In this document: in pieces, positions 1 through 56,721 of the stretch
How positions within the stretch are numbered: position 1 is the stretch's first letter
Layout: the number at the start of each line of letters is the position of its first letter
Assembly: GCF_016586355.1 (NCBI RefSeq)
Contig: NZ_BLYI01000014.1
Span: 1-56,721 of the forward strand
Direction of reading: 5' to 3'
From: Anaerostipes butyraticus
GTDB taxonomy: Bacteria > Bacillota > Clostridia > Lachnospirales > Lachnospiraceae
Length of the DNA stretch: 56,721 bases
Notes under the pieces: generated by a model
Told to the model about the DNA's origin: nothing
The model's database searches: none
What the model saw: the letters and a program-made list of their open reading frames with translations, nothing else
Translations under genes and position numbers: made by a program

Positions 1-46
1 ATCTTCGATTCCCTCGCGCACGGGCTTCGCCCTATAGACACAAATG

Positions 47-89
47 AAAAGGACCCTGACCGAACATAAATGCTCGGCAGGGTTCTTTT
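47..89. terminator. Intrinsic terminator downstream of nifJ
   Basis: An imperfect hairpin pairs AAAGGACCCTG..CCGA with TCGG..CAGGGTTCTTT around a short A-rich loop, with T-rich runs on both sides. It starts 33 bases past the nifJ stop codon on the minus strand and is the likely nifJ terminator; it could also end transcription entering from the left. Bases 1-46 contain only a small GGGC-TTC-GCCC hairpin and no gene. Confidence 0.75.
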
Positions 90-121
90 ATTTGCGTCTG
101 CACGGCTCATTGCCAGCGTGA

Positions 122-3100
122 CTATTTATCAGACATTTCTTTCAAGCGTTCGTATTTAGCTTCTGCGTTTGCTTTAGACTCTGCGAACAGCTCTTTAGCT
201 CTTTCTGGGTTCTGACGAGACAGAGCGTTGTAACGAACTTCTCCCATCATGAACTCTTCGTAGTCTGTTGTAGGTGCTTTAGAATCTAAGTGGAATGGAT
301 TCTTTCCTTCTTCTGCGAGTGATGGATTGAATCTGAAGAGGTTCCAGTATCCAGATGTTACTGCTTTCTTCTCTTCTGTCTGAGCGATCTTCATTCCGCC
401 CTTGATTCCGTGGTTGATACATGGAGCGTATCCGATGATCAGTGATGGTCCTGGATATGCTTCTGCTTCAGCGATTGCTTTTACAGTCTGGTTGTAATCA
501 GCACCCATAGCAACCTGTGCTACATATACATAACCATAGCTCATTGCCATTGCTGCAAGGTCTTTCTTCTTAGTTCCCTTACCAGCTGCCTGGAACTGAG
601 CGATTGCTCCAAGGTTAGTAGCTTTAGATGCCTGTCCACCTGTGTTAGAGTAAACTTCTGTATCGAATACGAATACGTTTACATCTTCTCCAGATGCTAA
701 TACGTGGTCAAGTCCGCCGTAACCGATGTCGTATGCCCATCCGTCACCACCGAAGATCCACTGTGATTTCTTAGACAGGTAATCTTTCATCTTAAGGATT
801 TCTTTTGCTTCATCACATCCGCATGCTTCAAGAGCTGCAACTAATTTTTCTGTAGCTGCTCCGTTCTTGCTTCCATCTGCGTATGTATCAAGATATTCAG
901 CTGCTGCTGCTTTTACATCTTCATTATCTGCAGAATCTGCTAATGCAGCAACTTTTTCTTTTGTCTGTTCTCTTAATGTGTTCTGTCCTGTGAACATACC
1001 TAAACCAAACTCAGCATTGTCTTCGAACAGTGAGTTAGCCCAGGCTGGTCCCTGTCCTTTTGCGTTTGTTGTGTATGGTGTAGCAGGTGCAGATCCACCC
1101 CAGATAGAAGAACATCCTGTTGCGTTAGCGATGTACATTCTTTCACCGAATAACTGAGTGATCAGTTTAGCATATGGTGTTTCACCACAACCAGCACATG
1201 CTCCTGAGAACTCAAGTAATGGCTGTCTGAACTGGCTTCCTTTAACAGATTCAGCTTTGAATTTAGCAAGAACGTCTTCTTTTGCAGGTAATTTCTGACC
1301 ATAGTCGAATACTTCCTGCTGATCTCTCTGGCTGTCTAATGACTGCATAGAAAGCGCTTTCTCGCCTTTCTTTCCAGGACATACATTGACACAAGATCCA
1401 CATCCAAGACAGTCAAGAACTGTAACTGTCATAGCGAATTTGTAGCCAGGCATTCCTGTCATATCAGCTGTCTTTGCAGCTGCAGGAGCTGCTGCTGCTT
1501 CTTCTTCTGTCATTACAACCGGACGAATTGTTGCATGAGGACATACATATGAACAGAAGTTACACTGGATACAGTTATCTGGATTCCAAGAAGGAACGTC
1601 TACTGCAACTCCACGTTTTTCAAATGCAGATGCTCCAAGAGGCATATGTCCGTCTGCATATGGAAGAAGGTCGCTGACTTTCAGTGAGTTACCAACCTGT
1701 CCGTTAACCGGATTCTGGATGTTGTTGATGTAGTCAACCAGTTTCTTATCGCCTTCTTTAGCTTCAACGAATAAGCTTTCTTCTTCACAGTCAGCCCATT
1801 CTGCTGGAACTGGCACTTCTACGATTGCTTTTGCACCAGCATCGATAGCTTCATGGTTCATCTTAACGATGTGATCACCCTTCTTGCTGTAAGAAGCTGT
1901 TGCCGCATCTTTCATATATTTGATTGCATCTTCCTCAGGGATGATTCCTGATAATTTGAAGAATGCTGACTGAAGGACTGTATTGATACGTCCGCCAAGT
2001 CCGATTTCTTTACCGATCTTAATACCATCAATGATGTAGAATTTGATGTTGTGTTTTGCAAGGTAAGCTTTTACCTGTCCTGGCAGGTGATCGCCAACTT
2101 CTTCCGGAGACCAGCTGCAGTTAAGCAGGAATGTTCCGCCGTCTTTCAAATCCTGAACCATGTTGTATTTTGTTACATATGGTGCACAGTGGCATGCAAC
2201 AAAGTCAGCCTTGTTGATCAGGTATGTAGATTTGATCGGGTCATCTCCGAAACGTAAGTGGGACATTGTAACACCACCGGATTTCTTAGAATCATAATCA
2301 AAGTATGCCTGAGCGTATTTGTCTGTGTGGTCACCAATGATCTTGATAGAGTTCTTGTTGGCACCAACTGTACCATCGGCTCCAAGCCCCCAGAATTTGC
2401 AGGATACGATGCTGTCTGGAGCTGTTACAGGAGCTTCTCCTCTTTCAAGAGACAGATTTGTAACATCATCCACGATACCGATTGTAAATTCGTTCTTGTC
2501 AACATTATCAAATGTTGCAATGATATCTGCTGGAGTTGTATCGTTGGAACCTAATCCGTAACGTCCTCCGTTGATTGTGCAGCTTTCGAATTTTGTTCCT
2601 CTTAATGCGTTAACAACATCAAGGTATAATGGCTCTCTTGCACCAGGCTCTTTGGATCTGTCTAATACGTTGATCACTTTTGCAGTTTCAGGGATTGCTT
2701 CTACTAATTTTTCAGCAACGAATGGTCTGTAAAGACGAACTTTAACAACACCGACTTTCTTGCCCTGTTTCATTAAGTAATCGATTGTTTCGTCAATTGT
2801 TTCACAAACAGATCCCATAGCGATGATGATGCTTTCTGCATCTTCAGCACCATAGTAGTTAAACAGTTTGTAGTCTGTACCGATCTTAGCGTTTACCTGG
2901 TTCATGTAATCTTCAACGATTGCCGGGAATGCGTTGTAAGCTGAGTTACAAGCTTCTCTTGCCTGGAAGAAGATATCTGGGTTCTGTGCGGAACCACGGA
3001 GAACCGGATGTTCTGGATTTAATGCTTCTGCTCTGAATTTCTCAACAGCGTCGAAATCAACCATATCTGCAAGATCTTCATTATCCCACATTTCAATCTT

Positions 3101-3643
3101 CTGGATTTCATGAGAAGTTCTGAAACCATCAAAGAAATGAAGTACTGGAACTCTTCCTTTGATTGTTGATAAATGAGCAACTGCTCCTAAGTCCATAACT
3201 TCCTGAACGCTGGAACTGCAAAGCATTGCGAAACCTGTCTGACGACAAGCGTAAACGTCGGAATGATCTCCGAAGATGTTCAGTGCATGAGATGCAAGCG
3301 CACGAGCAGATACATCAAATACACAAGGCATCATTTCACCAGCAATCTTGTACATGTTAGGGATCATAAGCAGCAGACCCTGAGATGCTGTGTAAGTAGT
3401 TGTTAATGCACCAGCTGCTAAAGCACCGTGAACTGTTCCGGCAGCTCCTGCTTCAGACTGCATTTCAACTAATTTTACAGGATGTCCGAAGATATTCTTC
3501 TTACCCTGTGTTGCCCACTGGTCAGTAACTTCTGCCATTGGTGAGGATGGTGTAATCGGATAGATCGCAGCTGTTTCTGTAAACGCATAGGATACGTGAG
3601 CAGCGGCTGTGTTACCATCCATGGTTTTCATTTTTCTTGCCAT
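122..3643 (-). CDS. nifJ: Pyruvate:ferredoxin (flavodoxin) oxidoreductase
   Basis: Cytoplasmic enzyme that oxidatively decarboxylates pyruvate with CoA to acetyl-CoA and CO2 and reduces ferredoxin, a central fermentative step in anaerobes. The 1173-residue chain has the usual single-polypeptide PFOR order: N-terminal pyrimidine-binding domain (YPITPSSPM near residue 28), transketolase C-like domain, gamma domain, EKR region, two [4Fe-4S] ferredoxin motifs (CIQCNFCSYVCPH and CLGCGSCVNVCPG) and a TPP domain with CAGCGETPY and GDGWAYDIG. The start at 3643 was chosen because AGGAGG lies 9 bases upstream (MARKMKTMDG); the reading frame continues 15 codons further without an RBS. It is monocistronic, with its own extended -10 promoter and a terminator. 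Confidence 0.97.
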   Translation of the reverse strand: MARKMKTMDGNTAAAHVSYAFTETAAIYPITPSSPMAEVTDQWATQGKKNIFGHPVKLVEMQSEAGAAGTVHGALAAGALTTTYTASQGLLLMIPNMYKIAGEMMPCVFDVSARALASHALNIFGDHSDVYACRQTGFAMLCSSSVQEVMDLGAVAHLSTIKGRVPVLHFFDGFRTSHEIQKIEMWDNEDLADMVDFDAVEKFRAEALNPEHPVLRGSAQNPDIFFQAREACNSAYNAFPAIVEDYMNQVNAKIGTDYKLFNYYGAEDAESIIIAMGSVCETIDETIDYLMKQGKKVGVVKVRLYRPFVAEKLVEAIPETAKVINVLDRSKEPGAREPLYLDVVNALRGTKFESCTINGGRYGLGSNDTTPADIIATFDNVDKNEFTIGIVDDVTNLSLERGEAPVTAPDSIVSCKFWGLGADGTVGANKNSIKIIGDHTDKYAQAYFDYDSKKSGGVTMSHLRFGDDPIKSTYLINKADFVACHCAPYVTKYNMVQDLKDGGTFLLNCSWSPEEVGDHLPGQVKAYLAKHNIKFYIIDGIKIGKEIGLGGRINTVLQSAFFKLSGIIPEEDAIKYMKDAATASYSKKGDHIVKMNHEAIDAGAKAIVEVPVPAEWADCEEESLFVEAKEGDKKLVDYINNIQNPVNGQVGNSLKVSDLLPYADGHMPLGASAFEKRGVAVDVPSWNPDNCIQCNFCSYVCPHATIRPVVMTEEEAAAAPAAAKTADMTGMPGYKFAMTVTVLDCLGCGSCVNVCPGKKGEKALSMQSLDSQRDQQEVFDYGQKLPAKEDVLAKFKAESVKGSQFRQPLLEFSGACAGCGETPYAKLITQLFGERMYIANATGCSSIWGGSAPATPYTTNAKGQGPAWANSLFEDNAEFGLGMFTGQNTLREQTKEKVAALADSADNEDVKAAAAEYLDTYADGSKNGAATEKLVAALEACGCDEAKEILKMKDYLSKKSQWIFGGDGWAYDIGYGGLDHVLASGEDVNVFVFDTEVYSNTGGQASKATNLGAIAQFQAAGKGTKKKDLAAMAMSYGYVYVAQVAMGADYNQTVKAIAEAEAYPGPSLIIGYAPCINHGIKGGMKIAQTEEKKAVTSGYWNLFRFNPSLAEEGKNPFHLDSKAPTTDYEEFMMGEVRYNALSRQNPERAKELFAESKANAEAKYERLKEMSDK

Positions 3644-3732
3644 GTTTCTCTTCCTCCTAAAAAATCTCGTATGACGTTTATCACACATTGGTTAATCTCT
3701 GCTTCGATACCTCGCATATTTCCGCAGAAAAT

Positions 3733-3741
3733 ATTATAACA
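3733..3741 (-). promoter_or_regulatory. Extended -10 promoter for nifJ
   Basis: On the minus strand the sequence TGTTATAAT gives a perfect TATAAT with a TGn extension about 90 bases before the nifJ start. No good -35 hexamer is seen 17 bases upstream, as often occurs with extended -10 promoters. The strong -10 fits a highly expressed gene. Confidence 0.6.
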
Positions 3742-3770
3742 ACTACACAAGTTGCATAAAACATAAACAA

Positions 3771-3800
3771 AGCTGTATACACTAATTACTGTATACAGCT
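3771..3800 (-). terminator. Perfect 10-bp inverted repeat between mltG and nifJ
   Basis: AGCTGTATAC and GTATACAGCT are perfect complements separated by a 10-base loop. The hairpin lies 105 bases past the mltG stop, and a T-rich stretch (CTTTGTTTATG) follows on the minus strand, so it is probably the mltG terminator. The U tract is interrupted, so an operator upstream of the nifJ promoter is an alternative. Confidence 0.5.
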
Positions 3801-3905
3801 TTTATTTTACAATATTTGCACAACTTTTTAAAGGTGTTTTTCATATTTTTAGGTATTTTTTTTCGTACGTTATAAAAATAACAATCCCTGGAAACCAAAG
3901 AATTA

Positions 3906-4826
3906 TCAGGACTTATCGTCTGTTATGATTCTTGTGTCCTGGTGTTCCTGATAAGTTTTTGTAAATATGTGCGTCTTCTTATTTCCATCTGTATGATAGT
4001 AAAGATAATCATTCTTCTGCGGATTCATCGCAGCGCTCAGAGACTCATTGCCCGGATTACAGATTGCTCCCACCGGAAGTCCGCTGTTTCTGTAAGTATT
4101 ATATGGTGATTTTACTTTCAGATCCTTATAGTATACCTTATTTGCATCATACATTCCATCTGTAGTCACATAAAGCACCGTCGGACACATCTGCAGGCGC
4201 ATCTTCTTTGCCAAGCGATTTTCAATTACCCCAGCTATAGTTGGTCTTTCGCTGGCAACTGCGGCCTCTCGTTCTACGATAGACGCAATGGTTACGATAT
4301 CATACATGGAACGTTTTCCTTTATAATTCTTAGCCAGAGCCTGATATTTCTGTTCGAAATTATCCAGCATCTTCTGCACCAGATCCTCCGGATCCGCATT
4401 TCGATAAATCTCATAGGTATCCGGATACAGGAATCCTTCCAGCTGATACTTCACACCATCTTTTTTCGGAAGATCCTTAATCCAGCTGTTGGTATACTTA
4501 CTGGTGTCCTTCACAGCAGCTATAAAATCATCCGCTTTGAAAATATTTTCATCTTCCAGATGTTTGGCCATCATATCAACTGAGTAGCCTTCCGGAAATG
4601 TCACATCCACAATCTGCTTTTCCAGCGCCCGCTGTCTTGCTTCTTCTGCTTTCTGCGCTCTGTACTGCCGGAAAAAATGAATGCCGACAGCTGCCGCAGC
4701 GGCAATTATGATAAGGATGATCAATCCAATGATCAGCGGTTTCTTTGATCCTCTCCTGTGATTTCTCTTCCAGCCTTTCCTTCCATGTCCGGGCTTCTTA
4801 TTAAAATCTAAATATAGGTCGTTCAT
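3906..4826 (-). CDS. mltG: Endolytic murein transglycosylase MltG (YceG-like)
   Basis: Membrane-anchored lytic transglycosylase that cleaves nascent glycan strands and sets their length at the septum and wall. The 306-residue protein has a basic cytoplasmic tail, a single membrane helix (about residues 31-53, IIGLIILIIIAAAAAVG) and an external YceG domain. The catalytic Glu lies in ASIVEREA, followed by the typical VIENRL and GLPVGAICNPG motifs. GGAGGAG precedes the ATG. It is divergent from the cyclophilin operon, with 285 bases between them, and is a single-gene unit. Length and domain order are normal for the Firmicutes family. Confidence 0.95.
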   Translation of the reverse strand: MNDLYLDFNKKPGHGRKGWKRNHRRGSKKPLIIGLIILIIIAAAAAVGIHFFRQYRAQKAEEARQRALEKQIVDVTFPEGYSVDMMAKHLEDENIFKADDFIAAVKDTSKYTNSWIKDLPKKDGVKYQLEGFLYPDTYEIYRNADPEDLVQKMLDNFEQKYQALAKNYKGKRSMYDIVTIASIVEREAAVASERPTIAGVIENRLAKKMRLQMCPTVLYVTTDGMYDANKVYYKDLKVKSPYNTYRNSGLPVGAICNPGNESLSAAMNPQKNDYLYYHTDGNKKTHIFTKTYQEHQDTRIITDDKS

Positions 4827-5021
4827 TCTACTCCTCCAGTTTTCGACAAAATTCGTTTATTGCCATTATACTAGTATTTTGTAAAAAAAACACCCTTTTT
4901 ATTAAATTTTGTTCATATTTTTAATACATTTGTAATTTTATTTATATGAAACAGAAGTTTTCCTTCTATGCAAGAACACCACAAATAAAAAGGGGTTATT
5001 TTCTTTTCCAAAGCCTCCGCC

Positions 5022-5050
5022 TGTACTTTTCCCGGACTTTCGATTATAAT
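5022..5050 (+). promoter_or_regulatory. Promoter of the cyclophilin-HAD operon
   Basis: A perfect TATAAT at 5045-5050 is preceded by a weak -35 (TGTACT, 5022-5027) with a 17-base spacer, about 60 bases before the cyclophilin ATG. The rest of the 285-base divergent gap to mltG is A+T rich and shows nothing else clear. Confidence 0.55.
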
Positions 5051-5111
5051 CAAATCATGGCCGGAATCTGCCCGGCAGACAATAAATTTGTAAAAGAAAG
5101 GAAAGAATATC

Positions 5112-5597
5112 ATGGCAAATCCAATCGTTACGATTACAATGGAAAACGGCGATGTAATGAAGGCGGAATTATATCCGGATATCGCCCCGATTACAGTAGA
5201 AAATTTCGTAAATCTTGTAAAGGACGGTTTTTATGACGGACTTACATTCCATCGTGTGATCGAAGGCTTTATGATCCAGGGCGGGTGCCCGAACGGTGAC
5301 GGAACCGGCGGCCCAGGTCACACAATCAAAGGGGAATTTACAGGAAACGGCGTTCCAAATCATTTAAAACACACAGCCGGGGTTTTATCTATGGCTCGTT
5401 CTATGATGCCTGACTCCGCCGGATCTCAGTTCTTTATCATGCACAAAACTTCTCCGCATCTTGACGGACAGTATGCTGCTTTTGGAAAGATCATTGAGGG
5501 AATGGATGTTGTGAATAAGATTGCAGAAACACCAACGGATTATTCTGACAAACCTCTGACACCTCAGGTTATGAAGAGTGTTACTGTAGAAGAGTAA
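5112..5597 (+). CDS. Peptidyl-prolyl cis-trans isomerase, cyclophilin type
   Basis: Cytoplasmic cyclophilin catalysing cis-trans isomerisation of X-Pro bonds. The 161-residue protein has the full single-domain fold: FHRVIEGFMIQGG (catalytic Arg and the FxMxGG region), GVLSMAR, SAGSQFFI and HLDGQYAAFGKI. There is no signal peptide, so it should be cytosolic. AAAGGAAAG lies upstream of the ATG. A HAD phosphatase follows 30 bases downstream on the same strand and probably shares the transcript. Confidence 0.95.
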   Translation: MANPIVTITMENGDVMKAELYPDIAPITVENFVNLVKDGFYDGLTFHRVIEGFMIQGGCPNGDGTGGPGHTIKGEFTGNGVPNHLKHTAGVLSMARSMMPDSAGSQFFIMHKTSPHLDGQYAAFGKIIEGMDVVNKIAETPTDYSDKPLTPQVMKSVTVEE

Positions 5598-5627
5598 TTT
5601 CCATCTGATATACAAAGGAAAGTTGAT

Positions 5628-6431
5628 ATGAGTGTAAAATTAATTTTTGTTGATGTGGATGACACCCTGTACAGCAAACGGACCCGTCATGTACCGGATT
5701 CTGCCCGGGCAGCGCTTCAGGAAGCCCAAAGAAACGGCCATAAGATCTTTGTAAATACCGGCCGTCCTCTGGCATATTTTGAACAGGAAATCCTTGACAT
5801 TGGTTTTGACGGAATGATTTGTTCCAATGGTGTATATATTTTAATCGAAGACAAACTGATCTATCACAAGACGGTTCCGAAAGATGTGCAGAAAGCCGTG
5901 ATGGACGCCTGCGTCCGCCACCATATTTTTGGAACTCTGGAAGGAGAGAAATGTTCCTATTTTCGAAACCATGATGTAAACTTCCATCCTCATTATGGTT
6001 TTATGATCCAGGCCTTTGACCTGGCGCCGGATATGCCGCATGAATTTTCCTGGGATCATGCGGATACCTGCGAAAAGATCATTGTTTTCAGCGGAGAAGG
6101 CAGTGATATGCCAGGATTTCTGAAAGAACTGGATCGGTTAAATGATGTGCTTGATTATATCCGCATAACCGATGATCAGTATGAGATTCTTTTAAAAGGT
6201 CACAGCAAGGGAACCGGACTTTTGAATGCTGCACAGTATTATCACACTTCAGCAGCCAACTGCTATGCCTTTGGAGACAGCAATAATGATGCCGAAATGA
6301 TCAAAGCTGCCGGACACGGTATTGCCATGGGCAACGCCTGTAATGAACTAAAAGCGATTGCAGACTATGTTACCACGGATATTGATGAAGATGGTATCAT
6401 GAATGCTCTAAAGCATTTTGAGTTGATTTAA
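5628..6431 (+). CDS. Cof-type HAD-IIB family hydrolase
   Basis: Haloacid dehalogenase superfamily phosphatase of the Cof/IIB group, which act on sugar phosphates and similar small metabolites; the substrate cannot be read from sequence. The 267 residues show motif I DVDDTLYSK (nucleophile DxD), motif II in NTGRP, a C2-type cap, the conserved Lys in LLKGHSKGTGL, and motif IV GDSNNDAEMI. AAAGGAAAG precedes the ATG. It is the second gene after the cyclophilin and ends at a strong terminator. It is more distant from the three HAD paralogs at 46-51 kb than those are from one another. Confidence 0.92.
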   Translation: MSVKLIFVDVDDTLYSKRTRHVPDSARAALQEAQRNGHKIFVNTGRPLAYFEQEILDIGFDGMICSNGVYILIEDKLIYHKTVPKDVQKAVMDACVRHHIFGTLEGEKCSYFRNHDVNFHPHYGFMIQAFDLAPDMPHEFSWDHADTCEKIIVFSGEGSDMPGFLKELDRLNDVLDYIRITDDQYEILLKGHSKGTGLLNAAQYYHTSAANCYAFGDSNNDAEMIKAAGHGIAMGNACNELKAIADYVTTDIDEDGIMNALKHFELI

Positions 6432-6438
6432 TAACAGC

Positions 6439-6472
6439 AAGACCCGGAAATTCAAAAAATTTCCGGGTCTTT
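6439..6472 (+). terminator. Rho-independent terminator of the cyclophilin-HAD operon
   Basis: A perfect 14-bp stem (AAGACCCGGAAATT / AATTTCCGGGTCTT) with a 6-base loop is followed by TTTTCTTTT on the plus strand. It lies 8 bases past the HAD stop and between converging genes, so it may also shield the end of the yhgE transcript. Confidence 0.9.
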
Positions 6473-6497
6473 TTCTTTTCCTGCGATATCACTTTTA

Positions 6498-9167
6498 CTA
6501 TGCGGTCTCCAAAGTTCCACCGATCCTTTTCTTCATGCGGAACCGATAGAGAAGAATTGTTAAAGCCGTAAACACAATCAAAATTCCTGCAAACACAGCC
6601 ACATCCTGTCCGATTGCTCCATCCATGGAAAGCGTATGCCGGAATGCATGAACTGTGTAGGTAAACGGCATAAAGTTATGAAGGATTTTATAGAATTTTG
6701 GCGCCATGTCCAGCGGATAGGTTCCTGCCGCTGCTCCCAGCTGGAGCACCATAAATACCAGCACCAAATAACTTCCAATCCGATTAATGAACATTTCAAA
6801 GAAACAGATCATCGCCATAAATGCCATAGATGCAAGAATTGCCATTCCAAAGGTTTTTCCCACATAATCCGGCCGCATTCCATTGACTCCCATTAATACG
6901 CCTACCATAACGACCGCCTGTAAAACAGAGATGACTGCCATCACTCCGGCTTTGCTAAGCCACCACTGAAAACCATTTTTTACCTCTTCATTTTTTTCCA
7001 TTAAAGGATACATGACAGTAAAAGCGATACAAGCCACAAAAAGTCCTACAGACATCATATACGGTGCCATGGCATGACCATTGTTTTGAACATGAGAATA
7101 TTCAACATTCTCAGTTTTAACCGGCGCCGCCATCATCTCATTCGTTTTTTCACTGGTCTTTGTATGATTGATCTGATCTGCCCCGTCTTTTAGACTGTCA
7201 CTGAGTGTTTTGCTTCCATCCGCAAGTTTCGTAATCCCTGTTCCAAGTGTCTGGGAACCTGACGCCAGCTGGCCGGCTCCGCTGCTGATCTGTCCGGCTC
7301 CGGACGATAACTGGGCAGCACCGCTGTTCAGCGTCTGATTATTGGATATAAGAGTCTGCAGACCGCTTCCCAGAGAATTTGTTCCCTGATACATCTGATT
7401 CATACCGGAAATAAAAATCGGCAGGTTTCCGCTGACACGGGAAATTCCCTGATTCAGCTGTGTGGCTCCACTGTTTAAAGCACCAGAACGGCTCTGCAGT
7501 GTCCCCAGACCTGTATTTACCTGTGAAACACCAGAGATATATGTTTTCACGCCATTTTTCAGTCCATTGGTTCCATCAATGCCATTCTGGAGACTTTCAA
7601 TTCCCTTTTCCATAGTCTCAAGGCCCTGAATCAGACCCATATCAGAAGCCGTTGTTCCGTTCCGGTCAAGACCATTCTGGATTTTCTCCAATCCAGAGTA
7701 CATCTGACTGACAGCGGTTTCACTCTGAGGAAGCAGCTGAGCAGAAGACTTCGCCAGTGCTGCTGTCTGCTGCTTCAGCTGTGCGATCATCTCGTCAGAA
7801 GATGTATTTTTTAAATTGTCATCTTCTGTATCCTTTGCGGAAGCATAAACTGCATCCACATCATTTTTCACATCACCTGCTGCTGTCTCGACCTCTCCAA
7901 TTTCTTCCATCAGCTGATTCTGCTCCTCTTCCGAAAGGCTTTCAAAAACAGAAGATTGTTTTAACTGACGGATTTTCTCCTGAAGCTGTGCAGTATCTGT
8001 TTTGGCCGAAGCCGCCTGCTGTGCTGTCTTTTCATTCTGACCGCTTTCAGATGTACTTTTACCTGCGGAGTCTGCCTGTGAAACCGCCTGGTTCAATGCC
8101 TGGATTCCCTGGTTTAGCTGTTCCATTCCCTTAGTCAGCTGATCAATCTGTGACTGTGACGGCATAGTCTTATCAATCTGAGATGACATTTCCTGCGCTC
8201 CGTTTAAAACCTGACTTGCTGCCGTTTTAAGCTCCTTTGTGCCGGAAGAAAGAGCCTGAACTCCCTGGTTTAGCTGACCGCTTCCTGCAGCGATCGTTCC
8301 GGTTCCTGCAGCCGCCTGACTAACTCCTGCAGTATACTGAGAAATTCCAGAAGCCAGAGATTTAGAACCATCCTGGAGCTGTCCTGCACCCTTTTGCAGA
8401 GAAGCAGCCCCATCCTTCAGGCTGACAGCACCGGATTCCAGCTGCGCCGCTCCTGACGCTGCCGCCTCTGTACCGTTCGTATACTGCTTTAATCCAACTT
8501 TCAGAGTCTCCGCTCCATTTTGAAATACCAGAGAACTGGACGATAATTTTTCCAGATTCTTCTCAATTTCTGTGTTTCCGTCACTCAGAGCCTGGGTGCC
8601 GTCTTTTATCTGTTTGGCTCCATCTGCCGCCTGAGCCATTCCGCTGCCGGCTTTTTTGATTTGGGCGAAGATTGTCTGTGCATAAGTTTCTGTTACTTGT
8701 TCTGACACAGACTTCTCAATCTTTGCCATAGCACTTTCATCCATTTTGGAAGCAATATAATTGGTTCCAGGATTGGTCTTATATATCAGTTTCATCTGTT
8801 TTGGATTCTCATCCATCAGCGTTGCCGCATTTTTCGAAAAATCTTTTGGAATGGAAATGATCATATAATAGGTCCCATCTTTCAATCCATCTTCTGCTTT
8901 CTTATCGCTGACAAAATGGAAATCCAAAGAACCTGATTTTTTTAAATTATCTGCCAGAGCATCTCCCACTGCCAGTTCCTTTCCTTGATAGTTCGTTTTC
9001 TGATCATGGTTCACCACAGCTACGGGCAGCTCATCCACATCCCCATAAGGATCCCACATAGATCCAAGAAAAATAGATGTATAAACTGCCGGAATCGTAA
9101 TAATGGCCAGCAGAATCACGATCATCCATTTGTTTTTCATAATTTTCTGCCATTCCCGTTTCAGCAT
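6498..9167 (-). CDS. YhgE/Pip domain membrane protein (ABC-2 type)
   Basis: Large 889-residue membrane protein of the YhgE/Pip family (related to B. subtilis YhgE and phage infection protein). It has an N-terminal TM helix (residues 12-32), a long extracytoplasmic region and five to six TM helices in the last 200 residues that resemble an ABC-2 permease half. The external region is dominated by degenerate heptad-like repeats (SGAAQLESGA, GAGQLQDGS, SSGAGQISSGAGQ), typical of the family and predicted helical. The family role is uncertain; proposed roles include export of lipids or peptides and phage adsorption. AAGGGAAA serves as RBS. Two tandem palindromes lie between its near-consensus promoter and start, and a divergent Rrf2-type regulator is adjacent, so repression by that protein is likely. 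Confidence 0.93.
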   Translation of the reverse strand: MLKREWQKIMKNKWMIVILLAIITIPAVYTSIFLGSMWDPYGDVDELPVAVVNHDQKTNYQGKELAVGDALADNLKKSGSLDFHFVSDKKAEDGLKDGTYYMIISIPKDFSKNAATLMDENPKQMKLIYKTNPGTNYIASKMDESAMAKIEKSVSEQVTETYAQTIFAQIKKAGSGMAQAADGAKQIKDGTQALSDGNTEIEKNLEKLSSSSLVFQNGAETLKVGLKQYTNGTEAAASGAAQLESGAVSLKDGAASLQKGAGQLQDGSKSLASGISQYTAGVSQAAAGTGTIAAGSGQLNQGVQALSSGTKELKTAASQVLNGAQEMSSQIDKTMPSQSQIDQLTKGMEQLNQGIQALNQAVSQADSAGKSTSESGQNEKTAQQAASAKTDTAQLQEKIRQLKQSSVFESLSEEEQNQLMEEIGEVETAAGDVKNDVDAVYASAKDTEDDNLKNTSSDEMIAQLKQQTAALAKSSAQLLPQSETAVSQMYSGLEKIQNGLDRNGTTASDMGLIQGLETMEKGIESLQNGIDGTNGLKNGVKTYISGVSQVNTGLGTLQSRSGALNSGATQLNQGISRVSGNLPIFISGMNQMYQGTNSLGSGLQTLISNNQTLNSGAAQLSSGAGQISSGAGQLASGSQTLGTGITKLADGSKTLSDSLKDGADQINHTKTSEKTNEMMAAPVKTENVEYSHVQNNGHAMAPYMMSVGLFVACIAFTVMYPLMEKNEEVKNGFQWWLSKAGVMAVISVLQAVVMVGVLMGVNGMRPDYVGKTFGMAILASMAFMAMICFFEMFINRIGSYLVLVFMVLQLGAAAGTYPLDMAPKFYKILHNFMPFTYTVHAFRHTLSMDGAIGQDVAVFAGILIVFTALTILLYRFRMKKRIGGTLETA

Positions 9168-9195
9168 AAAAGTTTCCCTTCTTTCTTCTTATTTA

Positions 9196-9242
9196 TGGAT
9201 AATAAATATCCACATTTTGTATTCATAGATATTGAATATCCA
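9196..9242. promoter_or_regulatory. Two tandem operators in the yhgE leader
   Basis: Two 17-bp inverted repeats share the form TGGATA-N5-TATCCA: the first at 9196-9212 is perfect, the second at 9226-9242 has one change (TAGATA). Their centres are 30 bp apart, about three helical turns, so both face the same side of DNA. They lie just downstream of the yhgE -10, suiting a repressor. The likely binder is the divergently encoded Rrf2-type protein; this is inference. Confidence 0.72.
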
Positions 9243-9253
9243 CGATTAAAGTC

Positions 9254-9281
9254 ATTATAAACTTTTTTTCTCAAATGTCAA
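9254..9281 (-). promoter_or_regulatory. Near-consensus promoter of yhgE
   Basis: Read on the minus strand: TTGACA (9276-9281), a 16-base spacer, then TATAAT (9254-9259). Both hexamers are perfect. The predicted start of transcription falls a few bases before the first operator. Such a strong promoter next to operators suggests a gene that is normally held off. Confidence 0.85.
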
Positions 9282-9324
9282 TGATATCTTTTGTTTTCTT
9301 TCGGAAATTTTTACTGCTCTCATA

Positions 9325-9354
9325 TTGAATCCTATGAAACATCTAACGTATAAT
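9325..9354 (+). promoter_or_regulatory. Promoter of the Rrf2-type regulator
   Basis: TTGAAT (9325-9330), an 18-base spacer and TATAAT (9349-9354) lie about 32 bases upstream of the regulator start on the plus strand. It is divergent from the yhgE promoter, with about 43 bases between the two -35 elements. Confidence 0.7.
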
Positions 9355-9386
9355 ATACTTAAATTGAACAGAAATGGAGAAATAAA

Positions 9387-9830
9387 ATGAAAAGCAAAAA
9401 GAGCCTGGAACAGGGAATCTGCATTCTCCTGATCATTGCACATGCGCCGGCTGATCAGTGTATTACCAGTGAACATTTAAGCCGCCGCCTGGGAGTATCC
9501 GATTCCTATTTAAAAAAAATTACCCGCCGTCTGGTTCTGGCAGGACTGATTCAGTCTAATTTTGGGAAAAAAGGTGGATTTACGATGAACCGTACGCCAA
9601 AAAAAATATCTCTTTTGGATATTTTTAATGCCATTGAGGGGGACGAGCCATTTGTCAATGCCACCGGGCTGGTAGAAAAAGTTTTTTATCATAACCCGCC
9701 GCTGGCTCAAAAAAGAGAAAAAGAAGTCCTGAACATTTTTAAAAATGCAGAACTTCTTTATAAAAATCATTTAAAACAATATACACTGGATCAGTTTCTG
9801 GAGGACATTAAAACTAATTATCCTCTCTGA
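9387..9830 (+). CDS. Rrf2 family transcriptional regulator
   Basis: DNA-binding regulator of 147 residues with an N-terminal winged helix-turn-helix (residues about 10-65; LSRRLGVSDSYLKKITRRL is the recognition region, then the wing FGKKGGF). The Rrf2 dimerisation helix follows. The only cysteines are near residues 12 and 25; the three-Cys cluster that binds Fe-S in IscR or NsrR is absent, so this is a cofactor-free (YwnA/SaiR-like) member or senses something else. RBS TGGAGAAA. It is divergent from yhgE, with two palindromes in the gap, so it probably represses yhgE; the ligand is unknown. Confidence 0.88.
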   Translation: MKSKKSLEQGICILLIIAHAPADQCITSEHLSRRLGVSDSYLKKITRRLVLAGLIQSNFGKKGGFTMNRTPKKISLLDIFNAIEGDEPFVNATGLVEKVFYHNPPLAQKREKEVLNIFKNAELLYKNHLKQYTLDQFLEDIKTNYPL

Positions 9831-9844
9831 TCCCTCTTTAAAAT

Positions 9845-10576
9845 TTATAAGCACACTTTCAGCATCGCTTCTACTTTTTCCGGAGAGACATGTCCATAAG
9901 ACAGATTCTCTCCTCCATCAGCAGCAAAAGATACCTTCTCTCCCGCTGTCGTTGGATCTTCTGAAATTCCTTTGCAGGAACTGTGCACCTGGCTGACGCC
10001 GGCTTCCTGCATGATGCGCACAGCGTTTTCCTCGTTAATCCCGGATCCCGGCAGAATCTCAATTCTTCCTCCATACCGGCTCTGGAGTTCCCGAAGCAGC
10101 GGAAGTCCTTCTTCCGCGGTCTTTTCCATTCCGCTGGTCAGCACCCGGTCCACACCAAGATCGATCAGCGTTTCCATTGCCTGATATGGATCCTTTACAC
10201 AATCAAATGCCCGGTGAAAGACTGCCTTTGCACCTTCATCATGAATAATCTGGACAAATTCTTTTGTCCGCTGCTCATCAATTTCTCTGTCTTCCGTCAG
10301 AAATCCAAAAACTGCTCCATCGGTTCCGTATGCCAGAAGAAGTTTCAGATCTTCCAGCATCTGTTCATACTGATACGGACGGTAGCAGAATCCTGCCTCT
10401 CTGGCCCGCACCATAGATACCACTTCCAGATCCGTGTACTGTTTTACCAGGATCAGGCTTCCAAGAGACGGCGTCAGCCCGCCCAGAGGCAGGGCGCTGT
10501 TCAATTCGATTCTTTTGCCGCCGCATTCGTGAACAATCAGAGCATCTTCAAAACTTCCGCAACATACTTCCAGCAT
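9845..10576 (-). CDS. cutC: CutC family protein
   Basis: TIM-barrel protein of the CutC family (243 residues). It was first linked to copper tolerance, but its biochemical role remains unsettled. Recognisable family segments are LEVCCGSFEDAL at the N terminus, RIELNSALPLGGLTPS, MVRAREAGFCY, FHRAFDC and ILPGSGINEENA. AGGAGG lies within the 15-base gap after the lysA-like stop. It is the last gene of the trmB-like / lysA / cutC operon and converges on the Rrf2 gene with only 14 bases between stops; no terminator is visible there. Confidence 0.92.
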   Translation of the reverse strand: MLEVCCGSFEDALIVHECGGKRIELNSALPLGGLTPSLGSLILVKQYTDLEVVSMVRAREAGFCYRPYQYEQMLEDLKLLLAYGTDGAVFGFLTEDREIDEQRTKEFVQIIHDEGAKAVFHRAFDCVKDPYQAMETLIDLGVDRVLTSGMEKTAEEGLPLLRELQSRYGGRIEILPGSGINEENAVRIMQEAGVSQVHSSCKGISEDPTTAGEKVSFAADGGENLSYGHVSPEKVEAMLKVCL

Positions 10577-10591
10577 TTGCTTATCCTCCTG

Positions 10592-11842
10592 TTAGAAATT
10601 AAATCCTCTTAATGTAGCGAAATAATCTTCCGGTGTCTCTGCACGGCGGATCATCTCTGTGGTTCCGTCTTCTTTCAGAAGAATCTCGGCAGATTTCAGT
10701 TTTCCATTATAGTTATATCCCATTGCGAATCCATGAGCTCCTGTATCGTGGATTACAAGCAGGTCTCCCATATCAATCTTCGGAAGCTTACGGTCAATGG
10801 CGAATTTATCATTGTTCTCACACAGAGATCCTGTAACATCATATACATGATCTGCCGGCTCATTTTCTTTTCCCATCACGGTGATATGATGATATGCTCC
10901 GTACATTGCAGGACGCATTAAGTTCACTGCGCAGGCATCTACACCAATGTACTCTTTATAGGTATGTTTTTCATGGATTGCTTTTGTTACAAGATGTCCA
11001 TTTGGAGCCAGCATGTAGCGTCCCAGCTCTGTATAAATGCTGACATCACCCATTCCTGCCGGAACTAAGACTTCATCAAAGACTTTGTGAACGCCTTCTC
11101 CGATCACTGCAATGTCATTTCCTTCCTGATCTGGAAGATAAGGAACTCCAATTCCTCCGGACAGGTTGATAAATCCGATATGAACTCCTGTCTTTTCTTT
11201 CAATTCAACAGCCAGTTCAAACAGCTGTTTTGCCAGTGTAGGATAGTACTCATTGGTTACTGTGTTGCTTGCCAGGAATGCATGGATTCCAAATTCTTTT
11301 ACACCAAGCTCCTTCAGAATTTTAAAGGCTTCAAAAATCTGCTCTGTTGTCATTCCATATTTGGCGTCACCTGGGTTATCCATGATATCTGTTCCAAGAG
11401 CAAACACTCCGCCCGGATTATAACGACAGGAAATCTTCTCCGGAATCCCTGCGGTTTCTTTCAAAAATTCAATATGTGTAATATCATCCAGATTGATCGT
11501 AGCTCCCAGCTCTTTTGCCATAATAAATTCTTCTGCCGGTGTGTCATTGGAAGAGAACATGATCTCATCTCCGGAAAATCCACATCTTTCAGACATCATC
11601 AGCTCTGTCTTGGAAGAGCAGTCTGTTCCGCATCCCTCTTCTTTTAAAATCTTAAGAATCGTCGGGTTTGGGGTTGCCTTTACTGCAAAATATTCTTTAA
11701 ATCCTTTGTTCCATGAAAATGCTTTGTATAATCCTCTTGCAGTCTCACGGATTCCTTTTTCATCGTACAGATGAAACGGTGTCGGATATTTCTTTACAAT
11801 CTCATCTAATTGTTCCTTCGTTACAAATGGTACCTTTGCCAT
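10592..11842 (-). CDS. lysA: Diaminopimelate decarboxylase (PLP-dependent)
   Basis: Fold-type III PLP decarboxylase (416 residues) converting meso-diaminopimelate to L-lysine and CO2. The PLP lysine lies in YFAVKATPNP; other landmarks are GTDCSS, INLSGGIGVPY, ELGRYMLAP, the active-site Cys in SLCENND (the CxxxD motif) and GAHGFAMGYNYNGK. The related decarboxylases of the family (ornithine, carboxynorspermidine) cannot be fully excluded, but length and motifs favour LysA. RBS AAAGGAAT lies in the 3' end of the preceding regulator gene, whose stop is 1 base before this ATG, so the two are translationally coupled. Confidence 0.88.
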   Translation of the reverse strand: MAKVPFVTKEQLDEIVKKYPTPFHLYDEKGIRETARGLYKAFSWNKGFKEYFAVKATPNPTILKILKEEGCGTDCSSKTELMMSERCGFSGDEIMFSSNDTPAEEFIMAKELGATINLDDITHIEFLKETAGIPEKISCRYNPGGVFALGTDIMDNPGDAKYGMTTEQIFEAFKILKELGVKEFGIHAFLASNTVTNEYYPTLAKQLFELAVELKEKTGVHIGFINLSGGIGVPYLPDQEGNDIAVIGEGVHKVFDEVLVPAGMGDVSIYTELGRYMLAPNGHLVTKAIHEKHTYKEYIGVDACAVNLMRPAMYGAYHHITVMGKENEPADHVYDVTGSLCENNDKFAIDRKLPKIDMGDLLVIHDTGAHGFAMGYNYNGKLKSAEILLKEDGTTEMIRRAETPEDYFATLRGFNF

Positions 11843-11843
11843 G

Positions 11844-12542
11844 TTACTTAATTCCTTTCTTCATATTTAATAGTTGTATTTCATTCGCCAGGGCATCTTT
11901 AAATACCTCGACGAGATTACTGTTGCTTGAATACAGGCATGTGGCCTCATACCGGTTGGTAATCTCTCCGGTCAGAACATCATTGGAGTCTGTGATCAGA
12001 CGAATCTGCTCCTTCCTGCATTCCGTCAGATACACTGTCGCTCCCGGAAGATCAAATGGTTCATTGGTAATGATCACTACCTTCTTTCCCTGAGCGGCCA
12101 TCTGCTCTAAGTATTCCCGAAACGTTTCCAGCCTTTCATTGTATATGGAAACATATGCCCGTTCTCTGGCATGGGTCAGCATCTCAATGATCTTATCACA
12201 AATATGTTCTTCCCCTTTGATGGTAAGATATCCGCCCTCATTCTTCCTCTTGGCCGGCAGCTGCTCCATCAGCTCTTTCTTCTTCTTTTCCATATGACGG
12301 ATCTTGCTGCTGCAAAACTCTTCCACAGGAACCGGAGTATATCTTATCGTATCTTCTTCCTGCATATAGGCCGCTCCCTTCTCCACCAGTCCGGCCAGCG
12401 CGCTATACGCATTGGATCTGGATATGCCGCTTTGCTTAGCTGCTTCGTAGCCGTTCAAGCTGCCTTCCAGCACCAGCAGAACATAAAGGCTGGCTTCATG
12501 CCTGGTCAGACCGAATTCCATCAGCCTCTCTACATTGTCCAT
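11844..12542 (-). CDS. TrmB family transcriptional regulator
   Basis: The 232-residue protein begins with a TrmB-type winged helix (FGLTRHEASLYVLLVLEG, then the recognition part KQSGISRSNAYSALAGLVEKG). A coiled-coil stretch (about residues 78-95) and a C-terminal sensor/PLD-like domain follow (YVSIYNERLETFREYLEQM, KKVVIITNEPFD). TrmB proteins usually sense sugars, but its place at the head of a lysA-cutC operon suggests a different ligand. RBS GAGGTGATGG. A perfect TTCCTA-TC-TAGGAA palindrome overlaps the transcription start region, so it is probably self-regulated. Confidence 0.85.
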   Translation of the reverse strand: MDNVERLMEFGLTRHEASLYVLLVLEGSLNGYEAAKQSGISRSNAYSALAGLVEKGAAYMQEEDTIRYTPVPVEEFCSSKIRHMEKKKKELMEQLPAKRKNEGGYLTIKGEEHICDKIIEMLTHARERAYVSIYNERLETFREYLEQMAAQGKKVVIITNEPFDLPGATVYLTECRKEQIRLITDSNDVLTGEITNRYEATCLYSSNSNLVEVFKDALANEIQLLNMKKGIK

Positions 12543-12556
12543 TCCATCACCTCGTG

Positions 12557-12570
12557 TTCCTATCTAGGAA
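12557..12570. promoter_or_regulatory. Palindromic operator at the trmB-lysA-cutC promoter
   Basis: TTCCTATCTAGGAA is a perfect 6-bp inverted repeat with a 2-base centre. It starts 1-2 bases downstream of the -10 hexamer and ends just before the RBS. Its position suits a repressor site; the TrmB-like protein encoded immediately downstream is the obvious candidate. Confidence 0.65.
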
Positions 12571-12571
12571 T

Positions 12572-12600
12572 ACTATAGTTTAGAAAAAAAAGAATGTCAA
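12572..12600 (-). promoter_or_regulatory. Promoter of the trmB-lysA-cutC operon
   Basis: On the minus strand: TTGACA (12595-12600), a 17-base spacer containing T8, and TATAGT (12572-12577). The -35 lies inside the 3' arm of an upstream hairpin. Confidence 0.82.
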
Positions 12601-12618
12601 GATGATCCTGACATTCTT
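12590..12618 (-). terminator. Terminator-like hairpin that shares the -35 element
   Basis: AAGAATGTCA and TGACATTCTT form a perfect 10-bp stem with a 9-base loop, followed on the minus strand by eight T residues. This has the form of an intrinsic terminator for minus-strand transcripts arriving from 12.9 kb. The TTGACA of the next promoter is inside its stem, so one sequence serves both functions. Confidence 0.6.
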
Positions 12619-12897
12619 CATGAGAAAAAATCTCCCTGCTGGCTTGTTTTTCTGTTTATAAAAAATATGCCGACAAACTATATCATTGTTTCAAATCCTT
12701 CCCACTGATCACGTTCTATAATATATCAATCTCTGCCCCTGTTGTCCTGCCGGCACATTTTCCTTCTATTCCCGCTGTCATTTCTGACAACATAAACATT
12801 ATAGCAAAGAGATTTTTTCCTTTCCTATCATTGCCATTACTTTTCTGTTACAAAAACAAAAACTTTTTTCTCAAATCATCTGAATTATGACAAAATT
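12619..12897. other. Intergenic stretch without recognised gene
   Basis: About 280 bases between the hairpin upstream of the trmB-like gene and the stop of the small membrane protein at 12898. It is A+T rich with scattered TATAAT-like strings (for example at about 12719-12724), but contains no reading frame with an RBS, no strong hairpin and no RNA gene that I can recognise. Confidence 0.5.
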
Positions 12898-13200
12898 TTA
12901 ACATTTTGTTTTCTTTTCACCTTTTCTTTGCACCACAATCCCTCCGATCCATAAGACAAGCGCCAGCAGACCAAGGATCATCCCTGCCTCAAACCGATTG
13001 ATCAGCAAAAGTAAAATCCAGCATAAGAATCCTGCTGCATAAAGACATAATCCCACTTTCTTTTCCTGGATGTATAAAATAAGCGCCCATAAAAAACTGC
13101 ATGCAGAGAATATCAGAAGCGCTCTTATCTGTATCTGTTGATGAAGAAGCAGGGCTGCCGCAAAACTAATCGCACCGGCTGTATAAATAATCCGCTTCAT
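12898..13200 (-). CDS. Small four-helix membrane protein, unknown function
   Basis: A 100-residue, very hydrophobic protein with about four predicted membrane helices (residues roughly 4-21, 26-43, 50-66 and 70-90) and a short basic C-terminal tail (QRKGEKKTKC). I do not recognise the family. AAAGGAGG sits 8 bases before the ATG. It is the last gene of a three-gene unit (14133 to 12898) whose other members are also small membrane proteins. It lies at the edge of the immunity-like island and could be an accessory membrane component of it. Confidence 0.75.
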   Translation of the reverse strand: MKRIIYTAGAISFAAALLLHQQIQIRALLIFSACSFLWALILYIQEKKVGLCLYAAGFLCWILLLLINRFEAGMILGLLALVLWIGGIVVQRKGEKKTKC

Positions 13201-13230
13201 ACTATGTACCTCCTTTCATCAATCTCATTC

Positions 13231-13899
13231 TTAAATTCTGATTCTCCTGCCATTGATCTGGATGATCCCATTGGACATCCACTTCATCCGCACATCCAGA
13301 TTCTTCTGTTCCTCCTGATAAATATTCTTCTCTCTTCCACTTTTCTTATCTGTCAGTCGGACAAACACAGTATAGCTGTCTCCTGCATTTTCATACATAA
13401 AAGACCGGGCTGTATATTCCCAATCAGGAGATTCTGTACTCCCGATCTCATATACACTCTTATAGTCCTGGCTGCTTCTCCCATACAGTAAATAACAGTT
13501 GCAGCTTATTATCATTGCAAGAATTCCGATACATAACACTGTCCGCGGCAGAATCCTTCTGCGTTCTTTCCTGATATTATCCAGAACCTTCCATATCATC
13601 CCATTCAGGATCAGGCTCAGTAAAAACGCTTTTATAAAGACAAAATCCCATTGACAAACCGATACGATTCCAAAACATAAAATCAGGAGCGCAGCTCTGT
13701 AAATTACATATTTCCTGTTCTTCGTCTTCAAGTGCACCAGTCCCCATATTATAAAGAGAAAGACTCCTATTCCTGCCGCTGCTTCTTCTGATGTCATCTG
13801 ATTATGGATGCTCTGTATTTTTATGAAAAAGAATACTGTCAGTATTCCCGGTATCCACCCGGCTGTCAGTTGTATCATTTTTTCTTTTGTTATTTTCAT
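13231..13899 (-). CDS. Membrane protein with DUF5412-like C-terminal region
   Basis: A 222-residue protein with five predicted membrane helices in the first 135 residues (for example WIPGILTVFFFI and AAAGIGVFLFIIWGLVHL), then a soluble tail (about residues 145-222). The tail pattern (YTVFVRLTDKKSGREKNIYQ, MKWMSNGIIQINGRRI) resembles the end of DUF5412 proteins, one of which is also at 19817-20173. RBS AAAGGGG lies in the 3' end of the preceding gene. Function is unknown; in this setting a membrane-anchored immunity-type role is a guess. Confidence 0.72.
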   Translation of the reverse strand: MKITKEKMIQLTAGWIPGILTVFFFIKIQSIHNQMTSEEAAAGIGVFLFIIWGLVHLKTKNRKYVIYRAALLILCFGIVSVCQWDFVFIKAFLLSLILNGMIWKVLDNIRKERRRILPRTVLCIGILAMIISCNCYLLYGRSSQDYKSVYEIGSTESPDWEYTARSFMYENAGDSYTVFVRLTDKKSGREKNIYQEEQKNLDVRMKWMSNGIIQINGRRIRI

Positions 13900-13911
13900 T
13901 TTCTATCCCCT

Positions 13912-14133
13912 TTATCTGCTCTGTTTCTCCTGCTGCTTTTTCCCGCCCTCCTTTGTTTTTGTCCGCTGTATGAATTTCCACTGTTTCTTTTTTGATGCTC
14001 CCACAACATATCCGCTGTGAATTCGGTACTGCCGGTTCTGATCCACATTTCCCGCGGTAAAAGAATACAATGTCCCTGCGGATATCATCAGCATGACCCC
14101 AATTAAAAGTTCTGCTATGTATATTTTTCTCAT
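13912..14133 (-). CDS. Small single-pass membrane protein, unknown
   Basis: About 73 residues: one N-terminal membrane helix (IAELLIGVMLMISAGTLYSF) and a Lys/Gln-rich tail. The second ATG (14133) is preferred to the one at 14139 because AAGGGAG is 7 bases from it but only 1-2 bases from the first. It is the first gene behind the CGTTAC/GGATAT promoter at 14192-14220 and ends 12 bases before the next gene, carrying that gene's RBS. The tail is low complexity, so it may be a decayed or very divergent gene. Confidence 0.5.
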   Translation of the reverse strand: MRKIYIAELLIGVMLMISAGTLYSFTAGNVDQNRQYRIHSGYVVGASKKKQWKFIQRTKTKEGGKKQQEKQSR

Positions 14134-14191
14134 TTCCATTCTCCCTTCTCAGCATACGCTGACTCCTTATTGTTTTTATCTCTTCACTTAT

Positions 14192-14220
14192 ATATCCTTA
14201 AACCACCCCCAAAAGTAACG
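14192..14220 (-). promoter_or_regulatory. Atypical (ECF-like) promoter, copy A
   Basis: Minus strand: CGTTAC (14215-14220), exactly 17 bases including a G5 run, then GGATAT (14192-14197), followed by TATAAGTGAAG. Nearly the same arrangement occurs at 22586-22614. It matches neither hexamer of the housekeeping consensus, and the fixed spacing suggests an alternative sigma factor. It would drive the genes from 14133 to 12898. Confidence 0.6.
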
Positions 14221-14304
14221 CGGCCTTTTCAATTTTTTCATTTTTGTTAGTATTGTACAAAATAAGGCAGTTGTTTTTGGTTGTTTTGTCCATCTATTTC
14301 CTGC

Positions 14305-15774
14305 TTACCACTGGATTTTGCTGCATATTTCTCTAATTCGTTTACTCTCACTGTTCTCTAAAGCTTCTTTTGCATCCCTGGATTTTGCGCCTTTTTCCTG
14401 CAGAAACTCTGTCATTTCCAAGTCTCCCTTCTGAATGGCTATTGCCAGCGCTGACTGCGACCGAGATCCACCTCCATAGGATTCCGTCTGATCCACACCG
14501 ACTCCCTGCTCCAAAATATATTCTGCCATCTCCATGTCACTGTTATATACCGCATATTCCAGCGTGACTCCGTCCGGTTTCATACCCTTCTCTGTCAGAT
14601 ACCTTACAAGATCCATTCTCCGATACTCAGCCGCCACATTCAAAATTGTCTCTGTGCTCTCCACTGCACTCTTATCGCTAAAAGCATCTATCTGCTTTGC
14701 CAAATATAAAATCGTACTTTGAGGGGCACATTCCATCGCTTCGCAAATGCAGTCATATATTTCTTCTCCAGATGGTTTTAGTTTTTCTATAAGATATTCC
14801 AATGTTTCCAGATTGTCTGTTCCCGCCGCCAGCACCAGAATATTATCTCCATGAACATCCTCTTCTTTTAAGGAAGCTCCTTTGGCAGCTGCCCATTTCA
14901 GCATTTCGATATGCCCATTCTTTGCTGCTGTCATAGCGATATTTTCTCCACTTACATGATATAAGTCCCGCACATCGTATTTTTTCTGCAATTCTTTCAA
15001 ATCGATATTTTCTCCCGCAGCAATTTTATAAAAATACTGTTGCTTCTGTGATAAATCTGCCTCCTCCACAATGCCTTTTTCGATAGCCCACTGAGTCATC
15101 TTTTCCCAGCTTTTAGAAACTTCTCCTTCGAATCCATATCCCCGTTTCAAAAATCGTTTCGTTACTGTAGTTACAGGTACTCCTGCTTTATAGAGATATT
15201 CTGCCAGCTGTTGTTGTTTTTCTGCATCCGTAATATCTTCAGATGTAATAGCATAATCCAGAGCGGATGCTCCTTTTCGTTTATAGCCTGGATCTGCACC
15301 GTTCTCTATCAGCAATTTACAAAAATCCAGATTTCCCATCTTTGCCGCCAGCATCAAAAGTGAAATTCCATCTTTATCTTTATAATTCGGATTTGCCCCA
15401 CTTTGGATCAGATATCCGGCAATTTCATTATCGTTTCTCAGGATTGTATCTGCATAGACTGGATTCCGATCATCCTTTCCTGATAAGGACTCCATCACCA
15501 GGAGAAAAGAGTTAAAAGAATCTTTTCCGGCACCTTCTTCCACCGCTTCTATCCCTGACGCTGCATCTCCCGATTCGATTGCATTATATAATTTCAAATT
15601 TTTCCGATACTCATCGATCTGCCATTTTCCCCACATAATTCCTGCACAGACTATCACACATAAAAACAATACCTTATATTTCTTCTTAATCTTCACCCTA
15701 TCCTGATCATTTTCATCACAAAATAGACTGACAATTGTATGTTTATTCTTCCAGTCGGTTAATAATTGTCTCAT
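14305..15774 (-). CDS. Membrane-anchored ankyrin-repeat protein
   Basis: A 489-residue protein with a 30-residue basic N-terminal segment, one membrane helix (about residues 34-49, VLFLCVIVCAGIMWGKW) and at least eight ankyrin repeats (such as DGISLLMLAAKMGNLDFCKLLIENGADP cut across its helices, SGENIAMTAAKNGHIEMLKWAAAKGA and QSALAIAIQKGDLEMTEFLQEKGA, each described here in part). By the positive-inside rule the repeats face outside. GGGAGGAA lies upstream of the ATG. Ankyrin proteins with this layout are common in bacterial immunity-gene banks, but the partner cannot be named. It is the last gene of the long transcription unit that starts near 22.55 kb. Confidence 0.82.
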   Translation of the reverse strand: MRQLLTDWKNKHTIVSLFCDENDQDRVKIKKKYKVLFLCVIVCAGIMWGKWQIDEYRKNLKLYNAIESGDAASGIEAVEEGAGKDSFNSFLLVMESLSGKDDRNPVYADTILRNDNEIAGYLIQSGANPNYKDKDGISLLMLAAKMGNLDFCKLLIENGADPGYKRKGASALDYAITSEDITDAEKQQQLAEYLYKAGVPVTTVTKRFLKRGYGFEGEVSKSWEKMTQWAIEKGIVEEADLSQKQQYFYKIAAGENIDLKELQKKYDVRDLYHVSGENIAMTAAKNGHIEMLKWAAAKGASLKEEDVHGDNILVLAAGTDNLETLEYLIEKLKPSGEEIYDCICEAMECAPQSTILYLAKQIDAFSDKSAVESTETILNVAAEYRRMDLVRYLTEKGMKPDGVTLEYAVYNSDMEMAEYILEQGVGVDQTESYGGGSRSQSALAIAIQKGDLEMTEFLQEKGAKSRDAKEALENSESKRIREICSKIQW

Positions 15775-15835
15775 CTTATCATTCCTCCCTCAAAGTTTCT
15801 GCTTATTCTTTTATTGTTTCTGTTATCCTTTTCAT

Positions 15836-16164
15836 TTAAACACCCGGTTTCTTTACAGAAATTGATCTTGCAATCGTTATCAGAACCAGCACTCCCAGAA
15901 TTCCTATATTTATTATAACTGCCGGTAATTCCTGCCTGTTCCACGCATATTGGGATAGAATATATGCCCAATAGAAAATCAGTAAAATCGTCAGAATCCA
16001 GCATCCAGTTTTTCTTTTCCAGCATTGATATAGAATATTTTCTATGCAGAAAAATACAATCGGCATTACTATCGTATCTGTAACTGCATAAACGATATAG
16101 TCTGCCGGCTGCTCTCCTAATTGAAAGAACAATCCAAGATTCCGTAATTCTTTGTTTCCTTCAT
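15836..16164 (-). pseudogene. Small membrane protein gene with probable -1 frameshift
   Basis: The frame ending at 15836 encodes about 98 residues with three hydrophobic segments (YIVYAVTDTIVMPIVFFC, WILTILLIFYWAYILSQ, VIINIGILGVLVLITIA) but has no ATG or RBS. A textbook start, AGGGGGAGA then ATG, lies at 16164 in another frame, reads MKETKNYGILD and stops after 15 codons. Adding one G in the GG run near 16134 would join the two into one 109-residue protein (MKETKNYGILGLFFQLG). So this is either a recent loss-of-function mutation or a sequencing error. Family not recognised. Confidence 0.62.
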
Positions 16165-16238
16165 ATTAAATCTCCCCCTTTTTCTCTCTGCCTTTCTGCA
16201 TTTTTACCGTTTCTTTTAGCATCCAAAGTAAGTTAAAA

Positions 16239-16847
16239 TTAATGATTGCTGCTTCTCTCTTTTAAATATTCTGCCTCTGTATCCATTCCTTTTTTCTGAC
16301 AGTATTCGACGAGAGTCAGATTTGTTCCTCCATTTTCTTCGAACCCATTATACTCTGCATCAAAATTCCTGATTGTAATATCAGGTGAAGCTCCTTTTTC
16401 CATATAGAACTCTAAAATCTTAAGATTATCTTCACTGCTTCTGGTCTCGTATTCATCATAAACGGTATAAAACAAAACATTGGCTCCATGCGAATCTTCC
16501 TGCCTTGCATCTGCATCATATTTCAATAATAATTTTGACATTTTCATAACATCCTCATATTCCGGAAGCGTTGCCGCCAGCATTAACGGCGTTTTTTGAG
16601 ATTCTTTCAGCAGCTGGTTAACATCTGTTTTCTTATCTAAGTATTCCTGGACTTTGTTATAGTCGCACTTCATGACCGCATACTCGAATGTATCCTCTTT
16701 CCCTCCATAACTCACCATTTCCAGACTCGCCTTATCATTATCAAGATAATCATCCGTATCCTTCAGCAAAACATGGAAGCATATGAATGTTAAGATGCCA
16801 TATAATAGAACAAACAATCCTATTACCGTTATAAATAATTTTTTCAC
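16239..16847 (-). CDS. Ankyrin-repeat protein with N-terminal anchor
   Basis: A 202-residue protein starting at GTG (AGGAGGAGAAG upstream). One N-terminal membrane helix (FITVIGLFVLLYGILTFICF) is followed by three to four ankyrin-like repeats (TPLMLAATLPEYEDVMKMSK, GANVLFYTVYDEYE, LKILEFYMEKGASPD). It resembles the larger ankyrin protein at 14305-15774 in architecture, and the two flank the frameshifted membrane gene. It starts 21 bases after the stop of the beta-propeller-like gene, in the same operon. Unknown partner; immunity-like role inferred from context only. Confidence 0.8.
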   Translation of the reverse strand: MKKLFITVIGLFVLLYGILTFICFHVLLKDTDDYLDNDKASLEMVSYGGKEDTFEYAVMKCDYNKVQEYLDKKTDVNQLLKESQKTPLMLAATLPEYEDVMKMSKLLLKYDADARQEDSHGANVLFYTVYDEYETRSSEDNLKILEFYMEKGASPDITIRNFDAEYNGFEENGGTNLTLVEYCQKKGMDTEAEYLKERSSNH

Positions 16848-16868
16848 TTTCTTCTCCTCCTGTATCTC

Positions 16869-17888
16869 TCATCTTCTTGGTTTTATTTTTTCTCTCCTTA
16901 TCTGTCTTCCTTCATAATCATATACGAACAAATACCGTTCTTCTTTATCTGCTGCCAATGTTGTAATATCAACAGTCAGATAATCTCTGCAGTAATATAC
17001 ATCTGCTTCATATTCTCCCAAAAACAAATTTCCTGTCTCTGCTTCCTTCCTGAAAGAAAGATAACATTCCATGACCTTAGTTTTTAAATCGATCCAATAA
17101 AAATTCATCTCCATATCACTGCAGTACAACCTTTCTTTTTCTTTGTCGTATTTTGCTGTACAGGAAAATTTTCTTCCTTCTGCTATGTACTCTTTTTCTT
17201 TTTTCTCTTTGTCATAGCAAATGACTTTATCTGTTTCAATGATCAGATAATGCTCAGAGTCTTTGTATCCGATCCAGACTGGATCTTCAATCTCCGGGCA
17301 TCTTGTAATACTGCTTCCATTTTTCATCATCTCTATTGCTTCTTTTGAACGATTGTTCCATGTATATAGTCTGTCATGATCCAGACGAAGGATTTCTTCC
17401 ATGCTGCCTTCCAACAGTATCTCAGGCTCTATATTTTTTTGTTCCTTTAAATAATCCTCCCCCGTATACAGTCTGCCATGATCCCAAAAAAGGATTTCTT
17501 TCAGCGACATCTCCGGCTCTGCATTTTTTCGTTCTTTCTGATACAGGATCCCACCATCATCCATAGTCATCCGGCATGTCAGATAGTATATTTTCCCAGC
17601 ATCCAATGTATAGCTTTCAGCCCGTTTCAGAATTCTCTTTCGTTTTACTGCATCTCCTATTTCTTTTTCATAAATCTGACTTTCTCCATCCGCCCTTTCC
17701 TCGCAGTAATAAATCCTGTCTCCTGCCAGCGTCAATGTTGTTCCAAAATCATCATATACTCCGATCCTTTTATTGATCAGATATTTTTTCTGTTTTTCCA
17801 GATCATACAAATAGAGTTTTTCACCCAAAATGAAAGGGATGTCCAATATTCCATTCGGAACACAGATCAGGATCTGATTGCCATTCAC
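16869..17888 (-). CDS. Beta-propeller-like protein, N terminus probably lost
   Basis: A 339-residue protein rich in repeating beta-strand blades (GEKLYLYDLEKQKKYLI, GDRIYYCEE, AGKIYYLTCR, HGRLYTGEDY, HDRLYTWNN, KERLYCSDMEMNFYWI), resembling DUF5050-type propellers. Two central blades are near-duplicates (KEQKNIEPEILLEGS and KERKNAEPEMSLKEI). The only in-frame start is a GTG at 17888 with no RBS, and the fold seems to begin in mid-blade. The frame remains open about 32 codons upstream, and a short reading frame from an ATG at 17998 (MRRSREKRKNIIIV) has an export-like start in another frame. An N-terminal frameshift or truncation is likely. Confidence 0.6.
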   Translation of the reverse strand: MNGNQILICVPNGILDIPFILGEKLYLYDLEKQKKYLINKRIGVYDDFGTTLTLAGDRIYYCEERADGESQIYEKEIGDAVKRKRILKRAESYTLDAGKIYYLTCRMTMDDGGILYQKERKNAEPEMSLKEILFWDHGRLYTGEDYLKEQKNIEPEILLEGSMEEILRLDHDRLYTWNNRSKEAIEMMKNGSSITRCPEIEDPVWIGYKDSEHYLIIETDKVICYDKEKKEKEYIAEGRKFSCTAKYDKEKERLYCSDMEMNFYWIDLKTKVMECYLSFRKEAETGNLFLGEYEADVYYCRDYLTVDITTLAADKEERYLFVYDYEGRQIRREKIKPRR

Positions 17889-18070
17889 ATATTCATTTCT
17901 GTTAAATTCCTGTACTATCCTTCCAGCCGGATTCCTGCCTCTCCTGAGCTGGATGAATGAAAGAATACCATGATACGATTATGATATTTTTGCGTTTTTC
18001 TCTGCTTCTTCTCATATCCCACTTAAACTTTCTTTAAAATCATCATCCTGCCTCTCTTCGATTTTTCCAT

Positions 18071-18382
18071 TTAGGAAGCAATATGACTGTTATCTATATT
18101 GATATTTCCTCTTACCAATATTTTAAACTCATTACAAAACCGAAGCTTTATATTGTAATAAAAATCTCTCTCACTGCCTGTCCTTTTTTTCTTTCTTACT
18201 GTTACAGATTTTAATTGCAATTTCCTTCTTTTCTTCCCTTTTATAAGGGCTTCTTCAATATCACAAATACGTATTTTTTCTTTTCCACCTTCCAATTCTA
18301 TCGTTATCATTCCATATAGTGGATTATAATGAAACGCTGAGACTTCCCTTCTGCCCCGAAATAACACGCTCTCCTTTTTCAA
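18071..18382 (-). CDS. Hypothetical protein, 103 residues
   Basis: A basic, beta-rich protein without membrane segment or signal peptide; family not recognised. The start overlaps the end of the preceding gene by 4 bases (ATGA), indicating translational coupling. It contains the basic stretch KGKKRRKLQLKSVTVRKKKR in its middle. Small, coupled, lineage-specific gene pairs like this are typical of immunity-gene banks; no function is assigned. Confidence 0.7.
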   Translation of the reverse strand: MKKESVLFRGRREVSAFHYNPLYGMITIELEGGKEKIRICDIEEALIKGKKRRKLQLKSVTVRKKKRTGSERDFYYNIKLRFCNEFKILVRGNINIDNSHIAS

Positions 18383-18792
18383 TACAAAATCTCCTTTCCA
18401 TCTACATAGAATTTATCCGATTTACATAGAAAATTAATTTCATCCGCATCAAAATATATATTAAAATCTCTGCTATGCTCCATCCAGGAGTCCTTAAAAA
18501 TGCGTCTTTTTTTATAATTAATTTTTCCGGTTCCAAAATCTTCTACTATACATTTATATTGATCCGGATCTATACATAGCTCAAACCGATCATCATGAAA
18601 AGAACTCTTTATTCCCGCACTGTTTGTTGTTTTATCACCGTAATTTCCTATAATGATATATTCTATATCTTTGATTACTATTTCATGTTTTTCATTTGTT
18701 TCTGCATTTACTATACGGCAGATGATTGTTTCTTTTTCCATGTTATATTTCATATAATTCAAATAATATATATATTTATTAAAATTTATCAT
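18379..18792 (-). CDS. Hypothetical protein, 137 residues
   Basis: A mixed alpha/beta, soluble protein (IVNAETNEKHEIVIKDIEYI, then a C-terminal NIYFDADEINFLCKSDKFYV). No recognised domain. AGAGGGA lies 6 bases before the ATG at 18792. It overlaps the next gene (18071-18382) by 4 bases. The 157 bases upstream (18793-18949) hold only very short frames. Confidence 0.7.
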   Translation of the reverse strand: MINFNKYIYYLNYMKYNMEKETIICRIVNAETNEKHEIVIKDIEYIIIGNYGDKTTNSAGIKSSFHDDRFELCIDPDQYKCIVEDFGTGKINYKKRRIFKDSWMEHSRDFNIYFDADEINFLCKSDKFYVDGKEILY

Positions 18793-18949
18793 GCCTGTCC
18801 CTCTTTACAAATTCTTTCATTTTATCTATTCCAGCTGCAACACAGAATAGACATTTAAAAAATCGCCCTCCATCCTTTTTGTTTTTCACCGAAAGCATCA
18901 TCATAGTTGCAAGAGTTGTAAACTATAAAACACGACTCATCCTATATTT

Positions 18950-19147
18950 TCAGTCATAGAAATAGTAATCATCCTCATTTACCCTGATCTTCTTTATGGA
19001 AAACTCCTTTGGATAATCTTTGAATCCGGGAAGAGATGACCGGTATTCTTTCATCACACTCCTTGCCTTTTTCCAGCTTCCAAAATATCCGATGGTCTTT
19101 TCATTATTTTCTTCTTCACACCCATGAGATAAACGATAAATATACAT
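18950..19147 (-). CDS. DUF7336-like small protein
   Basis: A 65-residue soluble protein. Its pattern (MYIYRLSHGCEEENNEKTIGY cut after YRL, FGSWKKARSVMKEY, PGFKDYPKEFSIKKI) resembles the DUF7336 type, short domains often found in immunity-gene clusters. GGAAGGAG is placed 6 bases from the ATG. The N-terminal half of the next upstream gene (19208-19765) has a similar order (YELIFDYW.. FIAVYSSYELAERGRKKF..), so the two may be distant paralogs. Confidence 0.7.
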   Translation of the reverse strand: MYIYRLSHGCEEENNEKTIGYFGSWKKARSVMKEYRSSLPGFKDYPKEFSIKKIRVNEDDYYFYD

Positions 19148-19207
19148 AATATGCTTCTCCTTCCCTATCTTTCAAAATACAAAACCTTTGATTTTTTTAT
19201 TGGAATT

Positions 19208-19765
19208 CTAGCACCATCCAGGCAAGTCTTTTTTTAATACGTATTGTTCTATTTCTGTCCATGCACAGGAATCCATGCCATAATTCTGTTTTAAATAAGC
19301 CGAAAATTCCTCTTTATCTTTGGTCTCAATCCTTATTTTCTTTGTCTTATGATCCGGATCAATGCAGTAAAATTTCCCCGTTTTTTCGCTTTTCAGCAGG
19401 ATAATCCTGCCTGATACTGCATAAAATTCTACTTCTCCTTCGAAAATGTAATATTTGTTCGTTCCATCATCTAATTTTATTCGCACATCATTGTCGTCTA
19501 TTTTTTTCATGATTAGATCATCTGTCAACTGTGCAACAAAATACTCATACAATCCCTGGCGGAATCCTTCCGGCCATCCTTTGTCATTGACCTCATATTC
19601 CCAAATTTCCAATGCTTCTTCTTTTCCTTTAAATCTCGGCTGTTTTGCAAACTTTTTGCGGCCGCGTTCTGCAAGTTCATAACTAGAATACACCGCTATA
19701 AAAATAGTATCATCCTTGTTCGGATCATCTTCATCCCAATAATCAAAGATTAATTCATATAACAC
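19208..19765 (-). CDS. Two-domain hypothetical protein of the immunity-like island
   Basis: About 185 residues from a GTG start at 19765, chosen because AAGGAG is 6 bases upstream; the frame is open 8 codons further but lacks an RBS. The N-terminal domain (YELIFDYWDEDD.. VYSSYELAERGRKKF) resembles a DUF7336-type fold. The C-terminal 60 residues (IRIETKDKEEFSAYLKQNYG) match the C terminus of the membrane-anchored protein at 22092-22547 (IQMRTQDKDEFQEYLKKTYG). No catalytic motif is seen. Soluble; function unknown. Confidence 0.72.
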   Translation of the reverse strand: MLYELIFDYWDEDDPNKDDTIFIAVYSSYELAERGRKKFAKQPRFKGKEEALEIWEYEVNDKGWPEGFRQGLYEYFVAQLTDDLIMKKIDDNDVRIKLDDGTNKYYIFEGEVEFYAVSGRIILLKSEKTGKFYCIDPDHKTKKIRIETKDKEEFSAYLKQNYGMDSCAWTEIEQYVLKKDLPGWC

Positions 19766-19816
19766 TGTTCTCTCCTTCCTTATCCTCAAATTGCCGCCGC
19801 TGATTATCTTTGCACA

Positions 19817-20173
19817 TCAGTGTCTGTAATCATAAACATCTCTGAATATATTCATCTTTTTATGATCAATCTCTACCTCCTCTTCTGATATCCACTTCAG
19901 TTTTACATCTTCACAATGATATTGAAAATAAATATTTTTCTTTTTCTCTGAATCTTTCTTCTCGATTTCAACAATCGTTGAAAAATCAACGGTAGCCCCG
20001 CCAGTGCCATGATATATATTCGCTATGTAATTCCCCTCCGGCGACTCTACCGATCTTAATTGTTCTCCCTTTTTCACACTCTGTGTATCCCACATAAAAT
20101 AGTAAAATATATATCCTATTCCGGCTCCGATGCAGATACATACAATCAGAACGATCTTTATGATTTTTTTCAT
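19817..20173 (-). CDS. DUF5412-like membrane-anchored protein
   Basis: About 118 residues: an N-terminal membrane helix (IIKIVLIVCICIGAGIGYIF) and an external beta-rich domain with the DUF5412 pattern SPEGNYIANIYHGTGGATV, IYFQYHCEDVKLKWISEEEV. The second ATG (20173) is preferred, since AGAGGG lies 8 bases from it but 2 from the first. It starts only about 18 bases after the true end of the frameshifted HEAT gene, with the RBS in between. A related tail occurs in the protein at 13231-13899. Confidence 0.75.
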   Translation of the reverse strand: MKKIIKIVLIVCICIGAGIGYIFYYFMWDTQSVKKGEQLRSVESPEGNYIANIYHGTGGATVDFSTIVEIEKKDSEKKKNIYFQYHCEDVKLKWISEEEVEIDHKKMNIFRDVYDYRH

Positions 20174-20191
20174 TTCCATTTCCCTCTTTTC

Positions 20192-21416
20192 TTAAAATTT
20201 TTCTTCATCCCACGCCGTATTTCGCAGCGTAAAATTTTCCGGTTCCTCTGTTCTGCGGAGAATCGTCATCTCCAGAAATGTATCGAAACTATACAGCTTT
20301 TCCAGCGGCCATTCTTCCATCTCCTTTAATGTTATCCTTCGTTTCTGTTTTCTCCGCAAATTTCAAAGCTTTGTGATTGATATAATCTTCCGGAACTTTC
20401 TCCATTTCCCAGATGGCCTGAAGCAGAAAAACAATGGCTTTTTGTTCCGCCTGCTTCGTTTCCGTCAATTTTTTCAAAAATATATTCTCTGCTTTCTCCC
20501 CATAGACACTTTCCATATAAGCCGCAAAGATCAAAAATCTGTTGTCATTCCAGCACTCCCGGGCCTGATATAAAATTTTTAAAACCTCGTCGACACCATC
20601 ATCTATCGGATAATACACTCGGAAAACACAGTATGCAATAAGAACTTCCGGCGTTATCTGATCACGGCACATTGGGGAAATCCTCTCATAAAAGGCTGCC
20701 TCTTCCGGGTAGATCCACTCTTCCCGGCTTCGGTTCAGCTGCTGATTCACAACACGTAATATTCTTTCCCTGTAAATCCTGCAATACCGGACTTCACATT
20801 TTGAATTGGCATACAGCCGCTTCCGGATTTCCTCCAGATGTTTCCTTTCCAGCGCCCGGGTCTCTAACATACCGTCTATGACATACATGGCATGGTATCT
20901 CATTTCATGATTTTTATGTTCTATCCCGTCCAGAATCTTTGTAAAATATGTTTCGTCTTCTGAAACAAGAAACATCCAGCGATAACTATAGAACGGTACA
21001 TACCCTGATTCCTGACTGCTTTCCGCCAGATATTCCATACGCTCCATGAAAATTTCATTCCTGATATCTCTTGTCCATCCGATATGCCCCGTTATCATGA
21101 CAATCCAGGACTTTACAAATCCATTGGCGTCTGCCGCCTCCTCAAACATCCTCTGAAAATCTATTTCTCTTTGAAATACCCCAATGGTATCCACGGCTTT
21201 CTCTGCCACTTTTTCATCCGGATCATGAATCAATGATTTTAAAATACGATAGCTCCAATTTTCCCTTTCCAGGGCAAGAATATCTATCAATCTGCTCTTA
21301 TACAGGCTGCTGGAACATTTGCTGATGATTTCTGCCATGTTCCTTTCTTCTTCCCGGAAAACAATTCCTTTTCGCTGCTTTTCTTTCAGCACATTGATTT
21401 GAGATAATAATTTCAT
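20192..21416 (-). pseudogene. HEAT-repeat protein gene with +1 frameshift near the 3' end
   Basis: An intact frame runs from ATG 21416 (GTGGGAGG upstream) for about 355 residues of helical HEAT-like repeats (NWSYRILKSLIHDPDEKVAE, EKAVDTIGVFQ). It then ends abruptly in DGRMAAGKAV at 20289. The neighbouring frame, open from 20362 to 20192, continues as KEMEEWPLEKLYSFDTFLEM and TEEPENFTLRNTAWDEEKF, a plausible C terminus that stops 19 bases before the next gene and its RBS. The shift is between about 20335 and 20362. Mutation or sequencing error cannot be told apart. It is a paralog of the next upstream gene. Confidence 0.7.
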
Positions 21417-21440
21417 ACATCCTCCCACCTCAAGACAATT

Positions 21441-22058
21441 TCATTTTTCTATATTATCAGCAGCGATTTCTCTGATCTTCCGCGCAATTTCTTCTTTATC
21501 TTGTACATTCGTCATAATCTCATTAATAGAATCCTCCACCTGCAGTCTTACATTTTCATCTTCATCCTGTCTGTGCCGGCATATGGCTTTCAGATAGCGG
21601 TCCTCTTCAGTATCCAGAAACAATTTTGCATCTATGACCAAATGGACTTATACAAGAGAATCCGGCACTTTCTCTTTAATCTCCAGCAGTCTTCGGATTC
21701 TGATTCCCTGATCTATTTCCTTTTCAATTCCTATGTAATCCACTGCGGCGGCCGCCGCAGTCACAAATGGAGTATCGTCAGAGAACTCTTCGTACAACGT
21801 CCAAAAATCCTGTGTTTTCAGAAACTGCGATAATTTGGTGATCGCATGGACACGTACCGTTTCATTGGAATCTTTCGACAACATCCTCAAAATCTCATAA
21901 CTCCAGTCTTCGATGTATTCCTCCAGTAAAAAAATCAAATCTATCTTTCCAGATGGACTGCCGCTCACCGCAATCTGCTTTACCAATGCGATATCTTCTT
22001 CCATAAACGGCACCGCCCTGTTCTTTTTATCGTATAATACCTTTATCATTTTGTTCAT
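21441..22058 (-). pseudogene. HEAT-repeat protein gene interrupted by an in-frame stop
   Basis: A 136-residue frame starts at 22058 (GAGGGAGGATAAGC before ATG) and stops at TAA (21648-21650). The same frame continues directly for another 69 codons (VHLVIDAKLFLDTEEDRYLK) to 21441. Aligned with the paralog at 20192-21416, both parts fit one continuous protein of about 205 residues (..IRRLLEIKEKVPDSLV then VHLVIDAKLFLD against YRWMFLVSEDET). A single CAA to TAA change would explain it. The upstream part has HEAT features (EDWSYEILRMLSKDSNETVR). Read-through is possible but unsupported. Confidence 0.7.
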
Positions 22059-22091
22059 GCTTATCCTCCCTCTTTGAGGTTTTCCCGAAGC

Positions 22092-22547
22092 CTATTTTCC
22101 AAAATCTTCAAAATATTTTCTTGCACGGATCCATTTCATCGTTTTGATTCCATATGTTTTTTTCAGATATTCCTGAAATTCATCTTTGTCCTGTGTCCGC
22201 ATTTGAATCTGATCATTCTCTGTATTGATCAGCAGGTATTCTCCATTGTTCACACCAATCAACGCCTTCTCTTTCTGTACAAAATAATATTTTACATTTT
22301 CGCACACTGCATATCCTATTCCCGGTTCATATGCCTGATCCTGTTTTTCCCGCACATGTTCATCCTGCTTATTTATAATAATGTTATTCCAGTTCACATC
22401 TCTGGCATATAATTCATATCCTTCTGTCAGCTCGACTGGCGGAATGCCGTCCAGGTTCGTACTTCCCATTTCTGTCAATGCATATACAAACAACAGCAGA
22501 AGCAATGTCAGAATAACTCCAATTATGATACACAACTTTTTCTTCAT
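22092..22547 (-). CDS. Membrane-anchored protein sharing a C-terminal domain with 19208-19765
   Basis: About 151 residues from ATG 22547 (AAAGAGG 9 bases upstream; the ATG at 22556 abuts the RBS). An N-terminal membrane helix (LCIIIGVILTLLLLLFVYAL) anchors an external domain ending in YLLINTENDQIQMRTQDKDE and FQEYLKKTYGIKTMKW, clearly related to the soluble protein at 19208-19765. It is the first gene after the CGTTAC/GGATAT promoter copy B and thus heads the long island operon. Function unknown. Confidence 0.75.
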   Translation of the reverse strand: MKKKLCIIIGVILTLLLLLFVYALTEMGSTNLDGIPPVELTEGYELYARDVNWNNIIINKQDEHVREKQDQAYEPGIGYAVCENVKYYFVQKEKALIGVNNGEYLLINTENDQIQMRTQDKDEFQEYLKKTYGIKTMKWIRARKYFEDFGK

Positions 22548-22585
22548 AAATCCCATCCTCTTTTTAAATTATTTCTTCACTACAT

Positions 22586-22614
22586 ATATCCGTAAAAACC
22601 CCCTGAAAGTAACG
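22586..22614 (-). promoter_or_regulatory. Atypical (ECF-like) promoter, copy B
   Basis: Minus strand: CGTTAC (22609-22614), 17 bases including G5, GGATAT (22586-22591), then ATGTAGTGAAG. It matches copy A (14192-14220) in both boxes, spacing, the G run and the downstream GTGAAG. It lies about 40 bases before the first gene of the island operon. Confidence 0.6.
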
Positions 22615-22690
22615 CTGGCAGATAAAATTTTTTCATTTTGTGAAATATTAACAAATACATCGTCATTTTTTGTTTATAATTACTATAGAA

Positions 22691-22732
22691 AAAAAACGCT
22701 ACCAGCTTATAAATTTCTGCTGATAACGTTTT
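22691..22732 (-). terminator. Terminator of the sigma/anti-sigma/secreted protein operon
   Basis: On the minus strand AAAACGTTATCAGC pairs with GCTGGTAGCGTTTT (two wobbles or mismatches), followed by T8. It lies about 65 bases past the stop of the secreted protein at 22797 and upstream of promoter copy B, so it separates the sigma operon from the island. Confidence 0.75.
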
Positions 22733-22796
22733 CTATTATTGTAATCCATATTGATTTAACAGATCTTTGCAGTATTGCTCATCCGCACAAACTTCT

Positions 22797-23324
22797 CTAA
22801 TATACAATTACAGAGGTTGTTTTGTTCTTTGTGTATGTTTTGCCTTTGATGACTGCAAAATGTTTTGCCGTCACCCGGTATTTCTTTTTGGCTGCTTTTT
22901 TTGAAATTTTGAACCCGCCTTTGCAGATTCCTGTTTTGGACTTACTATAGATATAAGTTCCTTTTGCCGGATAAATCGTCTTCCAGAATGATCTCTCATA
23001 TGTCTGCAGTTTTAAATCTCTGATTCCAATCCTGCTTGCGGTTCCTCCCGCGGTTGTCTGAAATGCTACTTTCAGATATCCTCCCCCTGATGTAATAGCC
23101 AGCTTACAAGTCGTGAGGCCATTTCCCAGACTGGAACTTCGCATAACGGCTACAGATACATCCCCAGCGGATTCCCGAAATACCTGATCAACCTCCTTCT
23201 GAGACAATGCTCTGACCTGCTCCCTTTTCTGAGGACGATATGCTTTTCCTTTTGCAAGAACAGGATCTGCACTGTATCCCAGCGCTAAAAGCAGGCATAA
23301 AAGCCCTGTTAAAACTCTTTTCAT
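22797..23324 (-). CDS. Secreted protein of unknown function
   Basis: A 175-residue protein with a clear signal peptide (MKRVLTGLLCLLLALGYSA, cleavage near residues 24-25). The mature part is basic and beta-rich (CKLAITSGGGYLKVAFQTTA, KGTYIYSKSKTG, AAKKKYRVTAKHFAVI). It loosely resembles small secreted Lachnospiraceae proteins of the DUF6147 kind, which I cannot confirm. It follows the sigma and anti-sigma genes by 36 bases and ends at a terminator, so it is probably a co-expressed output or sensor of that sigma system. Confidence 0.78.
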   Translation of the reverse strand: MKRVLTGLLCLLLALGYSADPVLAKGKAYRPQKREQVRALSQKEVDQVFRESAGDVSVAVMRSSSLGNGLTTCKLAITSGGGYLKVAFQTTAGGTASRIGIRDLKLQTYERSFWKTIYPAKGTYIYSKSKTGICKGGFKISKKAAKKKYRVTAKHFAVIKGKTYTKNKTTSVIVY

Positions 23325-23360
23325 ACGATTTCATTCCTCCTTATTTCTTGTAAAATCATT

Positions 23361-24164
23361 CTATTTTTCCATTGATATGACAAACTTTCTGACCATTTCA
23401 AAATCATCATTGCTTGTTATTTCGTAAACTTCTTTTTCTCCTGTTCCTATCGCAATAATCTCCTCTTCTGTCTGATAGTAAACAACCTTCATTTTCGCAA
23501 TTCTCTCAGTCTTTATTTCTTCTGCGTCATCCGGTATGCTGTAATCCGCAGTTCCCTGTTCATTTTCATAATGATCCACAGTAAAGATATAATAAATTCC
23601 GTTTTCTTTTTCATATTCGGCAGTGACAGAAACAACCTTTCCTTCATCTGTAATGGCATACAGCTGGCTGCGGGTGATGCCAGAACCTTCTTCTTTTGGA
23701 TAACGAAGATCCCAGGAACATTTTTCTTCTATTTCTCTCCATGACGACGCTTCTTTCTCCTGGTACTGTGTAACGTTTCCTTCTTCTATTTCTTTGTCAG
23801 CCGGATTGATTCTGTCCTGAATTTCAATCCGAAATTCCTGTACCTGCTGCCCCGCTTCCTTTATATAATGCAGAATGGAATTCCCGGTAGCCGCCTCACA
23901 GACTCCGTTGCCGCCGATTCCCACTGCAACCGCTGCCACTGCAGCTTTTACCAGCATCTCTTTTCGTCTGCGGTTTTCCTCTGCATGAATTTTTCCCAGC
24001 AGATTTTTGTAAAACTCATCCTTCTGAAACTGCTCTGGAAGGCGAATCGGGCAAATACGTTCGATCCATTCATCCAGCTGTGCCAGTTTCTCCTCATCAC
24101 TTCCACCCGGCCTCAAAAACTCCCGGATATATTCTTTTCCCAGGCTTTCCACCACTTTGTCCAT
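23361..24164 (-). CDS. Membrane anti-sigma-factor-like protein
   Basis: A 267-residue protein with a cytoplasmic N-terminal segment of about 65 residues, one membrane helix (about residues 70-88, VKAAVAAVAVGIGGNGVCEA) and an external domain. The external part (GKVVSVTAEYEKENGIYYIF, VVYYQTEEEIIAIGTGEKE) resembles DUF4367-type sensor domains. The size and the position 29 bases after the sigma gene identify it as the probable anti-sigma factor, although a ZAS zinc motif is absent. It would hold the sigma at the membrane until an external signal frees it. Confidence 0.7.
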   Translation of the reverse strand: MDKVVESLGKEYIREFLRPGGSDEEKLAQLDEWIERICPIRLPEQFQKDEFYKNLLGKIHAEENRRRKEMLVKAAVAAVAVGIGGNGVCEAATGNSILHYIKEAGQQVQEFRIEIQDRINPADKEIEEGNVTQYQEKEASSWREIEEKCSWDLRYPKEEGSGITRSQLYAITDEGKVVSVTAEYEKENGIYYIFTVDHYENEQGTADYSIPDDAEEIKTERIAKMKVVYYQTEEEIIAIGTGEKEVYEITSNDDFEMVRKFVISMEK

Positions 24165-24193
24165 GTCCTTTTCCTTCTCCTTCTTTTTCTATA

Positions 24194-24688
24194 CTAGCTA
24201 AAAATCAGACAAACTGCTATTCCTCTCCTGATCTTTTTAACCACCCGGTGGATCCTCATCTTTAATGCAGGCTTGCTGATCCTGTATTCCTGAGCCAGCT
24301 CATCCAGAGAGTACCCTTCCTCGTAATATCTTCGTATGAGTTTTAATTCTTTCTCTGTCAAAAACTTTCGGAGATCTTCATATTCATCCAGCAGTTTCTC
24401 TGGACTGACCGCTGTGTCTGCCTGATACTGAGATAATATCTCTTCTACGGCATGATTTCTTTCCAGTACATGATATGTTACATATTTGGCGGTCATTTTA
24501 ATCCAGCCCGTTGGATTCTCATGGCGCATGACTTCCGTAATCTTACGATACAAAATCAGATAAGTCTCCTGGAGGATATCTTCTACCATGGCCGCATCAT
24601 ACCAATAGAGTTTGCTGACATAGCGAAGGAGCTCATCGTATGTCTCTTCATACAATTTTTGAAAATACTCTTCCTTCTTCTTGCGCAT
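24194..24688 (-). CDS. ECF-type sigma-70 family sigma factor
   Basis: A 164-residue sigma factor with region 2 (YDELLRYVSKLYWYDAAMVE, DILQETYLILYRKI, GWIKMTAKYV) and region 4 helix-turn-helix (LTEKELKLIRRYYEEGYSLD, ELAQEYRISKPALKMRIHRV). No extra domain. An AAGGAGATAGGT RBS precedes the ATG. It is the first gene of the sigma / anti-sigma / secreted protein operon. It may recognise the CGTTAC-N17-GGATAT promoters of the adjacent island, but no such box precedes its own gene, so this is only a hypothesis. Confidence 0.9.
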   Translation of the reverse strand: MRKKKEEYFQKLYEETYDELLRYVSKLYWYDAAMVEDILQETYLILYRKITEVMRHENPTGWIKMTAKYVTYHVLERNHAVEEILSQYQADTAVSPEKLLDEYEDLRKFLTEKELKLIRRYYEEGYSLDELAQEYRISKPALKMRIHRVVKKIRRGIAVCLIFS

Positions 24689-24724
24689 ACCTATCTCCTT
24701 TGATATGTTCCTTACCTTAATCCC

Positions 24725-24733
24725 ATTGTATCA
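24725..24733 (-). promoter_or_regulatory. Extended -10 promoter of the sigma operon
   Basis: TGATACAAT on the minus strand gives TGn plus TACAAT, 37-46 bases before the sigma start. The -35 region is poor. It looks like a housekeeping rather than an autoregulated ECF promoter. Confidence 0.5.
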
Positions 24734-24807
24734 TACGACAGCCGGCAAGTCTTTACCTCTGTGCATTTTTATTTCCGGATGTTTTCTCTCTGCATAAAAA
24801 ACCAAAA

Positions 24808-24833
24808 AACCTGCAGGCAGCCGCCTGCAGGTT
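24808..24833 (-). terminator. Terminator of fba
   Basis: A perfect 11-bp stem (AACCTGCAGGC / GCCTGCAGGTT) with a 4-base loop is followed on the minus strand by TTTTTGGTTTTTT. It lies 36 bases past the fba stop. Confidence 0.9.
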
Positions 24834-24868
24834 TCTATATTTGATATGAAATTCTGAATCAGAAAATC

Positions 24869-25738
24869 TTATTCGTCTGCTTTTCCGTCAGATCCGAATA
24901 ATTTGATCTTTGTAATAACCATATCTTTGATTGCTTCTGCTCCAGGAGCCAGTAATTTACGAGGGTCAAATCCTTTACCCTGCTGGTCTTTTCCTTCTTC
25001 GATATACTTACGTGTAGCTTCAGCAAACGCGATCTGGCATTCTGTGTTAACGTTGATCTTAGCTACTCCAAGAGAGATTGCTTTCTTGATCATATCATCC
25101 GGAATACCTGTACCTCCGTGTAATACTAAAGGCATATCTCCTGTTAACTTCTGGATTGCGTCTAATGTTTCGAAGCTTAATCCTTCCCAGTTTTCCGGAT
25201 ATTTTCCATGGATATTTCCGATTCCTGCTGCAAGCATTGTTACTCCTAAGTCTGCAACTGCTTTGCATTCTTCAGGATCAGCGCATTCACCTCTTCCGAT
25301 GACTCCATCTTCTTCTCCGCCGATAGATCCTACTTCAGCTTCGATAGACATTCCTTTTCCTCTTGTTACTGCTACCAGTTCTTTTGTCTTCGCAACATTC
25401 TCTTCGATTGGATAGTGAGATCCGTCAAACATTACAGAAGAGAATCCTGCTTCGATACATTTGTAGCATCCTTCATAAGAACCGTGGTCTAAGTGCAGTG
25501 CAACTGGTACGGAAATGTTCAGTTCTTCCAGCATTCCGTTTACCATTCCAACAACTGTCTTGTATCCTGTCATGTATTTTCCAGCACCTTCAGATACACC
25601 TAAGATAACTGGAGATCTTGTCTCTTCTGCTGCTAACAGAATTGATTTTGTCCACTCAAGGTTGTTGATGTTGAACTGTCCAACTGCGTAATGTCCGGCT
25701 TTCGCCTTGTTTAACATTTCTTTTGCTGATACTAACAT
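24869..25738 (-). CDS. fba: Class II fructose-1,6-bisphosphate aldolase
   Basis: Zinc-dependent glycolytic aldolase (289 residues) interconverting fructose-1,6-bisphosphate with DHAP and glyceraldehyde-3-phosphate. Seen: GHYAVGQFNINNLEW at the N terminus, zinc ligand region ALHLDHG, FDGSHYP, EAEVGSIGGEEDG, the His of NIHGKYP, VLHGGTG and INVNTE. RBS GGAGG is 8 bases from the ATG. It has its own promoter inside the end of the upstream kinase gene and its own terminator. The tagatose-bisphosphate form is an alternative but less likely. Confidence 0.95.
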   Translation of the reverse strand: MLVSAKEMLNKAKAGHYAVGQFNINNLEWTKSILLAAEETRSPVILGVSEGAGKYMTGYKTVVGMVNGMLEELNISVPVALHLDHGSYEGCYKCIEAGFSSVMFDGSHYPIEENVAKTKELVAVTRGKGMSIEAEVGSIGGEEDGVIGRGECADPEECKAVADLGVTMLAAGIGNIHGKYPENWEGLSFETLDAIQKLTGDMPLVLHGGTGIPDDMIKKAISLGVAKINVNTECQIAFAEATRKYIEEGKDQQGKGFDPRKLLAPGAEAIKDMVITKIKLFGSDGKADE

Positions 25739-25782
25739 AGTTTGTCCTCCATATAATTCGTTAACTTTTTCACATCAAGTTT

Positions 25783-25811
25783 ATTATACTCTATTCCATT
25801 CCTGGTTGCAA
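25783..25811 (-). promoter_or_regulatory. Promoter of fba overlapping the upstream stop codon
   Basis: TTGCAA (25806-25811), 17 bases, TATAAT (25783-25788) on the minus strand, about 45 bases before the fba start. The TAA stop of the kinase gene lies inside the -10 hexamer. Confidence 0.75.
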
Positions 25812-26572
25812 GCACTGGAATCTTCCATAGGCCGATAATCATTGTCTTCTTCCACTTCCAGAATCAGATTTCCTTTAACCGATGATTTCAGAACTCTTCT
25901 TACATTGGAGCTGTCGCTGTTTTCATACCATTTCTCTGCTTCTTCTCTGGAAAGCCCGCCTTTTTCTTTTCGCTGAATCAGGCGTTCCTTCAGCATTTTC
26001 TCCTCTGCAAGAATGAAAATTGTATCATCCGCCCATTTTTTTCGGAAAACCGTCCATGGTTCCTCGTCCAGCAGCAGCCAGTTTCCTTCCAGCAGTATGA
26101 TTTCTTTTTCCAGTTTTATGGCATCTTCCACTACATCGTGAATATTTCTGTCATAAACCGGCCATAAAATGGTTTCTTTTTTAATCCGGCACAGTTTCTC
26201 TCCCAGCTTCGCTGTATCATATGTTTCCGGACAGCCTTTTACTGCCTTCATCGGCACAGTTTTTCCCTGAACGACAGCATCATGAGAATTGATATAGTCT
26301 GAATGATAATGAAATCCATCCAGACCAGCCGCCTGAATTTCTGTCAGTTCCGGAATCTCCCTGGACAAATATTCAAGGAACTGACAAAGCGTTGTCTTTC
26401 CTGCGGCCGGAGGCGCTGCCATAAAAACCAGAAGCCGTTCCCCTCGTTCTTTCTGCAGATGAGTCATCCTTCGGAGCAGAGGGAGAAAAATCTCCTGAAC
26501 TGTCCTTTTATGATAAGACACTTCCATCTTAAACCCATTCACTGTAAACTGATATTTTCCCCAATCTTTCAT
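25784..26572 (-). CDS. P-loop nucleoside/nucleotide kinase family protein
   Basis: A 262-residue kinase of the uridine/pantothenate kinase-like P-loop group. Walker A is APPAAGKTTLCQ (about residues 53-64); GLDGFHYHSDYI and PVYDRNIHDVVED match the acceptor-site segments; EIILLEGNWLLLDEEPW is the Walker B region. The substrate is unknown: relatives phosphorylate fructose or nucleosides. AGAGGTATGGA precedes the ATG. Just downstream, fba has its own promoter, so linkage to glycolysis is only positional. Confidence 0.85.
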   Translation of the reverse strand: MKDWGKYQFTVNGFKMEVSYHKRTVQEIFLPLLRRMTHLQKERGERLLVFMAAPPAAGKTTLCQFLEYLSREIPELTEIQAAGLDGFHYHSDYINSHDAVVQGKTVPMKAVKGCPETYDTAKLGEKLCRIKKETILWPVYDRNIHDVVEDAIKLEKEIILLEGNWLLLDEEPWTVFRKKWADDTIFILAEEKMLKERLIQRKEKGGLSREEAEKWYENSDSSNVRRVLKSSVKGNLILEVEEDNDYRPMEDSSACNQEWNRV

Positions 26573-26591
26573 TCCATACCTCTTTTACATT

Positions 26592-26960
26592 CTATCGAAG
26601 CAGATCCCCCAGATAGTCATATCCAAACTGATAAACCGCAATATTTCGGATCACTGCGTGTCCGAAGAACAATATAATCCCCAGATACAGCATCCACAAT
26701 CCCGGTCTGCAGATTTGGATAGTTCTGTGAAGAATTTTCCCCGCCAGAAATCCTCCAAGGCACCATAAAACCATAACGACTCCATATAAAACAATAGGAT
26801 TGCATAGAAACGACCGTGTCAGATCCAGGTGCAGCAGCGCCCGGACCGCTCTGGTTCCCCCGCAGGCCGGGCAGTACAAATGGGTAATCTCCTTAAAAAA
26901 GCAGGGCATTTTCCAGAAAATGCTAAAATATATCGTCATGCTCTTCATCATAGCTGTCAT
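26592..26960 (-). CDS. DUF2752 domain membrane protein
   Basis: About 122 residues with the DUF2752 signature YCPACGGTRAVRALLHLDLT, RSFLCNPIVL, and three membrane helices (YGVVMVLWCLGGFLAG, LWMLYLGIILFFGHAVI). The start at 26960 overlaps the preceding gene by 38 bases; the frame is open further to 27023, but that part has no RBS or conserved sequence. It pairs with the DUF4190 protein upstream, a frequent association in Clostridia. Function unknown. Confidence 0.8.
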   Translation of the reverse strand: MTAMMKSMTIYFSIFWKMPCFFKEITHLYCPACGGTRAVRALLHLDLTRSFLCNPIVLYGVVMVLWCLGGFLAGKILHRTIQICRPGLWMLYLGIILFFGHAVIRNIAVYQFGYDYLGDLLR

Positions 26961-27363
26961 ACTGGTATTCCTGCCGGTCAATCCCCTGCAGATTTTCATC
27001 AAGAAGACTCTGAAATTCATCACTTAAAAGTATATTGAAAATGAAAATGAGAATCAAAATACAGGTTCCTATGATTGAAACAATACCGCATATAAGACCT
27101 GCTACTGCTTTCGGTTCTTTTTTCCCATTTCTTTTTGGGGCTACCGCAAATAAAACGATCGCAGCAATTCCGGTAAAGATTGCAAACGGAGAACAGCAGC
27201 ATGTGAGCATCAGCACAACAGAGACAATTCCCAGAACCAGCGCTGCTACTGTCAGGCCGTGGCTCGGTTCCTGTTCCGTATCCTGGTTTTGATCATTTTC
27301 CTGTTTCTGAAATTCTCCTTTCATCTCATATCCTGTATATGGATCATATTGCTTTTCTTCCAT
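26923..27363 (-). CDS. DUF4190 domain membrane protein
   Basis: A 146-residue protein: hydrophilic N terminus (EEKQYDPYTGYEMKGEFQ), two membrane helices with the DUF4190 pattern (LTVAALVLGIVSVVLMLTCC, AVAGLICGIVSIIGTCILIL) and an acidic tail (YDSYDEEHDDIF). AGGAGG, located in the last codons of the acetyltransferase gene, is 10 bases from the ATG. It overlaps the DUF2752 gene. Function unknown. Confidence 0.85.
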   Translation of the reverse strand: MEEKQYDPYTGYEMKGEFQKQENDQNQDTEQEPSHGLTVAALVLGIVSVVLMLTCCCSPFAIFTGIAAIVLFAVAPKRNGKKEPKAVAGLICGIVSIIGTCILILIFIFNILLSDEFQSLLDENLQGIDRQEYQYDSYDEEHDDIF

Positions 27364-27366
27364 ATA

Positions 27367-27831
27367 TTAGTATCCTCCTTCTTCTTTCTTTGATTCGGGA
27401 GCAGGTTCTTTCCTGATATAACGGATCATTCCCGGTCCCAGGCTGTCCGTCGGTCTGGAAATAAATCCATGTTTATGGTAGAAAGGCTCACGACCGACTG
27501 CGCACATCAGATCCAGCATAATCTCAGTTCCTTCTTCACACATGTCTTCTACCTGTTTGATCAGATCCTCAATGATCGCTCCTCCGATTCCATATCTCTG
27601 AAAATCCGGATGGATCATAAGATCCTGAATGTAGCAGATAACGGCCCCATCGCCGACCAGTCTCCCCATGCCTACAATCTGCGCGTCAATATAGGCACAC
27701 ACAATATAAAGGCTGTGATCCAGCGCCTTTTTTGCCTGCGTTCTGGAAAGTGGTTTGAACCCGACTGCCTTTCTCAGCTCCAGATACGTATCTACTCCCA
27801 TATGATTTGATATTAATGTCACCGTAGCCAT
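27367..27831 (-). CDS. GNAT family N-acetyltransferase
   Basis: A 154-residue acyltransferase with the acetyl-CoA-binding motif A (LMIHPDFQRYGIGGAIIEDL; R/QxxGxG/A) and motif B near YHKHGF. The substrate is unknown. AAAGGAAAG precedes the ATG. It is the first gene of a three-gene unit with the DUF4190 and DUF2752 membrane proteins; the RBS of the next gene lies in its last codons. Confidence 0.9.
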   Translation of the reverse strand: MATVTLISNHMGVDTYLELRKAVGFKPLSRTQAKKALDHSLYIVCAYIDAQIVGMGRLVGDGAVICYIQDLMIHPDFQRYGIGGAIIEDLIKQVEDMCEEGTEIMLDLMCAVGREPFYHKHGFISRPTDSLGPGMIRYIRKEPAPESKKEEGGY

Positions 27832-27924
27832 ATTTTCTTTCCTTTACTATGATTCCTATAAGAAACGAGAAGTATTATATCACGATATTTCTCGTTTTAA
27901 TAGAATTTTTTAGAAGATTTTACA

Positions 27925-27978
27925 AAAACGGAAACCCTGCCTTGGAAATCCATGATTTCCCGGCAGGGCTCCCGTTTT
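27925..27978 (-). terminator. Long-stem terminator of amtB-glnK
   Basis: A long hairpin: AAAACGG/CCGTTTT, then CCCTGCC/GGCAGGG, then GGAAATC/GATTTCC, with small internal loops. On the minus strand the stem is followed by TTTTTG. It lies 18 bases past the glnK stop. Confidence 0.85.
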
Positions 27979-27995
27979 GTATATTTTTAACTGAT

Positions 27996-28346
27996 TTAAT
28001 CCTGTAAGGCGTTAATTCCTGTTTCGCCTGTTCTGATCTTAATTACATTTTTTACTTCATAACTAAAGATCTTTCCATCTCCGACTTCGCCGGTAAATGC
28101 GGCATCCTGAATGGCTTTGATGGTTTTTTCCGCCCATTCTTCGGATGATACCACAATCTCAAATTTGATTTTCGGACGCAGCATAACATCTACTTTCGTT
28201 CCTCTGACCACTTCCGTAAATCCTTTCTGCGCTCCGCATCCCATAACCTGGGAAATCGTAATTCCGTTGACTTCAACTTTGTTCAATGCTTCTTTTACAT
28301 CTTCCAGCTTTTCTTCCCTTACAAAAGCCTCTACTTTCATTATCAT
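27996..28346 (-). CDS. glnK: PII nitrogen regulatory protein, GlnK type
   Basis: A 116-residue PII trimer subunit that would gate AmtB and report nitrogen/energy status by binding ATP/ADP and 2-oxoglutarate. Seen: KVEAFVREEKLEDVKEAL, GCGAQKGFTE in the T-loop base, RPKIKFEIVV and the C-terminal GDGKIFSYEVKNVIKIRTGE. In the T-loop the position equivalent to the uridylylated Tyr51 is Val (RGTKVDVM), so control by UMP transfer is excluded. RBS GGGGGAAT. It lies 21 bases after amtB. Confidence 0.94.
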   Translation of the reverse strand: MIMKVEAFVREEKLEDVKEALNKVEVNGITISQVMGCGAQKGFTEVVRGTKVDVMLRPKIKFEIVVSSEEWAEKTIKAIQDAAFTGEVGDGKIFSYEVKNVIKIRTGETGINALQD

Positions 28347-28367
28347 ATCTCAATTCCCCCGTTCTTT

Positions 28368-29606
28368 CTAATCCAAACCATTAAAGGACGGATATGCATT
28401 TTCATTATGTTCAGAAATATCGAGTCCGACCTTCTCTTCTTTTTCACTTACACGAAGCGGTCCGAAGAGCTTCGCAATGCCTGCGCAGATCAGAGTTCCC
28501 ACAACGGCTACTGCGATAGAAACAACGATTCCGATGATCTGTGCTACGAATAATCTGGAATCTCCGAATACAAGACCATCCCACTGTGCTACATCGTTGA
28601 TGGAACTAAGTCCGAATAATCCGGTTGCGATACCTCCCCAGATACCACCAATACCGTGGCATCCAAAAGCATCCAGCGCGTCATCGATTCCAAGTTTGCC
28701 TTTTACAAGTTTCACTCCGAAGAAGCAGATCGGGCTTACCAGAAGTCCAATGATCAAAGATGCCCATACCGGCACAAATCCTGCGCCCGGTGTGATCGCA
28801 ACCAGTCCGATTACAAGACCGGTAGATGCTCCTACCAGAGTTGGCTTTCCAGATGTAATTGTCTCGATTACCATCCAGGAAACAAGAGCTGCTGCAGCAG
28901 AAAGAGATGTTGTCATGAATGCGTGTGCTGCCAGTCCGTTTGCTGCCAATGCGCTTCCTGCGTTAAATCCATACCATCCGAACCATAACATTGCGGCTCC
29001 TAAAAATACGAACGGTGTGTTGTGTACATGATATGCTCCCTGGTCGTATCCTCTTCGTTTTCCTAACAGAATTGCGAGAACCAGTCCGCTGACACCTGAT
29101 GTGATATGTACAACGTTTCCTCCTGCGAAGTCAACAGAACCGATGCTTGCGAGGAATCCGCCTTCGCCCCATACCATATGAGCCATTGGATAGTAAACGA
29201 TCAGTGACCATAAAATAATAAAAATAACAAGAGATTTAAATCTCATTCTTCCAACGACAGATCCTGTGATCAGTGCCGGTGTAATCATTGCGAACATCAT
29301 CTGAAACGCTGCAAAGGCCAGGTTTGGAATGGTATCAGCATATGGTCCGGGATCCATTCCGACTCCCTGGAACAGGAACCATTTAGCTCCTCCGATGATT
29401 CCGCCGTGGTCTCCTCCGAAGGCCAGTGCGTATCCGAACAGTACCCACATAACGATGGATACGCCCATGATAAATACACATTGCATCATTGTATTTCCAA
29501 CATTTTTTCTCCGTACAAGGCCCCCATAAAAGAATGCAAGCCCAGGCGTCATGAAAAACACAAGCGCTGCACAGAGCAAAATAAATCCAGTATCTCCTGC
29601 GTTCAT
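28368..29606 (-). CDS. amtB: Ammonium transporter Amt
   Basis: A 412-residue integral membrane ammonium channel with 11 predicted helices. Signature parts: FMTPGLAFFYGGLVRRKNV, DFAGGNVVHITSG (first pore His), FGWYGFNAGSA, DDALDAFGCHGIGGIWGG (second His region). TGGAGGAA precedes the ATG. A promoter and a complete terminator hairpin lie in its leader, so expression is probably controlled by antitermination, as expected for a nitrogen-scavenging gene. Co-transcribed with glnK. Confidence 0.96.
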   Translation of the reverse strand: MNAGDTGFILLCAALVFFMTPGLAFFYGGLVRRKNVGNTMMQCVFIMGVSIVMWVLFGYALAFGGDHGGIIGGAKWFLFQGVGMDPGPYADTIPNLAFAAFQMMFAMITPALITGSVVGRMRFKSLVIFIILWSLIVYYPMAHMVWGEGGFLASIGSVDFAGGNVVHITSGVSGLVLAILLGKRRGYDQGAYHVHNTPFVFLGAAMLWFGWYGFNAGSALAANGLAAHAFMTTSLSAAAALVSWMVIETITSGKPTLVGASTGLVIGLVAITPGAGFVPVWASLIIGLLVSPICFFGVKLVKGKLGIDDALDAFGCHGIGGIWGGIATGLFGLSSINDVAQWDGLVFGDSRLFVAQIIGIVVSIAVAVVGTLICAGIAKLFGPLRVSEKEEKVGLDISEHNENAYPSFNGLD

Positions 29607-29667
29607 AATCTATTCCTCCATTCATTCTTTTCATTTGACGCCGCTGCCGCGGCCAGCCTCTCGAGAG

Positions 29668-29716
29668 AAAAAAAAGAGGTCCAAAGCACATTCCTTCATA
29701 TGCTTTAGACCTCTTT
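29668..29716 (-). promoter_or_regulatory. Leader terminator (attenuator) of amtB-glnK
   Basis: Minus-strand RNA can form a 16-bp stem, AAAGAGGTCUAAAGCA with UGCUUUGGACCUCUUU (one U.G pair), capped by a loop that can close to six bases, followed by U8. It begins within a few bases of the predicted transcription start and ends about 60 bases before amtB. The U.G pair would be a C.A mismatch on the other strand, supporting the minus orientation. No ANTAR-type two-hairpin target with the A1/G4 loop was found. Confidence 0.7.
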
Positions 29717-29726
29717 GTCGGTTTTT

Positions 29727-29755
29727 ATAATAGCAGACTATTTTTATTTATGCAA
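29727..29755 (-). promoter_or_regulatory. Promoter of amtB-glnK
   Basis: TTGCAT (29750-29755), 17 bases, TATTAT (29727-29732) on the minus strand. It lies between the response-regulator gene and the leader terminator. Confidence 0.72.
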
Positions 29756-29782
29756 GGGCTTTTTTCAAAATTTTTTGTATTT

Positions 29783-30496
29783 TTAGCCGGACAATTCATT
29801 TTCCAGCATCCGGTATCCCACGCCAACTTCTGTAAAAATATACTTGGGAACTGCCGGATTTTTCTCGATTTTCCGACGAATATTGGCCATATTCACCCTG
29901 AGGATCTGATTGTTTGTATCTGCATGAGGCCCCCAGATATCGCGGATGATCGCCTCATAGGTGATAACTCTTCCGGCGTTTTCAGCCAGCAGGGAAACCA
30001 GTTTGTATTCAATCTGCGTCAGCCGGACCTCTTTTCCTTCCAGAAAAACTCTGCGTTTGTCAAAATCAATTTTTAATTCCTGTGCCTTATATGCCGGAAT
30101 TCCGGTAGATGTCTCCACAGGCTGTCTCCGGTGCCGCAGCGCAGTCCGGATTCTTGCCAGCAGTTCCTGATTTCCAAAAGGTTTGGTAATATAGTCATCT
30201 GCTCCTCCGTCCAGAGCCCGCACCTTTTCTTCTTCATTATTTCTGGCAGAAATGATAATAATCGGCGTAACCGTCCATTCCCTGATTTTCTTCAGGACTT
30301 CCATTCCATCAATATCCGGGAGTCCAAGGTCCAGCAGGATGACATCCGGACAGTAAGATTCCGCACACTGCATTCCCTGTTCTCCTGTCGTACAAAGAAT
30401 GGTCTTATAACCATTGGCTTTCAAGATTGCAGACATAAAATTCCCGATATTTTCTTCATCTTCAATGATCAGCGCGGTCCTTTTAAACTCCATCAT
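29783..30496 (-). CDS. OmpR/KdpE-type response regulator
   Basis: A 237-residue regulator: receiver domain with phospho-acceptor Asp in VILLDLGLPDIDGM, Lys in DDYITKPF, and a winged-helix DNA-binding domain (RLTQIEYKLVSLLAENAGRV.., ..RVNMANIRRKIEKN, VGVGYRM). It resembles KdpE strongly. Its start overlaps the end of the sensor kinase gene by 14 bases. No kdpFABC potassium pump genes are in the window, so the target may lie elsewhere. Confidence 0.92.
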   Translation of the reverse strand: MMEFKRTALIIEDEENIGNFMSAILKANGYKTILCTTGEQGMQCAESYCPDVILLDLGLPDIDGMEVLKKIREWTVTPIIIISARNNEEEKVRALDGGADDYITKPFGNQELLARIRTALRHRRQPVETSTGIPAYKAQELKIDFDKRRVFLEGKEVRLTQIEYKLVSLLAENAGRVITYEAIIRDIWGPHADTNNQILRVNMANIRRKIEKNPAVPKYIFTEVGVGYRMLENELSG

Positions 30497-31619
30497 TACT
30501 CATTCCTCCATTTTCTTCTTCCAGCGGAAGGCTGAAATAAAATTCTGCTCCATTTTCATGATTTCTCGCATGGATTTCTCCCTGATGAGCCTGGATGATC
30601 GTCTTGCAGATCGTTAATCCGATGCCCATGCCTTTACGGCTCTCGTTATCTTTCGATCCTGCGCATCCGTCAAAAAGATGTTCCATGCGCTCTGGCTCAA
30701 TCCCATCCCCATAATCCTTTACATAAAATACTACATTTCGCCCTTCCTGTCGAGCGTAAAAATCAATCTCCTCGTGCTTTCCAGAATGAATCCAGGCATT
30801 TTCCAGAAGGTTCATGATCACCTGCTCGATCAGTGTCGGATCCATCGGAACCATAAGGAATTCCTTCGGAACTTTTACATTCACTTTCCCCTCCGGATAT
30901 CTTTTCTGAAACCGGATGACAGCTGATGACACAACTTCTTCCAAAGGCTCCGGCGTTTTCTTGACATGGGCCGCTTCCCCGTCATTATCATTCTGAATTC
31001 TTGTAATACTCAGCAGATTCTCCACCATATTCAGGAGCCAGTGGGCATCTTCCTGAATTCCCATGATCAGCTTATCTTTTGCTTCCTCATCCAGATAATC
31101 TTTTGCTTCCAGATAGGTAGCGCTGGCTCCGATCATTCCTGTCAATGGTGTTCGAAGATCATGGGAAATGGCCCGCAGAAGATTCGACCTCATGGCCTCT
31201 TTTTCCCTCTCAATTGTCAGCTTGTTGATCTGCTGGTTGTATTCATTCAGTTTTTCCAGCTTTTTTTCTCTTTCAATGGCTTCCTGGCGCTGAACATTCA
31301 GACTGGTAGTGGTCATATTGGTAATGACCGCAATTACCAGAATGCTGATAAATGTCATAGGATATCCATCAATCATAAAATTAATCCGAAAATAAGGATA
31401 CGTAAAACGCCAGTTGATCAGCAGTACACTGATGAAAGAAGAAATGATTCCCCACCAGTACCCTCGTGTAAATCTGGAAATCAGAAAAGTCGCAAGAACA
31501 TAAATCATGGGAATATTGTTTCCTGAATGGACATTCTGATAGAAAAAAATATGTGATACAAAAGTAGCTGCTGCCAGAAGTCCGGCCGATATCCCTAAAT
31601 CCTTCCAATACTTCATCAT
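30483..31619 (-). CDS. KdpD-like sensor histidine kinase (DUF4118)
   Basis: About 378 residues from ATG 31619 (GGAGGG 6 bases upstream); the frame is open to 31712 but covers an intergenic hairpin. Four membrane helices form a DUF4118 domain (IPMIYVLATFLISRFTRGYW), then a coiled segment, the H-box RAISHDLRTPLTGMIG, N-box LLENAWIHSG and G-boxes DYGDGIEPE and GMGIGLTICK. The N-terminal KdpD and USP domains of full KdpD are missing, as in the short Firmicutes form. Paired with the KdpE-like regulator. Confidence 0.9.
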   Translation of the reverse strand: MMKYWKDLGISAGLLAAATFVSHIFFYQNVHSGNNIPMIYVLATFLISRFTRGYWWGIISSFISVLLINWRFTYPYFRINFMIDGYPMTFISILVIAVITNMTTTSLNVQRQEAIEREKKLEKLNEYNQQINKLTIEREKEAMRSNLLRAISHDLRTPLTGMIGASATYLEAKDYLDEEAKDKLIMGIQEDAHWLLNMVENLLSITRIQNDNDGEAAHVKKTPEPLEEVVSSAVIRFQKRYPEGKVNVKVPKEFLMVPMDPTLIEQVIMNLLENAWIHSGKHEEIDFYARQEGRNVVFYVKDYGDGIEPERMEHLFDGCAGSKDNESRKGMGIGLTICKTIIQAHQGEIHARNHENGAEFYFSLPLEEENGGMSNDGV

Positions 31620-31645
31620 ACAAAACCCTCCCGGAAAGAAAGCGT

Positions 31646-31697
31646 AAAGCGGAGCACGTTCCCTGAAAAAACTCCTTTCAGGGAACTTGTCCGCTTT
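31646..31697. terminator. Long hairpin between DUF1934 gene and sensor kinase
   Basis: AAAGCGGA and GTTCCCTGAAA pair with TTTCAGGGAAC and TCCGCTTT around a 7-base loop with a small internal bulge. It starts 5 bases past the DUF1934 stop. The flanking T tract on the minus strand is broken (CTTTACGCTTTCTTT), so it may be a leaky terminator or a processing/stability hairpin. Confidence 0.6.
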
Positions 31698-31701
31698 GCT
31701 T

Positions 31702-32124
31702 TTATCCTTCATTTGATTTAATATTCACATCAATCCTGCACTTTGATATGTGATCCGAATTGATGGACAGATCATAATCTACCTGCAGGTTCATATGATC
31801 TTCCTTTTCCATCCAGCGGATATCACTGGTGCTGACTCCCAGCAGAAGACTTCCAAAAGGAGTATCATAGTAAGACAGATTCTCTTTTCCCTTCTCAAAT
31901 ACCATATGAGAATTCCTTCCGCCTTTTTTGGAAATCTCTACTGTCTTTGGCCCAATCTTCAGGATATTCTTCACCACCTGATGATCGTCCTCAATCTCAT
32001 CATACAAAATAAAATGTTTTCCATTCTTCAGATAATAATCTCCTGTCGTCATCATCTCAACAGGCTCCCCGTCATCCAGTTCCATCTGAAGCCCTGAGAT
32101 ATTGATCAATACATCTTTTGTCAT
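31702..32124 (-). CDS. DUF1934 domain protein (YwiB-like)
   Basis: A 140-residue soluble protein with a lipocalin/calycin-like beta-barrel pattern typical of DUF1934 (KDVLINISGLQMELDDGEPV, YYLKNGKHFILYDE, TPFGSLLLGVST, LQVDYDLSIN). The role is unknown. The RBS TTAGGAG spans the murI stop codon, 9 bases away, so it is translated with the ddl-murI operon. This gene order, with cell-wall precursor enzymes, hints at a role around wall synthesis (inference). Confidence 0.85.
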   Translation of the reverse strand: MTKDVLINISGLQMELDDGEPVEMMTTGDYYLKNGKHFILYDEIEDDHQVVKNILKIGPKTVEISKKGGRNSHMVFEKGKENLSYYDTPFGSLLLGVSTSDIRWMEKEDHMNLQVDYDLSINSDHISKCRIDVNIKSNEG

Positions 32125-32133
32125 ATGCCGCTC

Positions 32134-32937
32134 CTAATATTTCTCTATCTCTACTGTCTGAACGGAATCCACCCTGCATGGAAGCACCCGGTCTGCAAAG
32201 GTAAGGAACTGATCCGCGAGGTCACTGACATAATACTCATACCTGGCCACATGTCCTTTCTCCGCCTGCATTCCATCTTCTTTGAGCAGCTGCTTTAAGC
32301 ACTTCGCCACCTCAAACGCCGGATTGACCAGTGTCACGCCATCTCCCATAAAACGCTGGATCGGATTGATCAGCAGCGGATAATGGGTGCATCCAAGAAT
32401 CAGCGAATCAATATCATACTGACGAAATTCCCGCAGATACCTGGATACCATATCTTCTGTAATCCGGTCATCGATAAGCCCCTCTTCCACAAGAGGCACA
32501 AACAGGGGACATGCCTTAGTCACCACGGTCACTTTCGGATCCATCTTCCGCAGATAGGTCCCATACTGACCGCTTTTGATCGTAGCGTTGGTTCCAATGA
32601 TTCCGATATTTTTATTCTTTGTAGCCTTCATCGCCGCTACAGCTCCCGGCTGTACCATACCGATGATCGGCACGATGTATTCCCGCTGCAGTTCCGTCAG
32701 AGCCAGCGCACTGGCCGTATTACAGGCAACAACAACCGCTTTAACTCCTTTACTCAAAAGGAAATTGACGATCTGTCTGGAATAACGGATGATCGTATCC
32801 TTCGACTTGCTTCCATACGGAACCCGTGCTGTATCTCCAAAATAAATCATGCTCTCTTCCGGAAGCTGACGCATGATTTCTCTGGCCACTGTCAGACCGC
32901 CGACTCCGGAATCAAATACTCCTATTGGCTCATTCAT
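32134..32937 (-). CDS. murI: Glutamate racemase
   Basis: Cofactor-independent racemase (267 residues) making D-glutamate for peptidoglycan. Both catalytic cysteines are present: VVACNTASALAL and LILGCTHYPLL, and the start IGVFDSGVGGLTV is characteristic. TAGGAGGAGCC precedes the ATG, in the 10-base gap after ddl. Second gene of the ddl-murI-DUF1934 operon. Confidence 0.96.
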   Translation of the reverse strand: MNEPIGVFDSGVGGLTVAREIMRQLPEESMIYFGDTARVPYGSKSKDTIIRYSRQIVNFLLSKGVKAVVVACNTASALALTELQREYIVPIIGMVQPGAVAAMKATKNKNIGIIGTNATIKSGQYGTYLRKMDPKVTVVTKACPLFVPLVEEGLIDDRITEDMVSRYLREFRQYDIDSLILGCTHYPLLINPIQRFMGDGVTLVNPAFEVAKCLKQLLKEDGMQAEKGHVARYEYYVSDLADQFLTFADRVLPCRVDSVQTVEIEKY

Positions 32938-32947
32938 ATGGCTCCTC

Positions 32948-34009
32948 CTAGCGGTATCTTGTCATCGCCAGATCCAGCAACCGGTCGATCAGCTGAGGAG
33001 TGTCAATTCCACAGGCTTTCCAGAGCATCGGATACATGCTGATGGATGTAAATCCAGGCATCGTATTGATCTCATTAAATACAACTCTTCCGGATTCTTC
33101 CAGGAAGAAATCAACTCTTGCGCATCCAAATCCATCCACTGCGTGGAAGATTTCCAGAGCGTCTTTTCTGATCTGCTCTTTGATCTCCTGCGGCATATCC
33201 GGATCAATCACAGTTTTAGATTCCTGATTATTATATTTGGCATCAAAATCATAGAAATCTGCTGCCGCAAGGATTTCTCCAACACAGGTTGCCTCAGCTT
33301 CGCTGCGGTCTCCGAGAACCGCACATTCAATTTCCCGTCCGATGATTGTCTCTTCTACCAGGATATTTCTGTCATGTTTGATCGCTTCATAGAGCGCCTC
33401 TCTCAGTTCTTTTCGATCGCGGGCTTTGGAAACTCCCTTGGAAGATCCCGCACAGGACGGCTTTACAAATACCGGATAAGACAAAGCTGCTTCCACCCGG
33501 TCCATGGCGTCCGTCAGATCATCATCTTTAAAATCACTCTCTCTTACATGTACAAATTTTGCCTGATCGATTCCCAGCCGGTCTACAATGATTTTTGTAT
33601 AAACTTTATCCATGGAAACCGCAGAAGATAACACTCCGCAGCCTACATACGGAATCTTGGACAGTTCAAACAAGCCCTGTATCGTTCCATCTTCTCCATT
33701 CATTCCATGGAGAACAGGAAAGATCACATCAACTTTCTGCATCTTATAGGTCCCTTCTGCCAGGATGATCAGAGACCGGGAATCAGTATCCGGTGAAATC
33801 AGAGCCCTTACTTCACCTTCTCTCCAGCTCCCGTCTTCAATATCTTTTACATGATCCACCAACAACCATTTACCCTCTTTTGTAATTCCAACTTTAATTA
33901 CATTGTACTTCTCCCGGTCCATGTTGTTGATGACCGTCTGCGCTGAAAGGCAGGAAATATCATGTTCTGAGGAATCCCCTCCAAAAATTACTACTACATT
34001 CTTCTTCAT
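32948..34009 (-). CDS. ddl: D-alanine--D-alanine ligase
   Basis: ATP-grasp ligase (353 residues) forming D-Ala-D-Ala for peptidoglycan. Seen: VVVIFGGDSSEHDISCLSA, VFPVLHG-type motif IFPVLHGMNGEDG, KPSCAGSSKGVSKA, the omega-loop FYDFDAKYNN and FNEINTMPGFT. The Tyr of FYDFDAKY points to D-Ala rather than D-lactate or D-Ser as second substrate, so it is a normal (vancomycin-susceptible type) ligase. AAGGAG is 11 bases from the ATG. First gene of the cell-wall operon. Confidence 0.95.
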   Translation of the reverse strand: MKKNVVVIFGGDSSEHDISCLSAQTVINNMDREKYNVIKVGITKEGKWLLVDHVKDIEDGSWREGEVRALISPDTDSRSLIILAEGTYKMQKVDVIFPVLHGMNGEDGTIQGLFELSKIPYVGCGVLSSAVSMDKVYTKIIVDRLGIDQAKFVHVRESDFKDDDLTDAMDRVEAALSYPVFVKPSCAGSSKGVSKARDRKELREALYEAIKHDRNILVEETIIGREIECAVLGDRSEAEATCVGEILAAADFYDFDAKYNNQESKTVIDPDMPQEIKEQIRKDALEIFHAVDGFGCARVDFFLEESGRVVFNEINTMPGFTSISMYPMLWKACGIDTPQLIDRLLDLAMTRYR

Positions 34010-34105
34010 GATTATCTCATCTCCTTAAGTGGATCTGTTTTTCTCGTTTATCGTGTGCCATGCCTGCTTTCTCATTTTCCATGGAGCCAGGCGTGCCATA
34101 GAGAC

Positions 34106-34114
34106 ATTATAGCA
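34106..34114 (-). promoter_or_regulatory. Extended -10 promoter of the ddl-murI operon
   Basis: TGCTATAAT on the minus strand (TATAAT at 34106-34111) just at the end of the upstream phosphodiesterase gene, about 97 bases before ddl. The -35 is weak. The TAA/TAG of the upstream gene overlaps it. Confidence 0.5.
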
Positions 34115-34904
34115 TAAATCTTTCAAAAATAAATCCATGAAAACACTTTTGATTCTCTTCATAGTCTTCTTTGCTCCGAAACGTCCATCCATAGACTGGA
34201 ATCCGGTATAATTTCCGGCAGATTTTCAGCGGAAGACAGTCTTTATATTTATAATGATACGCAATAAAATCCGGTTTTGTTATAAAATTTGTCAGAAGGT
34301 TTTTCATCACAAAATACGCCGGTATATGTTTCCATTCCTTTTCCTTAAAGAACTGCTCGCTTAATTGTCCGCGGATAACCTGAGGCCGGTGCTTTTTAAA
34401 CCAGTACAAAGCATACGGATGAAAACTTTCCATACAGTAAAGTCCGTGATAATGATCCAGGACTTCTGCAGCAAGACGACACAGCTTCGTATTAAAAGTC
34501 TCCATCTTTAATTCGATCAGCAGAGGAACTTTTCCATCAATTTCTCTCAAAACATCCACAAATCTCGGGATCCTCTCCTCGGTTCCCATCAGCCGGTACC
34601 GGCATAACTGTTCATAGGTAAGATCTCTGATATATTTTCCAGTTCCACAGGTTCTTTTCAAATCATAATCATGGTGTACGACCAGCACATCATCTTTTGT
34701 AAGCTGTACATCCAGTTCGATCCCATACCCAAGCTCCCTGGCTCTTCGAAAAGCTGCCATGGAATTTTCCGGGATTCCCGCCTCTCCATGAAACCCTCTG
34801 TGGGCAAAATGCTTCACTTTAAGAATCGGATGTTCCCTTTTCCTGCCTGGGCAGATCATCGCTGTATATAACAGCGGAATCAATGCAATCGCTGTTTTCT
34901 TCAT
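34107..34904 (-). CDS. Glycerophosphodiester phosphodiesterase family protein
   Basis: A 265-residue TIM-barrel phosphodiesterase. The first 20 residues form a hydrophobic signal/anchor (AIALIPLLYTAMICPG). Catalytic motifs: AHRGFHGEAGIPENS (HRG), IELDVQLTKDDVLVVHHD (ExD and His), LLIELKME. It would hydrolyse glycerophosphodiesters, or wall/lipoteichoic phosphodiesters if outside the membrane. The ATG overlaps the cca stop by 4 bases, so translation is coupled to cca. Confidence 0.9.
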   Translation of the reverse strand: MKKTAIALIPLLYTAMICPGRKREHPILKVKHFAHRGFHGEAGIPENSMAAFRRARELGYGIELDVQLTKDDVLVVHHDYDLKRTCGTGKYIRDLTYEQLCRYRLMGTEERIPRFVDVLREIDGKVPLLIELKMETFNTKLCRLAAEVLDHYHGLYCMESFHPYALYWFKKHRPQVIRGQLSEQFFKEKEWKHIPAYFVMKNLLTNFITKPDFIAYHYKYKDCLPLKICRKLYRIPVYGWTFRSKEDYEENQKCFHGFIFERFML

Positions 34905-36253
34905 TGTTCCCTTTCCCTCTTTTCTTTGACAAGCCTCATCAGTATTTCCTTTTTATTCAGTTCCGGCGTCTCCAGCACCTGATCCAAAAGCCAGGAAAGC
35001 ATCTGTCCTACTTCTCTGCCCTGAGGCACTCCTGCCTCAATCAGATCTGTGCCTCCAACGGCAAGATCCCTGACCGACAGACAATCCTGTGCCTCCAGCA
35101 CCTGCCGGAACAGTTCCTTTGTCCTGGCCAGCACTTCTTCCTTTTCTTCTCTGTGATACTCACTCTGAGCCGCTATATCCGCTGCCTGGATTTTCATCAG
35201 TTTTTCAAACATTTCCGGTCCGATCTGAGAAACCCACCGGCGTACGGTTTTCAAACTGGCTTCTTCCGGTGAGGCAAATCTCCTGTCATGCCACAGGACC
35301 AGAGTTTTAACCTGTTTTAAAGTCTGATTATCAAACTTCAGCCTGCGAATGATCTTTTCGGCTATCTTCTCCCCGATGACCGGATGCATCTTAAAATGAT
35401 CTTTATCTTTGCCCTCTACCCGCGCTTCTGGTTTGCCTGCGTCATGCAGAAGCATAGTCCATCGAAGGATTGAATCCGGTTCAATGTGTTTTAATGCCTC
35501 TATCGTATGCATTCCCACATTGTACTTATGATGAGGATTATTCTGCGGCGTCTCCATCATTGTATCAAACTCCGGAAGGATAACCTCTGTCACTCCCAGT
35601 TTATACGCATCCGCCAGCACTTCCGGATGATCCGATACCAGCAGCTTATCCAGTTCTACCCGGATCCGTTCTGCACTGATATCTTTCAGAAATCTGGCCT
35701 GTCTCCGAATCGCTGCCTTGGTCTCTTCTTCGATCTGAAATCCCAGCTGTGCCTGAAACCTCAGCGCTCTCAAAATCCTCAGAGCATCTTCATCAAATCT
35801 CTCGGAAGCATTTCCTACACAGCGGATGATCCCTTCTTCCAGATCCGCTCTTCCGCCGTAAAGATCTACCAGACCTTTTGTATCACTGTATGCCATGGCA
35901 TTGATCGTAAAATCCCTCCGAAGCAGATCTTCTTCCAGAGACTTCGTAAAATGTACTTCTTTGGGTCTGCGGTGATCCTCATACTTTCCATCCACACGGT
36001 ATGTGGTAACTTCAAACGGCTGATGATCTGCCATAACTGTAACTGTCCCATGCTCGATTCCTGTGTCGATCGTATAGGAAAACAGTTCTTTGATCTCCAC
36101 AGGAGACGCTGAAGTCGTAATATCCCAATCCGCCGGATGTTTCCCTAAAATGGAGTCCCTGACGCATCCGCCTACAATATAGGCCTCGTGGCCGGCTTCT
36201 TCCAGCCGTTTTATGATCTTTTGTGCCTGGACCGGCATTTTTATCTTCATCAT
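34901..36253 (-). CDS. cca: CCA tRNA nucleotidyltransferase with HD domain
   Basis: About 450 residues adding or repairing the 3' CCA of tRNA. Head domain: YIVGGCVRDSILG and DWDITTSA; then RRPKEVHFTKSLEEDLLRRD and FTINAMA, the RNA-binding segment SERFDEDALRILRALRF, and a C-terminal HD domain (LLHDAGKP..HDRRF). Class II bacterial enzyme. ATG 36253 is selected because AAAGGAG is 7 bases upstream; the open frame before it crosses the proS terminator. Coupled with the GDPD gene downstream. Confidence 0.93.
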   Translation of the reverse strand: MMKIKMPVQAQKIIKRLEEAGHEAYIVGGCVRDSILGKHPADWDITTSASPVEIKELFSYTIDTGIEHGTVTVMADHQPFEVTTYRVDGKYEDHRRPKEVHFTKSLEEDLLRRDFTINAMAYSDTKGLVDLYGGRADLEEGIIRCVGNASERFDEDALRILRALRFQAQLGFQIEEETKAAIRRQARFLKDISAERIRVELDKLLVSDHPEVLADAYKLGVTEVILPEFDTMMETPQNNPHHKYNVGMHTIEALKHIEPDSILRWTMLLHDAGKPEARVEGKDKDHFKMHPVIGEKIAEKIIRRLKFDNQTLKQVKTLVLWHDRRFASPEEASLKTVRRWVSQIGPEMFEKLMKIQAADIAAQSEYHREEKEEVLARTKELFRQVLEAQDCLSVRDLAVGGTDLIEAGVPQGREVGQMLSWLLDQVLETPELNKKEILMRLVKEKREREQ

Positions 36254-36289
36254 AGGCTGCTCCTTTTTTATTATGATTCTAACCGAAGA

Positions 36290-36317
36290 CGGCACTTTCA
36301 AATCATTGAAAGTGCCG
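36290..36317 (-). terminator. Hairpin downstream of proS
   Basis: A perfect 11-bp stem (CGGCACTTTCA / TGAAAGTGCCG) with a 6-base loop, 11 bases past the proS stop. The following minus-strand T tract is poor (TCTTCGGTTAG), so some read-through into cca is likely. Confidence 0.65.
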
Positions 36318-36327
36318 GTGCTTCTGT

Positions 36328-37767
36328 CTAATATGCTTTTCCAAAGTAAACTAATTTTTTCGCCGGTTTTCCACAATGGACACATACATCACTGATGTGT
36401 TCCTGATGGAACGGCATACATCGTGTGGTCGCTGTCGTTTCTTCCTTGATCGCTTCCTCACATTCCGTCTCTCCACACCACATGGCTTTGACAAATCCAT
36501 CCTGTTTCTCGATGTGCTCTTTGAATTCATCCCATGTCGTTGCTTCTACAATGTGCTCATTCAAATGTTTCTTTGCTCTCTCAAACATATCTTTCTGCAT
36601 CTGATCCAGCACTTCTGCCAGTTTCGTTTCCAGTTCATCCAGGGAAACGATGGTTTTTTCTCTTGTATCTCTTCTGACGATCACGGCCTGATTCTTCTCA
36701 ATATCTTTCGGTCCGATCTCTACTCTTGTCGGAATTCCCTGAACTTCCTGCTCACTGAACTTCCATCCAGGACTCTTGTCAGAATCATCTACTTTTACTT
36801 TGAATCCTGCTTCTGCCAGCTTCTGGCGAATTTCTTCTGCTTTCTCAAGAACTCCTGCTTTCTTCTGCATGATTGGGATGATCATCGTCTGTACCGGCGC
36901 GATTTTCGGAGGAAGCACCAGTCCGGAATCATCTCCGTGTACCATGATGATCGCTCCGATGATTCTTGTAGACATTCCCCAGGATGTCTGATGCACATAC
37001 TGCAGTTTATTATCTTTATCTGTATACTGAATATCAAATGCTTTGGCGAATCCATCCCCAAAGTTATGGCTGGTACCAGACTGAAGCGCTTTTCCATCAT
37101 GCATCAGCGCTTCGATCGTATAAGTGGAATTCGCTCCGGCAAATTTTTCCTTATCTGTCTTCTGTCCCTTGATCACTGGGATTGCCAGATATTCCGCACA
37201 GAAATCCGCGTAAATGTTCAGCATCTGAATAGTACGCTCTTCTGCCTCTTCTTCTGTGGCATGGGCGGTATGTCCTTCCTGCCAGTAGAACTCAGATGTA
37301 CGCAGAAATGGTCTTGTAGTCTTTTCCCATCTGCAGACAGACACCCACTGATTATATAATTTCGGAAGATCTCTGTGAGAGTGGATGATCTTGGAATAAA
37401 AATCACAGAACAGCGTCTCAGAAGTCGGTCTTACACAAAGACGTTCCTGAAGCTTTTTATTTCCTCCATGGGTTACCCATGCAACCTCAGGAGCAAACCC
37501 CTCTACATGATCTTTTTCTTTTTGTAAAAGGCTTTCCGGAATGAACATCGGCATTGCTACATTCTCTACGCCTGTTTCTTTAAATTTAGCATCCAGCACT
37601 TTCTGAATGTTTTCCCAGATGGCATACCCGTTGGGGCGCAGGATCATACATCCCCTTACGCTGGAATATTCAACTAATTCTGCTTTTTTGACGACGTCCG
37701 TATACCACTGGGCAAAATCGTCTTCCATCGCAGTGATCGCTTCAACTAATTTCTTCTCTTTTGCCAT
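36328..37767 (-). CDS. proS: Prolyl-tRNA synthetase (type 3, archaeal-like)
   Basis: Class II aminoacyl-tRNA synthetase of about 479 residues charging tRNA-Pro. It has motif 2 ([20 protein letters not shown], motif begins FLRTSEF), [22 protein letters not shown] and a C-terminal zinc-like region (CGETEC.. [10 protein letters not shown]). There is no editing INS domain, so this is the eukaryote/archaea-like ProS seen in many Clostridia. ATG 37767 follows AAGGAG; the frame extends 13 codons further without support. It has its own promoter; no T-box leader is present. Confidence 0.95.
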
Positions 37768-37829
37768 GAAAACTATTCTCCTTTTTCTATCTTTCATGGA
37801 CTGCATCCTGTACAGCCATACTATTTTTA

Positions 37830-37858
37830 ATATTACTGTAAAATCAGGAAGATTTCAA
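37830..37858 (-). promoter_or_regulatory. Promoter of proS
   Basis: TTGAAA (37853-37858), 17 bases, TAATAT (37830-37835) on the minus strand, about 60 bases before proS. The short leader excludes a T-box. The structured element at 37868-37940 lies directly upstream of the -35. Confidence 0.6.
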
Positions 37859-37867
37859 GATGTATCC

Positions 37868-37940
37868 AACAAAACCCGCCTTTGGCAACGGCTTCGGCCC
37901 TGCGGGCCTGCAGATTGATTGCCCGCAGGTGGGTTTTGTT
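37868..37940. repeat. Structured palindromic element, copy 1
   Basis: Outer stem AACAAAACCC / GGGTTTTGTT encloses a 50-base core with GGCAACGGCTTCG, GGCCC-TGC-GGGCC and CTGCAGA. The same layout, about 70 percent identical, occurs at 39726-39791 with the inner stem changed to GACCC-TGT-GGGTC, a compensatory substitution. This copy is placed between a normal terminator (37996-38035) and the proS promoter, so it is not needed as a terminator. It could be a small mobile palindromic element or an RNA. Confidence 0.65.
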
Positions 37941-37995
37941 TCCTGGTTTCTTCTATCCCCACGATTATACTTCCGCCATTTGAGGCTGCATAGAG

Positions 37996-38035
37996 AGAAA
38001 AGACCGGTCCCTGCCCATACAGACCGATCTTTTCT
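37996..38035 (-). terminator. Terminator of the second sigma/anti-sigma operon
   Basis: AGAAAAGACCGGTC pairs with GACCGATCTTTTCT (one wobble on the minus-strand RNA) around a 12-base loop, 36 bases past the anti-sigma stop. TTTTCTCTC follows on the minus strand. Between this hairpin and the structured element (37941-37995) nothing else is seen. Confidence 0.75.
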
Positions 38036-38070
38036 TTTACCCGAAACTTTTATTTTTTTGTTTCAAATCC

Positions 38071-38613
38071 TTATTCCTCTGTACTGTCTGCCCTGGCCGC
38101 AGCTTTATCGCCCTGCTTTAATGTGATATTATAATCATCCATATCTCCAGTAACCTTATAAAATGTCTTTTCCCCGGAATCATTTTCCAAGGTTTCATCT
38201 GTAATATTCAGCTGAATCGTTCCAACTGCTTTGCCATCGGCAAAGTCGTCTGTAATATCCGCAGCCCGTCTGCCGTCAATCATCAGATAAACTTTTCCGT
38301 CTTCCTGCACCAGCTCGGCTTCCTGCCCGGATTTATTGTTTAAATCAACTGCTGCGTCCAGCTTTTTTCCATTTTTGTCCTGAAAATGCACAACTGACTG
38401 TCTGACCCATGTTTTCCCTGTTGCAGCATAACAAATCCCGTTCGATAATGTGAAAACCATTGTCAGCACCGCTGCCAGCCCTGCGGCCCGGCAGATCCCC
38501 TGATTCCATTTTATCGGCCTTCTCTTCGCTTCCAGACGTTTTACTTTTTCCTTCAGTTTATCCGGAGCGTGAATCTCTTTGAACATTTCCTGTATGCGCC
38601 TCTCACTCTTCAC
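38071..38613 (-). CDS. Membrane anti-sigma-factor-like protein
   Basis: A 180-residue protein from GTG 38613 (GGGAGGCATGGACAA upstream). Cytoplasmic N-terminal part rich in Lys/Arg (residues 1-40), one membrane helix (AAGLAAVLTMVFTLSNGICY), then an external domain (VVHFQDKNGKKLDAAVDLNN, GKVYLMIDGRRAADITDDFA). It overlaps the sigma gene by 11 bases, which strongly supports an anti-sigma role. No zinc motif is visible. The external domain would be the sensor; the signal is unknown. Confidence 0.72.
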   Translation of the reverse strand: MKSERRIQEMFKEIHAPDKLKEKVKRLEAKRRPIKWNQGICRAAGLAAVLTMVFTLSNGICYAATGKTWVRQSVVHFQDKNGKKLDAAVDLNNKSGQEAELVQEDGKVYLMIDGRRAADITDDFADGKAVGTIQLNITDETLENDSGEKTFYKVTGDMDDYNITLKQGDKAAARADSTEE

Positions 38614-39073
38614 TTGTCCATGCCTCCCTTAATAACTTCCTTGCCCGGGTCAGCCTCGTTCTCACGGTGGCGTCCCTGATATGTAACAATTTCGCAATTT
38701 CTTTTGAAGAATACCCTTCATAATAAAACAGGTACACTACAATCCTGCATTTGCCAGGAAGGGCCATAACCGCTTCATATAGTTCTTTATTTTCTTCTGT
38801 TTGGAAGGCCGGTCCTTCCGTCATCTCAAGTGAATCGACCTTCTTATGCCAGAAGGATGAAACCATACGATTGCATTCATTTACACATACGCGGATCAGC
38901 CACCGGCGTATATGCTCCTCATCCCGAAAATTCACATTTTTCGTAAGCAGTTTCAAAAATGTCTGCTGTACAATATCATCTGCATCAGCCGGCGATTTTG
39001 TAAAACTCAGGGCGATTCTGTAAACAGTATCTATATATTTCGCAATGATTCCCTCGTACTCCTTACTGTCCAA
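38603..39073 (-). CDS. ECF-type sigma factor, TTG start
   Basis: A 156-residue ECF sigma: region 2 (EGIIAKYIDTVYRIALSFTK, SPADADDIVQQTFLKLLTKN, HIRRWLIRVCVNECNRM) and region 4 (LPGKCRIVVYLFYYEGYSSK, EIAKLLHIRDATVRTRLTRA). TTG 39073 is taken as start because GGGAAGGGGG lies 8 bases upstream and the protein then begins like other ECF factors (MDSKEYEG). The frame remains open to 39433, but that part is repeat DNA and does not look like a sigma domain. Overlaps its anti-sigma gene. Confidence 0.85.
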   Translation of the reverse strand: MDSKEYEGIIAKYIDTVYRIALSFTKSPADADDIVQQTFLKLLTKNVNFRDEEHIRRWLIRVCVNECNRMVSSFWHKKVDSLEMTEGPAFQTEENKELYEAVMALPGKCRIVVYLFYYEGYSSKEIAKLLHIRDATVRTRLTRARKLLREAWTSEE

Positions 39074-39304
39074 TCGAGGATCCCCCTTCCCAGTATATAT
39101 TCTTCTTGCGCGCAAATTCAGATTCATCTCCCGCAGGGCAGGAAACTCTCTATTCCCCCTCTTGAAAAGGCCTTCATTAAAAGAACACCTGAGGAAAGCA
39201 AAATGTGCGATGAAAAATAAAAAAACTTGCGAAGATACAGACTGTATAAGGCTGGAAACAAGACAAACTTCCTTGATTTCCTCCTCTCCTGACTTTTCTG
39301 CATC
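39074..39304. other. Leader region upstream of the sigma gene
   Basis: About 230 bases between the sigma start and the 200-bp-period repeats. It contains AGGGGGAATAG and CTGCCCTGCGGGAG purine-rich strings on the minus strand, and a weak promoter-like TATACT just before the RBS. No separate gene is supported. Confidence 0.4.
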
Positions 39305-39608
39305 ACAGGAGGAGTCTGCTTCCTCCTGGCTTGTATTTTTATCCTCTGGGAGGTCTTCCTCCACAAGATACCTCCTCCCCTCCTGGCTTTCCTGCATCAC
39401 AGGAGGAAGCTTCTTATCTCCCAGGACATCCAAAATCCCTGGTTTCTCCCCACAGGAGGAATTTCTCTAACCCTCAGAGCCTCCGAAATCCCTGGTCCCT
39501 CCTCCCAGGAGGAGCCTGCTTCCTCCTGGCTTGTATTTTTATCCCCTGGGAGGTCTTCCGCCACAAGATACCTCCTCCCCTCCTGGCTTTTTTGCATCAC
39601 AGGAGGAG
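39305..39608. repeat. Direct repeat with 200-bp period, rich in AGGAGG/CCTCC
   Basis: A 104-bp unit at 39305-39408 recurs at 39505-39608 with about five differences (shared landmarks: CTGCTTCCTCCTGGC, TTTTTATCC, CACAAGATACC, TGCATCACAGGAGGA). Between them a second small repeat occurs twice (AAATCCCTGGT then CAGGAGGA, near 39434 and 39485). Both strands are full of AGGAGG and CCTCC, so RNA from it would fold heavily. The 200-bp period is not a multiple of three, arguing against coding. Located upstream of the sigma gene and downstream of trmL. Confidence 0.85.
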
Positions 39609-39725
39609 ATTACTTCTTTCTTAAAGTCCTCTCTGCATACAACATCCAGCAAACTACTCTCTCCGCACCGGGAAATCACTCCCTGACGGACATCCTTCCC
39701 CTTCTGTTCCTCTTCTCCAAATTAA

Positions 39726-39791
39726 AAAACCCTCCCGCAAGCAGCATTCTGCAGACCCACAGGGTCGAAGCCGTTGCTCAGGGAGGGTTTT
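39726..39791. repeat. Structured palindromic element, copy 2 (doubles as trmL terminator)
   Basis: AAAACCCTCCC pairs with GGGAGGGTTTT; the minus strand then reads T6. It begins 4 bases past the trmL stop and so should terminate trmL. Its core matches copy 1 at 37868-37940 when read on the opposite strand (GAGCAACGGCTTCG, GACCC-TGT-GGGTC, CTGCAGA). The two copies are thus in opposite orientation relative to the genes. Bases 39609-39725 hold no gene. Confidence 0.7.
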
Positions 39792-39795
39792 CACT

Positions 39796-40293
39796 CTACC
39801 AATGGTACTTATGCAGTTGTCCTTCTGTTTGGAATTCTTTAAATCCCTGATGTCTTAATACCTCATATGCTACAATGGCGACTGAGTTTGACAAGTTTAA
39901 TGACCGTATTTTCGGAAGCATCGGTATCCGAATGCAGGTTGCTTCATAATCCAGAAGTATCTCTTCCGGGATTCCTGCACTTTCTTTTCCGAACATTACA
40001 TATACATCTTCCTCTTTTTCATAAGCCGGTTCTGAATACATATGTCTTGCCTTGGTTGTTGCCATATAAATTTTAGGATTTCTGTTCTTCTCCAGAAAAT
40101 CTTCAAAATTCAGATATGTACGCACATCCAGATGTTCCCAGTAATCCAGGCCCGCGCGTTTTATCATCTTCTCATTCAGCCGGAATCCCAGCGGTTCGAT
40201 CAGGTGCAGCACTGCTCCGCAGGCTACGCATGTCCTTCCGATATTTCCAGTGTTCGCCGGCATCTCCGGCTCATGCAATACAATGTGCAGCAT
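39796..40293 (-). CDS. trmL: tRNA (cytidine(34)-2'-O)-methyltransferase
   Basis: SPOUT-class methyltransferase (165 residues) that 2'-O-methylates the wobble base of tRNA-Leu. Seen: VLHEPEMPANTGNIGRTC, the knot motifs VMFGKESAGIPEEIL, CIRIPMLPKIRSLNLSNSVA. It is adjacent to the aminotransferase stop (TAA followed directly by ATG), so the two are coupled. Ends at structured element copy 2. Confidence 0.95.
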   Translation of the reverse strand: MLHIVLHEPEMPANTGNIGRTCVACGAVLHLIEPLGFRLNEKMIKRAGLDYWEHLDVRTYLNFEDFLEKNRNPKIYMATTKARHMYSEPAYEKEEDVYVMFGKESAGIPEEILLDYEATCIRIPMLPKIRSLNLSNSVAIVAYEVLRHQGFKEFQTEGQLHKYHW

Positions 40294-41457
40294 TTATTTC
40301 TCCAATCTACTGATAAATCTTTTCAGGCGTCCCAGAGCTTCTTTCAGTTCCTCAATCGAATACGCGTAGGAAACTCTCAGATATCCTTCTCCGCACTCAC
40401 CGAATGCGGATCCTGGGACAATTGCTATTTTCTCTTCATTCAGCAGCCTTGTTGCAAATTCCTCCGAAGACATGCCGAATTTTTTAATAGAAGGGAAAAT
40501 GTAAAAAGCTCCTTCCGGTTCAAAGCATTCCAGTCCCATTTCTTTGAAAGCATGAACCAGATATCTCCTTCTTTGATTATATGCCGTACGCATTTCTTCC
40601 ACTTCATCATCACAAGAGCGCAAAGCCTCAATTGCCGCATACTGACTGGTGGTCGGAGCCGCCATAATACAGAACTGATGCACCTTGGTCATCTGTTCCA
40701 TGATGGCTCTCGGACCGGCTACGTAGCCCAGGCGCCATCCGGTCATGGCAAATGCTTTGGAAAATCCATTGATGACCAGCGTACGATCCTTCATTCCCGG
40801 AAGGGATCCGATGCTGACATGCTTTCTTCCATAGGTCAGTTCAGAATAAATTTCGTCTGAAATCACCATCAGGTCATGTTCCTCCGCAAATTCCGCGATC
40901 GGCTCCAGATCTTCTTTCGTCATAACAGCGCCTGTCGGATTATTAGGATATGAAATAAAAACTGCCTTTGTTTTATCTGTCAGTTTTTCTTCCAGCTGCT
41001 CTTTCTTTAACTTAAACTTATCTTCTTCCTTCAGGTTCACAACAACCGGTGTCCCTCCGGCCATAATGATGCATGGCAGATAAGAAACAAAACATGGCTG
41101 CGCCACAATAACCTCATCTCCCGGGTTCAGAATAGACCTCATGGCAGCGTCAATTCCTTCACTTCCTCCTACCGTTACAAGGATTTCATGATCCGGGTGG
41201 TAAACCAGCTGATATTTTCTCTCCAGATACTGGCTGATCTCATAACGCAGTTCTTTTAATCCCGCATTGGAAGTGTAAAAGGTCTTTCCTTTTTCCAGAG
41301 AGGTAATTCCGGCTTCGCGGACTCTCCATGGTGTGTCGAAATCCGGTTCTCCCACACCCAGGGAAATTGCCTCTGGCATCTCACTTACAATATCAAAAAA
41401 CTTACGGATGCCGGATGGTTCCAGAGCGGTTACTTTCTCAGATAAAAAATTTCTCAT
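40294..41457 (-). CDS. PLP-dependent class I/II aminotransferase
   Basis: A 387-residue fold-type I aminotransferase, probably acting on aromatic or other neutral amino acids. SLGVGEPDFDTPW, YTSNAGLKELR, PNNPTGAV and the PLP Lys in NGFSKAFAMTGWRLGY are clear; Arg for substrate carboxylate is in LRVSYA. Its ATG overlaps the stop of the Lrp-type regulator by 1 base (TAATG). This Lrp-aminotransferase pair is common in Firmicutes, and the regulator probably controls it in response to an amino acid. Confidence 0.92.
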   Translation of the reverse strand: MRNFLSEKVTALEPSGIRKFFDIVSEMPEAISLGVGEPDFDTPWRVREAGITSLEKGKTFYTSNAGLKELRYEISQYLERKYQLVYHPDHEILVTVGGSEGIDAAMRSILNPGDEVIVAQPCFVSYLPCIIMAGGTPVVVNLKEEDKFKLKKEQLEEKLTDKTKAVFISYPNNPTGAVMTKEDLEPIAEFAEEHDLMVISDEIYSELTYGRKHVSIGSLPGMKDRTLVINGFSKAFAMTGWRLGYVAGPRAIMEQMTKVHQFCIMAAPTTSQYAAIEALRSCDDEVEEMRTAYNQRRRYLVHAFKEMGLECFEPEGAFYIFPSIKKFGMSSEEFATRLLNEEKIAIVPGSAFGECGEGYLRVSYAYSIEELKEALGRLKRFISRLEK

Positions 41458-41951
41458 TATGGAGTCACCGCCTGTCTCTCATCCACTTTTTTCGCTTCCA
41501 ATATTGTTCCATGGTCTTTGTATTTCTTCAGAACAAAATGTGTTACTGTGCTGACTACAGATTCCAGCGGCGCCAGCTTGGAAGATGTAAACAAGGAAAT
41601 TTCTTTCATTGTCTTGCCTTCCAGCATGACCATAAAATCATAGCCTCCGGACATCAGATAGACTGCTTTTACTTCCGGGAAATTATAAATGCGTTCTGCA
41701 ATCTTATCAAATCCCTGACCACTCTGAGGTGTTACTTTTACCTCGATCATGGCAGTCAGCTGATCCTTGCTGGTGTTGTCCCAGTTGATTACTGTGTGAT
41801 ATCCGCAGATAATGTGCTCTTTTTCCATTTCCGCGATCTCATTGGCCACTTCCGTTTCCTGTACATCCAGCATAACCGCCAGGTCATGAACCTCCAGGCG
41901 GCTGTTTTTCTCAATCAGCTTCAAAATCAGTTCTCTTAGTTCCGTATTCAT
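41457..41951 (-). CDS. Lrp/AsnC family transcriptional regulator
   Basis: A 164-residue regulator: N-terminal helix-turn-helix (LEVHDLAVMLDVQETEVANE, with the following EIAEMEKEHIICGYHTVINW linker) and a C-terminal RAM ligand-binding domain (LTAMIEVKVTPQSG, VKAVYLMSGGYDFMVMLEG). TGGAGGATGAGGC precedes the ATG. It is coupled to the aminotransferase gene. The effector is likely an amino acid; which one is unknown. Confidence 0.92.
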   Translation of the reverse strand: MNTELRELILKLIEKNSRLEVHDLAVMLDVQETEVANEIAEMEKEHIICGYHTVINWDNTSKDQLTAMIEVKVTPQSGQGFDKIAERIYNFPEVKAVYLMSGGYDFMVMLEGKTMKEISLFTSSKLAPLESVVSTVTHFVLKKYKDHGTILEAKKVDERQAVTP

Positions 41952-41971
41952 GCCTCATCCTCCATTCTTTT

Positions 41972-42958
41972 TTATTTTATCTTATAGAATTCATCGTTCC
42001 TCGTAATCTCCAGATTTGCTGCCTTTCCCTGCCGGTAGATCAATTTCTCTCTGGAGTCTGATGTCCGTCCAATCACTGCTGCCTGAATTCCATTTGTCTG
42101 CAGTTCTCTTACCAGTTCCTGTCCCTGATCCGATGCAATCAGCATGGCTCCTGTCGACATCAGCTGATAAGGATTTAAATCAAAATATTCACAAATTTCT
42201 ATCGTATGCTGTTTTATGGGAATTTTCTCAATTTCCACCTCAAGACCAGTTCCGGATTTTTCTGCCGTCTCCCAGAGAGCTCCATAAATCCCCAGTTCCC
42301 CCAGCGCCATTCTGAAAGTATCCGACCGGTTCAGGATTTCTGCCTCTTTTTCAATGGACAGCCTCTCTGAACATGCCTCTGCTTCCCTTAAAAACATGGA
42401 CGGGAATCTCCGGCTCAGTTCTTCTTTCTTCAGATCTGCGATCATTCCGGTTCCCGCAAGTCCGATAGCCCCGGTGACGATCAATTCCTGACCAGGTTTT
42501 GCTTTCCCCGGCCTTTGATTCTGCGGCAGGATTTTCCCCACTCCATGAACAGACAGAAGCGGCTGATTCACCGCTTCTGTCACCTCTGTATGCCCTTCTA
42601 TGATCACCATGGACAGGCTGGCGCATGTTCCATGAATCTGTCGGATTACCCGTTCAATCTGATGCTTTTTTGTATCTGGCGGAAACAGTGCCGTCATTGT
42701 GATCCCTACAGGGATCCCTCCTTCTGCGGCTATGTGGTCTGCGGCTGTATATGCCGCCATCTTTCCCATGTAATTCTCTGGAATTGTCTGCATCAGATCA
42801 TGCGTTATGACAAATGTGTCCTCATCTTCTGCCTGCAGAGCCGCACAGTCTTTCCCAATTCCAAATCCATCCGGCAGTTCTTTTATTTTCCCGGCCGGAT
42901 GCCTTCCTTTCCCTGCCATATTGCAGAGTATGGATTCCGGTAATCTTCCTGTTTTCAT
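41972..42958 (-). CDS. AIR synthase (PurM/HypE) superfamily protein
   Basis: A 328-residue ATP-binding protein with the PurM/HypE two-domain layout: GKDCAALQAEDEDTFVITHD (nucleotide region), MAAYTAADHIAAEGGIPVGI, GHTEVTEAVNQPLLSVHGVG, ELIVTGAIGLAGTGMIAD, LMSTGAMLIASD. True HypE ends in a C-terminal cysteine (PRIC) and this one ends FYKIK, so it is not a hydrogenase maturation carbamoyl dehydratase. Substrate unknown. RBS AAGGTAAGGA. Located 20 bases upstream of the Lrp gene, likely co-transcribed. Confidence 0.85.
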   Translation of the reverse strand: MKTGRLPESILCNMAGKGRHPAGKIKELPDGFGIGKDCAALQAEDEDTFVITHDLMQTIPENYMGKMAAYTAADHIAAEGGIPVGITMTALFPPDTKKHQIERVIRQIHGTCASLSMVIIEGHTEVTEAVNQPLLSVHGVGKILPQNQRPGKAKPGQELIVTGAIGLAGTGMIADLKKEELSRRFPSMFLREAEACSERLSIEKEAEILNRSDTFRMALGELGIYGALWETAEKSGTGLEVEIEKIPIKQHTIEICEYFDLNPYQLMSTGAMLIASDQGQELVRELQTNGIQAAVIGRTSDSREKLIYRQGKAANLEITRNDEFYKIK

Positions 42959-42994
42959 ATCATTCCTTACCTTTTCAGGATTCGTTCCTTTCAG

Positions 42995-44521
42995 CTATTG
43001 CTTCGTTCCTGCTGTATCTTTTGATGCTTTTTCCGTTGTCTTCGGCGCAGCTGTCGTTGCTTTCTGCGTTGTCTTTGGCGCGGCTGCTGTTGTCTTCTGC
43101 GTTGTCTTCGCGCCTTTTTCTGTCGTCGCTTTCTGCGTTGTCTTATCTTTGTTCTTATCTTCTTTGGCAGTCGTTGCTTCCTGTTTCTTTGTACCTACCC
43201 GGTAAGTCGGTGATGTTGCCATATAAGTGGAATTGTTAAAGACAGTTCTTTCTGTCTCTTTTCCATTTACTTTAACGATCTTCCAAAGTCTTGCTGTATA
43301 TCCGGTATGTCCGGACTGTTCCAGAATTTTTGTTCCTTCTGCCAGTGTCGGATCCTGGATTGTTTTTTCTCCGCTGCTTTGTTTTACAGAAGTCGTCTCA
43401 GATTCAAATTCCACGGTCCGGTCCGGATCTTCTTTTACGCCATACACGGTGAATGTAATCGTTGATCCATTGGCATTTCCTTCAATATAAATCGGAAAAT
43501 CATTCTGATTTTCAAATTTCAGATCTTTATAAGTTCCCGCAATTGCCGCATCTGCGGATCTTGGAACATATGCCACGGTCATGGAATGCGGATGACGCTC
43601 TGTCACCTTCAGTTCCGCACGGATAATGGCATTATACAAAGTCGTGGATACCTGACAGATTCCTCCTCCATAGGTCTGGACTGTCTGTCCGTTTTCGTAA
43701 GATCCTGCCAGTTCATAACCATTTTCCTTTGTAAATGGTGATACCTGTTTATATACAGAAAATGTCTCTCCTGGATAGATCACGGTTCCATTGATCTTCT
43801 TTGCTCCATTTGCCACGTTGACCTTACGTCCATAAGCAGATGAACTGTAATTTGTCGTATAGGTGCCCATGACATCTTTGATCTTCTCTACATCTTTCGT
43901 GGTATATTCTGCCTTCTTTTTAGTAACGACCAGTTCACATTTTGTTCTTCCGGCATCTACCGCTTCTTTGAATTTGTCAAATGAATCATCAACATTTAAT
44001 GTATATCCGGATTTTTCCTTCGTTACTGTAAACTCTCCATTTTCCCGTTTCACAGAAGCATTTTCCGGAGCGGTAATGATATCCGCCGTTGCCTTCTTCA
44101 TCTGCTTTTTAAAAATAGATTCGTCATATGTGCGGTAAACTGCCACTTCGTGTTTTTCTTTGTTTACATCGGAATACTTCTTAAAAATACTTCCGGTACG
44201 TCCGATATCATAAGCTTCCTGTGCGGTTTTTTTCGCATTCGGAGCGGCTCCCAGAGTTTCCAGTGACACTTCCACCTTTTTGTCATCTACTGTAAACGTC
44301 ATGTTTCCCTTATGCAGTCCGGAAATATGTTTTTCCAGCGCTTTTTCCGCTTCCGCTTTTGTCATGCCGCCAAGATCCACGCCGTCGCATTCTACGCCGT
44401 CCATAATTTTTCCTTCTGTCAGTTTGCTGTTTATCGCACTGTTTAAATACATAAAGACCCCTGCAGCTAAAAGAGCCAGAACAATCACGATACCTGCTGC
44501 AATTCCAATTCTCTTCTTCAT
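42995..44521 (-). CDS. VanW family protein with G5 domain and Thr-rich tail
   Basis: A 508-residue cell-surface protein: N-terminal membrane helix (IGIAAGIVIVLALLAAGVFM), a YoaR-like peptidoglycan-binding region (residues 40-200; GVDLGGMTKAEAEKALEKHI), a VanW domain (INGTVIYPGETFSVYKQVSP, YGGGICQVSTTLYNA, HPHSMTVAYVPRSAD), a G5-like region (IVKVNGKETERTVFNNSTY) and a 70-residue tail of repeated KTTQKATT units. The VanW role is unclear; it is not evidence of vancomycin resistance without van genes. Probably lodged in the wall. Confidence 0.92.
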   Translation of the reverse strand: MKKRIGIAAGIVIVLALLAAGVFMYLNSAINSKLTEGKIMDGVECDGVDLGGMTKAEAEKALEKHISGLHKGNMTFTVDDKKVEVSLETLGAAPNAKKTAQEAYDIGRTGSIFKKYSDVNKEKHEVAVYRTYDESIFKKQMKKATADIITAPENASVKRENGEFTVTKEKSGYTLNVDDSFDKFKEAVDAGRTKCELVVTKKKAEYTTKDVEKIKDVMGTYTTNYSSSAYGRKVNVANGAKKINGTVIYPGETFSVYKQVSPFTKENGYELAGSYENGQTVQTYGGGICQVSTTLYNAIIRAELKVTERHPHSMTVAYVPRSADAAIAGTYKDLKFENQNDFPIYIEGNANGSTITFTVYGVKEDPDRTVEFESETTSVKQSSGEKTIQDPTLAEGTKILEQSGHTGYTARLWKIVKVNGKETERTVFNNSTYMATSPTYRVGTKKQEATTAKEDKNKDKTTQKATTEKGAKTTQKTTAAAPKTTQKATTAAPKTTEKASKDTAGTKQ

Positions 44522-44565
44522 GTCTTTTTTACCTTCATTTCCTACTTATATCATTCTTATTTCGT

Positions 44566-44655
44566 TTACATTACATATCCTGCTACCATAGTAACAACCA
44601 TGATGATTACAAGCAGCAGTGCTATAATCATCACTGCGATCCGCTGTTTCTTCAT
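44566..44655 (-). CDS. 29-residue hydrophobic membrane peptide
   Basis: A small gene missed by length cut-offs. It reads MKKQRIAVMIIALLLVIIMV followed by VTMVAGYVM and a TAA stop. Two Lys and one Arg precede a single 24-residue membrane helix. Its ATG overlaps the TGA of the exonuclease gene (ATGA), and GGAGTGATGAGAAA supplies an RBS, so it is translationally coupled. It is too short for a family call; tiny single-pass peptides often modulate membrane enzymes. Confidence 0.72.
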   Translation of the reverse strand: MKKQRIAVMIIALLLVIIMVVTMVAGYVM

Positions 44656-45359
44656 TTTCTCATCACTCCATATTTTGAAATTATGCGGTCGATCTCTCTG
44701 GATGCCTCACTCTGAGACATCTGATCCACATTTACATTATCTTTTATTGTATGATATTTCATCAATTCCTTCAAGTATCGTTTCTGTTTTTCTGTGATCG
44801 GACGCTGCTTCCGCACCCGGTACTGAAGCTGTCTTGGGCGAAACGCTTCTTCTTCCTGAGGGAACTCTTTCTTCATTTGTTCAAAGACCACTGCCGTTGC
44901 GAGAGCATCATCATAGGCTCTGTGGGCGGATTCATTCACATAATGATAATGGGCGCACAGCGTCTCCAGTTTCTTATTCTTCAGCCCGCGCAGCAGTTTC
45001 CTTGCCGCAGCCAGCGTATCCACTCCGTCCCTCTCAAAAGGCTTTCTGCAGGCGTTCGCTGCTGTTTTCATAAAGCTGTAGTCAAACATAAGATTATGTC
45101 CCAAAACCGGAAACCCTTCACTGAACGCAAGAAATTCTTCCACTCCCTTTCTCAGCGGTATCCCGTTTTGGAGCATCTGCCTCGTAATGCCGGTCAGTTC
45201 AATAATAAAATCACTGACCGGAACCTCCGGACGTATGATGCAGTTATATTTTCCTATGATTTTCTCATCCTGGATCTTAACGGCTCCGATCTCGATCATC
45301 TGGTCGCTTTCCGGTGACAATCCGGTCGTCTCCAGGTCAAACGCTACATATCTTTTCAT
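44652..45359 (-). CDS. 3'-5' exonuclease, DnaQ / Pol III epsilon-like
   Basis: A 235-residue DEDDh exonuclease: Exo I FDLETTGLSPESDQMIEIG, Exo II GHNLMFDYSF, Exo III HRAYDDALATA (His and Asp). A C-terminal helical tail (TEKQKRYLKELMKYHTIKDN) of unknown role follows. ATG 45359 is chosen (GAGGTG upstream; the RBS lies in the nth stop region); the frame reaches 45446 but overlaps nth. Possible proofreading or repair exonuclease, fitting its linkage to endonuclease III. Confidence 0.9.
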   Translation of the reverse strand: MKRYVAFDLETTGLSPESDQMIEIGAVKIQDEKIIGKYNCIIRPEVPVSDFIIELTGITRQMLQNGIPLRKGVEEFLAFSEGFPVLGHNLMFDYSFMKTAANACRKPFERDGVDTLAAARKLLRGLKNKKLETLCAHYHYVNESAHRAYDDALATAVVFEQMKKEFPQEEEAFRPRQLQYRVRKQRPITEKQKRYLKELMKYHTIKDNVNVDQMSQSEASREIDRIISKYGVMRK

Positions 45360-45363
45360 TTGT

Positions 45364-46014
45364 TCACACCTCACAGGACGGACATACTGTCTGCAGCGGA
45401 CATTCTCCGCATTTCGGTCTTCTCGCAATACAAATACTGCGCCCATGGGTTATGATCTGGATATTATATAAAATCCACTGTTCCCTGGGCAGTACTTTCA
45501 TCAGATCCTGTTCGATTTTCACAGGATCCTCATTCTTCGTAAGATAAAGAAGCCTGGATATCCTCTTCACATGGGTATCCACAACGATGCTGGGCTCGTG
45601 GAAAATATTCCCCCGGATCACATTTGCCGTCTTCCTTCCCACACCCGCCAGCTGTACCAGATCTTCCAGCCGGTCCGGCACCTGTCCCTGATGTCTTTCC
45701 AGCAGCTGTCCCGCGCACAGAATCAGATTCTTTGCTTTATTTTTATAAAAACCGGTGGAATAAATATCCTGTTCCATCTCTTTCAAATCCGCATGTGCAA
45801 AGGCTTCCAGCGTCGGATATTTCACAAACAGCTTTTCCGTTACCTGATTGACCCGCTCATCTGTACACTGTGCACTCAGAATCGTCGCAAACAACAGCTG
45901 CCACGGCGTCTCATAATTCAGATAACATTTATATTCTGTTGAGTATGTCTGATTCAGAATCCCACAGATCTTATGTACCCTTTCTTTTGTAATCCGTTTG
46001 GATGCCCGCTTCAT
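45364..46014 (-). CDS. nth: Endonuclease III
   Basis: Base-excision-repair DNA glycosylase/AP lyase (216 residues) for oxidised pyrimidines. The helix-hairpin-helix LAGVGRKTANVIRG holds the catalytic Lys (K in GRKTAN); the catalytic Asp is in VVDTHVKR; the [4Fe-4S] ligands are C-x6-C-x2-C-x5-C (CIARRPKCGECPLQTVC). Its RBS region is AAAAGGAGTGGAAAG before ATG 46014. First gene of the nth-exonuclease-29 aa peptide unit. Confidence 0.96.
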   Translation of the reverse strand: MKRASKRITKERVHKICGILNQTYSTEYKCYLNYETPWQLLFATILSAQCTDERVNQVTEKLFVKYPTLEAFAHADLKEMEQDIYSTGFYKNKAKNLILCAGQLLERHQGQVPDRLEDLVQLAGVGRKTANVIRGNIFHEPSIVVDTHVKRISRLLYLTKNEDPVKIEQDLMKVLPREQWILYNIQIITHGRSICIARRPKCGECPLQTVCPSCEV

Positions 46015-46174
46015 CTTTCCACTCCTTTTCTGCCTCCGAAGGTCATAGAAAGCGGCTTTTTCTCTGCCTTCTATGGTATTTATCCATTATACACAAATGG
46101 TGCGCCCCTCTCAAGAGACTTTCTACTATATTTTTTGTATCTTTTATGATACGATGAATATATCAATACGACAG

Positions 46175-46191
46175 AAATGCCGCTGGCATTT
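46175..46191 (+). promoter_or_regulatory. Small hairpin in the leader of the HAD gene
   Basis: AAATGCC-GCT-GGCATTT with trailing T residues lies between a possible extended -10 (TGATACGAT, about 46149-46157) and the RBS of the HAD gene at 46216. It could be a weak attenuator or just a stability hairpin. The rest of the 46015-46215 gap shows nothing firm. Confidence 0.35.
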
Positions 46192-46215
46192 TTAAGATCA
46201 TAAAAGGAGGAAGAA

Positions 46216-47088
46216 ATGATTCAATTAATCGTCTCTGACCTGGACGGAACCCTGCTGAACGAAAACAAGCAGATGACACCACGGACAGCCGATGCAATCA
46301 AACAACTTCAGCAGAAAGGGATTCGTTTCCTTTTAAATACGGAACGGGAATATTTCGACGCAAAATCCGTACTGGATTCTGCGGGAATCTGTTGTGATAT
46401 GATCTGTTCCGGCGGAGCTTACACCATTTGTGAAAACGGGGACAGCAGCCATGCTGCTTACATTTCCCGGCATATGATTGACCAGATGCTTTCTTTATTT
46501 GGTAAATATCACGTATTTTTTGAAATTTACAGTACAAAAGGCCGCTGTATCCTGGGAACGCAGGAGGCCTATGAAACATATCTGACCGGAGAATATTTCC
46601 CATCCCTGCTGGAAGAGGATAAGAATTTTTCCATGACGCAGGAAAACTACGATCAAATCCTGTCAGAAACACATTTTTATGATACCGGCGACCTGCTTTT
46701 GGAAGATAATCCACAGATTCTGCGGATTATTTCCCGGTCCAATGATACCTGGAAGCTTGACCAGCTCCGCAATGAAATGCGTCACAGCATCCATGAACTG
46801 GCTGTCTCTGAAGATTCAGCATATTGTATCCAGGTTACTGCCATTGAGGCTCAAAAGGGAGCCGCCCTTCTGGCATATATGAGAGACCACCGGCTTTCCC
46901 TCAAGAATACCCTTATCATAGGAGACGGTCATGAAGACTATTCTATGCTGGGCCTCCCTTACATTAAAAGTGTCGCCATGGGAAACGCCATTGATGAAAT
47001 TAAGGAAATCTGCGAATATCAGACCAGCAGCAATGACGCATCCGGTGCCGCCGCGGTTTTTGAAATTCTTCTCTCCTCATTATCCTAG
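46216..47088 (+). CDS. Cof-type HAD-IIB family phosphatase (paralog 1)
   Basis: A 290-residue HAD phosphatase: motif I VSDLDGTLLN, an unusual motif II region LLNTEREYFD (Thr kept), cap domain, conserved Lys in IEAQKGAALL, motif IV GDGHEDYSMLGL. Closely related to the genes at 49612 and 50615 (shared AQKG.LL.Y and AMGNA/AMANA segments). AAAGGAGG precedes the ATG. Substrate unknown, likely a sugar phosphate or similar. It converges on the anti-sigma gene, with a bidirectional terminator between. Confidence 0.9.
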   Translation: MIQLIVSDLDGTLLNENKQMTPRTADAIKQLQQKGIRFLLNTEREYFDAKSVLDSAGICCDMICSGGAYTICENGDSSHAAYISRHMIDQMLSLFGKYHVFFEIYSTKGRCILGTQEAYETYLTGEYFPSLLEEDKNFSMTQENYDQILSETHFYDTGDLLLEDNPQILRIISRSNDTWKLDQLRNEMRHSIHELAVSEDSAYCIQVTAIEAQKGAALLAYMRDHRLSLKNTLIIGDGHEDYSMLGLPYIKSVAMGNAIDEIKEICEYQTSSNDASGAAAVFEILLSSLS

Positions 47089-47110
47089 GCAGTTGATTCG
47101 GACAAACTAC

Positions 47111-47145
47111 AAAAAAAGCAGAGAACCGGCTTCTCTGCTTTTTTT
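47111..47145. terminator. Bidirectional terminator
   Basis: A7GCAGAGAA pairs perfectly with TTCTCTGCT7 around CCGGC, giving T tracts on both strands. It ends both the HAD gene (plus) and the anti-sigma gene (minus). Confidence 0.92.
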
Positions 47146-47163
47146 CGTCTTCTTGTTCACTTT

Positions 47164-48024
47164 TTAATCGTCATCATCATCGTCGTCATCGTCGTCATCG
47201 TCGTCATCATCGTCGTCATCATCGTCGTCATCTGCCGTCGTCGTCGCCGGCGCACGGGTTGTTGTCTGAGGCCTGGATTCTGTTGATGCATCCTCTCTGC
47301 TTTCATCCAGAAGTTCCGTCAGTTCTTTCAGCGAAAGCTGAGTGAGATCCTCTATTTTAAGATTTTTATGTTCTTTCATTACCTTACGAATGAGCGTTAG
47401 TTTTCCCAATGAAATTCCATATTTCTCCGCAATTTCCTCTTCTTCTTCATTTTCTGACATTTCCTGGTCCGTCACATAGACAGCAATTCCTTTTTCATTA
47501 AGATATTCGCTGACCGCACTGTTCAGACGAATCCGGAGTTCTTCTGCTTTTTCATGATCCGGATGCTCCACAGACAATAAAATATGGTTTTCTAAATTTT
47601 CTTTTGACAGATATCCGTGTTCGATCATTTCATCCAGCATCTGCTCTACAACCTGATCCACCTCCCGGTTCTCATAATCAATATCTTCAAGGATTTCTTC
47701 TCCTTCATGATTGATCGCTTCCATTCGGATTACTCTGTTTTCTTTATTTAATACGATTTCAATACTTGGATTTACATCAAAATCAACAATTGAACTTGCT
47801 CTTCTCTGAAACCGCAGACTGAAAACCAGAAGTATGCACAGGCATATGCCTGCTGCTGCCGCCGCATAGCGCATCCAGACAGGTTTTTGTCCCCTTCCCT
47901 TTTCCTGCATGGTGATATCATCATGTTCCTTCATTTTCTGTACGTCTGCACGTTTTAATTCCTCAACGGACACAGAAGGGGCATCTTCTATCGCTCTGGA
48001 CAATCTTTCTTCTATTCTATTCAT
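47164..48024 (-). CDS. RsgI-like anti-sigma factor with poly-Asp tail
   Basis: A 286-residue protein: cytoplasmic N-terminal segment of about 50 residues, one membrane helix (YAAAAAGICLCILLVFSL), then the RsgI/periplasmic-type domain (SIVDFDVNPSIEIVLNKENR, VIRMEAINHEGEEIL) that in RsgI proteins follows the helix. A charged helical region (to about residue 240), a TTTRAPATTTA linker and 22 consecutive Asp at the very C terminus follow. Its start overlaps the sigma stop by 4 bases. By inference it holds the sigma factor inside, and the acidic tail outside could bind cations or other polycations as the signal. Confidence 0.85.
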   Translation of the reverse strand: MNRIEERLSRAIEDAPSVSVEELKRADVQKMKEHDDITMQEKGRGQKPVWMRYAAAAAGICLCILLVFSLRFQRRASSIVDFDVNPSIEIVLNKENRVIRMEAINHEGEEILEDIDYENREVDQVVEQMLDEMIEHGYLSKENLENHILLSVEHPDHEKAEELRIRLNSAVSEYLNEKGIAVYVTDQEMSENEEEEEIAEKYGISLGKLTLIRKVMKEHKNLKIEDLTQLSLKELTELLDESREDASTESRPQTTTRAPATTTADDDDDDDDDDDDDDDDDDDDDD

Positions 48025-48602
48025 TGTCCCACCACCTCCATTTCCGCAAGATATGTTCTTAATTTTTTCAGAGATCTTTTATATTTTGAAAGGACCGTTG
48101 ACAGTGGTATATTGAGAGAGCTGGCGATTTCTCTGTGTTTCAGTCCCGAAACCGCATGCAGCATGACGATCCGTCTTTCTTCTTCTGTCAGCCGGGTCAA
48201 TACTGTCTCCAGCACCATCCGGTCTCCTGTATTTTCCACGAAACTGAATTCATCCTGAAATTCCAGTTCGGAAAAGTCCCCGTCATGATATCTCGCATGA
48301 TGCCGAAGGCGATCCATAGCCAGATTTCTTGTTATGGTAAACATCCATGCCAGAGGCTTCCCCATGGACTTATATAAATGTGCCGCGCTTCGTATTTTCA
48401 GAAATGTATCACTGACGATATCCAGGGCATCCTCGTGGTGACGTACAATGGACAGGGCGTATGCGTATATCGTCTTTTCCGTCAATATATAAAGTTCCTC
48501 AAAAGCTGCCATATCGTCCTGTCCAATGCGTTGGAATAACCGTTCGTCTATTTTTAATTTTTTCTTTTTAAAATCGGATTCGAAACTCCATGCGATTATC
48601 AT
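48021..48602 (-). CDS. ECF-like sigma factor paired with the poly-Asp anti-sigma
   Basis: A 193-residue sigma factor: region 2 (DMAAFEELYILTEKTIYAYA, HHEDALDIVSDTFLKIRSAA, WMFTITRNLAMDRLRHHA) and region 4 (LTEEERRIVMLHAVSGLKHR, EIASSLNIPLSTVLSKYKRS). GGGAGAAAAAGT precedes the ATG. It is the first gene of the sigma-anti-sigma pair, and the Asp-rich exported protein is 144 bases upstream on the same strand. Although the anti-sigma is RsgI-like, this protein has ECF rather than SigI features. Confidence 0.9.
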   Translation of the reverse strand: MIIAWSFESDFKKKKLKIDERLFQRIGQDDMAAFEELYILTEKTIYAYALSIVRHHEDALDIVSDTFLKIRSAAHLYKSMGKPLAWMFTITRNLAMDRLRHHARYHDGDFSELEFQDEFSFVENTGDRMVLETVLTRLTEEERRIVMLHAVSGLKHREIASSLNIPLSTVLSKYKRSLKKLRTYLAEMEVVGQ

Positions 48603-48745
48603 ACTTTTTCTCCCGCTGTGTTTGTAAAATCATTCCTATTTTAGCATGAAGCCGGATGGAGTATTGTTAAATCTACGTGAAATATTTGTTATATTTATGA
48701 TAATTTCTTCTATTATATCATATTGCCATCTGCTCTTCATTATTT

Positions 48746-49324
48746 TCAGTCATCTCTGTCGTCGTCATCATCGTCGTCATCTTTTTCATAGCGGTCGTCA
48801 TCGTCATCATCATCGTCGTCTTTTTCATAGCGGTCATCGTCGTCCCAGTCGTCGTCATCATCATCGTCGTTGTCATCCCAGTCATCGTCTTTTTCATAGC
48901 GGTCGTCGTCATCCCAGTCGTCGTCATATACTGCTCTGGTTGTCTTTTTCCCTGCAGCCGCTTTTCTGTCATCGTCATCATCATCATCTTTTTCATAGCG
49001 GTCGTCATCATAAACATCGTCATTATCATCATTGTCATAACGGTCATCATCCCAGTCGTCATTGTCATCTGTCTCATAGCGGTCGTCATCATATCTGTCA
49101 TCTGCGTCATCTATATCATCCCGGTCATCATAATCATCGTCATTCTGTTTCTGTACCGCTGTCGTACCGGAACTGTTCGGTTCCTCTGTTCTTTTTTCCT
49201 GCTGCTGTTCCATTCTCTTTGTTCCGTCGTCATCTGCATTGACGCCTGAAAAATGTACGGCTCCGAACACGATACCTGCCAAAACTGCTGCCACTAAACA
49301 AACCTTCATAATTACTTTTCTCAT
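48746..49324 (-). CDS. Exported Asp-rich repeat protein
   Basis: A 192-residue protein from ATG 49324 (GGAG 9 bases upstream; the ATG at 49333 abuts it). A signal peptide or anchor (VIMKVCLVAAVLAGIVFGAV) precedes a region of about 130 residues that is over half Asp, built of repeats of the type DDRYEKDDDDDDDD and DDDWDDDDRYE, with a basic interruption KAAAGKKTTRAV. No folded domain is seen; extreme acidity suggests binding of Ca2+ or other cations. It precedes the sigma/poly-Asp anti-sigma pair and probably acts with it. Confidence 0.85.
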   Translation of the reverse strand: MRKVIMKVCLVAAVLAGIVFGAVHFSGVNADDDGTKRMEQQQEKRTEEPNSSGTTAVQKQNDDDYDDRDDIDDADDRYDDDRYETDDNDDWDDDRYDNDDNDDVYDDDRYEKDDDDDDDRKAAAGKKTTRAVYDDDWDDDDRYEKDDDWDDNDDDDDDDWDDDDRYEKDDDDDDDDDRYEKDDDDDDDDRDD

Positions 49325-49355
49325 ATTACTCATCTCCTTTTTTTCTGAAATTTAT

Positions 49356-49555
49356 CTGTTTTCATAATAGTAACGGGATTCCTGTGGGTTTTATTGCACT
49401 CATTTTAAAATTTTTTTATTTTTTTCTTTCTCCTTTCTTTTTCACCTTTTTGTCTGTTTTCATAATAGTAACGGAGCTGTTCTTCTTTTTATTGCATTCT
49501 TTTTTAAATTTTTTTATTTTTTCCGATATAACTCATTTTTTACATAATCGTCACG
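49356..49555. repeat. Tandem 98-bp repeat with three CGTTAC-type boxes
   Basis: The string CTGTTTTCATAATAGTAACG occurs at 49356 and again at 49454, each followed by a similar TTTTATTGCA and T-rich run. A third, degenerate box (CATAATCGTCACG) starts at 49543. Read on the minus strand, toward the Asp-rich gene, the boxes are CGTTACTATTATG (twice) and CGTGACGATTATG. They share GTAACG/CGTTAC with the promoters at 14.2 and 22.6 kb but lack the GGATAT partner. They are probably regulator or sigma contact sites. Confidence 0.7.
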
Positions 49556-49611
49556 AAAATACTCTATTTCGCGTGATACGATATCCCTACATTTTGGAAA
49601 GGAGAAGATAT

Positions 49612-50517
49612 ATGATTCGATTATTTGCTTCTGATATGGATGGAACTTTATTAAACAGTTCTGGGGTCATTTCCAGATACACGGCAGATTCCATCCGAAG
49701 ACTACAGACATGTGGAATTGAATTTATTGTAAATACAGGGCGCGATTATACAAGCGCAAAAAAAGAACTGGATGCTGCCGGTATTTCCTGTAATATGATC
49801 TGCTGCAGCGGAGCCTGCACCTACGATTCCTATGGAAATCCGAGCAATATTGCATCTCTGCCGAAAAGCACCGCAAAAAAAATACTCAATCTTTTTTTGC
49901 GGCATGGTGCTTTTGCAGATATTTATACTGAAATCGGAAAAACCTCCGTGGAAAACCAGTCCCGGTTTTTGAGCTACTACCACGAAGAAGTATTCCCTGC
50001 CCTGAAGAAAGAACATAAAATTTATTATCAGACTCCAAAAGATTTTCAGAAAATGATGTCTCAGGTGCATTTTTTTGAAAATGCCGACAGTCTGCTTGGC
50101 ACCCCGATTCCAATTTACAAAATTTCTACTACTTTTTCTGACCCGGAGAAAATTTCCAGTCTTCGCAAAGAGGTGGAAGCCATCGAAGGGCTGCATATTG
50201 CATCCACTTCGTCCACCAACCTGGAAATCACTCAGGAGAAAGCACAGAAAGGCTATGCCCTTCTCCAATACGCAAAACAAAGATCCATTGAACCTTCTGA
50301 AATTCTTGCCATCGGCGACAGCGAGAATGATTTCTCCATGCTTTCCCTTAATCTTGGAAGCACGGTTGCCATGGCAAATGCCGCGCCATCCATCAAAAGA
50401 ATCTGCCGGGCAGAAACTTTGTCCAATGATCAGGACGGTGTTGCTGTTTTAATGGAAGGACTCGTTACGGAACGATGTTTCTATGAGATTAACCGCCGTT
50501 ATGTATTCGGTCTTTAA
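49612..50517 (+). CDS. Cof-type HAD-IIB family phosphatase (paralog 2)
   Basis: A 301-residue HAD phosphatase starting at ATG 49612 (GGAAAGGAGAAGATAT upstream); the longer frame to 49384 runs through the T-rich repeat region and is not real. Motif I ASDMDGTLLN, motif II VNTGRDYTSA, Lys in TQEKAQKGYALL, motif IV GDSENDFSMLSL. About as similar to the gene at 50615 as to that at 46216. Substrate unknown. It is followed by paralog 3 after 97 bases that include a separate promoter. Confidence 0.9.
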   Translation: MIRLFASDMDGTLLNSSGVISRYTADSIRRLQTCGIEFIVNTGRDYTSAKKELDAAGISCNMICCSGACTYDSYGNPSNIASLPKSTAKKILNLFLRHGAFADIYTEIGKTSVENQSRFLSYYHEEVFPALKKEHKIYYQTPKDFQKMMSQVHFFENADSLLGTPIPIYKISTTFSDPEKISSLRKEVEAIEGLHIASTSSTNLEITQEKAQKGYALLQYAKQRSIEPSEILAIGDSENDFSMLSLNLGSTVAMANAAPSIKRICRAETLSNDQDGVAVLMEGLVTERCFYEINRRYVFGL

Positions 50518-50535
50518 AGGAAAATCACTCTGAAC

Positions 50536-50565
50536 TTGATGTTATATTTCTTCCTGTGATAGTAT
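50536..50565 (+). promoter_or_regulatory. Promoter of HAD paralog 3
   Basis: TTGATG (50536-50541), 18 bases ending in TGTGA, then TAGTAT (50560-50565). The TGn before the -10 gives an extended element. A similar TGATAcGAT string precedes the other two HAD genes (about 46149 and 49575). Confidence 0.55.
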
Positions 50566-50614
50566 ATATAGGAGCATAAAATGCCTGATTTTATATTTTA
50601 AGGAGGATCATCAG

Positions 50615-51499
50615 ATGATACGTTTAGTTGCATCAGATTTAGACGGTACCCTGCTGGACAGTTACCGCAGGATTACCGAAGAAAATAGAGAAGCCATTGC
50701 CCGGCTTCAGGAAAATGATATCGAATTCATCATTAATACAGGAAGAGAATATCAGAACGTCCTGGATATCGCCGCAGAAGCCAATCTGAAATGCGGCATG
50801 ATCTGCAGCAATGGAGCCAGCGGCTACGATGAAAATGGAAATCTTTTATTCCAGCATTTTATTCCGATGGAACATGTAAAAGAGATTATCCGCATTTTCC
50901 ATCAGCTTGACTTTACCCCGAATCTTTTCTCCCAGTTTGGACGTCTTTCCATCCTGTCAGAAGAGAAACTGAGGGAATATACAAAAAATGTGATGATTCC
51001 TGCCATGCAGCTGAGCCATCCGAATTTTGTTTATACAGAAAATGCCTTGAATGATCTGGTTAAGAGAGTGATCTATATTGACGGTGAAGAAGCCCTCTAT
51101 CAGAGTGATCATAAAATCTTAAAGATCACAACCCATTCTCCAAAACCAGAGCGGCTCGCCGAGCTTCGGGAAGCGCTGAAAGAGGTTCCTGATCTGGCAA
51201 TCGCCAATACATCCATCGCCGATATTGAGATTACCTCTGTTCATGCCCAGAAAGGGATCGGTCTGATGGATTACGCAAAAACCAAAGGCTATCATCCGGA
51301 TGAAATCGTTGCTGTGGGAGACAGCGGAAATGATTATTCCATGCTTTCTCTCCCTGGTATTCATTCTGTGGCTATGGCAAACGCAACCGAGGAAATCCAA
51401 AATATCTGTGTTTACCGCACAAGAGATAATTCCAATGACGGTATTGCCTATATGATCCGCTGCATTCTGGCAGACAGAAATAACTTTGAACTTCGTTAA
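50615..51499 (+). CDS. Cof-type HAD-IIB family phosphatase (paralog 3)
   Basis: A 294-residue HAD phosphatase: motif I ASDLDGTLLDS, motif II INTGREYQNV, cap domain, Lys in SVHAQKGIGLMDYA, motif IV GDSGNDYSMLSL. AAGGAGG is 8 bases from the ATG. It is the last of three tandem paralogs on the plus strand interleaved with the poly-Asp sigma locus. Substrate unknown; Cof-type enzymes are usually promiscuous on sugar and cofactor phosphates. Confidence 0.92.
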   Translation: MIRLVASDLDGTLLDSYRRITEENREAIARLQENDIEFIINTGREYQNVLDIAAEANLKCGMICSNGASGYDENGNLLFQHFIPMEHVKEIIRIFHQLDFTPNLFSQFGRLSILSEEKLREYTKNVMIPAMQLSHPNFVYTENALNDLVKRVIYIDGEEALYQSDHKILKITTHSPKPERLAELREALKEVPDLAIANTSIADIEITSVHAQKGIGLMDYAKTKGYHPDEIVAVGDSGNDYSMLSLPGIHSVAMANATEEIQNICVYRTRDNSNDGIAYMIRCILADRNNFELR

Positions 51500-51505
51500 A
51501 AATTT

Positions 51506-51541
51506 ACTCCGGAAAGGCGTTTCGCTTCTCCGGAGTTTTTT
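51506..51541. terminator. Terminator between HAD paralog 3 and the pyruvate-kinase-like gene
   Basis: ACTCCGGA pairs with TCCGGAGT, with an inner GGCG/CGCT-like helix, followed by T6 on the plus strand. It lies just past the HAD stop and touches the stop codon of the converging gene. Confidence 0.85.
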
Positions 51542-52541
51542 ACTGTACTTTTTTGAGTTTAATCTGAAGATACTTTTCTGCCTGGCTTCCCGTCTCTGTT
51601 AACACTTCCATGGCTTCCACCGGGTATCTTCCCATTGCTGTCTCCCCAGTCAGCATCAGGGCTGACGCTCCCTGCATAACAGCCTGAAAAATATCACTGA
51701 CTTCTGCTCTGGTAGGATATGAATGATGAATCATAGAATCCAGCAGCTGGGTGACGACCATAAATTTTTTATCCTGACTCCTGCACTCTTCTGCAATCTG
51801 ATCCTGGATGCATGGAAGTTCTGTCAGCGGAACCGCATTTCCCAGATCTCCCCTTGCAATCACAACGGTATCGCATTCCGGCAGAATCTCTTTTAAATTT
51901 CTGACTCCTTCCATATTTTCAATTTTGGCAAAAATCCGGATATCTTCACATCCCTGCTTTTTCAGCTCTTCCTGCAGCTCCTGCAGATCTTCCTTTCCTC
52001 TGACGAAAGGCAGCATAACTTCTGTCACACCATACTCCCTGGCGCAGGACAGATTGGCATGATCCATGGAAGTCAGCACAGGCTGACGGATACTGCATCC
52101 CGGAAGGACAATGCTCTTTCTGGAGGTGAGTCTTCCTCCTCTCAGGACCCGGCAGACTGCCTTCCCGTTATCTATGGATTCCACTCCTAATTCGATTTTT
52201 CCATCATCCAGAGATACTATCTGTCCTTCCTTCAAAAATGGAATCACCGCATTTGGCACTGGTATCTGCCTGCCGCCCAGAATCACTTTCCGTCCGTCTG
52301 CCAGCACCATCTCCCCCGGCAGGACTCCAATTCTTAATTCCGGTCCCATCAGATCAATCATGAAATCCGGCTGTATTCCTTCTTTTCCGGCTGCTTCAAA
52401 ATATGTATCAATCCAATCTCTGCTCTCGCTCAGAGATTTATGAGATAAATTCAGCCGTATCCCGGTCATCCCTGCCTGCATCATCTTTCTCAGGATATCT
52501 GCAGATACACATGCAGGTCCCAGAGTTCCGTAATATTTCAT
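51540..52541 (-). CDS. Short pyruvate-kinase-like protein (barrel only)
   Basis: A 333-residue relative of pyruvate kinase. It has the (beta/alpha)8 and B domains (GTLGPACVSADILRKMMQAG, AKIENMEGVRNL with the catalytic Lys, VVIARGDLGNAVPL, SYPTRAEVSDIFQAVMQGAS, ALMLTGETAMG) but stops where the C-terminal allosteric domain of the normal 470-580 residue enzyme would begin. The phosphate/K+ loop, usually DTKGPEIR, reads DLMGPELR, so a Lys is lost. Activity may be altered; it is probably not the main pyruvate kinase. RBS AAAGGAGGGAGG. Confidence 0.85.
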   Translation of the reverse strand: MKYYGTLGPACVSADILRKMMQAGMTGIRLNLSHKSLSESRDWIDTYFEAAGKEGIQPDFMIDLMGPELRIGVLPGEMVLADGRKVILGGRQIPVPNAVIPFLKEGQIVSLDDGKIELGVESIDNGKAVCRVLRGGRLTSRKSIVLPGCSIRQPVLTSMDHANLSCAREYGVTEVMLPFVRGKEDLQELQEELKKQGCEDIRIFAKIENMEGVRNLKEILPECDTVVIARGDLGNAVPLTELPCIQDQIAEECRSQDKKFMVVTQLLDSMIHHSYPTRAEVSDIFQAVMQGASALMLTGETAMGRYPVEAMEVLTETGSQAEKYLQIKLKKVQ

Positions 52542-52564
52542 TTGCCTCCCTCCTTTTATGACCT

Positions 52565-52573
52565 ATTATAGCA
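52565..52573 (-). promoter_or_regulatory. Extended -10 promoter of the pyruvate-kinase-like gene
   Basis: TGCTATAAT on the minus strand, 24-32 bases before the start. No clear -35. Confidence 0.55.
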
Positions 52574-52686
52574 TTTTTCAGCTGCTTTGATTCTTTTTTT
52601 CCATATTTTGTGAATTGTCCCCCTCTTTTGTCTTTTTACATCCCAGGAGATTTTTCTCCCCTGTCTCCTAATGAGAAACAGAAAAA

Positions 52687-52720
52687 TTCCGAAACCGTGA
52701 GATCAATCACAGTTCCGGAA
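52687..52720 (-). terminator. Terminator of the small membrane protein gene
   Basis: TTCCGGAACTGTGA pairs with TCACGGTTTCGGAA (two mismatches or wobbles) on the minus strand, followed by TTTTTC. It ends the gene at 52764 and probably the upstream PTS/GH4 operon. Confidence 0.75.
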
Positions 52721-52763
52721 CTATTCTGTTATCTTTATTTATATGGTTAAGAAAGAATGACCG

Positions 52764-53264
52764 TTATCCTAAGCGCAGCATGGCAAACATACAGATTCCT
52801 GCAAATGCAAGTACCACAAGGCTTCCTGATATATCACGCAGCAGATGATTTCCTGCCATTCGCTTTACTATTCCTTTTACAGGAATCTGATATGTCCTTA
52901 CGCATTTATAAGTAAGGAACATCAGCATTAATACATAGATAAAATTCTGTATCATAAGTTCTGCAATGATCATAAGAAACATATTTGAAACTGCGTAATC
53001 ATAGTCTCCGTCATGCAGGTGATCTTTGATAAACCCAAGGAGATATGCGATAAAAGGGTTCAGCATGGCTACAATAAACATGACCGCAGCACTTGGATTG
53101 CTGCTGATGACAGCCTGGATGTTTCCTCCTGCGCCTTCTTTTGCCGCATCCATGCTGAGATATCCCAAAGCGATGAACGGACTCACAGTCAGCAGCACTC
53201 TGATGATCATAAAAATCCGATCTGCCGTACCAGATTGTACCCTTGTATTTACTAACTTCATCAT
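52764..53264 (-). CDS. Membrane protein of unknown function, four helices
   Basis: A 166-residue protein with about four membrane helices (FMIIRVLLTVSPFIALGYL, AVMFIVAMLNPFIAYLLGFI, MFLMIIAELMIQNFIYVLML, LVVLAFAGICMFAML). The family is not recognised with confidence. GTAAGGA is very close to the ATG pair; AAGGAG lies further back. It follows the 6-phospho-alpha-glucosidase gene by 39 bases on the same strand and ends at a terminator, so it is probably the last gene of the alpha-glucoside operon. Confidence 0.75.
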   Translation of the reverse strand: MMKLVNTRVQSGTADRIFMIIRVLLTVSPFIALGYLSMDAAKEGAGGNIQAVISSNPSAAVMFIVAMLNPFIAYLLGFIKDHLHDGDYDYAVSNMFLMIIAELMIQNFIYVLMLMFLTYKCVRTYQIPVKGIVKRMAGNHLLRDISGSLVVLAFAGICMFAMLRLG

Positions 53265-53303
53265 TCCTTACTTACTCCTTCCATTTGCTTTCTTTGGTCC
53301 TGT

Positions 53304-54641
<1,338 letters not shown>

Positions 54642-54660
54642 TTATTTCCCTCCTGAAAGA

Positions 54661-56232
54661 TTAAAGCAATGATTCAAATACTTCTCTGATTTTTGGTACT
54701 TTCAAACCGATGATAACCTGGAATGCTTTTCCGTTAACAGAACATCCGTGGGTTCCGATCGCTTTGAAGTAAGCGTCATTTTTACAAATCGTTTCATCTT
54801 TTACATTGACACGAAGTCTTGTTGCACAGTTTGTGACATCTGCAATATTATCTTTTCCTCCGAGGCCTTCCAGAATCATCTGGCACAGTTCAACATCAGG
54901 ATCATCAGATACTGCCTGTCCTTTTGCCGCCTGTTTTTCCCTGAATTTCTCTTTGGAACCAAATTCGATTTCCTCATCATCTTCACGTCCTGGTGTTTTA
55001 AAATCAAATTTCAAAATCAGGAAACGGAATACTACAAACCAGATTCCTGTGAAGATCAGACCGATCACAAGCATCAAGATGTACTGCTGCCAGTGGTTTC
55101 TCATCAATGGAATCAGGTTCAGAGATGCGATCTCAATCAATCCGCCTGAGTTGATACCTACGATTCCCGCCAACCACATGGTCGTTGCCAGAGTTGCTGC
55201 CAGTAATGCATGTACTACAAACAGTCCCGGCGCTACGAACAGGAATGTGAACTCGATTGGCTCTGTTACACCGCAGACAATCGCTGTCAGTGTGATAGGA
55301 AGCAATAATGCGAAAACTTTCTTTTTCTTTTCAGGTTTTGCTGTATTATAGAATGCTAAAGCTGCACCTGTACATCCGAACATTTTTGCAAATCCGCTGG
55401 CTGTAAAACCGGCTTCCGGACAGAAAGATTTTAAAGATGCGGTAGATGCTGCGATCTGTGGAAGCAGTTTTGCCCAGTATGCATATAATCCGCCCGGTAC
55501 AACAACGTTATCATAGTAAAATGGTGAATACATTAAATGATGTAATCCAAATGGAATTAACGCTCTCTCAAGGAAGTTGAATACCCAGATTCCAAGTGCT
55601 CCTGCGCTCTTTACAAATCCCTGGAACGCGAAGATTCCTAACTGAACTTTCGGCCATACGGCAACTGCAAGCACTGCAACCGGAATCATAACAAAGAATC
55701 CAACCATGAATACGAAAGTTGATCCGCTGAAGGAACCAAGCCATTCCGGAAGTTCTGTATCATAAAATCTGTTATGTAAGTAAATAACAACTCCGGAAAC
55801 TGCCAGCGCTCCGATCATACCCATATCCAGTGTCTTAATGCTGGCAATCATTGCAAGTCCGCTGCTGCCTCCGACTTCCTGAGACATATCAACGCCGAAC
55901 ACTCCGCCCCACTGTGTAAGAATCGTATTTACGAAATAATGGAATGTCAGATACAATACCAGGGCTTCCATACAGCATCTGGCGTTCTGTTTTTTCGCCA
56001 TTCCAATTGGAAGTGATACTGCGAACAATAATGGCAGCTGGTTAAATACGGTCCATCCACCCTGAAGGAACACATTCCAGCATTTGTACCACATGCTTGT
56101 CGGCGCTGCCAGGCTTCCCATGATTGCTTCTGTTGTAAACAGGGTTCCGATACCTACAGAAACACCTGCGAATGCGAACAGAAGTACCGGTGTGAACATG
56201 GCTCCACCGAACTTTTGAATTTTCTGCATCAT
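54661..56232 (-). CDS. PTS alpha-glucoside transporter, EIICB
   Basis: A 523-residue PTS permease: EIIC membrane domain with about ten helices (FGLHHLMYSPFYYD, VTEPIEFTFLFVAPGLF) followed by an acidic linker (REDDEEIEFGSKEK) and EIIB with the phospho-Cys in VTNCATRLRVNV. It takes up and phosphorylates maltose or related alpha-glucosides. There is no EIIA domain, so an EIIA of the glucose type must come from another gene. AAGGAGTGAATTG precedes the ATG. First gene of the operon with GH4; promoter and palindromic operator lie upstream. Confidence 0.93.
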   Translation of the reverse strand: MMQKIQKFGGAMFTPVLLFAFAGVSVGIGTLFTTEAIMGSLAAPTSMWYKCWNVFLQGGWTVFNQLPLLFAVSLPIGMAKKQNARCCMEALVLYLTFHYFVNTILTQWGGVFGVDMSQEVGGSSGLAMIASIKTLDMGMIGALAVSGVVIYLHNRFYDTELPEWLGSFSGSTFVFMVGFFVMIPVAVLAVAVWPKVQLGIFAFQGFVKSAGALGIWVFNFLERALIPFGLHHLMYSPFYYDNVVVPGGLYAYWAKLLPQIAASTASLKSFCPEAGFTASGFAKMFGCTGAALAFYNTAKPEKKKKVFALLLPITLTAIVCGVTEPIEFTFLFVAPGLFVVHALLAATLATTMWLAGIVGINSGGLIEIASLNLIPLMRNHWQQYILMLVIGLIFTGIWFVVFRFLILKFDFKTPGREDDEEIEFGSKEKFREKQAAKGQAVSDDPDVELCQMILEGLGGKDNIADVTNCATRLRVNVKDETICKNDAYFKAIGTHGCSVNGKAFQVIIGLKVPKIREVFESLL

Positions 56233-56280
56233 TTTTCAATTCACTCCTTTTCTTTTCATTGAGTTTTTCCTAACGTGTTA

Positions 56281-56292
56281 AATACCGGTATT
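56281..56292. promoter_or_regulatory. Palindromic operator of the alpha-glucoside operon
   Basis: AATACCGGTATT is a perfect 12-bp palindrome placed between the -10 and the EIICB start. It suits a GntR or similar regulator; no regulator gene is within the window, so the binder is unknown. Confidence 0.6.
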
Positions 56293-56308
56293 CCTTAACT
56301 ACAATCGA

Positions 56309-56337
56309 ATCATAGCATGGGGGATTTTTTTTCTCAA
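56309..56337 (-). promoter_or_regulatory. Promoter of the alpha-glucoside PTS operon
   Basis: TTGAGA (56332-56337), a 17-base spacer, then TATGAT (56309-56314) with an upstream TGC extended element, on the minus strand. It is about 75 bases before the EIICB start. Confidence 0.8.
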
Positions 56338-56721
56338 TAGATTACACCTCTTTAGGCACAACGCCAATTAGTTTATAATTTTTCACATTTCCTGTGATTT
56401 CTCACACCCTTTTTTCACAGAAAGATTTTTTGATATTTTCCCGCATAAACAGGAAAGAATCCTGCCTTGCAGGATTCTCCGCCTGCGGCGGGGCGCATAA
56501 GCGGCATTTTCCGTTCCGCCGCAGTGCAATCCTCGCGAAGCGTTTTTATTTCATGGGAACGAAATTTCCTATGAACTTTCATGCCGTGGCCACTTGGCAC
56601 CACCATCAATGAAACATAGCTATAACTTTTCAGTTACTTGCCATGGTTTCAGGTGTATACTAAAGATAACGGCAAAGTTCGATTTTTATTTGAGCCAACA
56701 GCTCGCCTATGAAACTGAATG
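56338..56721. other. Structured, apparently non-coding region at the window edge
   Basis: About 380 bases with no convincing gene. It holds a perfect hairpin (AGAATCCTGC-CTT-GCAGGATTCT near 56456-56478), G+C-rich inverted repeats (GCGGC..GCCGC near 56502-56523), and a second hairpin (TTCATGGGAA..TTCCTATGAA near 56551-56576). Local G+C is well above the flanks. A 64-codon minus-strand frame crosses it but has no RBS. It may be part of an RNA or a repeated extragenic element that continues beyond the window. Confidence 0.4.

Follow-up and report, generated by a model that had tools for sequence, protein, structure and literature searches.

The SigI-RsgI system of Bacillus subtilis includes a membrane anti-sigma factor with an RsgI_M fold and an Asn-Pro site, and the extracellular region of this RsgI is devoid of a folded sensor, as is also the case in the protein P0001 described below. 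According to passages of a review (PMC10202637), B. subtilis RsgI is cleaved constitutively and its halves hold together until the wall is damaged, and an excerpt of another article gives a scheme of autocleavage, RseP and ClpXP for the RsgI pathway (PMC12203970). The RsgI1-RsgI9 proteins of C. thermocellum have folded sugar-binding sensors and act with sigma-I factors. The sensor of RsgI3 binds pectin, sigma-I3 drives pectin-degrading genes and sigma-I is autoregulated, as stated in the excerpted part of PMC4711584. ECF pairs in general comprise sigma regions 2 and 4 and an overlapping single-pass anti-sigma factor, with autoregulation likely.

The locus analysed here resembles the B. subtilis system in its membrane anti-sigma factor with RsgI_M fold and Asn-Pro site and differs from it in having an ECF sigma factor, no RsgI_N, a pure-Asp tail and an exported Asp-rich partner. 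The periplasmic domain is common to P0001 and the C. thermocellum proteins (8hdj, 8hep, 8heq, 8her, 8u9o), whereas an Asp tail and an ECF sigma factor stand here in place of the folded sugar-binding sensors and sigma-I. Sigma regions 2 and 4 and an overlapping single-pass anti-sigma factor, as in ECF pairs in general, are found here as well, with autoregulation predicted, but the 50 cytoplasmic residues of P0001 have no Pfam domain and its outer domain is of the RsgI type.

Organisation of the locus

Three genes on the minus strand occupy positions 47164-49333 of the window, the whole stretch of 56,721 nucleotides from Anaerostipes butyraticus considered in the analysis, in the order P0003, sigma factor P0002 and anti-sigma factor P0001. 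The features, all referring to the minus strand, are as follows.

48746-49333, minus: P0003, exported-looking Asp-rich protein of 195 aa (ORF call, composition)
48021-48602, minus: P0002, ECF-type sigma factor of 193 aa (Sigma70_r2, Sigma70_r4_2, NCBIfam sigma70-ECF)
47164-48024, minus: P0001, single-pass membrane anti-sigma factor of 286 aa (RsgI_M, TM helix in model)
47767-47772, minus: codons of N85-P86, putative autocleavage site (the aligned Pro starts solved RsgI chains)
47167-47232, minus: 22 Asp codons, 11 GAT and 11 GAC (codon count)
49371-49398, minus: candidate promoter motif, copy 1, TGCAATAAAA-N13-CGTTA, 65 nt ahead of the start of P0003 (motif scan)
49469-49496, minus: candidate promoter motif, copy 2, lying 98 bp further upstream (motif scan)
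47111-47145, minus (seen on both strands): terminator-like hairpin of 15 pairs with T-run, after the anti-sigma gene (terminator scan)

The coordinates and features given in an initial annotation of this DNA stand, namely the reading frames of sigma and anti-sigma sharing 4 bases, the RsgI-type segment and the 22 consecutive Asp. The Asp-repeat gene that it placed next to the anti-sigma gene is present, with a signal-peptide-like start, but lies upstream of the sigma gene on the same strand, across a gap of 143 bp. The terminator scan (6 sites found against 2.2 expected) detected no minus-strand terminator-like site in the interval from P0003 to the sigma gene; together with the hairpin after the anti-sigma gene this makes a single transcript plausible. 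A scan for sigma-70 promoters was uninformative (7 found, 6.9 expected).

The sigma factor and its RsgI-type anti-sigma factor

P0002 contains Sigma70_r2 (E 1.7e-12) and Sigma70_r4_2 (E 1.5e-12) and scores above the NCBIfam cut-off for sigma70-ECF; no SigI model is present among the best 25 of its 108 NCBIfam matches. Sigma regions 2 and 4 with an adjoining membrane anti-sigma factor constitute an ECF pair. The earlier proposal of an ECF-like sigma factor with an RsgI-type anti-sigma factor is thus confirmed by regions 2 and 4 in P0002 and by RsgI_M in P0001.

The anti-sigma factor P0001 is comprised of a cytoplasmic region (residues ~1-50, no Pfam match), a transmembrane helix (50-74 in the model), the Pfam domain RsgI_M (78-213, E 2.2e-31), a linker and the 22 Asp. 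RsgI_N (PF12791) was found neither in P0001, searched to E 1, nor anywhere in its genome; in the control set of 14 genomes the profile does match in B. subtilis. P0001 is not RsgI proper, because RsgI_N is absent and the sigma factor is ECF and not SigI. The external sensor had been described as a bare polyanion, which holds for an acidic tail with no folded sensor; the external part is more than a tail, as it includes the RsgI_M domain.

Sequence matches of P0001 to solved RsgI periplasmic domains include 8t9n (E 2.3e-10) and the C. thermocellum chains 8her, 8hep, 8heq, 8hdj and 8u9o, in which P86 is aligned with chain residue 1, where the match starts (residue-level alignment inspected for 8t9n, 8her and 8hep). 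A fold search of the PDB with a model of P0001 gave ten matches at E <= 0.001, all ten of them RsgI periplasmic domains. This AlphaFold2 model was built from a three-sequence alignment (mean pLDDT 65, pTM 0.44), with block means from 56 to 91 inside RsgI_M. It places N85-P86 in a turn between strands 78-83 and 87-92, and DSSP assigns no structure past residue 248, leaving the tail unstructured. P0001 is predicted to cleave itself at N85-P86. The x-x-N-P-x motif is contained in 118 of 136 RsgI_M ORFs from the loci sampled, and D35, I37, T38, Q40, D83, N85 and P86 are invariant in the eight aligned anti-sigma factors of the eleven belonging to the sigma clade described below. Among the remaining three, read by eye, L232 and L234 retain N-P and L242 has N-A.

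The presumed exported partner

P0003 has a hydrophobic, signal-peptide-like start, judged from sequence and hydropathy, and is likely to be exported. Beyond residue 33 it has 81 Asp among 162 residues, with a net charge of -67 (K, R, D and E counted) and repeats of the DDRYEKDDDD type; no family in Pfam or NCBIfam matches it above cut-off.

Four relatives (L080, L116, L133, L232) share the gene order of the window, an exported or membrane-anchored partner followed by the sigma factor and an Asp-tailed anti-sigma factor. Their partners consist of RsgI_M plus Asp repeats, the Asn-Pro motif being lost in that of L133, and units of the DDRY(E/D) type are recognisable by eye in P0003 and in the partners of L080, L133 and L232. 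In another family of the same order (L233, L235, L236, L237) the partner follows the sigma and anti-sigma genes and is made up of RsgI_M, PepSY-like repeats and an acidic tail (Pfam run on L235, L236 and L237), which is a long poly-Asp tract in L236 and L237. RsgI_M is present in eight of the nine Asp-rich neighbours at ECF loci other than P0003, the ninth (L238) being a copper-amine-oxidase-N-type protein. By its sequence P0003 is a bare version of the partner, with a signal-like start and Asp repeats and without RsgI_M.

Occurrence of the locus and pairing of tail and neighbour

In the bacterial family of the window, 97 of the 299 genomes sampled encode RsgI_M. No close sigma homolog was detected in the 10 other genomes of the genus (best E 1.3e-12, against 8.9e-125 for self), and the anti-sigma search within the genus gave, besides the own locus, four matches of 24-27% identity spread over 4 of 11 genomes; with close homologs of both missing from the genus, the module has a patchy distribution. 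When a sigma model built from four relatives was searched with a cut-off of E <= 1e-25, 68 of 397 family genomes and 39 of 392 order genomes had a match, and a wider scan of named genomes for anti-sigma homologs includes at least two relatives among the matches listed.

From relatives 140 regions were fetched, giving 141 loci with the window. The first 120 regions and the window contain the 136 RsgI_M ORFs, which directly follow an ECF sigma gene in 73 cases, a SigI-type gene in 33 and neither in 30; a second set of regions raised the ECF/RsgI_M loci to 88. For the two SigI-type sigma factors tested, those of L144 and L148, the best matches are SigI models, with scores under the curated cut-offs. 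The tails of RsgI_M proteins vary widely and include Asp, His and Glu/Pro/Thr types. Across the 120 loci and the window, 26 ORFs of 80 aa or longer reach 45% Asp or more in some 40-residue segment, comprising 24 RsgI_M proteins, P0003 and one other protein; since the 120 loci were chosen for RsgI_M, this tally reflects placement within loci and not a genome-wide rate. The Asp tracts at this locus are not due to chance.

Asp tails were defined by 40% Asp in a 30-residue window and neighbours as Asp-rich exported proteins within 600 bp. Such a neighbour occurs at 8 of 15 Asp-tailed ECF loci and at 2 of 73 untailed ones (Fisher 3.8e-6, the loci not being independent). The association of poly-Asp tails with Asp-repeat proteins raised in the initial annotation is borne out by this difference but is incomplete, as 7 of the 15 tailed loci, all outside the clade of this sigma factor, are unpaired. 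In a sigma tree of 85 of the 88 rows, with SH-aLRT supports only, all eight loci with both tail and neighbour fall into one clade of 11 rows (support 98). This clade has eight Asp-tailed members, each with a neighbour, and nine with an Asp-rich exported neighbour; the remaining rows are L235, which has the neighbour and a tail just under the threshold, and L234 and L242, which have neither at the thresholds used. A smaller tree of 73 rows groups the window with L080, L116 and L133 (support 95). The tree requires four changes for the neighbour and eight for the tail. Independent-pairs tests over supported branches had no power (4 pairs for Asp, 3 for His), and a tree uniting in one clade all ten ECF loci that have an Asp-rich neighbour is not rejected (p-AU 0.108). 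With the ECF doubles all in one clade, few independent events are represented.

A comparable pairing is seen beside SigI-type sigma factors, with an Asp-rich exported neighbour at 5 of 9 Asp-tailed loci and 1 of 24 others (p 0.0028, kinship uncorrected). Several of these loci (L132, L147, L151, L164 and others) resemble the window in having an Asp-tailed RsgI-type anti-sigma factor beside an exported Asp-rich protein; those named differ in a downstream lipoprotein-like partner with RsgI_M and PepSY and in a sigma factor of SigI type, a class tested at two loci. An RsgI_M-bearing neighbour is encoded at 11 of the 33 SigI-type loci, ten times with a lipoprotein-like start. His-rich exported neighbours accompany 14 of 26 His-tailed ECF loci and 4 of 62 others, clustered on the tree, the lists of exported neighbours in this comparison being drawn from hydropathy alone and including unlikely ORFs. 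Uniqueness of the architecture, for which the initial annotation knew of no described system, is therefore not supported, an Asp-rich exported neighbour being present in 9 of the 11 members of the sigma clade and a similar layout beside SigI-type sigma factors.

VTC-, DUF4956- or CotH-like genes are seen by eye near the Asp-tailed loci L101, L109 and L117 and the SigI-type loci L139, L144 and L148, and Pfam confirms VTC and DUF4956 genes at L101 and a CotH gene at L144. A link to polyphosphate was considered and rejected, as VTC and CotH give no match in the own genome and neither is part of the system here.

A candidate promoter motif before sigma and partner genes

The motif TGCRATAAAW-N13-BRTTA was derived by reading 19 upstream regions. 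At spacer 13 it has 40 matches in the 141 loci (1,630,822 bases), 15 of them in loci used for its derivation and 25 in others. Spacers 8-12 give 0, 1, 1, 0 and 0 matches and spacers 14-18 give 1, 1, 0, 0 and 0 (4 in total), and 20 composition shuffles a mean of 0.3 and a maximum of 2. The window has two copies before P0003, which lie 98 bp apart and have a 41-bp pattern in common, an arrangement found in 0 of 100 shuffles. In the relatives the motif precedes the sigma gene, the gene of the exported partner, or both. The strict form occurs in 24 of the 88 ECF/RsgI_M loci, before the sigma gene in 17 and before the adjacent exported ORF in 11, with L233, L235, L236 and L237 having it before both. 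At each of the ten ECF loci where an Asp-rich exported neighbour occurs, the motif precedes that neighbour, in strict form in eight (window, L116, L133, L233, L235, L237, L238 and L236, the last counted from the likely start of its neighbour gene) and with G for the last A, read by eye, in L080 and L232.

Twenty genomes with a related sigma factor contain 44 matches and twenty without a close one 16, while the reversed pattern has 3 in the same 40 genomes. Support from the motif is limited in that only 24 of 88 loci have the strict form, some of the loci it describes also served to derive it, and it is present in genomes without a close sigma factor. One-mismatch matches occur in L256, L257 and L258, the listed ORFs of L258 including nothing exported behind the match.

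The own genome has four matches. Two are those at P0003, one (C6, L252) has no ORF of at least 70 aa starting within 260 nt, and one lies 54 nt before the gene of a PepSY lipoprotein (L255; PepSY E 2.3e-11). This third copy was considered as proof of a regulon and set aside as only suggestive, for the ortholog in genome G010 (59% identity) keeps the motif although G010 has no P0002-type sigma factor; another sigma factor may thus read the copy at the lipoprotein. It is likewise suggestive that PepSY, present in this lipoprotein, is fused into partners at other loci.

Sigma-I promoters, as given in the excerpted part of PMC4711584, have AAA, 13-14 nt and CGWA and resemble AAA-N13-CGTTA here. 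Open-licence literature linking TGCAATAAAA to sigma factors was not found, the papers matched being unrelated by title. P0002 is predicted to read the motif at P0003 and so to regulate its own synthesis. The promoter motif and the co-occurrence in relatives indicate that P0003 probably belongs to the system as its output, one of the three roles first suggested for it (buffer, decoy or output).

Proposed mechanism and alternative explanations

We propose, with a probability of roughly 55%, that the locus is an autoregulated ECF sigma/RsgI-like switch whose sensor tail and exported output consist of the same polyanion. A sensor that mirrors the output was chosen because of the matched make-up, the shared promoter motif, the occurrence with sigma factors of two classes and, as a parallel, C. 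thermocellum RsgI3, whose sensor and output share ligand chemistry (PMC4711584). The RsgI_M domain would cut itself at N85-P86 with the halves remaining joined, and the disordered acidic tail would extend into the cell wall. There the tail may be pulled on, released or neutralised by its partner, for which a cationic ligand or an altered wall is most likely. The outer fragment of P0001 would then depart and a site-2 protease cut the membrane stub, a presumed intramembrane proteolysis that would set the sigma factor free to transcribe P0003, sigma and anti-sigma genes from the tandem promoters. Exported P0003 would bind the same partner as the tail, so that the response removes its stimulus, and newly made anti-sigma factor would reset the switch. 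Against this reading count the absence of RsgI_M from P0003, unlike most other ECF neighbours, the Asn-Ala of L242 in place of Asn-Pro, and the 7 of 15 unpaired tailed loci.

Another explanation takes the disordered region as a generic handle responding to wall gaps or wall tension in the manner of B. subtilis RsgI, with the Asp incidental, P0003 an output of wall stress and its likeness to the tail functionless. Different disordered regions can reportedly substitute for that of B. subtilis RsgI. The response of RsgI to wall defects, in the passages of the review cited (PMC10202637), is in keeping with such a handle, as are the wide variation in tail make-up and the sister loci L070, L079 and L102, where the same domain has other low-complexity tails and no Asp-rich neighbour. 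Against a generic handle count the pairing of Asp tails with Asp neighbours in both sigma classes and that of His tails with His neighbours, subject to shared descent in each case, and we regard it as unlikely though deserving serious attention.

The earlier proposal of a tail that directly detects Ca2+, other metals, cationic peptides or pH while P0003 serves as a buffer agrees with the polyanionic make-up of both, and the His-rich tails of sister systems would also suit metals. The three-gene unit has, however, no metal gene, and the GGxGxDxUx nonapeptide that is typical of RTX-type Ca2+-binding repeats is absent from P0003 as read by eye. Nothing in these data separates one cation from another, and this specific version is considered rather improbable.

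The neighbours with RsgI_M, in 8 of 10 ECF cases and at the SigI-type loci counted above, often with an Asn-Pro motif, raise the idea that the partner is a decoy ectodomain which competes or swaps a strand with the cleaved ectodomain of the anti-sigma factor, a regulator and not a ligand binder, with P0003 as its reduced form. P0003 without RsgI_M and the L133 partner without Asn-Pro speak against this role, for which we see little likelihood. Slippage of expanding, functionless codon repeats, although the GAY tracts are partly periodic and Asp tail length differs among relatives, is very hard to reconcile with mixed GAT/GAC codons and no replaced residue in the 22, with the clustering of acidic tracts in RsgI_M proteins (24 of 26) and their neighbours (1 of 26), and with tail-neighbour pairing in two sigma classes.

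A wider form of the favoured reading, in which the sensor mirrors the output, can be put forward tentatively, and may well prove too broad. The tail of an RsgI_M switch would be the same low-complexity polymer, Asp or His, as the exported protein under control of the sigma factor, with separate origins in the ECF and SigI lineages; the cell would thereby gauge the free stock of the polymer or of its partner and tune secretion.

Implications

The combination of an ECF sigma factor, a bare Asp tail and a matched exported neighbour was not found in open-licence literature, which is weak evidence of absence. The same literature gave nothing joining PepSY with RsgI and a sigma factor, or polyaspartate with an anti-sigma factor, and nothing on ECF groups with an anti-sigma factor in Lachnospiraceae; the sole aspartate-rich match for ECF/anti-sigma concerns a cyanobacterium, without RsgI. 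The RsgI-type switch is already known, and what is new is the promoter motif, the pairing of tail and neighbour in the sigma clade and its recurrence beside SigI-type sigma factors.

With the proposed system, RsgI-type sensing would reach beyond SigI and its folded sugar-binding sensors to ECF sigma factors with bare polyanion tails. The promoter motif offers a sequence handle on the regulons, and likeness between tail and output, as a testable rule, could hint at the ligands of sigma systems that are still uncharacterised.

Genes around and opposite the module

The minus-strand module of the Asp-rich signal-peptide-like protein P0003, its ECF sigma factor and the RsgI_M anti-sigma with a 22-Asp tail is located between the first two of three genes encoding HAD-type hydrolases (Pfam Hydrolase_3), on the strand opposite to theirs.

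46216-47088, plus strand: HAD-type hydrolase gene 1
49384-50517, plus strand: HAD-type hydrolase gene 2, true start probably downstream of the annotated one
50615-51499, plus strand: HAD-type hydrolase gene 3

A long His/Arg-rich ORF (48646-49242, plus strand), antisense to P0003 and reflecting its GAY (Asp codon) repeats, is very probably no gene.

Two further sigma-70-family genes of the window, assigned by Pfam, are each followed by a gene that has no Pfam match and could encode the corresponding anti-sigma.

24194-24688, minus strand: sigma-70-family gene; next gene 23361-24164
38603-39433, minus strand: sigma-70-family gene; next gene 38071-38613

Related loci and the promoter motif

VTC-, DUF4956- or CotH-like genes, mostly named by eye, adjoin the Asp-tailed RsgI_M loci L101, L109, L117, L139, L144 and L148; the promoter motif TGCRATAAAW-N13-BRTTA precedes this neighbour gene group in L101 and L109.

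The RsgI_M proteins of L157, L166, L170, L173 and L175 have outer parts quite unlike the Asp tail, namely a very long C-terminal extension in L157 and, as judged by eye, cysteine-rich CxxCxG-like repeats in others of this set.

The window's own genome encodes a paralogous ECF sigma/RsgI_M pair whose tail is rich in His. The ORF in front of this pair contains NGDGICDHC-like repeats and is His-rich at its end; the arrangement in L187 is similar. The genome also encodes a PepSY lipoprotein, whose gene lies 54 nt downstream of a copy of the promoter motif.

L069, contig C35, about 5150-6738: paralogous pair
L255, 817-1446, minus strand: PepSY lipoprotein

A strong ortholog of this lipoprotein is found in one of the ten other genomes of the genus, and there too the promoter motif is present.
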